Shown here piece by piece: positions 1 through 64,000 of a DNA stretch of 64,000 nucleotides. Positions within the stretch are counted from its first letter, which is position 1. Every line of letters begins with the position of its first letter. This DNA is from Owenia fusiformis (Eukaryota; Annelida; Polychaeta; Sabellida; Oweniidae), in the NCBI GenBank assembly GCA_903813345.2, contig CAIIXF020000011.1, forward strand, positions 28,326,166 through 28,390,165, in the 5' to 3' direction. A program made the position numbers and the translations under genes. The notes under the pieces were generated by a model. That model had not been told where the DNA came from. It searched no databases and saw only the letters and a list, made by a program, of their open reading frames with translations.

Positions 1-430
1 CTTCAGAGCTCTTCAAATAGGCTCACTTACTGTAATTGAGAGATTCCATTTAACCAAACCATGATAAAACCTTAATTAGTGACATCGTGTACTTTAATAT
101 AGTCTAGGGATTCTTTAAAGGTGACTGAAATTAGCCAGTGTAATTAGAAGTTAATATAGCATGAGTATAAAAGGTTATTAAAATAATTTCCACTTTTTAT
201 TTTAAGGTAAATGGGACACCGCGATAATGTTAGCTAATTGTGAACTTGAATTATGTTTAGTAATTAGACTTCATCTAGTTTCTGGTCGTCTTTCCATCTA
301 TTCCCCGACATTTGTTTAAGAGAGAAATTATAATGGCTATACTATAATGTAAAGAACAATCCCGAGAGAACGACTGGATCCACGTGGAGTGGTGATCTAG
401 ATTAAGAATCGTCAAATGTTTTTAGCAATA

Positions 431-1039
431 TGCAGCGTGACATACAAAAATGCACACGTAATGTTTCATAACATTTTGTCAGCATGAAATCTGACTTGCC
501 CTCTATAGCACAGTTGAACTATACTCCTTGGAGCAGCCCGCAAAAAGTTTAAGATGACGAGCTCAATTAGATGCACCTTAATGAGCGTTACAAGATATGT
601 CATCTATTCCTTTACAGGCATACCTGGATTCTTAACTAAATATGCCACCCACCTTTTGTAGTTCATGTATTTGTAAACAAGTTATAATGATTTTATTGAT
701 GACAACCATATCATGATCTTGTGTTTAATTATATTGGGTTTCTTTTCCTAAAAAAACAAGCAAAAGATATTAGTATTTACAAAACTATGTTATAAAAGGT
801 GGGCGGCATTTTTTGTTAAGAATCTACATGTAGATGTGCCTGCAAATGAATGGACGACATTTAGAGCACATACTTTAACGCTCATAAAAGTACATCTAGT
901 TGAGCTAGTCATCTGATACTTCTTGTGGAGTTGCTCCATGGAGTCCAGATTTAATGTGTTAAAGAACAATTCAGATATAATGCAGAGAGAAAAGTTATGA
1001 AACATTATGTGGTTGGCATTTTTTGTGTGTCACCCTGTA
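431..1039. mobile_element. Foldback MITE with mariner-like ends
   Basis: The two halves are degenerate inverted copies of each other. The left arm (about 431-655) reads GATTCTTAACTAAATATGCC near its inner end, and the reverse complement of the right arm (about 795-1039) reads GATTCTTAACAAAAAATGCC. The outer ends resemble TACAGGGTGACAC, which is typical of Tc1/mariner-type ends. No transposase is visible. The short minus-strand open frame inside (790-1005) lies in the palindrome arm and is not taken as a gene. Confidence 0.7.
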
Positions 1040-3737
1040 TTAATGCCGAGTAAAATATGATAAAGCCTGGATTGTCTTTCGTGTATTTAGAACATATGGT
1101 ATATTTCCGTAGATATGCCAATAATTCCAACGATCATTTTTTCCAACTATCGTCACATCATTGAAATTCTATTTATCCCTCAAATAATTGTACTCAAAAT
1201 GGATTTGAGGAGGGCGTACTAACCATCTCAAGCAGTTCGAGGGATATGTGTACAAAGTTGGAGGTTATAATGCAATATTAGTTAATACGCTAATTGATTT
1301 TCAATGAGTTTATTTACTTATACTCATTATGTTGTGTTGGATTACAACATTATTTACAACTTATTGAACTATATACGTCAAACTGCAAACTTGTCGATAA
1401 AGGCTCAATTCATATTTTGTTCATCTATTTCCAACTTTTTAAAGTCAAGTACCATCGTCTTTGAAACTGAAATGTCATAGTAGAATTGTGGTCTTATTAG
1501 GGTCGTCCAAAATTCCAAAGTTCTGTAATGAGAATAATCGAAAGGCAATTGGTTGGCATGTGTCCTTGCCTTATTCTCTTATTTTTTCAAGTTCTTTTGC
1601 CCTTCCGAGCACAGTACCACCCTAGGCTCTCACTTCTCTTCTTTGTGGTACCTCGATACGTCTAGATGGTATTTGGGTACAGCACCTCGTTCCCAGGAAT
1701 GGCTAGGCCTAATACTCAAATGTCAAAAGTGTCCATAGTATATCGCCCAATGTACGATGCGCAACTTACTTCGTGCCTATCATATGAGTCGTCGTGCCTA
1801 TAATGCACGGGGGTAAAGCAGACCCGATGATGCAATGAGCTTGCTCGGCGGTATCATGACTGTGTAACGGGTCTTAATGTATAAGTGTGCTCGGCGGTAG
1901 GTTCAAACAACGCGGATCCTCAAAGCATGTGCTCATGGTATATTCGTGTTTTAACACCCGTGTATAATGGCTAGGATCGTCGTGTATGGGATACTTGATT
2001 CTAAGCGGAATGCCCATATGAACTGAATAGTACTCAATTTTTTGTACTTAGGCCCAGTGACTTGTAAATGGTGTCTAGCATTTATATTCGTATGTTTTTA
2101 TGATATTATGGTTTTGAATTAAATATCTAACTTGAATAATTAGATAAATCAAGTTAAAGGAATAAGAAGAGAGAGAAATTGTATTTAATATTTCATATAA
2201 TATTTTATATTCAAAAACCATGCCAATGTACAATTCCTTATATTCCGAATTTTACTTTCTGAAAAAGAAGTCTGATTAAATCTATTGAAGATATAAGATG
2301 CAGAAATGCCACAATTAATTGAAATTGAAAAAGGGGGACGTCGCATCCCTTTACCAGATAATGATGATTAGCTTTTTAAGGCTTATCCCAAAGTAAAGCC
2401 AGAGCTCGTCTTTATCAACTTCACTCCTGCACAACTGCACAAATATTATCAACTCCACAACTGCACAAAGGAATAAAAAATATCAAAAATTAAACCTCGA
2501 GCTTATCTACAATAAAAAGTATTAATTAAAAATCAAAATGCCCATCGATTCCGCAAAATCAAAAAGAGTGAACTAAGAAAGGTTTCGCAGAGTACACTTT
2601 CTAAGTTAGGATGTACGATTCATTCATACATCCTCGAAAGTGCGACCTTATTTAGAGTTATTCGAGTATACATTGATAAAGATTGTCAGTAACCTAATAT
2701 TATGCACTTACATATAATAAGAAGCCATTATATTTTACTAAAGTAACGAGGCAAAGAAATTTTGAATGAAATAAAAAACGTGTCAATGAAGTTATTCATA
2801 ACTTCACCAAAAATAAAAATGCATTACATCAAAATTTAACGAACATATTCGAATATTCGAAATGTTGTATGACTCTTTAAAAGCTTACCTTTGTATGTGA
2901 TAGATGAAAAGCGGCGTGGCCAAGTGAAGATACTGGTTGGAATCATTACTGTCCTAGGTCTGGCGATGTTCATCCACATAGCCTAGTATTTATAGTGTCT
3001 CTTGTCCACGTAATTACCGACGCTCTTAATGATTAGCTAACAAGTGATTGGCATCGAGTTATTAGACAATGGATCTTCTTCGGGCTTCTTAGAAGACCGT
3101 CTCTGGCGAATAAGAATGGTATTCTGGTCTCTGACACCAGAAATGTCGTAATATACTGATGTTTTAATTACGACTTGAAAAACAACTTTCGGTAGTGTCA
3201 ATAGTGTTACACTTGTAGGTCTTCGCGTCTCTGGATGATGGACGTATCCCGTTTGCGTTCCTACGATTGCCGTATAAACATCCCGAGTTGGGTAAATGAT
3301 CTTAAGATCAAATTTCAATTAAAATTATTAATATTAATGTCGCTCGTGTTCCGCTTATAGATTCTTATTAAGGTTATAGACAGTTCCGTCGAAAAACCTT
3401 CGCGTTGTCTGTCCGTGTTCTATGATCCAATTAGTTTTCTGTGCTCTTTGCGGTTTGGTATGTCCTTCATCGAGATGTCGTGGTTTTAAACTATTTCTTT
3501 GCCTCCCAGTCTTTTCCCATTCAACCCGTACCAGGCCGTCGATCTTATACGATGTACGTTGGATGCTTAATTGAGTCAAGTTTCGAGACACTAACCGTGC
3601 GCAAAGAGAGTTCGATGTTGATTGTTTGTGGGCATGTCTCAAAAGAAAATGTTTAACTAGCCTCTATTATAGAATAAGTCTGCGCTATTATGTAAGCGAT
3701 TAGAGACTAATTTTCATATTACGTACAAGGTACAAGC
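1040..3737. other. Non-coding, no gene recognised
   Basis: AT-rich sequence with no recognisable protein family. Two minus-strand open frames (3355-3642 and 3037-3318) have a rather coding-like composition but no domain I recognise and no convincing splice context. They could be fragments of a decayed element. Confidence 0.4.
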
Positions 3738-3767
3738 AAGGACGTCTATCTCGAGATAGACGTCCTT
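3738..3767. repeat. 30-bp perfect palindrome
   Basis: Each half is AAGGACGTCTATCTC or its exact reverse complement, meeting at a central CTCGAG, with no spacer. It could be abutted transposon termini or a cruciform-forming site. No matching terminal repeat was seen elsewhere in the window. Confidence 0.75.
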
Positions 3768-4723
3768 AGTGCAAGCAATCTAACTCAGATTACGCAACAT
3801 GCTCGTTAATAAGTCAACAATCCATTTCAACAATACAAATTAATTAGCCATGGGGATCACGTTTAAACAATATTTTCACACTTTATTTGTCTATCTACAG
3901 GTGGCAAATGCACGGCCAATAGACAATATACATGTCGCGCTGAAACAAGTTCCTTTGTACTCTCGCTACGTAGCGTCCAAACGCAAGCTGCAAATAAGAT
4001 CTGGAATGGTTCACAAGAATCATGATAAATAATAAATTTCCGAGAAAATATAGGCATAATTGAAGGAAAATAAAAATTCAGACTTTAGAGATGCTTTTAA
4101 CTCAAATATGAAATATCTGAATGGGAATATACCTAGGCAATCTAGGTCAAAGATTAGCTGGCATTAGACTTTGCTCCAGTATTGAAAGATGTTATCTAAT
4201 TTCAATAAAGTAGTAAAATTTTACGAAGTATCATAACTGCAATAACAAAACAAAACAAGATACAACAAGATGTTCCAACACATTAGAATCGTGTAGAAAT
4301 AATCTTGAAATAGATAAGTTTACTACTTACTTATTTCGTGAAAAGTTATCTGGTCACGTGTTTAATAATATCATCAAATATCAGTCGCAGTTATGCGTGT
4401 TTCTCTTTATTTACAGGATGGCATCAAAACAAAACGAAATGTTTCATATTAGTTTGTTGGCAATTCCGCAAACGAAATGTTTTGCTTTTCATAAGCTCTC
4501 GAGTGACTTCAATAATAAGGATGCGTGTTTGCATTAGCATCCGTTACTTTCATTGTTTATCACAATGTATTACGATTGACACACTTTTTTATCCAAGATT
4601 GTTTAGGGAAAGATCAGTCACACTAATTGTTTATGTATTAACCCTGGCGAAAACATGTTTGCTGTAAGTTAAAGAGACAATTGCTAAAACATGCGTATTA
4701 TAAAACTTAAAGAGACATGCGTT

Positions 4724-5045
4724 GATCTCAAAGTCTACAAACGACGTGACTGTCTTGCAAGTACATATGAGTGAACACTAAGCGAATGAGCGAAGCGAAT
4801 AGCATTCTTGGGGTTCTTTCCCGGTTCTTTGAGGGAGTTATGATCTTAAGATGTACAAACGACGCGAACAACTGTCTTGCATGAACACTAGTTAAAGACT
4901 TAGAGCGAACAGCCTTCGTTGTAGGATTATTTGAGGGAGCCATGATGTCAAAATGCGTAAAGGACGCGGCTGTTTTGAAGTATTGGAATGAACACTAATT
5001 AAAGAGCGAACAGCCTTCTTGTAGGATTATTTGAGGGAGCTTTGA
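4724..5045. repeat. Three-unit tandem repeat (about 102-118 bp)
   Basis: Units begin at about 4724, 4842 and 4944. Each contains a CAAACGACGCG-like segment, TGAACACTA, AGCGAACAGCCTTC and a closing TTTGAGGGAGC. The first unit is the most diverged and longest; units 2 and 3 are very similar. Non-coding. Confidence 0.7.
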
Positions 5046-5069
5046 TGTTTCAATTGGGAGAGGGTATTT

Positions 5070-5584
5070 CACGCCTAACCATCGACAAGGTACAGAAACA
5101 AAATATACCGTAGTACACTTTAGATGTACGATGTCACTATGTAATCGATTTGAAGCAAAGGCAATGATGCAGGTGTGATTTAGGTTTTAAAAAAGATTTC
5201 ATGTTTAATTTCGTGTGTTTTCGTTTAGGAAGACATTTATTTAACTTTCTAATAACGTTAAAAAGTTTTCGAACAGTGCTCTGGTCTCATAAAAATCTTC
5301 GTCACTCTTAGACAACAGGGGAGGAAATGATAAAAGGAAATGTGTAAAAACACAACATTTTCCAAGCGACCAATTATATGGGTAGATTGACGACGAAAAA
5401 ATCGAGCACTATTCGAAAAATTAAACATGAAATCCGTAATGCATTCCTCAGATTATTTTTTTAAAACCTACATCAAACCTACAGCATTGCCTTTGCTTCA
5501 AATCGGTTAAATAGTGACATCGTATATCTAAAGTGTACTACGGTATATTTTGTCACTGTACCTTGTCGATGGTTAGGCGTGTAT
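5070..5584. mobile_element. Foldback MITE (about 510 bp)
   Basis: The left arm (about 5070-5172) contains CGCCTAACCATCGACAAGG and the right arm (about 5470-5582) its exact reverse complement. The arms stay alignable for about 100 bp, including a GTAGTACACTTTAGATG segment. No open reading frame. It starts directly after the 4724-5045 tandem repeat. Confidence 0.75.
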
Positions 5585-6960
5585 TTAATACAGGGAAATA
5601 TTCCTTCTCCACAGGCGCAATACCTCTGGTAGCAATTTCACCGACGTCGGTAAATTCATATGTTATATAATAGTTATATAATATTAACAGGCCATTTGTC
5701 TACTTCACGTGATAAAATCCTTGTCTGGATAGTTGTTGCACGATTGTGAATTTATGATGTTTATGGTGTCAGACATTCCTCAGTGATTCTATAATCAGTG
5801 TTTATGTAAAGTACTTGCATAGTTTGTCGAATCATTCGAATTATAAAATAAGGAAATAATTTGCATTGAACACATAAGTAACCCAAGTGCCTTATATTCT
5901 ATTCTAAATGAAAGATTTAAATTGAATAAACAGAAATTAAAAAAGCCTTGTGCCGTATCTCTGAAGTGTTTCAACTTGAAAGTATATATTTGTCACACTA
6001 ATCAATATCAAGTGAAGAAAGGTCGTGTATTACCCAAATGGTTAACATCAAGTGATAAGTCATTCGCTATTTTTCATTTAAACATATTAATCAAATTATA
6101 AATAATGAAGTGAAGAGAAAACATATTATTGCAATGATAAATATATCTAGGCCTATTGATTAAACAACTCAACAATCGATATACATTTGGAAAGAAAGAT
6201 GTTGTTAATCTTATCATTATTTGTATGAACATTTAATAGCATGTTTACAAGTGGCGTAGTTTCATCAAACAAAATTTTGAATGCAGAATTTTCATAAACT
6301 TTACTTATCTCACAAGCTTACCATTCATTCGCTAAACCACGAAATATAATTGAGAGATTCGATTCTAGCTTTTTTCTAAAACTTACCTACACGTTATTAT
6401 GACGTGCAAGGACCTGGGGACAATTCGGGAAATGCGGGCTGATCTCAGCTTTGAGCGTTAATCTCTGCCTCATTTAAAAAGCTAACTATGTGTTTTATAT
6501 ATCTTTTTGAAGTATTTTTTATTTGCATTTCAGTGAACTTATTTTTCCTTCAAAATTTTGATGGGATCCTACATATTTTTAAGGTTAAATATACCCCGAC
6601 ATCGTCAAATACGCTGTAAGACGTAACACTGCGCTTACGGGGCTCGGATAACTTTTGAAATAATGATCAAAATCCCACTAAAATTTCACATTTTATTAAA
6701 TCGAACATGTGCATTTATGACGTCACAATTGCTTGACGGCTACAGTTCAAATTATCTTAAAACGGAACGCTTTTAAAAATTTCAAAATTGTGTAAGGTTT
6801 TGAAGGCGAATGGGACGAGCAATAAGTTTACCTTCATTTAACCTTCTAATTTAGGCCTGATTTGAAAGAAAAATTAACTGCACAATATTGTCATGGCGAA
6901 ATTTACAAAACAATAACCAGTTTGTTTATTTTGCAAATAATATTAAAATAAGAGCTGGTT
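5585..6960. other. Non-coding, nothing recognised
   Basis: AT-rich sequence without open frames of note, splice-flanked exon candidates or an identifiable repeat. Confidence 0.4.
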
Positions 6961-7310
6961 GTCTCCAGGTCTCAAGCCAAATTGTTTGGTGGATTGATCT
7001 AAACATTTTAGGGATGTTTCTTGGTATAACATTTTATAACTGATTAGTTATTCGGCGTTCTGGGTAAACCCTAATCTTAAGGATTTTCCATCCTGAAATC
7101 TTGTCCGTAAAGTCTTCTCTACATGTTTCGCGTCAAGCCGCTTCATGGATCAGCCTTGAATTTTCAGGGATGTTTCTTGGTATAAAAATTTACAGTACAA
7201 TTGCTCAGATTTGGGCATTCTGGGAAAATTCTTAGTGGCCATTTTTGAGGTTTTGTCCCGAAAACTTATCTTTTAAGTCTTGTTTACGCGATTCCAACCA
7301 AAATCTATGG
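6961..7310. repeat. Two-copy tandem duplication (about 155 bp unit)
   Basis: GGGATGTTTCTTGGTATAA occurs at about 7011 and 7168, in each case followed by related text (GGGCATTCTGGG / CGGCGTTCTGGG) and a TCTTG-TACGT-type stretch. The copies are clearly diverged. No coding potential. Confidence 0.55.
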
Positions 7311-7569
7311 ATGATTATCCATGAGTGTGGGGTATATGTTGTAAATAGTCCAGGAGTAAACGACTGAAACACATTAAATTCTCAGAAATTTAGCTGGCCA
7401 TAAATATTGTGTCAGTGACAGAACAGATTATCTTAATGTTTCAGTTTGAAATTCTATATCTCTGTTCATATGAGTATACTAGTAGATAGAATATCTGTAT
7501 CAGCTATTTGAATGTGAAAGCAACTTTTAATACGTGTAGTTCAATGCAGAGTTTTTACATTTCAATTAG

Positions 7570-7866
7570 ACCATAGGCATAGCCATGGGGGGGGGGGGGG
7601 GGGTGCAATTGGCGATCGCACCCCCCCCCCCTCCCATAACCAATAAAATATAACCATGAGAAGAAAAGAGCTTTGGAATGCATTTTATTTGAAGCTTCTA
7701 GCTCACTTTATTATGAAGGAAGTTGCATAAATTTTTGAAAAATTCAAGATACAGTAAATCTTAATTATTGGCTTTTTATGCCACAATCGCATCCCCTGAC
7801 TGAAAATAGAATTTTTTGGGCGATCGCACCCCCCTGCACTGACTGAAAGCTGGCTACGCCCCTGTA
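7570..7866. repeat. Homopolymer-rich repeat with poly-G and poly-C runs
   Basis: A G run (about 7587-7603) and a C run (about 7619-7630) flank GCAATTGGCGATCGC, so the region can fold back. GGCGATCGCACCCCCCTG reappears at about 7819-7837. The closing GGCTACGCCCCTG is typical of widely dispersed non-autonomous repeats. Confidence 0.5.
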
Positions 7867-10744
7867 GACATTTCCATTCTTAAACTTCATATCCTGCAAA
7901 TTCCTATATATTAGGCAATAAAAGTTCTATCTGCATAATATCACATTGTGATCTAGATAGATAACTAGTTTGACTGACTGATATTCATTTGCCTTCATCA
8001 TGTTATTTGGCTTACAATAGCCAGGATTTTGTGACTGGGAGGGTGGTTCATTTTTTAAATTCATGCAAAAATACTTCCCCACCCTCCCCACACTCAAATT
8101 ACCTCATCTTACATTAAGTAATAAAGGTATCATAATTTGATCATTGTGGAATTTATTTTATGAAAGTTTAAGATGCAGAAATTGGTCATTGGTCTTTAAT
8201 TGGTCTTTAAAAAATAAAAGTATCTTGTATCATTATGAAATAAAATCACAACCATTTTTTAGGGATAAACATGAAGTCCCATGAGCAAAAGTATTCAAAA
8301 CATTTTCAAAGTCGTGAATTACTTATAACACATATCTAGACTTAGATACCCTTTGAGACAGTAATCCATTTAGGCTCATTCTATTTTCAAGATGACATCT
8401 GAATTCAACTTAGTTTTGAAGTGTGAACTAGGCATGAAGTATTAACTACCCTAATAAATTAATAATAATCTCATGTTTATTTGGTTTTAACAATGGCCAT
8501 TGTCTCTATCAAAAAATATAATTATACCAAATGAAATTTGGTACTCCATATTCCATTTTAGAATATTTAACTTGAAACTGGAGTAAATATTATATCTGTC
8601 TCTGGGTAGTATAATACATGTATTGTATACTAGTAACATCTTAGATAGTCTTGAATACTTCAAAGAACACCAGATATTTGCCTTTAAAAATACATTGAAT
8701 CAGACTGCAATCTGTCTATGAGTGGAGGACAGTGAATTCACTCTAGACTAAAACCAAGAAGACAAACCCATAACTTACATCTTATCTAAATAATCTGTCA
8801 ACTTAAATACTAACGAGTTTTCCAGAGCTGATCAGATTTGATCAGAACTTTGCAGTTATCTGGAGGACTATAAATACAAGTTGTGCCCTTGTAAATACGA
8901 CGTTATTTTACTTGTTTATGGCTTCGCGCAAATCTTAATACATATTTGACACCTAACTAATTGATTGATTTTGCATTTTATAAGGTTTTCCAGTGACATA
9001 GTGTAATAAATACATATATTTGCAAAGTTATACATCATGGACTTTACATGTGATTCATGACATTTTCACAAGTTCACTTCAATTCCAAACAAATTTTTGC
9101 GGTTAAAATATTGTAAATCTGGATATGACAGCGTTTGGTAAGTCTCATTTAGTTAATATTCAAAATACATAATAATAAGGCACTCAATGTAATCGGATTA
9201 AATTTTGATGAACTTCGATATGATGAATGCGTTAATTATGAATACTATTGATACGCCATGCTTCATAAAGATACTAATTGTTTAACGACAAAAATGCTAC
9301 AATAATATTAAGGTTCAATACCAGATGTTACAATAAAAAGCACATTTACAGACATTGCTGAACAGTTTAATCCAAACGTTACAAAATTGTCCATCTTTGT
9401 TTCTGGTGGGTTTTAATTGAAAGCAATTCCTCGGTCGAGTAAACGAGATTTATGCATTATATGTAGCCATTCGATCCCCGGAAATGAAAACGTAAGCAGT
9501 GACGTATGTCATACCGTACCCCTAAATTACCTTCTTTGCTTCTTCGTATGTTTGTATTATATTATAATATAGTAAGATATGTAAAAGAAAAGGAAACGTA
9601 TTTACGTATATTTTATACCCGATTTTATACAATACCACCCTTGATGGTCTGTATCTGAGGTACAGTCCAAGTATGGATATTATCAAAAAGCGATATAATT
9701 GTATTTTGGTCTCTATTGATGACATTTTTGCTCACATAGCGATGGATCTAATCTTGTAATTTACACCCACTTTCACCTCTTGTTTCTGAGAAATATCACA
9801 TTGCATAATACGCATGCATCATTTGTTGTGTGTCCAAATCATATATACTGTAACAGTGTATAATATGTTGTAACAAACGCATCGGTATCAGTTTCAGCTT
9901 CCGGTTTAGCGGTTGGGCACACAATTTGACCTTTTTTCAAAAATTAGTATAAGTAATCACCCTATGAGCATACCAAAAGGAGCTATTTTTGTATTAAAGT
10001 AATCTATCTATTCATACATTTATATCTTAAGTTTTCAAATCGTACAGTGTCTTGGCTCCCATATTACCTAAGATCAAAATAAAACACAGTATTCACACCT
10101 AATATGGGTCTCAACAAAAATACAGTCTTTGAGGTAATTTTCCTTTGTGTTTTCGACATCCTTTATATTTTCTAATTGTATAAAGGAACACATCAAGAGG
10201 AATGCTTGAGACAAACAAGTATCCTAGTTGATGGACAAACATTTCTTAGAGATGATCTACTGCAATTATTTCAATATGCAATCAATAAATTCAATCAATT
10301 TCTAATAAAGACAGTTGATAGTTGATGGATCTGTATTTGAAGACAGGAACAGCCATATGCATTTGTTTAATATATCACAGAACAAATAAGAACGATTCTT
10401 CTGAACAATAAACCAATTTTGTGAAATAATGCCCGATCAAACTGGAGTAATTTTTACGAAACTGTGAATGACATGAATTTACAAAAAATAAAAAATGGAC
10501 ATTTAGGAATGATCGTGAAAGAGTAGTCTTGCTCCAAGACTGTGGACCTGACTCCTATTTTAACAGCACAGTAGTTAGAGTAGAAGTCCAGGGTCTTTAA
10601 GCAGGACTAGCCTAATGTAAGAGATTTTGAATTTGTTTGATTCCAAAGTATTTGCCAAAATTGGATATGGCCTGAGTACTAACAACGTGTTTTGAAGTTT
10701 CTGAAGTAATATGTATCCGATATTACGTCACATGAATTAATGCC
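7867..10744. other. Non-coding 5' flank of the CCP gene
   Basis: Nearly 2.9 kb of AT-rich DNA with no supported coding exon. Any promoter or 5' untranslated exon of the downstream CCP/LamG gene would lie here, but no TATA box or initiator could be singled out reliably. Confidence 0.4.
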
Positions 10745-11432
10745 ATGCTCTTTCAAATTTCAGTGTATGCGTGTTTTGTACTACTTGGCGTTGAGACGCT
10801 TGGGAACCAGGGAAGTAAGATCTCTGTGGTAAAACGAGATGTAGAAAATAAAAATGACCCAATGTATATCGTCCCAAAATATGAACGGCGAAAAATAGAA
10901 TTGAATAATATAAAACAACATATCAATAAATATGACACAGATCAACTATTAGAGCACCTAAGCAACCTGGTCCCAGACCTCCAGGCATTCTTAACTTTGG
11001 AATTACCTCCAAAATACAGAAACAAGACACTCAACGCCATATCTACATTAGAATCTATCCAGCTATTAAAAGAGCCATTTGCTAGATTTATCAAAACATT
11101 AACGCGACAAATGGAGATCTTAGTCAGGAGGGATGAGGAGGAGGGAATCCACGAATTAATTAAGACACTAAAGACGTGTATGGTTAATCGTTTATATTAT
11201 GGTATAGGTGATCTGGGTGTGTCCATCACCACTTCAATGGAACTAATGGAAGAACTAGGAATAGTTAACAAAACAGACGCAACTGATGATAATGGAGAAA
11301 GGCTTAATATTGCAATTACAAAAACTTATTATAATTTGATGAGATGGAGAAAGAGGCTAAACACTATAAAAACACGGGTGAATGGCATTCACTTAACCGC
11401 ACCACCGAGATTTCTATGCCCAAGTAGACGAG
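10745..11432 (+). CDS. CCP gene exon 1: signal peptide and helical N-terminal region
   Basis: Starts with ATG giving a hydrophobic leader (MLFQISVYACFVLLG) and a likely cleavage site just before NQGSK. About 200 mostly charged, helix-prone residues follow, with a heptad-like leucine/isoleucine pattern and two cysteines (KTC, FLC). I recognise no domain. The exon ends CGAG|GTAAAG in phase 1. A caution on the start: CTCTTTCAAATTTCAG directly after the ATG looks like a splice acceptor, so an upstream first exon could replace the first few residues. Downstream, in the intron, lies a poly-C run (about 11485-11498). Confidence 0.7.
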
Positions 11433-14400
11433 GTAAAGAATTTTATTTTTGTTGGAGTATTTCATCAAGATCAAGTCCATTCACCCCCCCCCCCCCCCAC
11501 CTACAATACCTACGTGTATGTATTGGAGAGGATATCATAATGGCATGAAGCAAGGTTGTTTGTTTCAATTCAGAAAACCATTTTCATCCTTCGTGAAATT
11601 CAAATTATATCAATAAAAATAGAAATACAAACCATTTATACGTGCCAGTGGCATTATTACGTGTACAGACAGCGACGAGAGATTAAACTTATTTTGTAAA
11701 AATGACAGCTAAAGTTATCCGGCTGACAAGTAGCTTCAAGACCATACGTAATTAATATATATTGTGTATATTTCATTTTGTATTATACATTTTTAAGTGG
11801 CAGCCAAACAACTCATGCCACCTATTCCAAAAAATGGAAGGAGACTACAAGCTGATATTTGTAAATTGATGTATAGCTTCCAATGTATTCCTGGGTATAA
11901 GCGTATAGGGAGATCCTTCATAGACCTTACCATGGAACCTACCCCCGATGAAATTGATGAGCCTACACAATGCATACGTATGTATATTGACAATAATGTA
12001 TTTGTTGTACATAAACTTAAGATAGACTAAGCATTGTTATTTGACGTTAATAAAATGTTTTAGGCCCCATATAAAGTTTAAACCACTTTGGCTTATATTG
12101 TTGTTTTACCTTATGATATCAAAATGTGTTTGGATAACTTTTTTTTAATTCTAAGAAGTGGACATTTTGTATGCAAAATCGTGAATTTACATTAAACTAG
12201 ATTTTAAAGGTCACACAATCTTTACAGTTAAGAAGCTATGATTTACACTATTGTATGCAGTCATCCTCGCATGTTTTGATTGTCAAAAAGATTAAGAACA
12301 TTGGTTGATAGATAAGCGAGAAATACTCATTCCACGGTCGGTTTGGCGCCTGTAACAAATGGCAGGTGTGACATTTTGCAAGTCGGAGCCTAAGTTGATA
12401 CCAGGACCTCATTCACTCAAATTATTGTTAAACACCATATTTAAATATTGCATGAACTAAGTTCACTTCTATAGTTTTTACTCCGTTCAAATGTTCTATA
12501 GATAAATGTTGCGCCATGTTGACGAAAAACTGTATTTGTTAAGTATTTTCTATTTGTAGTCACAAAGACATACTCATTTAAAGTAGGTTATATTTATTGA
12601 CTGGCGTTTTAAGTAAATTAATCACAGCTGAAATAAATGACACTTCGATGAGTTCGATGCTTGTCATTTTTAAAATTATTTCAATGTAAAACCTATCTAT
12701 TTAATTCTATACAAAAACACATGGAATTTGAAATAATGTATTGTCTATAATATGACAATTTCAAGAAACCAAATCACGGACACTTAAAACACGGTTGTAA
12801 TATACAATTTATAAAGTAAAAATTAATCATCTTCACGGCAAGAATAACTTTGAATCATACGAAAATCAAACATATGGATGATAGAATATTATATCTATTC
12901 AATGAAAAGAGGGGTCGTACTTTGAGTTGTCCAGGGGACAAGTTGTCTAGATGTTGAGTTGTTTGTACGCCCACGGCTTCCCATGATTCTAATTAATTAT
13001 TGCAAGTATAACTGGAGAACCACTGGGGTTAATGATTATCAGGGTATGAGTGATGTTATGTCTCTATTTTCTTGCAACAACAATACGAAATAAATTTCAA
13101 GTATTCTGAAAGGGTGGTTGGTGGTTGGCGTCTGTAACAAATTCTTACAACTCCCAATAACTTAACAACTGTTTAGACTGTCTTCAATTTATTTCAAAAT
13201 CATCGACAAGCTCTCAGAAGTTCAAATCCGGCTTCGATTTGAGATTTGACCTTTAATGACCTTCTCAAGGTAAAAAGGTAAAAAAGCTCTTTTTTCAACT
13301 TGTTTAAAATTGACCGATTTCTATCAAAATAATCTATAAGTTTCCAGATATTCAAATCTGATTTTTCGATTTCAGACTTGACCTTCAATGACTTTCTCAA
13401 GGTAAAAAAGGTCAAGAAGGTCTTTTTCAACTTGCCTCGAGTTTACCATTTTATTCAAAATCATCTACAAGTTCTCGGGTGGTGACATTTTGTCATGTTC
13501 GTGCCTTGTTGAAAAATGTGACTTTTTATGTCTATATTTGTTTATTTATAGCAACTGCTCTCCGTTCATGGCCTTTGAACATTCGGGTAGGAGGAAGAAA
13601 TCTGGCTGAAAACAAAGAGACAAGCGTCGACGTCCGGAACGTGAACCTTGATGATACCCAGTTCACGGATGGAATATCAGGTGAAAAGAATGGGGCGGTG
13701 AAATTAAACTACCTCGAGTGAGTGAAATAAAACAAATTATACAATCGGAAGCTATACTAATTGACAATTGATATGTTGATGTTAAGATAAAGTTAGATAA
13801 TGAGATTATGACATCTGCAAAATCAATACATTAGCGGATATAGAGTATAAGCAACTGTTTACTTGTGTTAAACTTGTATTTATTTCTGCTTCAACATATA
13901 CATTCAATGTCCTGTCAGGTCATATCAATCGCAGCTAATTGATAAATATATATTTTACAATGTGTTGAAATTTCAATCGACCAACAATCAATATCAATCA
14001 AACCAGATAAAGCTTATGGTGTTAATATAGGAGCCTCATTTTAAAACTGTATATATTGTATAAATTACATTCTCCTAGAATTCCAAATGACGGCGACCTT
14101 TCATTCAAGAGTTATTTCACTTGGATGGCATACATCAATCCAACAACTAGTGGCGATGTCAAAATACTCAAATATACAGTACAGGGTATTGACAAGCTCT
14201 GGATTGCAATTAAAGATTCTAAACTAGAAGTTGGGCTTGTAGCAACTAACCGAAAAACTTTCTCACTTTTGTCGACTCGTGAGATTCCGACAAACACGTG
14301 GACCCATATTGCGTTTGCTTTCAACCGTCGTGTATTGACCCAGTTCATCAATGGTGAAGAATTTACGTCCAATTATATCGGAAGTGTTTCAGCAGCATTG

Positions 14401-17400
14401 AGTTCAACTGACATATCACTTGGGGATCAAGGAAATTTCTTCGGGGTAACCTGTTTGAGAGTTTACGGAGCATCACTAGACAAAGATGGTATAGAAAAGC
14501 CCATGGATCTCTGCAAGCAAGGTATTTGTGATTTATCTTAATTTGCATAATTCAATATTTTCTTATTGTTTAAATGTCTAATATCTGATAACTATAGCTC
14601 GTACACTCCATCTTGATCTGGTTATAAAAACGTTACGTCTTTATAACTAAATGGATGAACTTCGGTCAGAAAACAAAATTATTTTCATCATTTTCAGGAT
14701 AATTTGTAGCAAAATATTTTACCAGTATGTAAATAGTAACATCCAGTTACCAGGTAACTGAAAATCTAGTCAGCACGAGCAAGCATACCCAACTGCTCCA
14801 ATAATCGAGTTAGAATTTCTCACTCGGGTTCTTACTTCAGTCACCAGGACGTGATGTGGCGAATTTCATAACGTCTTGGTTGCGTTGTGTCAACGTACAA
14901 TAACGTCCTGGTTGCTGAAGTGGGGAATTCTTACTCGATTATTGCAGCTACTGGTTATATTTACGCGTGACTGGCTAGTTTTTCAGTAACCAGATGTTTT
15001 TTATCAACAAAATATTTAATAAAATATAAGGTAAAATATTTGGATACAAATCGACCTCATTCTTGGTGAAAATGATGAAAATGAAGATGTCCTCCGACGG
15101 AAGTAGTCCATCCATTTTGTTATGAAGACGTAACGTCTTTATAACCAGGTGGGAACCAGTGAATATAACCACCTTGGAAATGTTGGAAATGAATGAGAAT
15201 GAACAAGAATGCGTAGACTCGATTCTGATATTTATCATGACACTTTTCTAACACGTGACGAATATCTGAGTGAAATTGCCATTGTATACAATGACGCGTT
15301 CATTCACGATTTTTGAATTTTTGTGAATTTTCTCACTTGTTTCATTCAATTTTTATTCTCTTGTAGTTTTAAGAGAGTAAATTACAGTGATGTAACACGG
15401 TGCGTGCATAACTGATTTAACAAATTTTGTAGTTGTTCACTGGGTTCATTTATATTAAATTTTATTTCCATGAAGTTTTAAAGAGTAATTACATCTTCTT
15501 CCAGCATCTTTACTACACCTTAGACGACAAGATCACTCAGCGAATGATGTAGACGGAAAAAGTGCTCGTGAAGTACAAATATACCAAGCAATTTCATTCC
15601 AAGATATTGCTGATGTTGGTGACAAAGCAGATGGTACGATGGGATCAAAAAATAAAATTTCAAACACTTTCGTTGGACCACAAATCACATGGCTTGGAAA
15701 AGTTTATACTGACGACATAGATGCTACTCTCCCCCTTATAGACTTCTCAAATGATCTCGAATTTGGATTTCATATATGGTTACTGGTAGGAGGTGGTCTT
15801 ATTGTGAGGGTTAAACATTCTGCAGTGGCAGATGATAATGATGACTTTACAATGAATGTGAACGCGAGTCTTATCACCGAGTCAACCTGGACTCACATCG
15901 GATTTACATATGACGGGAATACAGGAGAGGCATTCCTGTACATTGATGGGGAAGATGTTGAATCGACGCCATTATCTAAAATGGACGTCGTGATCGACGC
16001 TCAGCAAGGCTATGTTGGAAAATCTGGTCGCAGAGATCTTTCCTTCAACGGAAATATTTCCTGTAGCGCAGTCTATGATATTGTACTGTCTCAGACAGAA
16101 GTAGAACTGATGAGTAAGCAGTGTCAAGGTATGTATAGAAGGTAATTTGTTCTCTTCATGACCGCCTTGGTGACACTTTTGTCATGAGGCAATCAAACAA
16201 TGTCCTTGCATGTTTTGACAGACTGACTGAGTATAATGAAATGATTAATAGAAATACGAGATGATTAAAGGCAGACTGGTATGCAATGATACACTCATCA
16301 CAGTTGCAAACCATGTTTTAACATGAGTAAATCGATATTAATTAGCAAAATCCTTATCTAATCCAAATGTGTCACGTGTGGCGTCGCAATTATTGTTTGT
16401 TTTTGATATATTGGTGTTTATATTTGACCAGTTATACTTTTAATGTCCCTTTATATAACTATATGACTATTGCGAATATTAATGTGAACTTGCGACATTA
16501 CGAAAATGTGTTTGAAAAGTATAATCAATTTGTCTGTAGTCGTTGTTACACCTTTAATTTTATGTACATTCTGTTGTTGTTGTAGAAGGTGCAGAAAAAA
16601 TTCAATTTGATGAGGAATTTCTTAATTGTGGACCACCAATACCTCTTAAAAATGGTTCAGTATCAGTGGATGGTACATACTATAATGCTGTCGCTAATTA
16701 CAGTTGTGACATCGGTTTCATCTTAAGTGCTTTTAGTGCTTCAACTTGCCAATGGGATGGAACGTGGAATGCAAAGGACACAAAATGTGTACGTAAGTAT
16801 ATACTTAAATATTGTCATAAAATGTTCAAATTTATTGGCAACAGTGTACAGGATATTTCACTATGTACGTATTCGCCCCCCCCAATCATAATAAGGGTTA
16901 TGTGCGTATCTCCCGATGGAACATGGATCTAACGAGTCGCTTATATTGTATATTTGGTTTTCGGCTATGTAACATGTTGGCAAAAGATCAATTTCAATCT
17001 ATAGAGTCAACCATATAAGGAATGACCTTGGATGCGGTGATTGGTTATATAATGCACTGCAGTTATATGAATTACTGTGTGTGTATTGGCTGGAATCGGA
17101 CACTCCTTAACCGGCTACAGGGTATGAGTGAATCTAATATAACATCCACACAATATATGTTATATCAGCATCCTTATTACATGTTGCGCAAGATAAGTAC
17201 TTCCACTTGGGGCTTCTACAAAGTATGACTTAAAAAACTTTTGTCTATTAAAATGTCTAAAAGATTACAGATTTCTGTGGTAGGCTCATTGTTACATTTT
17301 CACATTTAGCTGCAGAGTGCCCTTCACTTGAGGAAGACCCAGAATTGGAGGTAGTTTTTTCAAATGACAATATACACGGGAGTGTTGCGTCATTTAGCTG

Positions 17401-20400
17401 TCGCTCGCCTTGTGATGGAATTGTTGGCCCCAATGAAATTAAATGTTTGCAAACTGTCCCAGGAGAAGGCGGAGTGTGGAATTCCAGCATCCCTACGTGT
17501 TCTTGTAAGTTTCTGGCATTTATTTTCACTTGCTTAATTGATAACATGCTCTGGTCAAAAGCTTTCTAAACGACAGTTTTTCAATAGCAAAACAACGATA
17601 CAATTTGGCAAGAATTTAATACCTCAAATTTAATATGTATCTCTGTTTGTATGATTCTGTATTAAATTTCGAGGTTATTTGTTCATTATTTTTGGAAGTT
17701 AACTTAACCTTATTCTGATTTTAGCAAAATATAAGGGAACCATTGAATTATTAAGTGACAAACCTACAATTTCATAAAATCTTTAATATTTCTTTCTAAA
17801 ATTGAAAAAACAATAGGCGTATGAATTAAATCCAGGATAATATATCTGATAACAAGCTACATGTATGCATTATTCATTGTCATAATTATCTCAGTGATTT
17901 CGTGTGGAGTACCACCTGAGCCCCCGCACTCAACTGCAGTATACGACGAGACAACGTGTGGAAAGACCATGACATATGTGTGTGATAATTGCTACTCACT
18001 TAAAGGACCAACATTTTCGACATGTCAGAGTAGTGGCGAGTGGACAGACACAACAACTTGCGAATGTATGAACAGTTTTGCATATTCCTAATGGCATATT
18101 GCACTTCATTTTACCTCGTGGCCCGTTTTTCTTTTTTTCCATTATACTATATTATGATAATCAATTTGGTCAATTTACTACAGTTAGTGTGTTACATATT
18201 TTTGAAACATAATCAAAGCAAATTGCATGATCACTTTAAATTTGATAAAAATTCTATAAAAAGTTTTCCTGAAACCCCTGAGTGAACATAGGTTAATTGA
18301 TTTATCTTCTTTAAAGAAATACGTGACCCGCCTTTCAGGTAAGCACTTACCTGTTTAGTGCTAGTCACTGTTTAGTTAATTGTTATGTGACTTGTCTTAT
18401 TTTGTTTCATTCAGTGATAGAGTGCAACACCATCCCTGTTGCGCCACTAAATGGATTCATTAACATGGACAATAATAAATGTGGGACGATTGCAACATTT
18501 ACTTGTTCAGATTGTTATGATGCTATCGGTTCTCAGACCACAACATGTCAAAGCAATGGACAATGGTCGGATGCTGAACCTGTTTGCCGAAGTGAGATAA
18601 CGTATATTATGTAATAACGTATATAATATAATGTATATTATCATTCTTATGATGTATAACTGCGCATTCCTTTGCCACGCGTAACACTTCACGTGTATCC
18701 ATCACATGGTATAATTAGAGACATGTGGAATTCTGTTTTTCAGTAAAAACATGTCCTGGTGTTAACTCTGGCTCTTTTAATAATGGCCAAATTAATACTA
18801 CATCTAATACGTGTGGGACTACTGCAACATTCACATGCGATCCTTGCTTTGATTTGGTCGGGGAATCATCTAGAACATGTCAGAGCGACAGAGAGTGGTC
18901 ATCGCCCGCACCAGTTTGTATAGGTATACAACATGACGTTCTATTTTGAAGTCTAGCTTTCATTTCAATTTGTATTTATGAATTAAACCTATTGATTAAA
19001 AAAACTGAGATCACCAGGACAACTTCAGCTAACATGTACATGAGCTAGAACTTACAGTCCATGGTGTAACAGAGAGAAATAATGAGATTAAATGTTTCGG
19101 CAACAATGAGAAATTTTAATTTACACGTACAGTGTACCTGTGTATATTGTGTTCTATATTTCTCTGATTCAGTGAAATCTTGCGGGATACCATCTGAACC
19201 CATACACTCATCAGTAGCATATGAAGATACAACGTGTGGCGAGACTGTTTCATACAGGTGTGACGATTGCTACTCACTTAAAGGACCAACGTTTTCGACT
19301 TGTGAGATAAATGGCGAGTGGTCTGATGCACCGATCTGTGAATGTATGAATAATTCTTTATATATCAAATGATTCATTGCTCTAGAGTTTCATCTACCTA
19401 GATGATGTGATAATTATACCGAGGAAATGCAGCTGGTATGTCAAGTAATGTCAAGACTAATTTTAATGGATTTCAATATATAATTTGAAATTTGGCAAAT
19501 GATTTTGAAAACATGGCATTCTCCAAACTTTCAAAATTACCCTATGCAGATTGACCGTGCAGAAATCGCTCGATGGGGTATCATGAGCGGTTTTGGCCTA
19601 CCTCTTTTCTAGAGCTGTGACTTAATCACTGTATTACCTGTTTGGTGATCCCTGTGTTGTCAATTCTGCCTATATGGCCAAGCCCGCAGGGCTTGGTTAC
19701 CATAATGATGATTCAATAGTGAGGCGTTTTGTGACTTTTTCTTGTACAATACATATACGTTTTTGATTTCATTTCCCAGTGATTGCCTGTGGGGAGCCAC
19801 CTGAACCTGCAAATTCAACTGCAGTATATGATGCGACAACATGTGGGGAAACTGCGACATATGCGTGCGAAGATTGCTATTTACTTGAAGGACCAACGTT
19901 TTCGACTTGTGAGAGTAATGGCGAATGGACAGAAACACCAATTTGTAAATGTATGCATTTTCAATTGATCTATCGCTTTGATTTTTATGTACATCATCAA
20001 TTAAGAGATGTCTTTTTACCTATATTCCTTATTTCAAACAATGGCTTCATGATATTAAGGGAACTATTTCTGCATAGAACAAGAATATGTAAAAGGCACT
20101 TATGGCAACATTTGCAAAACAAAATAAACACTCATAGTGTATTTTCTTGCCATGTTCTGGAACAGTTTTTGATCCTTTCCCTTTGGCACTTGTGCATACT
20201 TATACAATATGTTAAACTTTCTAAATAATGTTCTATTTAGTGAAAGAGTGTAAAAATGTCCCAGAGGCACCAGCTGATGGATTCATAGACGTTAGTGGAA
20301 AAACATGCGGAACGGTGGCACGTTTCTCATGTTCCGATTGTTTTGTTCTTGTTGGCTCTCCAACAACAACTTGTGAAAGCAGTGGACAATGGTCACATGA

Positions 20401-23400
20401 AAACCCTATCTGTCAAGGTATAGATGGAATAGACTAATCCCTCAGTCACATTTGATCTACGGCAACCGTACGGCTGTCGTAGCTTCCAAATATGAAGGGA
20501 AATCTGCAGCATGAAATATAGGTATAAGCAGTACGATGTAGATTTTTTCTACATCGATTTTGTAAAGCTGCGGTCGCCGTACGCCCGCCGTAGTCCAAAT
20601 GTGGCCAAGGCTTAATTATATCCATGGACCTTTTTCCCCGGTGTGATAGAGGTCCATGCTATATCACAGTGAGAAAAACATGCTTTTAGATTATTAAGTA
20701 TTTTGCATTGAACTCCTTAAAACTCTACCCAAAGTTACAAGTATTGCCTAATTAGCCTACTATTATGTACTTAAAAAGAAAAAAATGAGTTGATATTCCC
20801 AACTACAAAATTGACAACTAGTCCTTTGATCCAGTTAAAACATGTCCTGACATTAGTGATCCATTCGAAAATGGTGAGGTTGACACAACATCAAATACTT
20901 GTGGGACAACTGCTACATATAAGTGTGGTGACTGTTTTGATTTGGTGGGTGAATCAATTAGGACATGTTGGAACGATGGAGAGTGGTCTGCGCCCGAGCC
21001 TGTATGTGTTGGTAAGTTATAGTTTGGTCAAGATCAGTTTATGTACAAATTATTCTTAAACAAACATATATTATATATTGCAGCACTCCATAGTACATGA
21101 TGCATAAATATGAAAGTAAGATGAATCAAAAATATTACAATATACAGTTCGAAAATTAACATTTAAGAGCTAGTCTGTCACTCAAGCCCCAATATCCCAA
21201 TTATAGCTTTAGCAGGATAAGATACTAATTTTAAACATTTCAATCAGATACCAAACATTCCCTAAATATCCCAAACCGATATCAATATTTCATACACATT
21301 ATGTAATTAACAAGATGGGGAATAATCAGTGACGTTTAATTGGACGTTAGTGTCACATATCCTTGTAAACCTTGTGTATATATCGCTGATCATATGACTT
21401 CAGTAAAAACATGTGAGAACGAGAAACCTCCAAACCATGGTTCCGTAGATACAAAAAGTACAACGTGTGGAACTATTGCAACCTTCAGTTGTGGAAAGTG
21501 TCATGATCTCATAGGTAATCCAACCAGAACATGTTTGAGCGATCGACGTTGGTCAGACGAGAAACCCGAATGTAAAGGTAATATAACGTTCTTTCTGTAT
21601 AATTGTTTTGTGCCTGTGAATTGTCTCGAGCATTGGCATTGGCATTGGTGTTTATTTCATCCCTCCATGATATGATGTCTTATGTAATACTATCCAAGGA
21701 ATGTGATTAGGAAGCCGGCGTCTGTCAAAGATTTAATTAATATATAAACGTTTGAAGCTGTGAAATTGTTATTAAGGATCAGGGCTCGTCTGACAAGATT
21801 GTGACAAGGTGTGCCTCGATTGAGGTTCCTTATTGACTTATTAATTAATTTATAAATTAGTTTTGATTTATGATGCATGATCTTCGTGACCAGTGAAGCA
21901 CACGTGCGCATGATGCAAAATATTCCTGATAAGTGTCAAAACTAAAAGTCAAAGTTCTATTTTTTGTTTTCACTTTTCAATAATATTATACATATATAGT
22001 ATTCATCATGGGATAAAGATGAGACTCTTTGGTAAGTAAATGTAATAAAAATGTTACGATAAAAAGTTCAATTCAATTGGTAGTCTATAATGGAACTATA
22101 CGTATGAATTCTAAATGTATTATAATATAGGGTATGGATTCTTTTGTTATAAAGGAGGGTGTACGAATTCCAAATAATTCCAATTACAGATTATGAAAAT
22201 GTTTACTGTTTTTATTTTATCAGAATTTATATCCTGGACAAAAGTTTTCAATTCGTTTATTAGAACATCCGTCAGTCTAATTTTTGATAAGCTTGTTTGA
22301 ATTTAGACAATCGTCTCTAAAAATACCATGTCCATTATTAACCCGTCAATTTTCCTTAGTGAGGGAATGCCCGAAAATCACACCCCCGGAAGGTGGCCTG
22401 TTTGACTCAAAGCATACAAAATGTGGGACCGTTCTAACGGTCATTTGTAAGGAATGCTTCCGTCTTATTGGTGTCAAGACAAAGACGTGCTTACCGGACA
22501 GGACATGGTCGCTAGGTGGACACGCTTGTAGAAGTAAGTTTTTTGATTCTGACATCCTCCAAACGCAGGACTCCATACATCATCCACTCTGTTCCGTCTT
22601 CCTGCACCTGCTCACAGATGATGATGTCTACTCTAGGCTCTACGTTCGGAGGGTAGATTTCAGGGTAAACGTCAAAGAGGACTGGCTCCCAGAATGCAAT
22701 TTCGATATTTTCCAACAATAAATCCGATCTTAAGGATGTCGTGATTTTCACTTCAAATTTTAAATTCCTTATTAGAAATCCCCATGTCGCATTTGATCTA
22801 CGGAAACTGTATGGCGGTCGTAGAGCTTCCCTAAATCGAGAGAAATATGCAGCATTAAATATAGGGATAAGCAGTGTAATGTAGACCTTCAATATCGATT
22901 TTGTGAAGCAACGGCCGCTGTACGCCCGCCGTAGAGCAAATGTGACTGAGGCTTAAACCGTTGATTAGATCCAATTTGTACATATGGAGGGACAACATTT
23001 TGTCCGGGGACTGTATTTTTTATAAACTGAAACGTCCTTCATGTTTAATATTTTGATGATTTAGGAGTAGTATGTGCAAGAAGAGACGTACCACAAAATG
23101 CTATAGTAAAACAAGGGGACCCAACTCAAATAACATGTGGAACTGAAATAACGTTCGAATGCCCACCTGCCTATGACATGAAAGGGTCTGCGGTAACAAA
23201 GTGCTTGGGACATGGGCAATGGAGTGCATTATTGCCAGAATGCAGAGGTAAGATTGTTAAATGAGCTTTACACCCTTACCAAAACGGCACAATACATCTA
23301 AAAAGAAGTGCATTAATTATTTTCTATGCAATGATTATATTTACAGCTTCTAATTAATTGTAATTACATTTTTGAATTGTTTTTTAGTCTACAATGAATG

Positions 23401-26400
23401 CATTTTTTTTAAATTCCCGGCAGCGAGAATTGAGGGCTTAGGGTTAGGCACAAAAGCTTTCAAACCGCTCACTCCCTTTGGTCGTTCAGGGTACATAAAA
23501 CGTTTGTGCCTAGCACTACGGGGTGTATTCGACAATATTACCCCTGCTCTTCGGTCTATATTACAATTCGAACATGAAAACAAACCAAAATGTTTTGAAT
23601 ATTCATTATGGCCCCCCATTACTTCGGTCCGCCATGATGACATATTACACGTATTACCAGGGGCAATGTTCTCGAATATACCCCGGATGAAATGTTGACT
23701 TTGTTTGCAGTTTATAGAAGGCGCGAATACAGTCATGTTCGAATTACCAATATACTCGTTCGTATATTTCTTATTTCAAATGCATTCCTGGGGAATATTG
23801 CCTTGTCTTCCATATGTTATCCCATTTTGACCAACCAAACCATTCACAGTGCAATTGCAAGCTTGAGAGTCCAGTTCTATAATAACAGCAAGTATCAGTA
23901 TTCAGTATATTATATTTTCAGTTAGGGTATGTCCAGCTCGAAATATCGTTGATCATTCTAAGCTGATTGACACAAAACGAGCCGAACGGCCATTCAGAGT
24001 GATGAACCCCATAAAAGACGAAGTTGAAGATGTGATAACGTACGAATGCGACCAATGCTACAGAATGGTTGGAACACCGGTGGTCGAGTGTAAATTAGAT
24101 GGCACTTGGTCTGCTTTTCCAAACTGCAAAAGTGAGTATTTAAACGCTATAATTGGAAATGATGATTAAAGAAATTACTATGCACAATTCAAGGTATGGT
24201 GAAGATATGGTCACTCCAGTTGCATTATTAATCTAGTTTTTGATCCGTTTTAATATGCAGCACTTCTCAATCTTATTATTAGGAATTACTTGTAAGCACA
24301 GAACGGTGCCACAAAATGCGATCCTAAGACGAGGTGATCCATCGGTTGATATATTCTGCAAAAGTAAAGTGTCGTACGCATGTCCCCCCGGTTATGACCT
24401 ACTTGGATCTGCCACTATGGAGTGCCTCGAGACTGGGAAATGGGATGAGGATTCACCAGAATGTAGAAGTAAGATCCTCGTGTAACTAGGTTTAACAATA
24501 CATAAACTATTAAACTAAACTAAATAAACACTTTTATTATTTCTCTGTAGTGATAATCAGAATGTGATTGGTCAGTCATGTACCATGTGACTAAAGCTTC
24601 ATCACGGTATTCCATTCATGTGTAAGTCATGCAATATGAAAATGGTATTTTTTAGAAAAATAAATATTGCGTAATTGATGTTATACTAGTATAGTGTATT
24701 TTGATGTGATATTGTATATTTGTTATATTATAGTTAGGGTCTGCCCAGCGTTAACACCCATCGACAATGCTAAGATAACTAATACAAAACGAGCCGTGCG
24801 ACCATTTAGAGTGATGTCGCCAATCCAGGATGAACCGGAGGATGTTATAACATACAAATGCGATCACTGCTACGAAATGACGGGGCGTCCGGAGGTGGAG
24901 TGTAGCTTACAGGGGACATGGGGGGCATTTCCAACATGCAGCAGTGAGTTGCATTGAATCAATTTCCGTACGAGTAATTCATAATTCATTTAGTTAATAT
25001 AATATGAAACAAAATACTCTGATTTTTTATTAACATAAAATATACCATACAAAATCAATGGTTTTCAGGAATTACTTGCCAAAGAAGACCCATTCCAAGA
25101 AGTGCAATTCTTAGACGGGGCGATCCACAGATTGATATTCTTTGTGGCAATAAAGTCACCTTCGGATGTCCACCTGGTTATGATCTCATAGGAAGTCCAA
25201 CAATCGAGTGCTTAGATACAGGTCTTTGGGACGTTGACTTACCGGAATGTAAAAGTAAGATCCCATGTTATAACATATAAAAGTACACGGGTTTGGTGAA
25301 TGATTTAAATTGCACAAATACTTGTATTGTAAATTGGTGAGAAAATGTCTTGAACTTCTCTATACATGCTATAGGAGATTTGAATGGAGGAAAAATGTAA
25401 AATGTATTACTTATCTAAAGTACATATTCGTTTTGAGAATTAAACAGCAGAATCCTTAAAACACGTACATTTAATATTTACGTTATAATTGCCAGAATAA
25501 ATCTATAGCTTGCGATCGACAACTCTTGAAAAGGAATAATCAACAAAATTATATGAAAAAATGGTAACTCTTGAAATTAGAAAATTCATGAATTCTTAAC
25601 TTCGAGTCAACTTTGACTTACTTACTTTATTATGTCACCACCACAAGTTCGGCATTCGGCGTTTGTCGTTCGGCGTCTGCAAGAAATGGCTTATGTGGTG
25701 CTATTATGCATGTCGACGCCTTGTTTGACTTACTTTGAAAATAGTTCAACTGGTTATCTAGTCAGAGTCTGTCCAGAGTTACCGGATGTTGCTAATGCGG
25801 ACGTGGTTGATATTGAACGAGCTTTGCGATCAGACAGAGTGATGAATCCGATTCAACACGAACCTAACGATGTTGTAACATTCGAGTGTGATAGCTGCTA
25901 TACTATAATTGGGCAGGACACAGTCAAGTGTGGTTTGGACGGAAGGTGGTCAAGATTTCCCAGATGTAACAGTGAGATTCATTTATTTTGTTTAAAAGAG
26001 TCACGGCGACTCATAAACTTTACAGTAAAAGAAATTATTGCTTAATGCCACATTCCTGCCAGTAATTATGGTCTGAGTAAAACATATTGCTTATTATACG
26101 TAGATAATGATGATAAATTTAGTTTAAAATGAAAATGCATTTTAAAAGATGAAAATGGACAAAGAGAACATTAAAAGACGCTAGATTCTTTTCTAGCTTT
26201 TACTGAAAAAATCGGATTACAGTGTAGTAAGATACTTACTAGTAGCAGATACAAATGCATGAATTTCAGTCAAAGTTTGCCCTGCTCCTCCCAGACGCCC
26301 AGACACTGTAATATCGAGTGAAAATAGAACATGCGGGACGCTCATAACGTACACGTGTGTCAATCCAGAATGTTATAATAGGACCGGTGAGAATGAGAAA

Positions 26401-29400
26401 ATATGCAACACGGACAAAATATGGGAACCGGAAGCTGGACCCGTTTGCACAAGTATGTTGAATCATTATTTCGACATTTTGTCTAATTTTGAACTTTTTT
26501 TTAATTGTTGCCAAATGTGCTTTCTCATAATTAACCTATTTTGGTGTGGCGATTTACAATTTCTAGAAATGAGAGGCAATACTGAAATAATCATTATTCA
26601 ATTAGTACCAAGCAAGAGCTAACAGGGACGATGGCTGTTTTGATCAACATGTTTACCTTTGAAAATAAATTAATTAACTATTGTATAATTATCTTGTCGA
26701 TCCAATCTCCACAGACATCAAATCAGCAAAGCAGGCGTTAAAATAATCCGATCTTGACGTAAGAAAATATAATTTTCTGCATATTGTTCGCCAGCCATTA
26801 GTATAATTACGACGTGGGCGAATCTTTGGTTGTTAAAAACAACCTCCTTATTATGAAAGCTGATTAAGTCACTTGTATAATTTCGAAGTATTTAACATGA
26901 TACTAATTGAATAACAAGGGTTATCAGGGGCCTTATTAATCAAACTATCGCAAGCATTGTGACGTCACAGCGTAGGAAATGTCTGCGACAAGGGTCTTGT
27001 CTGCGACAATCCCAGTCACGCCCACATTGGCGAAATCTCAGTGATTATTCAAGTAGTTATATTGCGTTTAATATAAGGTCAAGCAAAAGGAGTGGTATCG
27101 ATATGGTGAACTTTTTGAACACTTGTTTCTCTTAGACCAGTCATCAAAACATTCTGAAAATTTTACACAACGTCAATTTAAGGGTCATCTTTTGGATGGT
27201 AACATTGTAATTTGAATTTTATATAATCTTTTCTCTATATTGTTTTAGAAAACACATCAGGCACTTCTTCCGTTCTTGGTATCATATGTTCGGAATGAAA
27301 TGAAACATCTATCCGAACCTCATTGGAACAAAACGACATAAACACAACGTTTTTAGGTCTCTCAATATTGTAATTGTACAAAGGAAAGTTTGGTTGATTT
27401 TAAAAAAAGTATCTTGTTAATGAAATAAGAGGGTTATCTTAATTTTTATCTATTTTGGGGGGGTTTTGTTTTAAGGTTTTGCATACTTTTTGTTAAATCA
27501 ACCCAAATTTCCTTTGTAAAACTATAATATTGAGAGGTCTATGGAAATGTTGTATATGCTATTTTGTTCCAACAATGTTCAGAAAGACATTTTATTTCAT
27601 TCTCAAGAATTAGAAGAAAGGAACAAAAATGTTAACAAAACAGTTATATAAAATATATATTAATAATTTTTGCGTGAAATTGTTGCCAATCAGTTAACAT
27701 TACATAAAGCACCGTGTTTTTTTTACAGAATGTTTTCAATAATTGGTTTAAGAGAAAAACATGGTTGGATTCAGTTCACCATATCGATATATATAAATGT
27801 ATAACAACATTAAAAAATAAATTTGATATCTTTTGGCAAAATGAAGAACCGGAGGATATCGTGACGATATACTCCGGAAAACCAATATGCGGAGGATATA
27901 GTGACGACATTCTCCGCTTGTTGATTTCCCGCCAAATTGAACTATTTCACATGAAATTTAATTTTCAATGATACACACTTAGTACACTACTAAAAAGTGA
28001 AGGATAATAAGAACATTCTATGATTTTGAGAAATATCATTTTAATCTACGAGGTGATATTGATATCTGCACGAGAGAGCGAAGCGAATGAGTGCACATAT
28101 CAATATTACCTCTTTATGCCTCTTCATGTTTTTATTTATATAACCTGCAATGAAAATACTTATGATACATGTGATAAACTTTGTTGAACCTGAAAAAATT
28201 ATATCATATCATATTGCTTGTCAAATAAAGTTGTCTACATACTTCGCTTGTTTTTGCGAGTAGTCGGATGGATGAATATTCAGTCATATGACTTGCGGCA
28301 AACCCAACATTTTCCTTAAGTTTGCATGGCAATATGTTGATTTTCAAAAATCACCAGATTTGTCATCCATTCCTGTGACCAACTGTAATAGAGGAAAAAT
28401 TGAAAATGGCGGAACTATGGGACCGGAAATGATGTCAGGTATTAGATAGTGTTAGATTAAGTCTATGAATGTCAAATAGTTGGTCTCAGAAGGACGCACC
28501 ATAAAAGGCAGGTGAACATGTCACCAGATGGCTGGTACTAATACAACTGTTTATTTGTAGTCAAAACGTGTCCGGATATACGGGCCCAAACTCCAGGAAG
28601 TGTTGAATTTTCCGACCCAAAGCGTTCTTGTGGAAGTAATGCAAGCTTTGAATGTAGCAGATGCTGGGAAATAGAAGGACCAGAAATATTGACTTGTAGA
28701 CCAGATAGTTCTTGGGGGACAGAATTTCCCGTTTGTTGGGGTAGGTTTAGTTCTACATTTCCCCTCATATCCTTTCATAAGCATCCAGGGAAATTTTAGA
28801 AAGAAATGCGCCATTTAATGTTATTTTAAAAACTATCCTTCTGACGACGAGGTAATTTAAATTATTTTTTAGATATACGAGCGTAACTCATTAATTTAAG
28901 TCAATGTTTTTCAGTATTCATAATCTCGAATTCATATATTTAAAATAATTCATATTGTATAACGTATTAGTGTATGTATGCTTCACAACTTAGGTACTGT
29001 GTGTGCCAACCCGCCTAAACCAGATAATGGTACTGTACACTACCTTTACACTAACTGCAGTGACGTTGCAACGTTCAGCTGTGACGTATGTTACCGTTTA
29101 GTTGGTCCACCCACCGCCATCTGTGGGCTCGATGGGGAATGGACCGAAACACCAACATGTGAACTAATGGATAATAGTAAGTTGTGTTATAAGATACAAC
29201 AGACGGGTAATTTGTAGGAACTCGATATTAGTTACTTGAATGTAAACATGTAAAACAGTGCGCAATTTTCTTTTATCAAGATTAGGATCAATACATTGAT
29301 ATTCCATAAAGTAAGTTGTTGTTCTAATTTGAAGTGATGATTAAATTATGGGTAACTTGTCTTCTGTAAACACCTAGCTATCCAAAGACTCACTTTGTTT

Positions 29401-29601
29401 ATAGTAAGACGATGTTCGCGTCCACCAAATGTTCGAAATGCGTTACTGACCTTGAACAGCACAGAATGTGGCGCCAAAGCAATATATGATTGCATTGACG
29501 AAAATACTATTATGTCGGGGGATGGCGTAGGGGTATGCATGCCTGATGGAACGTGGACGTTCAACGGAACAACGTCATCTCCGTCATGTATTGTTATCTG
29601 A
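10745..29601 (+). CDS. Secreted LamG-CCP protein, 26 exons, about 2000 aa (whole gene)
   Basis: Joining 26 GT-AG exons gives 6003 nt, i.e. 2000 residues plus stop, without any frame break. Order: signal peptide (about 1-20), helical region of unknown type (about 30-225), degenerate CCP-like exon (to about 289), LamG-like domain 1 (to about 492), LamG-like domain 2 (to about 700), then 21 CCP/sushi modules to the C-terminus, one per exon. Every intron is phase 1 except the one inside LamG 1 (phase 2), the signature of a gene built by exon shuffling. No transmembrane segment or GPI signal is visible at the end, so a secreted or matrix protein is inferred. CCP and LamG modules bind proteins and glycans in complement regulators, SVEP1-like and selectin-like proteins; I recognise no named orthologue. 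Most modules 3-20 carry extra cysteines. The exact first exon remains uncertain. Confidence 0.85.
11798..11977 (+). CDS. CCP gene exon 2: degenerate CCP-like module
   Basis: Bounded by TTTTTAAG| and |GTATGT, phase 1 on both sides and 180 nt, the size of the CCP exons downstream. It has the CCP-like PPIPKNGR near the start and FQCIPGYKRIG, the usual C2 plus G-Y segment, but no conserved tryptophan and no clear third cysteine. Best read as a diverged sushi module, possibly using the last cysteine of exon 1 as its first. Confidence 0.65.
13190..13475. repeat. Two-copy tandem duplication in intron 2
   Basis: A unit of about 135 bp containing TTTCTCAAGGTAAAA, with preceding TTGACCTTCAATGAC-type text, occurs twice. 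The minus-strand open frame across it is only a by-product. Confidence 0.6.
13552..13717 (+). CDS. CCP gene exon 3: start of LamG-like domain 1
   Basis: Acceptor TTATTTATAG|, donor CTCGA|GTGAGT (a strong donor). It enters in phase 1 and leaves in phase 2, the only non-phase-1 intron of the gene. It encodes the first strands of a concanavalin-type jelly roll (WPLNIRVGG ... NGAVKLNYLE), where LamG_3 domains usually have a G-x-A-hydrophobic segment. Confidence 0.75.
14079..14521 (+). CDS. CCP gene exon 4: rest of LamG-like domain 1
   Basis: Acceptor TTCTCCTAG|, donor CAAG|GTATTT. Diagnostic LamG/pentraxin-like segments: SYFTWMAYINP, NTWTHIAFAFN, TQFINGEEF, ISLGDQGNFFGVTCLRVYG. Two cysteines (VTC and DLC) sit where LamG_3 domains commonly form a C-terminal disulfide. 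Residues about 345-492 of the protein. Confidence 0.85.
14618..15148. mobile_element. Foldback MITE in intron 4
   Basis: Ends are CTGGTTATAAA and its inverse. The arms share ACGTTACGTCTT and AAATGGATG, and the palindrome runs on through GTAACCAG, CGATTATTG and AACGTCCTGG/AACGTCTTGG segments to a centre near 14880. About 530 bp, with no transposase. Confidence 0.75.
15505..16128 (+). CDS. CCP gene exon 5: LamG-like domain 2
   Basis: A complete second LamG-like domain in one phase 1-1 exon (624 nt), acceptor TCTTCCAG|, donor CAAG|GTATGT. Segments: EFGFHIWLL, STWTHIGFTYDG, AFLYIDGEDV, GYVGKSGRRD, FNGNISCSAVYD and a closing KQC. The same W-T-H-I and paired C-terminal cysteines as domain 1 suggest that the two arose by duplication, although domain 1 has since acquired (or domain 2 lost) an internal intron. 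Confidence 0.88.
16586..16792 (+). CDS. CCP gene exon 6: CCP 1 (canonical four-cysteine)
   Basis: Acceptor GTTGTAG|, donor GTAC|GTAAGT, phase 1-1. A textbook sushi module: NCGPPIPLKNG, VANYSCDIGF, STCQWDGTWN, KCV. Only four cysteines plus the conserved tryptophan, unlike most of the modules that follow. Confidence 0.92.
17310..17504 (+). CDS. CCP gene exon 7: CCP 2
   Basis: Acceptor CACATTTAG|, donor CTT|GTAAGT, phase 1-1. ECPSLEED, ASFSCRSPCDG, IKCLQT, GVWNSSIPTC. Five cysteines: the usual four plus one four residues after C2 (Cy), without the partner (Cx) seen in later modules. Confidence 0.85.
17895..18065 (+). CDS. CCP gene exon 8: CCP 3 (type A, six cysteines)
   Basis: Acceptor ATTATCTCAG|, donor GAAT|GTATGA, 171 nt, phase 1-1. 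SCGVPPEPPHS, TTCGKT (Cx), TYVCDNCYSL (C2 and Cy), STCQSSGEW, TTC. The first of three type A modules (exons 8, 11, 12), all 171 nt and sharing KGPTFSTC or EGPTFSTC. Confidence 0.92.
18415..18591 (+). CDS. CCP gene exon 9: CCP 4 (type B, six cysteines)
   Basis: Acceptor TTCATTCAG|, donor CGAA|GTGAGA, 177 nt. ECNTIPVAPLNGFI, KCGTIATFTCSDCYDAIG, TTTCQSNGQWSDAEPVC. Pairs with exon 13 (same length, shared NGFI/DGFI and TTTC-SGQW or SNGQW) as the type B module of the duplicated triplet. Confidence 0.92.
18744..18923 (+). CDS. CCP gene exon 10: CCP 5 (type C, six cysteines)
   Basis: Acceptor GTTTTTCAG|, donor TATAG|GTATAC, 180 nt. TCPGVNSGSFNNGQ, NTTSNTCGTTATFTC, CFDLVGESSRTC, EWSSPAPVC. Closest to exon 14, with which it shares TTSNTCGTTAT and FDLVGES. 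Confidence 0.92.
19173..19343 (+). CDS. CCP gene exon 11: CCP 6 (type A, six cysteines)
   Basis: Acceptor TCTGATTCAG|, donor GAAT|GTATGA, 171 nt. SCGIPSEPIHSS, TTCGETVSYRCDDCYSL, STCEINGEWSDAPIC. Very close to exon 8, and a lone type A copy between the two A-B-C triplets. Confidence 0.92.
19780..19950 (+). CDS. CCP gene exon 12: CCP 7 (type A, six cysteines)
   Basis: Acceptor ATTTCCCAG|, donor AAAT|GTATGC, 171 nt. ACGEPPEPANSTAVYD, TTCGETATYACEDCY, STCESNGEWTETPIC. Starts the second A-B-C triplet (exons 12-14). Confidence 0.92.
20241..20417 (+). CDS. CCP gene exon 13: CCP 8 (type B, six cysteines)
   Basis: Acceptor TTCTATTTAG|, donor CAAG|GTATAG, 177 nt. ECKNVPEAPADGFIDV, TCGTVARFSCSDCFVLVG, TTTCESSGQWS, PICQ. 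Type B partner of exon 9. Confidence 0.92.
20435..20616. mobile_element. MITE family 1 copy (intron 13)
   Basis: A palindromic element of about 175-180 bp with ends like CCTCAGTCACATTTGATCTA and inner GTACGGC/GCCGTAC. Other copies lie at 22776, 45008 and 52911. All share an internal GATGTAGA/TCTACATC segment and end-to-end inverted symmetry. Non-autonomous; no transposase. Confidence 0.75.
20835..21011 (+). CDS. CCP gene exon 14: CCP 9 (type C, six cysteines)
   Basis: Acceptor TTGATCCAG|, donor GTTG|GTAAGT, 177 nt. TCPDISDPFENGEV, TTSNTCGTTATYKCGDCFDL, RTCWNDGEWSAPEPVC. Ends the second A-B-C triplet. The plus-strand open frame starting at 20790 is in another frame and is not used. Confidence 0.92.
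21404..21577 (+). CDS. CCP gene exon 15: CCP 10 (six cysteines)
   Basis: Acceptor ATGACTTCAG|, donor AAAG|GTAATA, 174 nt. TCENEKPPNHGSVDT, TTCGTIATFSCGKCHDL, RTCLSDRRWSDEKPEC. Closest to type C modules, so probably a diverged extra C copy. Confidence 0.9.
22360..22533 (+). CDS. CCP gene exon 16: CCP 11 (six cysteines)
   Basis: Acceptor TTTTCCTTAG|, donor AGAA|GTAAGT, 174 nt. ECPKITPPEGGLFD, TKCGTVLTVICKECFRL, KTCLPDRTWSLGGHAC. It keeps both extra cysteines and is the last six-cysteine module before the alternating block. Confidence 0.9.
22776..22957. mobile_element. MITE family 1 copy (intron 16)
   Basis: Same family and orientation as 20435-20616 (CGCATTTGATCTACGG at the left, GTAGAGCAAATGTGACTGAG at the right). 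The open frames on either strand around 22512-22892 overlap this element and exon 16 and are not genes. Confidence 0.72.
23065..23247 (+). CDS. CCP gene exon 17: CCP 12 (type D, Cx only)
   Basis: Acceptor GATGATTTAG|, donor AGAG|GTAAGA, 183 nt. VCARRDVPQNAIVKQGD, TQITCGTEITFECPPAYD, TKCLGHGQW, ECR. Five cysteines: Cx present, Cy position replaced by PPAY. First of three type D modules (exons 17, 19, 21). Confidence 0.9.
23517..23691. mobile_element. Foldback element in intron 17
   Basis: CGGGGTGTATTCGACAATAT at the left end is matched, inverted, by ATGTTCTCGAATATACCCCG at the right. The inner GTAATA and GACCGAAG also pair. Both long open frames here (plus 23372-23698 and minus 23389-23736) run through this element and resemble no protein family I know. 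Confidence 0.6.
23922..24131 (+). CDS. CCP gene exon 18: CCP 13 (type E, Cy only)
   Basis: Acceptor TATTTTCAG|, donor AAAA|GTGAGT, 210 nt. VCPARNIVDHSKL, a type E insertion RPFRVMNPIKDE, ITYECDQCYRM, VECKLDGTWSAFPNC. Five cysteines: Cy present, Cx missing. Confidence 0.92.
24283..24468 (+). CDS. CCP gene exon 19: CCP 14 (type D, Cx only)
   Basis: Acceptor TATTATTAG|, donor AGAA|GTAAGA, 186 nt. TCKHRTVPQNAILRRGD, DIFCKSKVSYACPPGYDLLG, ECLETGKWDEDSPEC. Shares RRGDP and CPPGYDL with exon 21. Confidence 0.92.
24734..24943 (+). CDS. CCP gene exon 20: CCP 15 (type E, Cy only)
   Basis: Acceptor ATATTATAG|, donor AGCA|GTGAGT, 210 nt. VCPALTPIDNAKI, RPFRVMSPIQDEPEDV, ITYKCDHCYEM, VECSLQGTWGAFPTC. 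Near copy of exon 18. Confidence 0.92.
25069..25254 (+). CDS. CCP gene exon 21: CCP 16 (type D, Cx only)
   Basis: Acceptor GGTTTTCAG|, donor AAAA|GTAAGA, 186 nt. TCQRRPIPRSAILRRGD, DILCGNKVTFGCPPGYDLIG, ECLDTGLWDVDLPEC. It lacks an in-frame methionine. Confidence 0.92.
25762..25971 (+). CDS. CCP gene exon 22: CCP 17 (type E, Cy only)
   Basis: Acceptor GTTATCTAG|, donor AACA|GTGAGA, 210 nt. VCPELPDVANADVV, SDRVMNPIQHEPNDV, TFECDSCYTI, VKCGLDGRWSRFPRC. Last of the D-E pairs. Upstream in the intron (25632-25760) the open frame continues without coding features. Confidence 0.92.
26270..26452 (+). CDS. CCP gene exon 23: CCP 18 (six cysteines)
   Basis: Acceptor GAATTTCAG|, donor ACAA|GTATGT, 183 nt. 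VCPAPPRRPDTVI, RTCGTLITYTCVNPECYNRTG (six-cysteine type with two residues more between C2 and Cy), KICNTDKIWEPEAGPVC. NRT and NRTG give potential N-glycosylation sites. Confidence 0.88.
27290..27605. mobile_element. Foldback MITE in intron 23
   Basis: The left arm includes GGTCTCTCAATATTGTAATT and TTGTACAAAGGAAAG, and the right arm holds the inverted equivalents (TTTCCTTTGTAAAAC, AATATTGAGAGGTC). The ends GGAATGAAATGAAAC and ATTTTATTTCATTCT also pair. About 315 bp. Confidence 0.7.
27849..27917. repeat. Two consecutive similar hairpins
   Basis: Two 29-bp imperfect palindromes separated by 11 bp. Each has a CGGAGGATAT-GTGACGA core and closing ACTCCGG or TCTCCGC. The two hairpins are copies of each other as well as self-complementary. 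An overlapping open frame (27714-27971) is not considered coding. Confidence 0.6.
28185..28440. repeat. Fragment of the 36-kb repeat element (intron 23)
   Basis: AACTTTGTTGAACCTG, GGATGGATGAATATTC and CAGTCATATGACTTGCGGCAA match the inner part of the repeat at 35969-36833 (its stretch at about 36450-36700), in the same order and on the same strand. Confidence 0.6.
28561..28740 (+). CDS. CCP gene exon 24: CCP 19 (six cysteines)
   Basis: Acceptor TTATTTGTAG|, donor TTGGG|GTAGGT, 180 nt. TCPDIRAQTPGSVEF, RSCGSNASFECSRCWEIEG, LTCRPDSSWGTEFPVC. Both extra cysteines present. The preceding intron (2108 bp) is the longest of the array and holds three repeat insertions. Confidence 0.9.
28994..29176 (+). 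CDS. CCP gene exon 25: CCP 20 (six cysteines)
   Basis: Acceptor ACAACTTAG|, donor AATA|GTAAGT, 183 nt. VCANPPKPDNGTVHY, TNCSDVATFSCDVCYRLVG, AICGLDGEWTETPTC. NGT is a potential N-glycosylation site. Confidence 0.92.
29405..29601 (+). CDS. CCP gene exon 26: CCP 21 and stop
   Basis: Acceptor TTGTTTATAG|. RCSRPPNVRNALL, TECGAKAIYDC, VGVCMPDGTW, PSCIVI then TGA. Five cysteines: Cx present, Cy missing (DEN instead). The protein ends four residues after the last cysteine, so there is no membrane anchor. Confidence 0.9.
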
Positions 29602-29647
29602 TGTGCACTTAAAGATTCACAGCTCAACAGTTTGACATGTAACTTGA

Positions 29648-29653
29648 AATAAA
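29648..29653 (+). terminator. Polyadenylation signal of the CCP gene
   Basis: AATAAA 47 bases after the stop codon of exon 26, where the 3' end of a short 3' untranslated region is expected. It is the only good signal before the convergent gene. Confidence 0.6.
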
Positions 29654-29977
29654 ACCTTGAATACGAAATTAGAAAATCATATATCCATAAAAAGCTTGTT
29701 TTGTTTTTAAATGTTGTTGTTTGTACATTTCTATGTCGAAAATTTAGAACCTTTAATATCACAATTAAGTCTAGTTTTAAATTTAAAAAATCTGAATTAT
29801 CGTGCATATATATATAATTCTATCCCAGTCTTCAAATGACCTACAGTAATATATAAGATCAAACATCCTATCTATGCAGAAATATACTCCTCGATAAAAT
29901 GCATCTTGATGATTTAGAGAAGTTATATTCACGAAATGTCTATGGAATAGTTTTTATATCTCACATAGAAACATGGG

Positions 29978-30434
29978 TTACTGCTGTTTTGAGGAACGCT
30001 GCGCTTGAAGTTTCTGCATGAATGCAGAATCTCGTTCATCTTGGTGAAGAAACTGGATATACTGTCTGACGACAACTAGCCCATGTTCAAACGATAGGCC
30101 CCTTCTCACCAGCTCATCTCTACACGCTTCATTGTCTAGGGTAATGATCCAACGATTTTCAAGGCCGCCCGTAGAGTGAATGACGTTCCTGTCTTGAAAT
30201 TGTATTGACTTCACTCGACCATTGCATCGCTTGATTTCTTGTTTCACCATTCGCAATACTTGCGCATGCGTCAGTTCAATACCCGGATATTGAAAACACG
30301 CCACGCATGCGTTTTCCTGGTTGTCGTATTGAAGTTTAGTGATTCGTCTTCGGATTGGATTGACATCTACTCGTTTCCTGCTCAATTTCTCTAATTTTGA
30401 GATAATATCTCTTAGATTTTCAGGATCATTTGGA
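29978..30434 (-). CDS. Unrecognised gene exon 2 (possible RRM-like fold)
   Basis: Acceptor TTGTTTTCAG| then SPNDPENLRDIISKLEKL (a short helix). The remainder alternates strand and helix in a beta-alpha-beta-beta-alpha-beta order: CVACFQY, AQVLRMVKQEIKRC, VKSIQFQD, RWIITLDN, EACRDELVRRG, VVVRQY. This order is like an RRM fold, or the small gag-like domains of CCHC proteins. That reading is inferred from pattern only. It ends QRSSKQQ and TAA. Confidence 0.6.
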
Positions 30435-32436
30435 CTGAAAACAAGATAACTTTATTACACGACACAAGATTAGGAAAACTTTGACCATGACCACAAGCTA
30501 AAGAGGGGGAGAAACCCCAGGGTTCAAAGATGACATACGCTTATAATGTAAATCTGTATTGAGATGACATCGTCGCTGATTGGTTTAGCGAGTCGATCGT
30601 TGATTGGTTTAAAGCTAGGTCAATTTGAAAACTTTGAAAACCAAGATGGAGGGTACAGTTTCGACAAATGGAGGTGCGCGAAGGAGGAAATCATATGTCA
30701 TCAATTGAATCATGCTACATGCTTATGCAGGTCAACTGTAAAGTGTTTTCTTGTTGTCATGGCGATAATCCATGACACAAACTGAATAACAAATTGACCC
30801 TTGCAAAAGGTTTACTTGCAAAAATATTCTTTCAGGTCATTTCATATCTTTTTTAGTGTATTGCATAAAATATTTTGCTATGTGTGAAAAGAATTTATGC
30901 CCAATACTTAATGCATTGTGGAATGACCATTCCTTTCAGGTGTTGCTTCCTAAAATTACCATTCGATGCCATTACCATTCTGATTCGATAAAACAATAAA
31001 AGAATTTTAAAAAAATGTCAACATGTCTAAATTAAAGTAACTTTTAGCTTATCTCAGCTATCTCAATACCGAAATTATTCTCATCAATTCAAAATTCAAA
31101 TTAACATCTAGCATACTTATATCGTACAAACCGTGACATTACTTCACACCTCGCTGGTATTCACCAAACTCTCCTCTATTAATCTCCTCTCACGGCGTAC
31201 CCTTCATGAGTTCAAATTAATGACACATTAAAAATGTTGTATATCTATGTTTCCTACGATAAGTTGGCAACAGGACATGTATTGACATAAAGGTCGTGGA
31301 ACATGGATTAAAAATCGAGTCTTGAGTCGAAAATTTCTTTTTTCTACTTGGAACTCTGTGTTTCACTCAATTATACATGTTCCTGGGCCTATGGAATGGA
31401 CAGTCCCAGAAGGGGAATAGGTTAACTGTTCCATGCATAATTTAGAGATCGAAAAACAACATTGAGTTGAGACACACTAGCAATCAATGAATAATTAATG
31501 AAAATGGCAACAAAGAATATAATGGTTAAACGCTGCAGTTGGAAGCAATATTTTCAAAACATACCTATGTTCCAATCAAATATTTATTTTATAATTTGAA
31601 AAATTATCATGAGATAAAGTAAGAACTTTTGACATGTCATAGTCTTTGTTGCCCCTTTAAGTAAGCAATGAATCAACTATCACTGTTACTTTAGCAAATG
31701 AAAAATCTTTTTATTTACTTCATACTAGATTGTTATAAAATCTTCAGGGGGATTTTACCTTTCTGTTTCGATTGGTGGTAGTTTCAATACCAAAGATTTC
31801 TTCGCACGATGTCGCCTCATGCTAACTTTGTCTCGAAATCCCAACTTTAAGAACCGATCTGTTTCAGAAAATTTTTCTGGTACGCCTGCCTGCCTCAACT
31901 GGGGTAAAACAAGACGCGTTGTCGTGTCTACTGCTGCAGGTCCCTCGGACGCGTGAGATTGAGAAAGAGTGTCAACGGTTTCACTAACATCAAGATGTTT
32001 ATCTTTTTGGCGAAATGATAGCTTCGGTGTGAAGGGTGTTATCACATTCCTTTCGGGTGTACTCCTGTTCCTTGTGTCAATTTTGAGAAATGGATCGAAT
32101 AAGTAACGACCAAAGGATCCCGATGTTAGAGGATTCAAAGGAACGAGAAATTGCTCACCGGTTTTGTGTTTGAGAACATTTGATCTTTCAATGGCCAATC
32201 TTTCTAGAACACCATGTGGAGTTGGCGATGAAGGTGCAAATATGTCAGCATCAGCATTTTCAGCATCAATCCCTTCTAAATCAATCTCTTCTGTGGTTAT
32301 CTTTGGAAGTCGAGTAGTGTGTGTCATCGGGAACCGTTGTATCAGAGAATCCAGGATCTGTAAAATCACCTTCTTCGTCTACTTCCTTTACATCGGAAAG
32401 TCGAATTATTATTTTAGATTGGCTTGATGTAGGCAT
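29978..32436 (-). CDS. Unrecognised two-exon gene (whole), apparent frameshift near 5' end
   Basis: Read on the minus strand. Exon 1 (32436-31759) and exon 2 (30434-29978) join in frame across a 1324-bp GT-AG intron. From the ATG at 32327 the product is 341 residues. A further upstream frame from the ATG at 32436 would join it if an ACACAC run near 32320 were two bases longer, giving about 378 residues. The N-terminal two thirds are acidic, serine/threonine- and proline-rich and probably disordered; the C-terminal about 100 residues look compact. I do not recognise a family. The gene lies tail-to-tail with the CCP gene, 376 bp between stop codons. Confidence 0.6.
31759..32436 (-). CDS. Unrecognised gene exon 1 (low-complexity N-terminal part)
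   Basis: The main frame from the ATG at 32327 begins MTHTTRLPKITTEEIDLEG and runs to PPIETE, ending CAGAAAG-type |GTAAAA in phase 2. It has short motifs such as SFGRYLFDPFL and ITPFTPKLSF. The frame starting at 32436 (MPTSSQSK ... SDVKEVDEEGDF) has equally coding-like acidic composition but hits a stop at about 32280. Joining the two frames needs a 2-base change. Confidence 0.55.
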
Positions 32437-33327
32437 TGCGTTTCCTTTAACGGGTTTTCTGCACGATATATTGTTGTTCTATCAATGTTGATGTCATCCC
32501 ATGGCGAATTGTGACTTAAATCTTGTTGGTTTTTGCCAATTTACTTTCAATAAAGAAAAGATCTAAACACATTAGGCTTGTTATATTTTATTTATCTAAT
32601 TTAGTGAAAATAATAGTATTCCATCATATTTCATTGTAAATACTTGTTGTAACTATTCACTCTATGGAATTAGCTTCTAAATATGCTCGTCCTATATGTG
32701 CGATCTCCAAGTCATTTCAAACAGGGTATCACTTAACAATCGGCTCACTATAGACACTGTTTTATATTCATTCATTCGAAGTCCGTGTAATTGTTGCTTT
32801 AACTACCAGAATAAGTGAGAATTTATTTGAGTTCGACTGGAATTAGGAAACGGATGTCATATTATTTATTATTTATTAACGCCGACACGGATGCACTAAA
32901 AGCAAATGAATGTTAGACGATTGAATTCTTGTAATTCGCTCGTGAACATTCATCATTTATGATGGTGTAAGATTGGCAAAAACATGTTCGTATTCCCTTC
33001 TTATTGACGAAGGAAGGTCGTTCTTTTAACTGCCGGAAACAAAAATAGCTGCCATGCATAAGGAGGAAAAGTGCGCTCCTTATATTATTAAGGCATGTAA
33101 GCAAACTCTAAAACGCCGTTGTCTTTAAGGAATTACATGTATCGGTACATTTTTCAGAAAGTACTTGTTTTCATGGGAGTCCTCAATCAAGGGTGTCGCA
33201 CTTGTTTTAAATTGTAATTAATCAGTTTAACCTTCCTCATATTTCATGTATTTATTGAATAAGATGTAAACAATGTTTCCCTGTCTTTGTATCAAAGGGT
33301 TAACAAAAGATCGTGACTAGTTTAGAG
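32437..33327. other. Non-coding, 5' flank of the minus-strand gene
   Basis: No exon or repeat recognised. The promoter of the minus-strand gene should lie here. Confidence 0.35.
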
Positions 33328-33473
33328 TAATGCCTGGGTCACATTTGCTCCGATCCATCGGCCGGCGCCCGGCCGATTGAGCGTTTTGCTCAATATTGTA
33401 TTCAATTTTGAACAAAATACTCAATCGGCCGGGCGCCGTAGTGAAAATCGTAGCAAATGTGACCAAGGCATTA
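33328..33473. mobile_element. MITE family 2 copy (146 bp palindrome)
   Basis: Ends TAATGCCTGGGTCACATTTG and CAAATGTGACCAAGGCATTA, with an inner perfect arm CCGGCCGATTGAG. The centre is about 33400. A second copy in the opposite orientation lies at 47130-47273. Confidence 0.8.
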
Positions 33474-34079
33474 GTTTCGAAAGTGTCACAATCTTAGATT
33501 ATAGTTTCCTCTCATCATTCCATGGAAAGCTTATTTTTTATTAAAGTGTATACGTAACAGTTTATTTTGGGATAGTAGTTCGATTTTAAAGTTATCTGCG
33601 ATGATTTCCTTTCTAGTTTAGTGAATCTCTATTTTTAACGAGATATCTGAAATATTTTACAGTTAATACAATTAAGAATTAAGACTGACCCGTCACGGTG
33701 TAAATTATCTTTTAGGGGGTCTACTGAACTATGAACACTTTTTCGATTTAGGTATGAGCAAAATTCATAAACTAATATTAACCTGAAATAAAACAATCTT
33801 CCGCAACACTGCTTCAATTCAGTGCCTTTGTACAACCTAAATTATCGATATTGTTTTCAAATAGGTGCTTCGTAGTCAAATAAAGTTCAAACTCCAGTTG
33901 ACACGCAAAACATCATTCATTATCAGTCTTGTAATTATTTACTTAAATGTGTCCATTGACTTTGACGAATCGACGCATTCATTCAATGTGCAAAAAAACT
34001 TTCACTTAAAGACCTCATATGAAGTTTAAACATCTTTGGCTTATATGATAGTCTCACCCAATGGTATAGTCCATTGTAT

Positions 34080-34290
34080 GAAATTCTTAGGACGCCTTGC
34101 GGTTTCCGTACGGCGTATCTAGTTTTTTACAGGCTGCAGGGTAGCCGTAGAAATTATAACTTGGGGTTATAATATTTGTTCATTGCTGCGGTCCCCGTAG
34201 AAATCAACAGGCTGTTGTCAAACCACAGAAAGGTAAAACGGTGGCCGCACGTCGGGTTTGCCGTTGACTTGCGTCTGCTGTAGGGTTTGA
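34080..34290. repeat. Possible decayed MITE
   Basis: Contains CGGTTTCCGTACGGCG, GGTAGCCGTAG, GCGGTCCCCGTAG and TTTGCCGTTGACTTGCG, reminiscent of the CCGTACGGC-type arms of MITE family 1 but without clear termini. Confidence 0.25.
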
Positions 34291-34863
34291 TGGGTAATGT
34301 CATTAGCAGGGGTCAAAATATATGTAAAAACCAAATCACCTTTTTTACAATTTGGAGTATATAATGTTACAGAAAATTGTATGAAATAAATTTTGAATTT
34401 ATGTTTTAGGTTTCTAAACTATAAATTTGACGCTACCTTTCTTAAAAATACAAACAAATTGCGTTATCAGTACATCAACATTTTGAATTGGTCCTTCAAT
34501 ATTGGTGATGTAAATAGTATCAATGAATCAATTTTGTATATAAATGACAAATGCTAAAATCATGTTAGTTTTTTGAAAGATGGGTCTTAATACGTTTTGA
34601 GACACGGACTGTCATCGTCAGTGGTAACTTATCTATAAAGGAGAACTTGTTGCTCTTCCTTGACCGACTGTGGCTACTGCTTAAATTATTTTGCCCTGGT
34701 TAGATATTGCTCAAAACCTATAATGGTTTTGAGCAATATTACAAAGACCTGGTCGAATTCACCAAGAAATGTACTTGGCGTTTGATTGCACATGTCTCTT
34801 ATAGACTATAAGAAATATCCTCTGGAAATATTAACGTTTCAATACCTCTATAACATTCAAATA

Positions 34864-35933
34864 CAAGGGGTGATCAATAAGTAATAGACGCTTTTTTACA
34901 CAGATACTTTTTATGGACCAATCCCTCTGATTTTCCTACCAGTGAAACATCATTCAATTGTCTATCAATTCTGAAGATTTGAAGACAAGATATGTAATAC
35001 ATGTTGATATATCCTTATTTCCGTGAAGGAGGTACAGGTACCCCGGGACCGACATTTACGTCACATATTCAGTTTTTAGCCAGTTTTACAAATTTCAGTT
35101 AGATTTAAACTTTTTTATATGCAACAAGTTTTGTGTTGTTTGAAATATTTTGCTGACTGGTAACACACAAACAGTAAGTATTGTGATGTCAGAGTGTTGT
35201 ATGGTCGGGGTTTGCAGGTCAATTTGAGGAAGCACTGTGGAAGAAGGGGTTGGTGAGAGAAGGAAACACCCTACTCCATATGGACAATGCACCTGCCAAC
35301 AGATCTCAAAATGTTCAGAAAAAATATCCCTGGACCTCAAAATTGAGCCCTTGGTCAATGCACTATATTGTCCAGATCTTCCCACATGTGACCTATTTAT
35401 TCCTATACTACTTATTTCTATAGAGAAGGGACGCAGGTTTATTGACATTGATGAAATGAAACAACCCGTGCTACTGCATCTTGCTACCATGTCAGAGAAT
35501 GGATCAGCCTTGTCTCACAATCTTGAGTTAAGAGGATGAGGAATTATGTACATGTAGCTCTTGATGGAACCTATGAAGAGGCATGAATACCACATAAATG
35601 TAGTGATGACAAAATATAAAAAATCAAATATTGCGTAACAAAATGGGGTAATTCATGACCATAATGGTTTGTTTTGTTCAGCCTGCATTCAACTGCGTTG
35701 CATGTTAAACAAGCTAAAATAGCTTCAGAATGTTTGACGAAATGTCGGTCCCGGGGTACCTATACCTCTTTCACGGAAATAAAGATATATCAAAATATAT
35801 TACATGTTTTGTTTTCAAATCTTCAGAGTTGATAGACAATTGAATGATGTATCACTGGTAAGAAAATCGAAGGAATTGGTCTATAAAAAGCATCCGTGTA
35901 AAAAAACGTCCATTACTTATTGATAACCCCTCG
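34864..35933. mobile_element. Mariner relic with about 200-bp terminal inverted repeats
   Basis: Flanked by TA on both sides. Ends CAAGGGGTGATCAATAAGTA and the inverse of CGAGGGGTTATCAATAAGTA. The long arms contain GTACCCCGGGACCGACATTT on the left and its inverted match on the right. Between them are transposase shards on the plus strand in two frames: LLHMDNAPANRSQN (about 35269-35310) and ALYCPDLPTCDLFIP with a following GRRFIDIDEM (about 35360-35460). These correspond to the catalytic H-D-N-x-P-x-H and P-Y-x-P-D-L-x-P-C-D segments of mariner transposases, separated by frameshifts. Non-functional. Confidence 0.85.
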
Positions 35934-35968
35934 TAGATATGTATTCTACATATTTGTCATTGTTAGAT

Positions 35969-36833
35969 ACACTCCCCTCCATAAGTTTGGCAACCCTTTT
36001 CCCCCATTGAACTACGTGTTAAAGCCCCTTTACGTTTGAATTTTTATTTACTTAACCGGCTATGAAATAACTTTGATATTAATGGACTTTATTTCCAATA
36101 CCTCCAAATTTTCTCAATTCTTTTCCTCAATTACAATAGGTCGAAAATTGATGATAAATTTGATGGATTTTTAAAAATCGTCATTCCCATGTAATCCAAT
36201 GGGAAATGGAGGGTTCGGGGCAAATCAGAAATCAGGATATCTTTTCAGTAAAAGATTCAGCAAAAGATATTTTTATATAGAAAATTGAACTGTCTAACTT
36301 TTTTGAACACTAAGTGTTTAGTTTATTTGATGAATATTAAAGTTACAACGCTTCAAAGTTATTTGTGAAAATAATTTTTCGCCTCCTGTGGTAGTTATTT
36401 CAATGGGAGAGGTTTTTTGAAAAACAATTTTGACTTTAAAGCCCTATAACTTTGTTGAACCTGTTGAACATATCAATTTTTGTTAAATAAAGTTAGCAAA
36501 TTCAATTGCCTGCCTCACTCGTATTTTTTGCAAGGACTCAGATGGATGGATATTCTGTCATATGACTTGCGGCAAACTTACCATTTCCCATTGGTTAACA
36601 TGGGAATGTCGATTTTCAAAAGTTCATCAAATGTATCATCAATTTTCGACCTATTGTAATTGAGAAAAAAAATTGAGAAAATTTGGAGGTATTGGAATCA
36701 AAGTCAAATTACGTTTCCATCAATAATATAAGTATTTTTATCGCAGGTTAAGTAAATAAAAATTCAAAGGTAAAGAGGCTTTAACACGTAGTTCAATGGG
36801 GGAAAAGGGTTGCCAAACTTATGGAGGGAGTGT
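35969..36833. mobile_element. Non-autonomous element with about 65-bp inverted ends
   Basis: Left end ACACTCCCCTCCATAAGTTT and right end AAACTTATGGAGGGAGTGTA. The match continues through GGCAACCCTTTTCCCCCATT and CACGTAGTTCAATGGG. The interior is AT-rich without transposase. Related right ends occur at about 43650-43735 and 62205-62295, and an internal fragment at 28185-28440. Confidence 0.75.
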
Positions 36834-37406
36834 ATGTTTCATAAAACATAGGCAATTATTTTTTGTTTGACTGGCGATGATAGGGATAAATTCTTTAGAT
36901 AAAATTTTCAATAGTAAAAACCTAATATGTTTGAAATAAGACCTATATTTGTCACATAACAAGCATCATAACCTATCATGGTACATAAATATTTAAACTT
37001 GACAATTTTCGAAAATAATATTTCCATTTGAATGATATCACAACGTATCTTTGTGACATTACAACTTTTTTTAATGTTTTAAAAGTTTGTATATCCATGA
37101 AATAATATAACTATAAAAATCTAACCTCTTTTAAGAATGGTGGTAAATTCAAATATTTGAAAATTATAAGATCTACAACCCCTTTTCACATATTTCAAAG
37201 AAACGTGTCAATTAGTTTTTCAAGTCATGAAAAGTGATATTTGAAACTATATTTTTTAAACGTTACATGGGGCCTTTAAGGGAATGTTCCGTTAACACAA
37301 ACTCCTCGTGTATTATTGACTTGGATAACATGTGATTTGAACGTACTATAATAAGAACTTTGACGAATGGAAAGTTTGAAACCTAACTACTTTGCTAAAG
37401 ATAACA

Positions 37407-37799
37407 ATGGATTACGACCAGCTTCTGAAGAAATATATCGGCGAGATGGGACTTTATCAAGCTTGGGTACTTTTTCTGATGGGTTGCTTGGGGACAGGAG
37501 CGTTATACTCTAATGTAAGCATTGTATTCCTTGCAGCTGTTCCCGTTCACAGTTGTCTTATACCTGAACTCACATCTGCAAATCTCTCCCGTGACGTCAT
37601 AAATAGCGTCAGTATCCCACTTACCGAGGAAGGGGATTATGCAACATGTCGAAAATATGACAGAGATTATACAAATGTGTCCATGGAAACGTTGAAACAA
37701 TGGATAAATGAAACAACACGTAAAACTGAACTAAGAACGATACCCTGCGATGCGTTTTACTACGATACTTCACAGTATATTACAACTATTGTGTCCAAG
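37407..37799 (+). CDS. SLC22 gene exon 1
   Basis: 393 nt (131 codons), ATG in AACAATGGATT, donor CCAAG|GTAAGT in phase 0. MDYDQLLKKYIG, then TM1 and the first outer loop with SCLIPEL, ATCRKYD and IPCDAFYY. The methionine at 37407 is chosen because the paralogue has the same MD(Y/F)DQL start and an equally long exon. Confidence 0.9.
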
Positions 37800-37814
37800 G
37801 TAAGTCCTACCTTG

Positions 37815-38190
37815 TATTCGCGAATGCAACTTTCGGCTGTCGGCTACCGGATTGGCATACTATTTCATGACAAACTCATTTAGATATTAATAGTATCTGC
37901 CACTATTCCATACATATCTAAATTAGTTTGCCATAAAAAGTAGGTTAATCCGGTAGTCGCTAGTCGTTAGTTGCATTCCCGAATAGTACCCCAGTTATCA
38001 ATTGTGCTGCAATTAAAATGCCGAATGCAACTTTTAGCTATTGGCTACCGGATTAACCTACTATATTTCACCACTATTCCATTCATATTTAAATGAGTTG
38101 ATCATAAAAGAGAGGGTTAATTCGGTGGCCGTAACCGAAAGTTGCATTCACGAGTACTAGCCCAGTTATAAATTGAGCTGCAATTGAACT
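37815..38190. mobile_element. Tandemly duplicated short MITE in SLC22 intron 1
   Basis: Two successive units, each a foldback (CGAATGCAACTTT at the left, AGTTGCATTC at the right, inner GGCTACCGGATT and its inverse), at about 37815-37988 and 38018-38158. Each is followed by CCAGTTAT-AATTG-GCTGCAATT, so the flank was duplicated together with the element. Confidence 0.7.
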
Positions 38191-38429
38191 GACAGTTTTA
38201 CGTACCCATAGATCGAACTCAGTCGTGACCAGAATACATTCCTACAATATAAACTACAACTAGATCATGACTAACACTGGAGCAAATACCAACGAGGATA
38301 GAGAATGGACGTACTGGATATTTTAATTGCTTACTAAAGTCCAACTTTGGATTCAAGCTATGGTAGCTTCACATATAAACTATATAATGTCATGAAATGG
38401 ATCAACAAAAATATAATGATTGCTTACCC

Positions 38430-39222
38430 CCCTATCACACCAAACTAGTTCCTACCCGTTCTTGCCAGTCCTACGAAAACGTCGTAAAACGGGCTCAATC
38501 TGGCTGTGGTCGGGAAATATGTCTGAAATAATTAGCTTTTTCGTTCTTAAACAGTCTTCAATACGTCCATATCGTTCGCAGTTCGTTCAGGTCGCACCAC
38601 GTCGTTGTGCAACGCCGTAGAACGCGTCCCTTAGTCTAGAAGGTCAACATGACCTGACTACAGAACGGTATGGTCGCCATCGAATTTTGAATCGATTCAA
38701 AATTCTAAAATCACATTCCCGTCTGAGAACGTTCATAAAGTTTGTAAATAGACCTTAGAAAGTTGCAGCTACGTTCATTCCGTTCGCACACAGTTTAAAA
38801 CCAGTTTTGAAGAACGCAGTGGCAACTTGTTTGGTGTGATAGCTATATTTTTGCTAACTCGTTCATAAACAGTGTTAAATACGTTCTTAATCAGTTTAAA
38901 CCCGTTTGCAATTAGTTCTATCTCGTTCTCAACACGTCCTCAGACAGTTCAACTCGTTGTTAAAACGTCCCTAGTAGGATTGAAGTACGACGGTTCCGTT
39001 CGTAGTACGTCCAGCTCGTCGTTAGTACGTTGTCACTCGTTCTAACTGTAGAACGTGACGACCACGAGAACATTTTCAGCATTGTCTAAGTTCTAGAGGA
39101 CCTACCCGTTCGATTACGTTCGATGAAGTTTGTAAATAGATCCCAAACGGTTCTTAGAAGGTCCAGTCCGTTCGTACACAGTTGGAGAACGTAGTGAGAA
39201 CTAGTTTGGTGTGATAGTAGGG
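38430..39222. mobile_element. Foldback-type element with helically phased GTTC array
   Basis: Ends CTATCACACCAAACTAGTTC and the inverse GAACTAGTTTGGTGTGATAG. An internal end-like GTTTGGTGTGATAGC at about 38829 suggests a nested or composite structure. The interior is dense in GTTC/GTCC-type tetramers at about 10-11 bp intervals, clearest at 38861-38970. No transposase. Confidence 0.75.
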
Positions 39223-39399
39223 TTAGAAGAGACGATTCTTGAACATGCTTCGACTTACCTGTCAAAAAGTTGTTTAAAGACAAATGACATGCATGTACAT
39301 GTTTTAATGGCCAAGTGCTATATTTTTAAGATTATGATAACCTTGTCTTCTCCCCATTGATCGATCCGCCAAATTGATCAGAATTGAAGTTATTTCTAC

Positions 39400-39790
39400 C
39401 ATTTTTAAAAAAGTTAGATAAAGGAGTACTTTTTGAAATAAGAAAAAAATTCATTCATCGTGTCTATAAAGTTCACTCTCCGAGTCAGCATGATTTCATT
39501 AATAGTTTTAGCGATAAGTCTTTGCAAAGCAATATTTGGCAGTACTCGATAAGTTATCAAAGTCGGCTATTTCTAAAGCACATGCTTCCATACGGGCGTG
39601 ATGATTGTCAACGTGCAAGGGGCAGTCAATGAGGATGTGGATTTCATCTTCCACACTCTGGTTGCATCTGCATAATCTGTCGTTCAGTTCTATACCTGTG
39701 AATCGACAAGTTTCAATTCTTATTGGGGGGGTTCCTGATCGAATACGTGCCAAGTAACTGAAACAGGTTTTAGGTATTCATATACATTAA
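39400..39790 (-). mobile_element. Non-LTR retrotransposon fragment (end of reverse transcriptase ORF)
   Basis: The minus strand reads SYLARIRSGTPPIRIETCR, RLCRCNQSVEDEIHILIDCP, the C-terminal zinc-knuckle-like segment typical of LINE ORF2 proteins (L-x-R-x-R-x-G ... C-x-C ... V-E-D-E-x-H-x-L-x-x-C-P). Beyond the stop at 39508 the coding-like text continues in another frame to about 39400. Truncated and frameshifted. Confidence 0.7.
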
Positions 39791-41069
39791 AGGTACAAAC
39801 TTCATTTTTATATCACATTGATTTAGGTTTTAAGATATATGTTATTGTTCTATACATTTGATGTACATCATTTCTATTCTTTATTCTCCTTAAGTCCACT
39901 TGCACTCAATACGTGATATCATTCATAAATAACATTAAAATCTTGGCTCTTTTCATTGTTATGTCTTTTCTATCAGGAAAGTTCCAATTCCCATAAAGGA
40001 GGATTTTAAGTCCAGTATATTTTACTTTACTACATAATCTACTTGTCTTTCTATTGGTTCAAATGTTGGTTCCTTTTGGGACGACGTAAAGGAATAAATA
40101 TGATCCATGCAGCTACGATCGCCTCCAAAACCGTTTTGATGATCACTTAGTTTTCGATTAATCTAAAACCATCGGATGAGTCGTGTTTTGAGTACGGTAA
40201 AGTATATTTTGCAAAAAAGACAAATGCCGCGTTAATTCATTGGTACCTTACTGTCCCCGAATTTGAAGATGGGGTGGATAATTCCTTGATTTTCCTTGAT
40301 ATTTTTACATATTGAAGATTTAAATGTCCTTTTTTGAATATTCATAAATTAATTTGGGTGCTATTTTGTACATTAAAAAAAATTATCAGCCCAGTAGGCT
40401 GATGCACTTCGTTCTCCAAAGCGAGACTTATCTTTTCTTGCATCACTGACATCTCCAAATAAGCAGCATTCGAGTAACGAAAATAAATTGTTTGAAAAAC
40501 TTATGTTTTGTAAAAATGACCTGGCTTGCCTTCCGGCAATGACAACCGCTGTATTCAATACATAGGGGAATTAAAGGTTAGAACTAATTTGGGCTCAAAT
40601 CGTTCCTTGTTAGGCCCACATATTTTTGATGGATTCCCAGAGTTACTTCATTCAATAAATTTTAAATACTAAAAATGGATGTCCAAATTACCCTCTCTCC
40701 CTCTCTCTCTTTGAACATGTTGAAGGCAAATTCAAGTTGTATGAAATAATCAAAGAAAATGTTTAAATCAAATTATTCGCACTATTAGCCAATATATTGA
40801 TATTTACAATTCTTTGATTTATTTCATGTTTCTTAGGATTTAATAATTAATAATAGGTAGTATCAAATCTAGCCTGGTCTTTGAAAACTCTCGGAAGTTC
40901 ATGATCAAGCAAGTATTCAGAGTACCCTTGAAAAAATTGTTCCAATTTAAAAATATATTCTTCATAATTGGTGTCTCAAAATGCAATAAATTGATGCATC
41001 AAACATTGAAAAACAGGTGGGAAAAGGGGTGGAAATCAGGACTTTTCAGAGAAGGTATGTTGATGAGGT

Positions 41070-41435
41070 GTTTTCTTTTTTCACGAGTTGTATACAAAAT
41101 CTTCACGATCTTTTCGGCACAAACATGTATCAGCACCATATGTTCGTGTAAAGCTAATAATTTGTGAACGAATAGTTCACAAGGCGCCAGAATTAAAACA
41201 ATTATTCACTATCATTACGTAAACAGAACGGTTAAAAGTGCAGATTTGTTTCATGATTCTGTCATCTCGTGAATTGTTTGTTCGCAAACGTTAAGATTTT
41301 CTAAAACAAATGATGCCGACACACATTTTTGCCAAAAAGGATTTGGAGATCCTGTCTACATCTTGAGAAATCTTGGAAAAAGCAAAATCGTACCTTCGTA
41401 GTTGCGACATTTTGTTACGAAAACGGATTAATTTT
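41070..41435. mobile_element. Diverged copy of the foldback family that splits SLC22 exon 6
   Basis: Same order of landmarks as 44413-44949: a CACGAGTTGTA-type segment, GGCACAAACATGTATCAGCA, TAAACAGAACGGTTAAAAGTG, GTTTGTTCGCAAACGT, AATCGTACCTTC and GACATTTTGTTACGAAAACG. The outer ends have decayed. It lies in intron 1 of the SLC22 gene. Confidence 0.65.
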
Positions 41436-41613
41436 GAAAAGTTACTCAACAGTGTCCCGGGAGCTTGGTTAATCTTTTTAATAAAATACTGATGAACAAA
41501 TGTATTGTAATAAAAAATTGGAACCATCCGCTTGAAAAGCTTCTAAAACTACTGATGATTATTCCATATTAAATGTAAAATTTCCCAAATAGACACTAGA
41601 CCTCATGACTAGA

Positions 41614-41832
41614 CACACTGGGGATCAACTGGAAACGTAGACATGGTGGGTTCGTTTCATCATGGTGGTTTCCCAGGGGAATTGATTAGAATTTATGTTT
41701 TCTATATTGTACCACAAATTTCATCTGGTAATTCTTCTACCGGAAGTCCGGCCATGCTGAAACCATGGGCTTTCAAGCCCATGCTGAAACGAAGACATGT
41801 CGATGTCTTCGTTTCCAGATGATCCTCAGTGT
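41614..41832. mobile_element. Foldback MITE (219 bp) in SLC22 intron 1
   Basis: Ends ACACTGGGGATCAACTGGAA and TTCCAGATGATCCTCAGTGT, with inner arm ACGTAGACATG / CATGTCTTCG. It also holds two small perfect hairpins (ATGGGCTTTCAAGCCCAT and GAAGACATGTCGATGTCTTC). The outer ACACTG-GGATCA is similar to the end of the 44413 element, which suggests related families. Confidence 0.7.
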
Positions 41833-42030
41833 AAACAGGCATTTACATTACGCAATGTTACCACCTAAGTGATGAGAATGTGATGAAGGAAAGGTGTGTC
41901 AATCAGGTTCTACATCGAATGTTTTGCACAGGAATGCATTTTATGAAGTGATCCAAACCACACGTACGTGTATACGATAAAAAATTGTAAATTGTAAATG
42001 TACTCACAATATACACTTGTGGTAATATTT

Positions 42031-42070
42031 AGGATACAATACAACAATACAATACAATACAATACAATAA
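42031..42070. repeat. CAATA microsatellite
   Basis: About six tandem copies of AATAC/CAATA, starting imperfectly and ending before AAGATAGATG. Intronic. Confidence 0.85.
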
Positions 42071-42174
42071 GATAGATGAGTACTTTCGGACCTTATATTA
42101 TAATTTTTTAAAACATTGATTGCCATCATTTACTATTGTAATCAATCCATGAAGGTTAAACTTTCTAATTTCAG

Positions 42175-42278
42175 TGGAATCTTGTTTGTGACAGAAAATG
42201 GATGATTGCTCTTGTACAGTCTATATATATGGGAGGTATCCTGGTAGGTGCAGTTACCGCAGGCCAATTATCAGACAG
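42175..42278 (+). CDS. SLC22 gene exon 2
   Basis: 104 nt, acceptor TAATTTCAG|, donor GACAG|GTAACC, enters phase 0 and leaves phase 2. WNLVCDRKWMIALVQSIYMG (TM2 entry), GILVGAVTAGQLSD: the family's hallmark segment before the D-R-x-G-R-R signature. Confidence 0.92.
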
Positions 42279-42700
42279 GTAACCTCTTCTTACATTTTCG
42301 AAACTCCAAATCTCCCATTGGACCATTTGGCAGAGTATGTCTGTATTTTGCGATTCTGAAAATTTCGTCGAAATCGTATTAATTGTAGTAGGACCTCGCT
42401 TATTGTTACTGATGAAAAAATATTCTAAACATGGCAGTCGCGTCACCAAACTTGTGGAGAGTTCTAGTACTGTTGTCACAGTTAAATAATATATCCTGTT
42501 CAAATTTTGCACTGCTTATAATATATTCCAAATCACCTGTATCCACCTGATTACTAGGACGGTCCTACCTTGTAACAAAATGGAAAATATCTTCCAGAAA
42601 AGAGTAGAAGCAAAAAACTGATGAAAACAACCAATCCATTTTTCTTTCCCGGATGTTCTTCCATTTTGTCACGGCTAAACAGATTTTGATTGATTTTCAG

Positions 42701-42855
42701 ATTTGGCAGACGCCCCGTCCTTTGTGTCTGTATTGTATTAACAGTGATCTCATCCTATGTGGTAGCATTTTCACCCAATTTCATCATCTTCGCTATCCTT
42801 AGATTTTGTCTAGCAACATTCAGCATGGGTGCATATACAGTTGCATTTGTCGTTA
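42701..42855 (+). CDS. SLC22 gene exon 3
   Basis: 155 nt, acceptor GATTTTCAG|, donor GTTA|GTATGT. Completes the signature as RFGRRPVL and encodes TM3 (CVCIVLTVISSYVVAF) and TM4 (IIFAILRFCLATFSMGAYT). Open frame continuing past the donor is intron. Confidence 0.88.
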
Positions 42856-42996
42856 GTATGTACTGTTCACAATTTCTATATATTCAGACATTGTATCGTA
42901 TAGTTCAGCTCTTGTATTTCATCATAGCGAGGTTGATTTGTGAAAGGATAACATTGAATGTAATTTTATTTTGTTACCATGACCTACTTTATCTAG

Positions 42997-43165
42997 ACAT
43001 GGAGATAGTTGGCCCTTCTTGGAGGAATACTGCGGGACTAATAATGCAGCACACATGGGCACTGGGCTACCTTGTCCTGGCGGGTATCGCGTATGGAATT
43101 CGTGATTGGATTACACTGCAGCTTGTTCTGTCTGTGCCAATAACACTATACTTGCTGCTAATTTT
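42997..43165 (+). CDS. SLC22 gene exon 4
   Basis: 169 nt, acceptor TTATCTAG|, donor TTTT|GTAAGT, leaves phase 2. MEIVGPSWRNTAGLIMQ, ALGYLVLAGIAYGIRDW, QLVLSVPITLYLLL: TM5 and TM6, with the E-x-V-G-P-x-x-R motif usual after TM4 in SLC22 proteins. A TTTG microsatellite follows in the intron (about 43181-43230). Confidence 0.9.
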
Positions 43166-43853
43166 GTAAGTTTCTGTTTACTTGTTTGTTTGTTTGTTTG
43201 TTTGTCCATCCGTTTGTTTCTTTGTTTGTGATGAGATTCCATACGATGCCGTCTAGTGTGGATTCACATTTTATCACGACATTCACGAGTCGTCTAAAAC
43301 AGTCAATTTGACTCCATCCATCCTTGCTGCAAATGTATGTAACTGAATTTAAGCATAAATGGAGTCATTTGAAGAAGGATGACTCCCTTAAGCTTATATT
43401 AAGGCAGATAATTAAGTTTGCACGTTTACAATTATTTAAGGATTTAAGCCTCTCGAAAATGAGATATATTTTTTTGCAATTTATATGGTGCAATCTAATA
43501 GTCAATGAAATGTTTTAAAGTGTATTGATGTTTTTAGATGAAAACCAAAGCGAAATGCATGAAAAAACTCCCCGAATTCATTCTACAAACAACTCACGGT
43601 CACTTACATGTTAAGCCCTAAAAGTAGTATTTTCTTTACAGACTATGCAAATGAAAATTCAAACATAAATAGGCCTTGGCACATTATCCAATGGGGGAGT
43701 TAGGGTTGCCAGACCTATGGGGGGGGGGGGTGTAAATTCTTTTCACAGAAAATATTTTATACAATATCTCTAAAATATTCCTGCTGCTGTTACTCCCAAA
43801 TTTTAAGAGACTGGAGAATCCACGATGATCAAAAATTGGATTTCTTTCTCCAG

Positions 43854-43980
43854 CGTTGTCCCGGAGTCTCCTAGATGGCTGTATGCCAACAATCAGTCTA
43901 CCAAGGCAGATGCGATCGTGCAGAAGATCGCAAGATGGAATAAAGTGAATGTTCCCGAAAAACTCACAATCGAGAACAGG
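43854..43980 (+). CDS. SLC22 gene exon 5
   Basis: 127 nt, acceptor TTTCTCCAG|, donor ACAGG|GTAAGT, leaves phase 0. FVVPESPRWLYANNQ is the conserved PESPRWL after TM6. The rest (KIARWNKVNVPEKLTIENR) is the central cytoplasmic loop. Confidence 0.92.
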
Positions 43981-44215
43981 GTAAGTAAATAGAGGAGATC
44001 CAATGATTTTTGAGGGATATCATTTTTATCCGCCATGAGCGTATGTCGCCCATCTCTGCTAGTGAACGCAGTGAATGAGTGGAGATGGGTGATATCCACA
44101 AGTGGATAAAAATGATAGCCCGAAGCAAGTAGAATTACAAGTAGAATTACAAAACCTAAAAATGTAACATTTAAACAAGTGAACAGCAAATAATTGAAAA
44201 ACAAGCCCTATATTC

Positions 44216-44290
44216 TTAAAGGGGTATTCCTTGCAAGACCATTTCTGTCCTGATATGGTTTCATATGGTATATACACTTGCAATTTTTAA
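44216..44290. repeat. Fragment of the 52-kb foldback element
   Basis: TTAAAGGGGTATTCCTTGCA, GACCATTTCTGTCC and a following TTTCATATGG match the left end of the element at 52263-52869. Only one end is present. Confidence 0.55.
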
Positions 44291-44373
44291 CTCTGTACAC
44301 TTTGTAACTACCTCGACACAAACTGTTCAATTGTATATAATAAGTAAAATAATGTAAAGATTTACTTTTTCAG

Positions 44374-45001
44374 TTGATGGATGAGGAAAAAAAATATTTC
44401 ATTGATCTAGTACACTGGTGATCCACTCGATTACGCTGGTTACCAAAACGAACCGTTTTGGTAACAAAATGTCGGAACGTCGAAGGCACGATTTTTCTTT
44501 TTTTCTTATTTCACGCGTTGTAGGCAGAATCCCCGCGACGTTTTTTCTCACAAAGTACATCAGTATCATATGTTTTAGAAAATGTACATGTTTGCGAAAA
44601 AATAGCTCAGAGGACAACAGAATCGTCGATTTACTTCCTCACTTAAGTTACATAAACGGTTTTTCGAAAAACAGTTAAGATCTGCACTTTTAACCCAAAC
44701 CGTTTATGTAACTTAAGTGAGGAAGTAAATCGACGATTCTGTTGTCTTCTGAACTATTTGTTCGCAAATATGTACACTTTCTTAAACATATGATACTGAT
44801 ACACGTTTGTGTTAAAAAATGTCGTGGGAATTCTGCCTACAACGTGTTAAATAAGGAAACGAGAAAAATCGTACCTTCCGGATGTTCCGACATTTTGTTA
44901 CCAAAACGGTTCGTTTTGGTAACCAGCGTAATCGAGTGGATCACCAGTGTAGTACGTACGCCAGTTTTACGAAAGAGGGCGCTTATTATGTTTAATGCAT
45001 G
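44374..45001 (+). pseudogene. SLC22 gene exon 6, interrupted
   Basis: The first part (44374-44412) encodes LMDEEKKYFIDLV, then come 537 bp of palindromic element and one extra TAGTA; the second part (44955-45001) encodes RTPVLRKRALIMFNA with donor GCATG|GTAAGT. Removing 44413-44954 gives a perfect 86-nt exon with the R-T-P-x-L-R-K-R segment that leads into TM7 in SLC22 transporters. Skipping the exon would shift the frame. Confidence 0.88.
44413..44949. mobile_element. 537-bp foldback element inserted in SLC22 exon 6
   Basis: Palindromic over nearly its whole length (centre about 44680). Ends CACTGGTGATCCACTCGATT and its exact inverse, flanked on both sides by TAGTA, a 5-bp target-site duplication. 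The arms hold ATGTCGGAACGTCG, a CACGCGTTGTAGGCAGAAT-type segment and GAGGAAGTAAATCGACGATT. No transposase. The close match of its outer arms and the intact target duplication indicate a fairly recent insertion. Diverged relatives are at 41070 and 48725. Confidence 0.93.
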
Positions 45002-45007
45002 GTAAGT

Positions 45008-45174
45008 TAATCAAGACTCGGTCGCATTTGCTCTAAGACGGGTGTATGGCGTAGCCTCACTTAATCGATATAGAAAGTCTACATCATACTGCTTATCCCT
45101 GTACACATTTCTCTTGAATCTGGGAAGCTACGGCCTTCGTATGATTGTCGTAGATCAAGTGTGACTGGCATTAG
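45008..45174. mobile_element. MITE family 1 copy in SLC22 intron 6
   Basis: Ends ACTCGGTCGCATTTGCTCTA and GTAGATCAAGTGTGACTGGC, inner TCTACATCATACTGCTTATC. Orientation as in the 52911 copy and opposite to the 20435 and 22776 copies. Confidence 0.72.
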
Positions 45175-45294
45175 ACTGTATGTAGGCTCTCAGAATGGGT
45201 ATTTTTTAGAAACTAATATATATTATGCTTGACAGGCTGACTTATAACATCCGAATGGATTTCACAAAACGATGAGAGACCTTTCATATTTTAG

Positions 45295-45509
45295 GTTTGT
45301 GGTTTCTATGGTATACTTTGGACTCTCTCTTAATACATCTAATCTTGGTGGGGATCCCTATATTAACTTCCTCATATCGGGAGTCATCGAGATCCCGTCA
45401 TACTTTATGGCACAATTTCTGTTCTGGAAGCTGGGAAGAAGGTATTCTCTGTGTGGGGTTTTATTATTTGGTGGTGTTGCGTTACTTTGCATCATGGCCG
45501 TGCCTAAAG
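45295..45509 (+). CDS. SLC22 gene exon 7
   Basis: 215 nt, acceptor ATATTTTAG|, donor TAAAG|GTAAGT, leaves phase 1. Encodes TM7 (FVVSMVYFGLSLNTSNLGG), TM8 (INFLISGVIEIPSYFMAQF), the LGRRYSL loop (second-half counterpart of the G-R-R signature) and TM9. Confidence 0.92.
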
Positions 45510-45545
45510 GTAAGTGATGTTTACAATCTAATTATTAGACATATA

Positions 45546-46019
45546 CAGGGTGAGCCAAAAAAGGCAACCCAAACAAATGTTAATAACTCAGTCATCCAGC
45601 ATGGGTTTAAACTCATATTTAATACAATTGTACCTTCTTTAATGTACTTTCATTCTGATCATTCATTTGTTCTCGCTCCTGGAGGCAAACTTGAACGTGT
45701 CGGGTGAAGTAGCTCTGACTACACGCTCACAGATATCTTGTGTGATGGCTCTCATGTTACTCTTGTTTTAACTCTCTGATGCTTCTAGGGTTGTTAGTGT
45801 AGACTATAAAATTCCTTGGGTTCATATTTGGTGATTTTGTCATGTTTTGACAGTTTGAGAACATTTTGTAAAATTGCCCTAAAATAGACCAATGAAACTT
45901 ACTTACTAGAATGAAAAAAAAAATTTGACAATGTTAAATTGTGCTAAATATGACTTTAAACCCATGCTGGATGACTGAGTTATCAACATTTGTTTGAGTT
46001 ACTTTTTTTGGCTCACCCT
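45546..46019. mobile_element. Mariner-like MITE in SLC22 intron 7
   Basis: The left arm CAGGGTGAGCCAAAAAAGGC with TAATAACTCAGTCATCCAGC matches the inverse of the right arm (GGATGACTGAGTTATCAAC, TTTTGGCTCACCCT). The arms are about 85 bp and the 5' flank is TA. The interior has no transposase. Confidence 0.8.
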
Positions 46020-46190
46020 AATATTTGTATTAGTAATACAAATAGTATGAACTAGTTAGTTTGTTCCACCGGAGGACACTTCAATACAAATTGATTTAGA
46101 ATTAATGATATTGATAAACCAACCATCGTTGTACCTCAAATCAGTGACATTAATATAGTTTTGTTCATATTTTTAATGCCAATTTTCAAG

Positions 46191-46372
46191 GTATGATTTT
46201 ATTGAACATCACAATGTCCATGACTGGCAAGTTTATGGTATCTGCTGCATTTGGAATGGTGTACAACTTTGCAGCTGAGATTTTCCCGACACAAATTCGG
46301 AACATTGGGGTTGGAGCATCATCCATGTTTGCTCGTATAGGTGGCATTTTGGCCCCTTATATAGGCCTCTTG
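46191..46372 (+). CDS. SLC22 gene exon 8
   Basis: 182 nt, acceptor ATTTTCAAG|, donor TCTTG|GTAGGT, leaves phase 0. GMILLNITMSMTGKFMVSA (TM10), AAEIFPTQIRNIGVGASSMF (the E-x-F-P-T-x-x-R-N motif of SLC22), RIGGILAPYIGLL (TM11). Confidence 0.93.
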
Positions 46373-47129
46373 GTAGGTTGACTGAAATCCATGGAATCAG
46401 AATAACTTACATATATGCTGATTCACTTTAAAGGTTGACGCATATCGTTTAGCAAATCGAACGCCTGTTTTTGGTGTTGCTCACCGTTTAGTATAAAAGG
46501 CACGATCCGGGATAAAACTCAAGGGTATACCAGGTTTGAGGTCGTGGTGTAAACACCTCTACCTGTTTTTGTAGCAATAGTATAGAATAGATCGTCATAC
46601 ATTTATAAAATAGAGATTTTTGTTTTGACAAATCAATTTCACATTTTATTGGGGAAGTTTAGGACCTTCTATTTGTGAGTAATAGGAGCATTTGACATCT
46701 AAACCCCATCACGTATTAGCACACAACATGGCTTATAAAATGTCCTACAAATGAAGCAAGGCAGTTTGAACGAATACAAGGATTTATGTTGGCTGATGTA
46801 CATGCATCCTTTGGATAATTCACTCTCTTGTTGACAGAAACATTGTAGAATATCATTTTATCTACAAGACGATTTCAATAAACTAGAATTTACAAAACTC
46901 CCCTATTTTTTAAAAATGGACTGATCCAGCTGACTCGCCATATTGTTTTTGTCCGGGAAACTTGACGTAATCCTTTAAACTTTAACGATCCTGTGGTTCA
47001 GTTTTAGTGAAAATTCATCCCCTTGAAATCTCACAATCGATCCTGTCATTTCACCGATGCCCGAACTGTCAAATTATTTATTTTCATATTTAAACCAAAT
47101 CCATAGTGTTGAGTCCTACTCCACTTATA

Positions 47130-47273
47130 TGCCTTGGTCACATTTTCCCCGATTTTAACTACTGCGCCCGGCCGATTGAGTATTTTGTTCAAAATTGAAT
47201 ACAATATTGAACAAAACACTCAATCGACCGGGCGCTAGCCGATGGATCGGAGCAAATGTGACCCAGGCATTAG
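47130..47273. mobile_element. MITE family 2 copy, inverted relative to 33328
   Basis: Same 145-bp palindrome as 33328-33473 read on the other strand: TGCCTTGGTCACATTTTCCC at the left, GCAAATGTGACCCAGGCATT at the right. In intron 8 of the SLC22 gene. Confidence 0.8.
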
Positions 47274-47699
47274 AATATAGTTGAGAGAGCACGTGCTCAT
47301 GATTGTCCATGTGATCATATCTTGCAATTTGATTGGACATCATATAATGGGGGATCCCGAATAAGATAGAATATGAAAGAATTAAGGGAGCTACTCACTT
47401 CTTTGGTACGTGTATGTAGTATACGTCAATTATATTTGTCCTAAATAGCGTGTTCTGATTGGCTGGAATTGGACACACCTTGCCTAGCTATGTGTGAATT
47501 GGTCAAATAATGGTAGCCTATACACCCAAATGACCGACGGCGCGCTACACTGCTAAATACAACGCCTTTTTACCCAATCCATTTTTGAACACCCTGTAGA
47601 CCCAACGCCCAACGCCTTTTTACCCAAACCCGACATCTATTCTTGCTTTTATTAAACATCTTAATGCGTCATTCTTAATCGTTTATACAATTAGCTTAA

Positions 47700-47825
47700 A
47701 TAATATCACATTACAACAAATCAGCACTTGTCACATCACCTTCACTCTTCCCCGCAGCTGTCATCACACATCAGTACTTGTCACATCACCTTCACTCTTC
47801 CCTGCAGCTGTCATCACACATCTTC
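47700..47825. repeat. Short tandem duplication in SLC22 intron 8
   Basis: A unit of about 61 bp (ACATCAGTACTTGTCACATC, ACCTTCACTCTTCCCTGCAG, CTGTCATCACAC) occurs twice side by side at about 47706 and 47767, nearly identical. It does not touch the exon 9 acceptor. Confidence 0.75.
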
Positions 47826-47898
47826 GACTTTAAGGGCGTTGAATAGAGTTTCTGACGCTATTTAATTATATCAAAATGTTGTTTTATCATTCTTCCAG

Positions 47899-48117
47899 CA
47901 AAACACCAACAGGGCTATACCCAATGCCATATTTGGTGCTCTGGCATTAGTGGCAGGTGTACTGGTACTCCTTCTGCCTGAGACAAGAGATAGAGATCTA
48001 CCAGAGACGATAGATGATGCTGAGAACTTTGCAAAGTTTAAAACTGATTACGAAATTGAAAAACACCGAAGTGAAAATAATGAAGCTGGTCTACCATTAC
48101 AAGCAGTCACAATCTGA
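47899..48117 (+). CDS. SLC22 gene exon 9 and stop
   Basis: 219 nt, acceptor TTCTTCCAG|. AIPNAIFGALALVAGVLVLL (TM12), LPETRDRDLPETIDDAENF (conserved after TM12), then a charged tail ending QAVTI and TGA. The final T-I is hydrophobic and might act as a PDZ-type end, but this is only a possibility. Confidence 0.92.
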   Translation, partial: QNTNRAIPNAIFGALALVAGVLVLLLPETRDRDLPETIDDAENFAKFKTDYEIEKHRSENNEAGLPLQAVTI

Positions 48118-48724
48118 ATGATTATGAATCGATACATAAAAACTAATCCTGAATATATGAAACGAAACCTATACTTACTAAGATTCCCCTATCTAATTAA
48201 ATAGTTTGGTTTAGTTCTTTAATTCCACGCTAGCCATTGATAGCAAAAACTCAGGTGATCACGTCGTTTAGTGTTTAGTATGCGCATATTTTAACCACGA
48301 GACAGTCTTGAAAACTTTACACAATGACATTTAAAGATGTACGATGTTAATTCATCAACAGAAGAAAATATCAAAGTGTGCAACAGATTGTCTTGGTCTT
48401 GGAATGAATATTTCGCAGCCAAGTTATTTTTCTTTAAGTATGAGCTTTCCTGATGGCGGCGGGTAAAATATACATATTTACATCATGTTATCGTATCACT
48501 TTGAGGAGAAAAATAAAACATATTTTCACTAATTTTCAGTCGTCGATGTTACTGCTGGCTATCATCATATTTTCTAATGGTGAGAATCAAAATCATTTTC
48601 CATGGCAATTTGGACTTGATATATATAGGTTATTTACTGGGAGGGATTGAATATGGGTTTTATTCCGAGGGACAATATGATATTGACCGAAGGGTAATAT
48701 GGTATTGACCGAGGGAGCGCAGCT

Positions 48725-49075
48725 CGATCCGTTTCGGTAACAAAATGTCGGAGCCTCGAAGTTACGATTTTTCTTTTTTCCTTATTTCACGAGTTGTAGG
48801 CAGAATTCGCACAACTAAACATTTTCATCACTAACGTATGCCATTATCATATAAGAAAATCTACACGTTTGCGAAGAAATAGTTCAGAAGACAACAGAAT
48901 GCGTTTTTGAATTCTGTCATCCCACGAACTATTTTGTGTGAAATCACTTGAATTTCCAGAGACATATTTGTGCCGAAAGATTTGGATGGTTAATGCATCT
49001 CGAGATAATCAAGGAAAATGAAAAATCTTACCGAACTTTCCGACCGGAAGCGTAGCCATCTTGTTACCTTGGAAT
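48725..49075. mobile_element. Third copy of the exon-6 foldback family
   Basis: Left CCGTTTCGGTAACAAAATGTC, CACGAGTTGTAGGCAGAATT, AGTTCAGAAGACAACAGAA. Then an inverted half with TTCTGTCATCCCACGAACTA, GTGCCGAAAGATTTGGATGG and GCCATCTTGTTACC. Diverged and lacking clear ends. Just 3' of the SLC22 gene. Confidence 0.65.
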
Positions 49076-49079
49076 CTGA

Positions 49080-52000
49080 TGCTGGAATCTCTGCCAAAAA
49101 TCATATTATTTTGTCATGGACTAGGGTTCTGATGAATGAGATATCATCATATTTTGCCTCATTATGCTATTAGGGAAACAGAAGCTAAGCAATCTACCTC
49201 CTTAAGTAGGATCATTAAGGACCTAAAACTATAGTTCATCTTTGGATCCCTCGGTTAAACTCTCGATGAGATTGTCATCATGCAGCTATTAAAGCAACAG
49301 GGTCCAGCGATATTACGAATGAGAACCCCATTTGCTGTCATTTGAAGATTAGATCAACAGATAAGATCGATAATTGAGTCAAAAGTTGACCATCACTCGG
49401 CAGTTGGTGCCCATTGAAATTCTCAGCAATGGGCAATAAAATTTATTCAAATGCTAATTGGGTCATTATTTCAGCTGACGCAGACGGTACCGTCAGATAT
49501 AACGAATGCACCTTTCGCTCTTGAAAGTTCGGACCTTCATGCACTATACATATACTTATCTAGGAATTTCTACATCACGAAATACACGTTTTCGAACGGA
49601 AATCTTCAAGGAGGATCGCTACCTCAAAGCATGACTGACTACATGCGAATGCCAGCCACTTTCAATAGCTTTGGGAATTGAAATTTTGTGATTTTCTTAC
49701 ACGGGAAACTAAATACTGGCCATTCTAGGAAAGTAAGCGGACAAAACCAGGGTGAGTTGATTTATTAAAGGCAGAATCAGATCTATGGGGTGACAAAATT
49801 ACAAGCAACATGTACAATTGACCTACCAATCTGGCCTAACAATGTCAAATAAAATTAAGATTCACGATATTTTATACATTGGTGAAGTTATTATGAATTC
49901 AAAGTTCAAAAATGGATGAAATATGTTTAAATTCTCCCAAGAAATAAGAATGGTAACCATTTTTTATATAAAAATAATACATTATTGCAAAAATCGTTAG
50001 TTTTCCCGAAATAAAGTGTGCACTTTTTGGATTTTTAGAAAATAGACATGAAAAGGTTTTGTTAGGCTGCTCGCTAGATCTGATTCTCTCTTTAAATTGA
50101 CGGTTGTTAATCTGAGAATCTGGGCAAAACTTCGTTTCACTATCCGCCTTCTTGAGAAAGGTTTCTGGGAAACTTACTCTCTTGAAATTAAGCATCGATA
50201 AGTTGGACATTAACACTCAGATCAAAATTCAATTTTTTTCTTCTTAAAGCCCGGGAAATTTCCAGTCTCTGAAACCTTTTATTGGAATTATTTATCCGTC
50301 AGCGATTGTTTGTATTTTGTATTTTTGTGTTTGTTAAAAAATAAATATTTATCAGGAATATTGGCTAGGGGGGGGGGGGGGGGGGGTTGGCCCACCCTGT
50401 AGTTTCCAACAGGTAGTGATTATTTCGGCTCTTAGGCCAACATATTAAGGAATATACGAAATTTTATATAATTGATATAAATATCTCAAAAGTGAAAATA
50501 AATTGAACACGGTCTCAAAAGTGATTCGAGTTGTATCCGGTCTCGACAAGGAAAAGATCAATACCAGAAAGGGAAGTGGCGTTTCGTTTAGTGGATGAGC
50601 TGCGCGCGCACGCATAAATGTGATTATCCAATATAATTAGGGGAGGGCTATTTGAAATAGTTTTTGGTCTCAGGCGCGACCCAGGGCTGTTGTCTTAAGG
50701 ACATTTCGTTGAAAATGAGCCATTCGGCTGATAATTGGTAAGAGTTTGCGATCTTATAATGTATAACTGTTACTCAGACACATATTTTGACACGATTCTG
50801 TTGGAAATAAGCTTTGAACCGAGAGATATTCACGATTGATATGCACATTTTTGATTGTGCCATTGCTTTTCCATTGCACAATCCATGTATTGATAGAAGA
50901 AACATTAATAATGCAGATTGGTTTACCTTCAATACATGGCAGACACTACATATCGGTCTATTAATACCAGTTTGTGCCTTAAATAGTTTTATATTTCCAT
51001 CCACGGCCTGGAGCCTGGGTGTGTTTGTCTCTTATGTGTATGCTTGTGCATGGACTTCTAATCACTAGCAGAATTTAACATGATGCAAACTCGACATTAT
51101 AACTCATGCTGTAACATTTTGACTTCGCTGGAAAACAATAGGAATTATTTTTCTCGCCAATCAATCATGAATCACAATCAAAATTTCAGAATGATCAATC
51201 AGGCAATTCTCCAAATCAAGTTATAACATTATATGATATTCAGCAAGAAGTCTGGTAGAAATACAGAATATTTAAACATCAAAGCTGAAAGTTAAAAGCT
51301 AATCTGTCAATGTTCTGTCTGCAAAAGAGCGTTTACATTTGACACAATAACAGACTGAGGCTTTGAAATCTAGGATTCCCCAGGAAAATATGACGTCATA
51401 CTAATTAGCATAAGGATTTCCCTATTGGTTTGGGTCCAGCCTTGTTCGAAAACACAATCCATAAATACATGCTAATTTCTAAGGAGATAGGAAGTGTATA
51501 GCGTGTTTATCGATTTTGTTTAAAGATTTAATCAATTAACAAATTGTTTAAGTGGATAAAGTGGTCACACTTGCTTCAATTCATAGCGTAATCGACGGAT
51601 AGAAACTGACCGAATTCCCGATATCCTACCCCGTATTACTGTAGGCTATAAGCACAGTGACATACAGAGGGCGCTATCACAAACAAGTACTGCACGAACC
51701 GATAAATTCCCGGGTATTGTAACGCCCTTGGTCTCGATGGATACTATACTTAGCAAAAATTAAAGTCAATGACCCATAACATATTTATAATCATTTTCTG
51801 AGCGTTCATATACCCCTTTAACAATAAAAAAGATTTATGGAATATGTAAAAGACATTTTTAATATAGACCGTCAGTGGGAGTCTACCTTTAATTACACAT
51901 ATAACATTTTTATTTTCAAATTAAGGGTTCTTTTAAGGTAAAACCAATTACCAGAGATCATTAAACTCAATTTCCAACGAAATTCAACGATTATAGGGTG
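49080..52000. other. Intergenic, no gene recognised
   Basis: AT-rich sequence with a poly-G run at about 50370-50388. Plus-strand open frames at 49451-49681 and 50814-51068 show no recognisable domains. Confidence 0.4.
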
Positions 52001-52019
52001 AGTTTTGAATATAAGACTA

Positions 52020-52100
52020 CTCGATTTTGACCCATCTTGCTTCATCAAGCTTCGGACCTATCCTCAGAACGTAGTGATTGAGCGTGGGAACCTACGATGA
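52020..52100 (+). repeat. Stray LINE-type 3' segment
   Basis: CATCTTGCTTCATCAAGCTT, CGGACCTATCCTCA and GAACGTAGTGATTGAGCGTG match the minus strand of 61336-61405, downstream of a LINE reverse-transcriptase end. The same segment therefore occurs in opposite orientations 9 kb apart. Confidence 0.6.
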
Positions 52101-52262
52101 TTTTGACCATGCAGTGCGACAATATATCAGCCGACGCCTCTACAGAGGTCACTATGATAATGTAGAAAAGGGCTTTCCAATGGTATCAAACATTTAAAGT
52201 GACCATTGCCATTGCACTCCAGGGTGTTCGAATGCTGTATGGCACAACCCTACTTGTAAACC

Positions 52263-52869
52263 TTAAAGGAATATTCCTTGCCAAACCATCTCTCTCCTCA
52301 TATGGTAGCTATAACCATATATATGCTTGCCATGTTTAGCAAAACACGCAAAAATGTTTTGATATGGTCAAATTTGATCACTTAGAAATGTGATGCTCAA
52401 TTCCAGTAAGCTGCCATCTTTTAAAATTTCACACAGGAAGTGATGTCATCGACTCTCAACTTTGCATATAGCATTAGGTGAGGAGCTATTAAGAATTACA
52501 AAACCAGCTAAATATTCTTTTTCAACTTTGTATCTTATTTAATCCTTCTGAAAATCTCTTCTTTTATTCTAAGTTGACAAGCCCTGAAAATATTTTTGAA
52601 CAGAAAGTAATCATCACTTGTCTAGAAGTGATTTTGTGCTACTTTCCTATACTGTTTTGGGCAAGGTTATAGAAGTTGAGAGTTGATGACATCACTTCCT
52701 GCAAGAAATCTTAAAAGATGGCAGCTCACTGGAAATAAGCACTAGATTTTTAAATGATCAATATTGACCATATTAAAACATTTTCCCATGTTTTGCTAAA
52801 TATGGAAACTATATATGATTATAGCTACCATATCAAGAGAGAAAGGGTCTGGCAAGGAATATTCCTTTA
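52263..52869. mobile_element. Foldback MITE (607 bp)
   Basis: Ends TTAAAGGAATATTCCTTGCC and GGCAAGGAATATTCCTTTAA. The arms extend over about 200 bp, including AGCTGCCATCTTTTAAAATT / TCTTAAAAGATGGCAGCT and GAAGTGATGTCATCGACTCT with its inverse. Terminal AGGAATATTCCT is itself palindromic. Confidence 0.82.
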
Positions 52870-52910
52870 AATGCCTTTGTAAACTCCAACGTTCGCTCTC
52901 AATTCAGCAT

Positions 52911-53086
52911 TTAAGCCTCAGTCACATTTTCTCTACGGCGTCCATATGGCGGCCGTAGCTCCACAAAATTGATATAGAAAATCTACATCGTACTGGTCAT
53001 CCCTATATTTTATACTGCATATTACTCTCGAATTTGGGAAGCTACGGCCGCCGTACGTTGCCGTAGATCAAATGCGACCGAGTGGG
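52911..53086. mobile_element. MITE family 1 copy (intergenic)
   Basis: TTAAGCCTCAGTCACATTTT, CTACGGCGTCCATATGGCGG at the left; GAAGCTACGGCCGCCGTACG, GTAGATCAAATGCGACCGAG at the right. Closest to the 45008 copy. Confidence 0.75.
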
Positions 53087-56023
53087 ATACTTTTAATCGG
53101 ACTGGTGTTAGTCCACCACATTTTACAGTATAATAGCTAGAAGATTTATAGCGTTACTTGTGGAATTTTATTCTAAACAGTCATCTTTGAACGACTTTAA
53201 ACAACATTTTCCGTCACCAATTTTCCCGACATGAAAAGTAAAATTGACTTAACGGTCCGAGTCAGAAATTTCGATTCAAGTACTATTGAACCTCGACTTT
53301 ACAATGGAAACTTCCCTTTTCACATTCGACTGGCCTGTTAAGGGCAATGTGCATGTCTACAATAAAAGTTATAACAGTTTTTAAATGGTGAACCCTACCT
53401 CATAAATGTCGGTAGAATGCCCCTGGGGCTATTACACATTTTGTCCTCATTTATATATCTTACCCGTTCATTCCTTTGAAACCAACAAGAATCTAGTACC
53501 CTACGTGACAGAGCCTTGCACCAATGTAGGTAAAGCTCTTTAGCAAAATGAAAATATTGGAAAGGAAGAGGACCGAGCCAAGAAAGGAATAATTCATTAA
53601 GAGAAAAATAAGAACGTAAATTAAGAACATAACAAATCGTTAGCTATTATGTACATTATCTTGTGGAGCACATAATTATCATTTAAGGCTAATTTCAACT
53701 TTTTTATACAGTGCTCAGTGTCCTTATCCAGACCATATACGTAATCATCTGATAACAGTTTGTGAATCAAGTATATCTACCTTTCAAGTGCCATTAAACT
53801 GTAAAGAAATATTCGCTTTTTCCAAAACTTTTTTTCCAAAATCCAAATGCAAAATTAATATCAATGTCGGGAAAGACATGGCCACGAGACTGTTTCTTTA
53901 ATTTCATTGGTTTGAATCTGGCGGTTTGTTATCTTTTAACATTGTATCACTTTGACCTATATTTTTCCGAAGTTATGACCTAGCTAATAATGAAATAAGA
54001 AACAATTGGGTTAACAACATTCTGATAACATTTTTTGGAAAACTCATTGCATAAGCGACTGCATGGTAACTTTTCCAAGCGACGCAGCAGCGACTGCGAC
54101 CGAAAACTTGTAAACTTGTTCGCACGGACATCGCATTCATTAGCTACATAAATGGATGAGAATTCAGAATTAATCAATTCTACTGATCATAAAATTTACT
54201 GTGCTATTAAAAGTCATGCCAATTTAGATTCACCTTAATTTGGAAACATTACTTTTGAGCCCCTAAAAGTGTCTTGTTTTACTATCTCATTTGACACGCC
54301 CCATTAATGATGAAGATCGCAAGGAGGTCGCAGCTTCTTTTATCTTCATGTTTTCGCACACACAGGTAGGGATACGTTAAGATTTTTACAGTTTCAAATA
54401 AGATTATTTCGGATTATTTCAGACTTTGTTTTTGTCAGAGCTATGGAAATTAAACTTAAATTTTGTTAAATTTGATAGATGCGTTTGTGAATTATTATGC
54501 AAAATTAACCCCCTGCTGAGACTGAGGTACAATACCACTTACTTGGCCTTTTGTTTACTCATCGTATCTAGGGAAAGTATTCCATTTTGAAGAATGTTTG
54601 GGTGTTGGATGGTGTATAAATGGGACATATTAGGATGCAATGTACCTCTTTGCTGGTAATAAGTGAGCACAGACTCTAGGCATTAGATAAAAGCAGAAAA
54701 CTGAATTATTTTTTGGTAGATATTGATGAGATGGGGGGGTTGGCTGTTGGCTGGGTCATGTTAATTTTCCACTTCCATGTTAAAAATCGCTACGCGCGTG
54801 AACAATCCAGCGGTTCTTTTGATTTTCGTGGGATATTTTTTCAAGACTTTTTCTGAGGTAAGTTTAAGGAAATCTGTCTAATTGTCTTTTAATATGAGTG
54901 AAATCAATGGGCTAGGATTTTTTATTTTATTCTCAAACTTTGTCAATTCACCATGTAATCCTATGGCAGGAAAGAAGGTTGTTTCAGTTCTACCTGAGAG
55001 TCAAAATAAGTATCCTAACAAAAACAAGTCGTTATCATGAAAAGAAAACAAGTGGCAATATGTACGAAGGAACTTATATAATCATAGTTTTTTCTTTTCA
55101 GAGCAAAATTTTAGGTCAAGTGAAACGATTGTCATGTGACGCTTGAAATTTGCCGCAAATTGTATATATTTGGAACAAGTTACATTTACCTTAATTATCA
55201 AGAATTCTGGAAAAAAGCCTCAAAATCAGAGTTTCGCTGGTAATATGGGATCTAGTTTACGAAGATAAACTGGTTAACTAAACATCGGTAAATTAAAACA
55301 AAATGATCATGATGATAAGAGAACTCATTGATAGTGGCGAAAGTCCAAGAATGGCATAAATGATATAGATTTTACGTTTTATAGATTGAGGACTATTATT
55401 GTTGTCAATATAGTTACATGTGTAGATGACCTAGATAATTGATACATGAGTACATTTATTGCTATATATACGTCACCCTACTACACCAGAGTGTACAGGT
55501 ACATTGTACATAGTCGACTCGTACGCTTACACATTTGCACACGCGCAACGTCCAGCGTCTGAAGTCCAGACAGAGAATCCAAAATTCAAACAAAAACACA
55601 TGTTATGACTTTCAAGTGTTTTAATAAAATATGAACAATTATTTACATTGGTTGTGATTAAATATCTAAGATAAAGATTATCAAACTCACGAATGAACGT
55701 AAGTACTAAAAATCAACAACTTATCTCAGTAACTTACATAAACTTACAGGGAAAACATAAAACTGAGTCACTGACTGCCAAGCAAGCATTTTCGGAAAGA
55801 AATGGCGAATTATTTTTGCTCACACAATCCAAAATTCTATCAGGTAAATGGTAGCAAGAGCAAAACACAGGTCTTCAAAACGTTGGATAGATAAGCCCAT
55901 GACATTTCTGTGTAGGTACATATATATTCAGATAGTATTGTTATCTGTTAACAGGGCCTTTCAGCAACAAAACATAAACAGTTTGAAAGCCACAGGGCAA
56001 GAACATTGTAAGGATATTCAAAG
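53087..56023. other. Intergenic, no gene recognised
   Basis: No recognisable exon or repeat family. This is the 5' flank of the second SLC22 gene; the SLC22 pair lies about 7.9 kb apart from stop to start. Confidence 0.4.
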
Positions 56024-56044
56024 ATGGGTGTACCAGTAAAAACC

Positions 56045-56437
56045 ATGGATTTCGACCAACTCATCAAGAAATACATCGGAGAAATGGGACTTTATCAAGC
56101 ATGGGTACTATTCTTGATGGGTTCCTTGGGCGTAGGGATATGTTACGCTAATGTAAGTATCGTGTTCTTAGCAGCTGTTCCCGTTCACAGCTGTCTCATT
56201 CCCGAACTCACATCTGCAAATCTCTCCCGTGATGTCATAAATCGTGTCGGTGTCCCTCTGACGGAGGAAGGAGACTATGCAACATGTCAAAAATATGACA
56301 GGAATTATACATATGTATCCAAGGAATTGCTGAAACAATGGATGAATGAAACAAGGAACGGCACAGAAATTAAGACAGTACCATGTGAAGCTTTCTACTA
56401 CGATACTTCACAATATACATCAAGCATCGTCTCCCAG
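56045..56437 (+). CDS. Second SLC22-family gene, exon 1 (partial gene)
   Basis: 393 nt, exactly the length of exon 1 at 37407 and ending at the same codon position (TCCCAG|GTAATG, phase 0). MDFDQLIKKYIGEMGLYQAW and the outer loop are about 79% identical to the first gene (27 differences in 131 residues by eye). Changes concentrate in TM1 (VGICYA) and the end of the loop (RNGTEIK). The second ATG (ACCATGGATT, a good Kozak context) is chosen over the one at 56024 because of agreement with the paralogue. No exon 2 (WNLVC) is visible by 64000, so the first intron exceeds 7.5 kb or the copy is truncated. Confidence 0.88.
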
Positions 56438-57057
56438 GTAATGTATGAAGGCCTTTTTCCCTTAGTTTATCTTCTTCTCAATGGCTCAAATATATTCTTC
56501 AAGTAACACCAAGTCTGCAAAAACACTTTTTTGCTCACATATACCAAATATTACCTGGTACGCCTATTTTCCAGGGGTGGTGCACCAACTGGCTAGCAAG
56601 AATGGCAGTTAAACAAAAATGATAAAAAACCCATATACAAACTATGTTTTGGGGATTTAAAATGCTAATGTTAGTAGGCTAGTTATTATTGTATGGCCCG
56701 ACGTTTCTTTTGCAAGACAATTAACGTATCCGGAGAATGGGGAGTTGGATTCCGGATCATCAATACAATTTCGCGCAAATGAACTGCGAGGAGAATGGCC
56801 GATATTCTATCGACCTTGACCGACATCAACCAATTGAAAATGTCGTTATTGTCTGACTGACAGGCTATAAATTCATAATCAGCGGTCCATAGATTTAAAT
56901 TAATATCTTAGTCACTATAATTGGTGTGCTTTGTTTTTTGTTTGGAAATAACACCAAATCTCCTCCTCTCGATCTGGCATTTCGTTTATAAATTACCATG
57001 ATTTTGGTGACCACGGTTGTTTTAACACCTTGTTTCAATAAGTACATTTTAAACATT

Positions 57058-57125
57058 ACGTTCGAGCTAGGGCGATTGGGCGCCGTAACCACGAGGTTGC
57101 GAGTTCGAAACGCGTGTGCTCCTTG
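57058..57125 (+). repeat. tRNA-like sequence, probably a SINE head
   Basis: CGAGCTAGGGCGATTGGGCG resembles a decayed A box and GGTTGCGAGTTCGAAACG a B box with T-arm, about 33 nt apart, with CCACGAGG between. It does not fold into a full tRNA and lacks a clean acceptor stem, so a tRNA-derived SINE or tRNA pseudogene is more likely than a working tRNA gene. Confidence 0.4.
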
Positions 57126-57779
57126 TGTTTATTCATTTGATAAGTCATTCTCTACAAAGATATTTTAGTAAAAGTGATATTGGTCATGTTGCAATGTACT
57201 ATATTTGGAACGTCCGCGTCTTCTTGCATTTTCACACATCTCTTACTCTATTTAATTAAAAAATCGTTAAAACAAGTTTAATATTGCATACATGATTCAA
57301 TTACTACATATATTTGTAAAGGAAACACGGAGAACAATTTTAAAAGCTTGGATAATTTTGTATTAGTGAATCACTGTAAAATGACTTTTTGTTTGTTCAG
57401 ATAGAAACAAATGAATACTGTTACATAGTCCTAGTCAAACGTTGAAATTAATATTGGGATCAAAATAATCAGTATATACAATTGCAACAAGTTATCAGTA
57501 AGTAAATGAGAAGATACTAGTATTGTTTTTAAAATGTCAGAATCTGTATTTTTGTAAAGCTGGTTCTAGATGTACTCATCAAATTATAGTATTATAAAGC
57601 TAACGATCTCGGGTCACAAATGATTTATTGGTATTGGAACACTCAATTCAATTCTGTTGTCCTAATTTATCAGATATCTAGGCAATATACATGTTCAGTT
57701 TAAATCCAAGACAATAATAAATTACTGAAACCATTGACTATTTACTACATAAGTGCCTAAAAGACCAAATAGCTTCTTA

Positions 57780-58400
57780 CGAGGGTTGTCCCATAAGTCT
57801 TGAAATATTTATTCTAAATCATAAAATCTTTGAGTTACAATGATAAAAATTTCACATTTTGTAACTGAGATATATTTCTACCATCTCTGTAATTTTCATA
57901 ATTTGGCAATGTTACAGATGTTTTAAAATGGAATGTCGGTGGTATCCGGGGCAGAAAACTGGATCGATAAATATACAAACTATGACGTAAAAAAGGATTT
58001 GGAAGCACATCCCAAGTTGTATTTTATTTTTTTCTGCTCCGATCCTCTGTCAGAATATGTGGGATTAATCTAGGGGCTACCTTTGACACCTCAAGGTCTT
58101 TCTTCATCACTCTGTGAGCAGTACTCTTACTAATATCAAAGTCTACACTGTATGGCTATCTTCCTTATGGCTGTTCTCCTTTCAGCCCTTATACTCTCTG
58201 CAATATGTGGTATGAGTGTTCGTCACTGGATTTTGGCCTTCCACTTCTCAGAGCATCCTAGGCTGGTATCTCCAGTTTTTAACTTCTTCTACCACCTCCA
58301 TATTGTAGGTGCACTCGGAGTATACTGTCTATATACTTTTTCCATGGCTGTTCTTGTTAGCTAGTGTTGGTGTGTGCCCTAAGGAGGCGGGGTATTGCAC
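57780..58400 (-). mobile_element. Mariner-type transposon fragment
   Basis: The plus-strand end CGAGGGTTGTCCCATAAGTC is a mariner-type terminus. The minus strand of about 58030-58330 reads, with frameshifts, AESIRAERRTAIRKIAI and then DISKSTAHRVMKKDLEVSKV, PRLIPHILTEDR, the DNA-binding half of a mariner transposase (second helix-turn-helix and linker). The catalytic half is missing: only about 250 bp separate this from the 3' end. Confidence 0.75.
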
Positions 58401-59520
58401 AACTGCACGCAAAGATTTTTGACAAAATCCCTGCTATTTTGGCTTTCAAAATGCTGTGTCTCTGTACCAAAATTGAGCAATTATGCTAATTTATTATGAA
58501 ATCACAGAGGTATTTCCCAAGATTCTACCAAGTAAAGAGTGTTTTTGTCAATATTGACAGGTTCTTCACAATTTAAGATGCATAGCATCCTTTAAAATCC
58601 ATAATACTCCCATGGTTCCATTTTACACTTTTACTATATTTCATTACTGCCCCACCCCCCGCCTCCTCCGGTTACCATAGCAACCAAAATAAGTTAATAA
58701 TTTTGTTATGAAACTATCACATGTTGAAGATAATTGATTGATCTTGATACATACCAATTTTCAGCCAAATCCATTGAAACAGTTTTGAATTAGAATAAAA
58801 ATTTCAAGACAATTGGTAAGATAATCTGGAGAACCTATGGCACCATCAAGTGATCCACAACCCGTCTTACAAGCTTTCGAAAATCCTGACAAAAATGATT
58901 ATTATAAAACTTTGAAGGTGGCATATCAAACGAATTGGAAAAAATATTTGCAAAATGCAATTTCCTCAATGTTAATGAATGAAGCTGAATAATCCAGAAC
59001 TCTCGTGAATGTACAAACAAACCTCCTGCCAGAGTATATGTCTCTGCTCCTACCAATCCTGCAACATAGTCCTCTTGTATTTTAGGCGAGTAGAACCAAT
59101 GGCCAAATGTGCCAGGAAAGTACTTTTTAAAATACATCATGGGGAAAAGGACAAATGAGGTACCGTTGTAAAGCTAAGGACTTCGGCTTTTCAAATCTAC
59201 CTGTACCTAAGTTTGAATTTGGGGCAAAAATTGCAAAAACATCCGTTTCCATAGCAACCATTTAAAATATAATCAATAAATCAGAAATCACCTTTCGGAT
59301 CGTAGAACGCCTGTTATCTGTCCAATTCTAATGATACATATATCAAAATGAAGCTATTGATGTCCCCTTGTTTATAAACAAGAAAATATTCAAATTAGCT
59401 AATTTGCATATCTATTATGACATCATAAGTAGATTTTTTTACCGAATTTGAGATATTTTGGAGATTTATCTGATATAATAATGAAGCATTATTTATAATT
59501 GAAAATCATTGTTAGATATT
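58401..59520. other. Inside SLC22-2 intron, nothing recognised
   Basis: Two minus-strand open frames (58835-59140, 59532-59846) have no recognisable domain. A CCCACCCCCCGCCTCC stretch (about 58650-58665) is the only composition change. Confidence 0.4.
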
Positions 59521-61329
59521 GAACAAATATTTCACTCTATTGAGGTGAATACCTGTTCATCTTTCACAAGTGATATTCCACGAAGCCCGAAGGGCAAGTC
59601 ATGGCCGTAGGGACCGGGGGTTCGGTGGGTTCGGACGAACCCCTGGTCAGGGTTTCCCAAAAAATATTTGTGGAAAACCAGAAACATTAAATTAAATTCA
59701 TATGACCAGTAAATAAAAACATAATTAAGTTGTACAATTCTCTCCAAAAGTTTGGCAACCTTAGGCAAGGATTGGGATTGTCTAATTTTGAGAAGACCCC
59801 GGATCATCATGACATTATGCAAAGAAATAACATTAATTTCGCACAACTTAAAAGCTGGTTAATATCCGGTGAAATAAACCAAATGTCTTAAATACTAACA
59901 AATTGATTTACTCTTTAAATCTTTTTCAAAAAATGATTAATTTAACATAAAATTTGTTAGTTTTTATTTTAACATAAAAACAACTACTTATTGTCTTACT
60001 ACTGATGAAAACACATTTTCTTACAAATCTTTGCGCCTTCGTTTTGTTTTATTTCAAACAAAAAAATCTTGCCCGGAGCTTATTAGTCCCCAGGAGCAAA
60101 TATCAAATAATAGAAACTTTTTGAAATGAGTTAGTATGAAAAGCACACATGTACTTATCATTTATATTTAGCATTTGAATGGGTATAGCATTTATTATCC
60201 ATCACTTCGATTTCTTTTGTGATGTGACTGCCATACTTAGGCCATAGCCAAGATTTCTCAAAAGAGTTCTACTTTTGCTGAATTTCAAAGGACATTTGTA
60301 GCGCGCGTGCCCCCTAATTCACGTGTACACCTCCATATACAAGTTGACCCAGAAAATTACCCTCTCATTTTAGTATAAACTCAAACATGATTTTTTAATT
60401 TATCTGCGTATATAGACTGTTTAAATTCCAAGTTTTAAAATGATCACATTTTCCATCCAGGTATGGTCTAGTGATATTGTCCAAAAATGTCAACGATCTC
60501 GTCAAATATGATGCACTGATTGCTTATTAGGTAAATTCCAATGATTTATGCATTTAACTCTCTATCTACACAAAAAATCATGAAAAGTCCTTTAAAACGG
60601 AGATATAGTTATTCCCAAATTAAGGAGTGACGTTTTTGAGGTCACCTGTACTTGGACTTGAATTTGAATTTTGAATTTTATATTTTCAATTCAAATAAAG
60701 AACAAATGGGTATTTTTAACACTATAGTAGGTGTATTTTGTTGTAAGGCATTGCAATTTGAAAGAGGTTTAATTTTAGAGCCAACGGAGTACAATAGATA
60801 TCGTGTTATTTCAATTTGGTTTTTTTTTCCATTTCTCATTTATTCCATATATAATTTATAAAAATACAATACAATATTATTGCCTACGTTTTTCAACATT
60901 GTCGGCAATATACAAAACATGTCAAACTGGAAATAATGGAAATACAATAGATTTGGTCCGCAATATGGATGGTGAAAAATGTTAGAGGCCTTTGGGGGGA
61001 TTAATCTAAACAGATGTAATGGCCAGTTTCAATTTGGTCAGTTTGGAATTTCAGCCTATGTTTCATTTTTTACAAAACTAATTATCAACTGCCACTTCTA
61101 TCGTCAAAGAGTATTCACGTAGCTATAAGGACTTTTTAGTACGCCTATTAATTATTCTTCAATTCAGTAACTAAATGTAAGGTCATTATGAATGAACACT
61201 CCTCTATTATAAAATTATATACCAAATAAAATATTTTGATTTGGAGCTTTTTAGAAAAATCATAATCTCAGTATTAAATTGTGGGAATTGCATGTTTTAG
61301 AATTTGACATCTTTGTGTGAACTTGGCAT

Positions 61330-61995
61330 CGTCGGTTCCCACGCTCAATCACTACGTTCTATCCCGAGGTGAGGATAGGTCCGAAGCTTGATGAAGCAAG
61401 ATGTGAAATTGTGTGAACTCTTTTTTTATTACAATCAATGTAACATATTTACAGGTTGTAATGGCTATGACCCCAAGAGGTATTTACAATGATTTGTGAA
61501 ATATTATAAGAAGTGTACATGTAATTGTGTAAAGTATGACTTTGTACGTAATTGAGAAAATAAACTGATTTAATGGAAATGATTAAAGGTCTCTTCTGCA
61601 ATAACAGGTGCAAGCAATAAAAATGTGTAGAGTAATAGAATAAATGTCAATATTACATTATTAAATAGTATAACATGATAACATCTGATGAGATTGTACA
61701 GTAGTAGTTTAAGGAACTACTCCTCCAAGTATAGATTGCAGTAATAATCTTTAAATGACTTTTTGAGAGTAGGGATGCTTTTTGAGGTTTTGATATCAGA
61801 GGGTGTTTCATTCCATATAAGGCCACCTTGAATTAAAATACTTTTCTTTCCATAGGTAGTGTTAAATTTGGAGATATGGAGATCATTCACTTGTCGAGTG
61901 AAATGATGATGAACTCTTAAGTCTATCTCCATAAAGTAGCTCGTTTTAAAAAGAGGCATATGTTCCTTGAAGATGTGTTCAGATTTGAATTTCAT
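61330..61995 (-). mobile_element. Non-LTR retrotransposon 3' end (reverse transcriptase tail)
   Basis: Minus strand 61995-61717 encodes MKFKSEHIFKEHMPLFKTSY through HHHFTRQVNDLHISKF, then SILIQGGLIWNETPSDIKTS and FKDYYCNLYLEE. This is the characteristic end of many LINE ORF2 proteins (G-x-x-x-W-N-x-x-P-x-x-I ... F-K). The minus-strand downstream part to about 61336 is its 3' untranslated region and shares a segment with 52020-52100. 5' truncated. Confidence 0.7.
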
Positions 61996-62089
61996 TAAAC
62001 AAATGTAATATTAAAATCATGATCTTGCCTTCAGATTTCAGGAAATCTATTGAGTAAAAGATTCACCATTATTTTAACATAGAAAATCA

Positions 62090-62295
62090 AATTGTCTAAC
62101 TTTTTCAAATTCAATTGTATCTTGCCAAAACAAAATGGAGGTATCGGACATGGTGTCAATTTATTTTTTCCAGCACTAAAACATTTTTTTCCTTCACACT
62201 GTACATATTATACGAATAATAATTCAAACATAAGGAGGCTTAAACACTCCATGGGGCAGTTTACGGTTGACACACTTTTGGAAGGGGTGTAAATT
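62090..62295. repeat. Diverged relative of the 36-kb element end
   Basis: ATTCAAACATAAGGAGGCTT, AAACACTCCATGGGGC and TTGGAAGGGGTGTAAATTG parallel AATTCAAAGGTAAAGAGGCT / TTCAATGGGGG / ATGGAGGGAGTGTA at 36750-36833. A similar end occurs at 43650-43735. Confidence 0.45.
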
Positions 62296-62476
62296 GTATG
62301 TAAGAAAATTACAAAAATGGTTTTATATGAGGAACCCCAATGAAGGTGGAGATTTGTGGATAATATAAAAATGAACCCCTGGTCACCAAATCCTGGCTAC
62401 GCCACTGCAAGTGGAATACCACCTTGTGAAAGTGCTACAGGTATTCACCGAAAATAGAGTGAAATATTTGTTTTAT

Positions 62477-62745
62477 TATATCACTGTCTAGCTAAACATC
62501 CCTAATATTATTAAGTCATTAAGTCTTCAGATATTTTTACGAATCTACTCGTTTCGTCTGCCATTTACACTGAACGAAAACAAATTCTTTGAAAATTCCC
62601 GGGAGCGTGGGATATAGCTAGATGTCTCACGGTTGTCTTATCTGATTAGCATTGCCATTAAATATCGCCAGATATCCCACGACATGTGACCCGGTCTTGA
62701 CCAATCATACTGTCGCTAGCTAGACAGTGATATAATAATATTAAT
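62477..62745. mobile_element. Small foldback element
   Basis: TTATATCACTGTCTAGCTA at the left and TAGCTAGACAGTGATATAA at the right are perfect inverses. The inner part has GTGGGATATAGCTAGATG and a second ATATCCCAC. About 270 bp, lying directly beside the 59521-62475 region. Confidence 0.7.
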
Positions 62746-63295
62746 TATTTGAGTTAGGAATAAATTGACTGCAAGGTTTGAAAAGCGCTAAAAATCAAAA
62801 TCATAGGTTATCCTAGAAATATTATACTTACATCAACAATATCACTGCTGCTTATCACAATAATATTGAAAATATTTTATTGCTCAATTCTATGTCTGAA
62901 GATATACAAAATAGTGTACCTTAATATTATTAGTCCTGCAATATTTCAACTTATGATGGAAATTTTGGATGCATATGCTGTATTTGTAACTTTTCAGTAT
63001 ATTTAGGGTGTTCTGAATTCAAATCTGCCGGATGCAATTTGAGTACTTTGCGGCATTAATCTGTACAGCCATTTCAATATATGCATCCAAGGTTCCATTT
63101 TTCTCAATTTTTTTCTAATAACTTAAACTTCCAAATATCATTAATGGAATATGAACAGCAATTAATACCATAGGTAACATATTTGGTCTATACAAAATGA
63201 CATTACTCCATATTATAGATGTAGTATGGTACCCCTACCCCATTTTTCTAAAATAGTGATTTTCAAGAAAAGTAAACATATTAATGATACATAAT

Positions 63296-64000
63296 ACTAA
63301 TTGGGGTAACTAGGGTGCCACACTGCCACTAGAGAGTGCTAGAGAACTAATTGGGGTAACTAGGGTGCCACTGGGGGCACTAGAGAACCAATTAGGGTAA
63401 CTAGGGTGCTATAGGGACCTACTAGAGAACCGATTTGGGAAACAAGGGTGGTACTAGAGGCTACTAGAGAACCGATTTGGGGTAACTAGGGTGTCAATAG
63501 GGGCTACAAGAGAACCAATTGGGGTAATTAGAGTGCCACTAGGGGGTACTAGAGAGTAGAGACCCAATTGGGGAAAGTATGGTCCCACTAGGTGCTACTA
63601 GAGAATCAATTGGGGTAACTAGGATGCTATGGGGGCCTACTTGAGAACCAATTCAGGTAACAAGGGTGCCACTAGGGGCTACTAGAAAAACAAGCGGGGC
63701 AACCAGGGTGCCATTAGGGGCTACTAGAGAACCAATTAGAGTAACCAGGGCGCAACTAGAAGCTGCTAGAGAACCAATTAGGGCAACTAGGGTGCTAATA
63801 GGGGCTACTAGAGAACCAATTGGGAAACAAGGGTGTTACTAGAGAACCAATGGGGACAACTAGGGTGCTACTAGAGAACCAATTGGGGTAACTAGGGTGC
63901 TACTAGAGGTAACTAGACAACCAATTGGGGCAACTAGGGTGCTACTAAAGGCTACTAGAGAACCAATTGGGTAACGGTGCTATTGGGGCTTATTAGAGAA
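63296..64000. repeat. Minisatellite, about 41-bp unit, about 17 copies, runs off the window
   Basis: Consensus built from AACCAATTGGGGTAACTAGG, GTGCTACTAGGGGCTACTAG, AG. Units vary by small indels and substitutions; one unit near 63550 has an added AGTAGAG. The plus strand is notably poor in C and rich in CTAG. No open reading frame spans it. Confidence 0.9.

What the first reader, a model, noticed from the sequence alone, without database searches (positions are those of the whole stretch)
44374..45001. Transposon caught in a coding exon of an SLC22 gene
A 537-bp palindromic element with matching ends and a TAGTA target duplication sits inside exon 6. Taking it out restores an 86-nt exon and a perfect 549-residue transporter; with it, stops follow at once. 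All eight other exons remain intact, so the event should be recent and possibly polymorphic.
Basis: seen in the sequence. Interest (0 to 1): 0.75.

Follow-up and report, generated by a model that had tools for sequence, protein, structure and literature searches.

The report
Palindromic transposon interrupts a transporter exon
A small, very common, hairpin-shaped jumping gene has landed inside a coding exon of one of two neighbouring copies of a membrane-transporter gene and most likely disables that copy in the sequenced animal, although a test of the RNA is needed to rule out that the cell splices it away.

Summary
A 537-bp, almost fully palindromic element (44413-44949) with a 5-bp TAGTA target duplication lies in exon 6 of a nine-exon SLC22-type transporter gene. 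Leaving it out gives an 86-nt exon and a 549-residue open frame; reading through gives V-H-W-stop. It is a real transposon insertion: 39 other full-length copies score 98-99% identical (40 of 2,388 candidates scored), and 77 of 92 sampled loci with both ends have an exact 5-bp duplication. The window copy lies 0.93% from the young consensus.

Its exon 6 is uninterrupted, and the pair shows purifying selection (dN/dS 0.14), so the gene was probably functional until recently and its loss may be buffered.

No standard splice pair removes the insert exactly. The element's ends do carry a donor-like GT and an acceptor-like AG; using them would leave 12 nt in frame (+4 residues), as reported for an Aureococcus introner. 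No RNA data were available. Most likely this is an ordinary non-autonomous DNA-transposon knockout, young enough to be polymorphic (untested). The introner-like reading stays open at low probability. No autonomous partner was found.

The parts
44413..44949 (+). palindromic non-autonomous DNA transposon (MITE/foldback type), 537 bp, ends CACTGGTGATCC...GGATCACCAGTG
44408..44412 (+). target-site duplication, left copy TAGTA
44950..44954 (+). target-site duplication, right copy TAGTA
44374..45001 (+). exon 6 with the insert (628 nt; 86 nt without it)
37407..48117 (+). SLC22-type transporter gene: exons 37407-37799, 42175-42278, 42701-42855, 42997-43165, 43854-43980, 44374-45001, 45295-45509, 46191-46372, 47899-48117
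44415..44423 (+). donor-like site in the left end, CTG|GTGATC; an intron would start at 44418
   Evidence: score from a recalled weight matrix
44928..44950 (+). acceptor-like site in the right end, ATCACCAG|TG; an intron would end at 44947; few pyrimidines
44907..44929 (+). second acceptor-like site, GGTAACCAG|CG; an intron would end at 44926
56045..56437 (+). exon 1 of the tandem paralogue (an in-frame ATG 21 nt upstream could also be the start); the rest lies beyond the window (G000:C11 up to about 28400197)

Best explanation
A non-autonomous, palindromic cut-and-paste DNA transposon (MITE/foldback type), moved in trans by a transposase encoded elsewhere, inserted with a 5-bp stagger into exon 6 of one of two tandem SLC22-type genes. 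Shown: the insertion, its TSD, its family, the broken frame, the uninterrupted paralogue. Inferred: transcripts that keep exon 6 carry a stop two codons past the left end and a hairpin of about 250 bp, and are degraded or give a protein cut before the second half of the transporter; the paralogue may cover for the loss; the allele may still be segregating.
For: 5-bp TSD and terminal inverted repeats. 39 other full-length copies at 98-99% identity. Exact TSD of 5 bp or more in 39 of 41 copies including the window's in the first sample; exactly 5 bp in 77 of 92 loci with both ends in the wider sample. Frame restored by leaving out 542 nt; V-H-W-stop with it. Empty site in the tandem paralogue (FIDLVRTPVLRKRALIMF uninterrupted). 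dN/dS 0.144 between the two genes over 510 codons. Skipping exon 6 also shifts the frame (stop at codon 329).
Against: No RNA or population data. Donor- and acceptor-like sites in the element's ends could produce in-frame transcripts. No transposase source was found. 10 of 92 sampled loci with both ends show no abutting duplication.
Confidence: 0.82

Rival explanations
1. The element behaves as an intron-like (introner-like) insertion: the spliceosome uses CACTG|GTGATC in the left end and ATCACCAG|TG (or GGTAACCAG|CG) in the right end, leaving 12 nt (7 of the element plus the 5-bp duplication) or 33 nt in frame, so the gene still makes a transporter with 4 or 11 extra residues.
For: Both sites exist and the products are open: 553 and 560 residues. 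The left-end donor is the second-best scoring GT inside the interrupted exon (6.02 against 6.23 for the best; real donors of the gene 1.6 to 11.8). 7+5=12 keeps the frame for any 5-bp duplication that makes no stop. The hairpin would bring the two sites together. A PNAS paper reports Aureococcus introners that carry both splice sites and add 12 bp, there 4 from the element and 8 from the TSD (PMC9860276, passages).
Against: The outer acceptor has few pyrimidines (0.43 against 0.64-0.86 in the real ones) and the donor lacks G at +5. Seven donor-acceptor pairs in the exon keep the frame open, five of them other than these two, so in-frame pairs are not rare here. No other copy was recognised in a host-gene exon, though that scan was insensitive.
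Confidence: 0.08
2. Partial rescue by a chimeric splice: the left-end donor at 44418 joins directly to the real acceptor of exon 7, giving an in-frame 535-residue protein that lacks the stretch before and into transmembrane helix 7.
For: The left end leaves the same codon phase as the real end of exon 6; product open, 535 residues; exon 7 has a normal acceptor.
Against: It competes with the stronger real exon 6 donor (9.63 against 6.02); the lost residues are conserved in the paralogue and largely in OCT2, so the product would probably not work.
Confidence: 0.08
3. Assembly artefact: the repeat was wrongly placed in the exon.
For: High-copy palindromic repeats are hard to assemble (general knowledge); only one assembly was available.
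Against: A locus-specific 5-bp duplication flanks a full-length copy that has one difference seen in none of the 85 other aligned copies; a misjoin would not be expected to make these.
Confidence: 0.02

Closest known systems
MITEs / foldback-type non-autonomous DNA transposons
   Same: short, no transposase, inverted repeats over almost the whole length, mostly constant TSD, many near-identical copies, waves of amplification
   Different: superfamily not established; 5-bp TSD with ends CACTGG...CCAGTG; no autonomous partner found
Introners (PMC9860276; seen as passages)
   Same: non-autonomous DNA element in a coding exon with splice-like sites at its ends and a possible in-frame 12-nt remainder, as in the Aureococcus example
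   Different: no evidence of splicing here, no demonstrated set of such introns; the passages say introners were found in only two animal groups
Transib and other superfamilies with 5-bp TSDs (TSD length and end motif recalled, from no call)
   Same: TSD length; ends start with CAC
   Different: the recalled Transib end CACWRTG is not matched at position 6; RAG1 family search empty, but all 14 controls were empty too
SLC22 organic cation/carnitine transporters
   Same: matches OCT2, OCTN2, OCT3 and OCT1 chains over most of the length
   Different: coding frame interrupted in this copy

Membership tests
MITE / non-autonomous cut-and-paste DNA transposon | terminal inverted repeats | tested here: met
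   outer arms 74 nt including the duplication, 97% complementary
MITE / non-autonomous cut-and-paste DNA transposon | constant-length target-site duplication that differs between copies | tested here: met
   of 92 loci with both ends, 77 exactly 5 bp, 2 with 7, 1 with 6, 2 with 4, 10 with none; 28 further loci lacked a usable pair of ends
MITE / non-autonomous cut-and-paste DNA transposon | many near-identical copies and no transposase of its own | tested here: met
   39 other copies scored, all 98-99%; (stop to stop, 80 aa or more): two stretches of 90 and 94 aa overlap the element, each beginning or ending outside it; they were not searched against families
MITE / non-autonomous cut-and-paste DNA transposon | an autonomous relative with the same ends | tested here: inconclusive
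   none in the stretches read; only part of the genome was read
Transib/RAG superfamily | DDE transposase of the RAG1 type linked to these ends | tested here: inconclusive
   no match, and no match in any of 14 controls
Introner | element is removed from transcripts as an intron | not testable with these tools
   no RNA data
Introner | splice sites at or near the element ends or in the TSD | tested here: inconclusive
   donor moderate, outer acceptor weak
Introner | many copies sit in coding sequence as introns | tested here: inconclusive
   no other host-gene exon recognised; 54 of 69 open stretches scanned, from 48 of 49 loci, out of 92; the window's own case would have been missed (36 aa)
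SLC22 transporter | homology to SLC22 members over most of the length | tested here: met

The most novel reading that the evidence does not exclude
The family is an introner in the making in a marine invertebrate (habitat inferred): its inverted ends carry a donor and an acceptor in both orientations, its 5-bp duplication plus 7 retained bases make 12 nt, and its hairpin pairs the splice sites, so insertions into exons are tolerated as new in-frame introns; the SLC22 exon would be one such newborn intron.
Probability: 0.07. Interest if true: 0.75.

Novelty: new member of a known kind. Interest (0 to 1): 0.32.

Why it matters
As it stands it is a clean case of a young MITE wave breaking a transporter gene that has a close tandem copy. 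If the insert were spliced using its own ends, it would show how a DNA transposon becomes an intron in an animal, where introners have been reported in only two groups (PMC9860276, passages), and RNA-seq across three named junctions could settle it.

Tried and rejected
Exact splicing of the insert: rejected; none of the seven excision frames that restore exon 6 begins and ends with GT-AG, GC-AG or AT-AC.

Exon skipping as a harmless bypass: skipping exon 6 shifts the frame (stop at codon 329); skipping exons 5 and 6 together is in frame (478 residues) but loses 71 residues; skipping 6 and 7 shifts the frame.

Empty allele elsewhere in the assembly: none seen among the 40 of 524 candidates scored; besides the locus itself, one match is the paralogue's exon 5 at 85% and the rest are the repeat in intron 5.

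Autonomous partner: of 28 loci without a usable pair of ends, the three with only 38-65 bp of the family (L078, L102, L107) were extended to 6.5 kb (L124-L126): no second end within 6 mismatches, and a LINE-like frame or tandem repeats in two of them. L051, a tiny copy, was not extended. Of 83 ends with a different base after CTGG, 20 were read; one (L129) left the family after 31 bp and ran into a tandem repeat. L147, its extension, was fetched but not scanned. The RAG1 family search was empty, with empty controls. No hAT or other transposase family was searched for.

Other exon insertions: 69 open stretches of 50 aa or more cross an empty site, from 49 of 92 loci; 54, from 48 loci, were scanned with Pfam. 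One crossing hit is a reverse transcriptase (L003, RVT_1, 2e-14). A sterol-sensing-domain match in L005 (residues 1-38) ends before the junction (near residue 64). Two hits at E 0.04-0.05 lie below their cut-offs (L025, L119). The window's own insertion has only 36 aa across the junction, so this scan would have missed it and says little about short exons.

Species: size and 12 large contigs resemble the annelid Owenia fusiformis (505.8 Mb, 12 chromosome-scale scaffolds; passages of PMC9977687), but G000 is unnamed and this was not tested.

Literature searches (listings only) gave nothing that I used.

Full report
Observation. The window holds a nine-exon gene on the + strand, 37407-48117, whose joined exons (insert left out) give 549 residues. 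Residues 3-522 match SLC22 organic cation and carnitine transporters (OCT2 8et9, E 1.3e-96; OCTN2 9pdq, 4.5e-96; Pfam Sugar_tr and MFS_1). Exon 6 contains a 537-bp element, 44413-44949, flanked by TAGTA. The insertion point follows residue V329, in the stretch FIDLVRTPVLRKR, which is close to FLDLVRTPQIRKH in OCT2 and, from recalled topology, lies just before transmembrane helix 7. Reading through gives V-H-W-stop. The element is almost fully self-complementary and folds as RNA into one long hairpin, -387.5 kcal/mol, z -47.6 against 100 shuffles.

It is a mobile element. In the window's own assembly (G000, 498 Mb) the first look gave 2,388 candidates; 40 were scored, the window's copy and 39 others, all full length and 98-99% identical. 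The 38-base end occurs 727+709 times with up to 2 mismatches, reversed control 0+0. I read 120 loci besides the window: 39 and one (L040), and 80 chosen by the first two bases of the duplication, GC (14) or CA (66). 92 had both ends; 77 of these have an exact 5-bp duplication, 2 have 7, 1 has 6, 2 have 4 and 10 have none; 28 lacked a usable pair. In the 35 copies of the first group with a 5-bp duplication the target is A+T-rich (26, 26, 21, 28 and 27 of 35 at the five positions) in a genome stretch of about 35% G+C, so I claim no target motif.

Age. Of the 52 GC/CA-chosen loci with both ends, 46 of 400-600 bp were aligned: 18 lie at 1.5-3.4% from the young consensus and 28 at 7.8-20%, which suggests an old and a young wave. 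The window copy is at 0.93% (5 of 537; Poisson interval 0.3-2.2%); one of its five differences occurs in none of the 85 other aligned copies, the other four recur in 1 to 19 of them. The consensus was made from the 39 closest copies and the window's own, which favours small values. Two decayed relatives sit in the same window, at 41070-41436 (69-74%) and 48725-48900 (80-81%).

The gene before the insertion. A tandem paralogue starts at window 56045 and runs past the window's end. Its exon 6 is uninterrupted and keeps the same residues around the insertion point; it is one codon longer (89 nt). Over 510 codons (the paralogue's exon 2 was not read, and its extra codon in exon 6 was dropped) dS is 0.70, dN 0.10, ratio 0.144, which fits purifying selection on the pair for most of their separate history; a pairwise ratio cannot say which branch or how lately. 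Exons 3 and 5 stand out with dS 0.24 and 0.39 against 0.68-1.27 in the others, a hint of gene conversion. I give the intact exons little weight for recency: at the copy's divergence a freed gene would carry no nonsense, start or splice-site hit with probability about 0.41, or about 0.09 if frameshifts come at 10% of substitutions, an assumed figure.

How it works. Best supported: a transposase acting in trans cut the target with a 5-bp stagger and pasted in the element (inferred from the TSD); the transcript then carries a stop two codons into the element and should be lost or give a truncated protein (inferred). No standard splice pair restores the exon exactly. Skipping exon 6 shifts the frame; skipping 5 and 6 does not but removes 71 residues.

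The open question. The left end reads CACTG|GTGATC and the right end ATCACCAG|TG. With a recalled donor matrix the former scores 6.0, second of the GT sites inside the interrupted exon; the gene's real donors score 1.6-11.8. Acceptors were judged only by pyrimidine content: 0.43 for the outer site, 0.64 for a second site 21 bases inward, 0.64-0.86 for real ones. Removing 44418-44947 leaves 12 extra nt in frame (553 residues), removing 44418-44926 leaves 33 (560), and joining 44417 to exon 7 gives 535. Seven donor-acceptor pairs in the exon keep the frame open, so frame alone is weak evidence. Since 7 retained bases and a 5-bp duplication make 12, the outer pair keeps frame at any 5-bp insertion whose duplication makes no stop. 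An introner of Aureococcus is reported to carry both sites and add 12 bp, and introners were reported in only two animal groups (PMC9860276, passages). In the two searches with the word introner (9 of 9 listed, 10 of 24 listed) I saw no title or abstract start describing such an element in an annelid. Against it: weak acceptor, no RNA, and no sign that copies crowd into exons, though my scan for that would have missed the present case.

Verdict. A real transposon insertion in a coding exon, ordinary in kind for a genome with hundreds of copies of the family, with a tandem paralogue that may soften its consequence. The superfamily remains open. Polymorphism and splicing are testable and untested.

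Noticed in passing
56045-56437 and beyond the window (G000:C11:28382210-28400197): Tandem paralogue of the SLC22-type gene, 77-85% identical in protein by exon match; exons 3 and 5 have lower dS (0.24, 0.39) than the other exons compared (0.68-1.27), a hint of gene conversion.
   Followed up: partly
43986-44120: Another high-copy repeat in intron 5, about 130 bp, 81-86% identical to 38 other scored genome places and partly self-complementary.
   Followed up: no
45546-46019: Intron 7 holds a stretch with inverted ends CAGGGTGAGCCAAAAAA ... TTTTTTTGGCTCACCCT, probably a different DNA transposon.
   Followed up: no
41070-41436 and 48725-48900: Decayed relatives of the same palindromic family in intron 1 and just downstream of the gene.
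   Followed up: partly
G000, for example C2:16960170-17004028 and C3:33380160-33429483: 33 of the 83 matches to the transporter are nearly full length within one uninterrupted stretch, 30-36% identical (32 without a stop), often in clusters: a large, apparently intronless SLC22-like expansion.
   Followed up: no
L040 (G000:C1:49974114-49975758): A copy of the family 1,245 bp long, interrupted by unrelated sequence.
   Followed up: no
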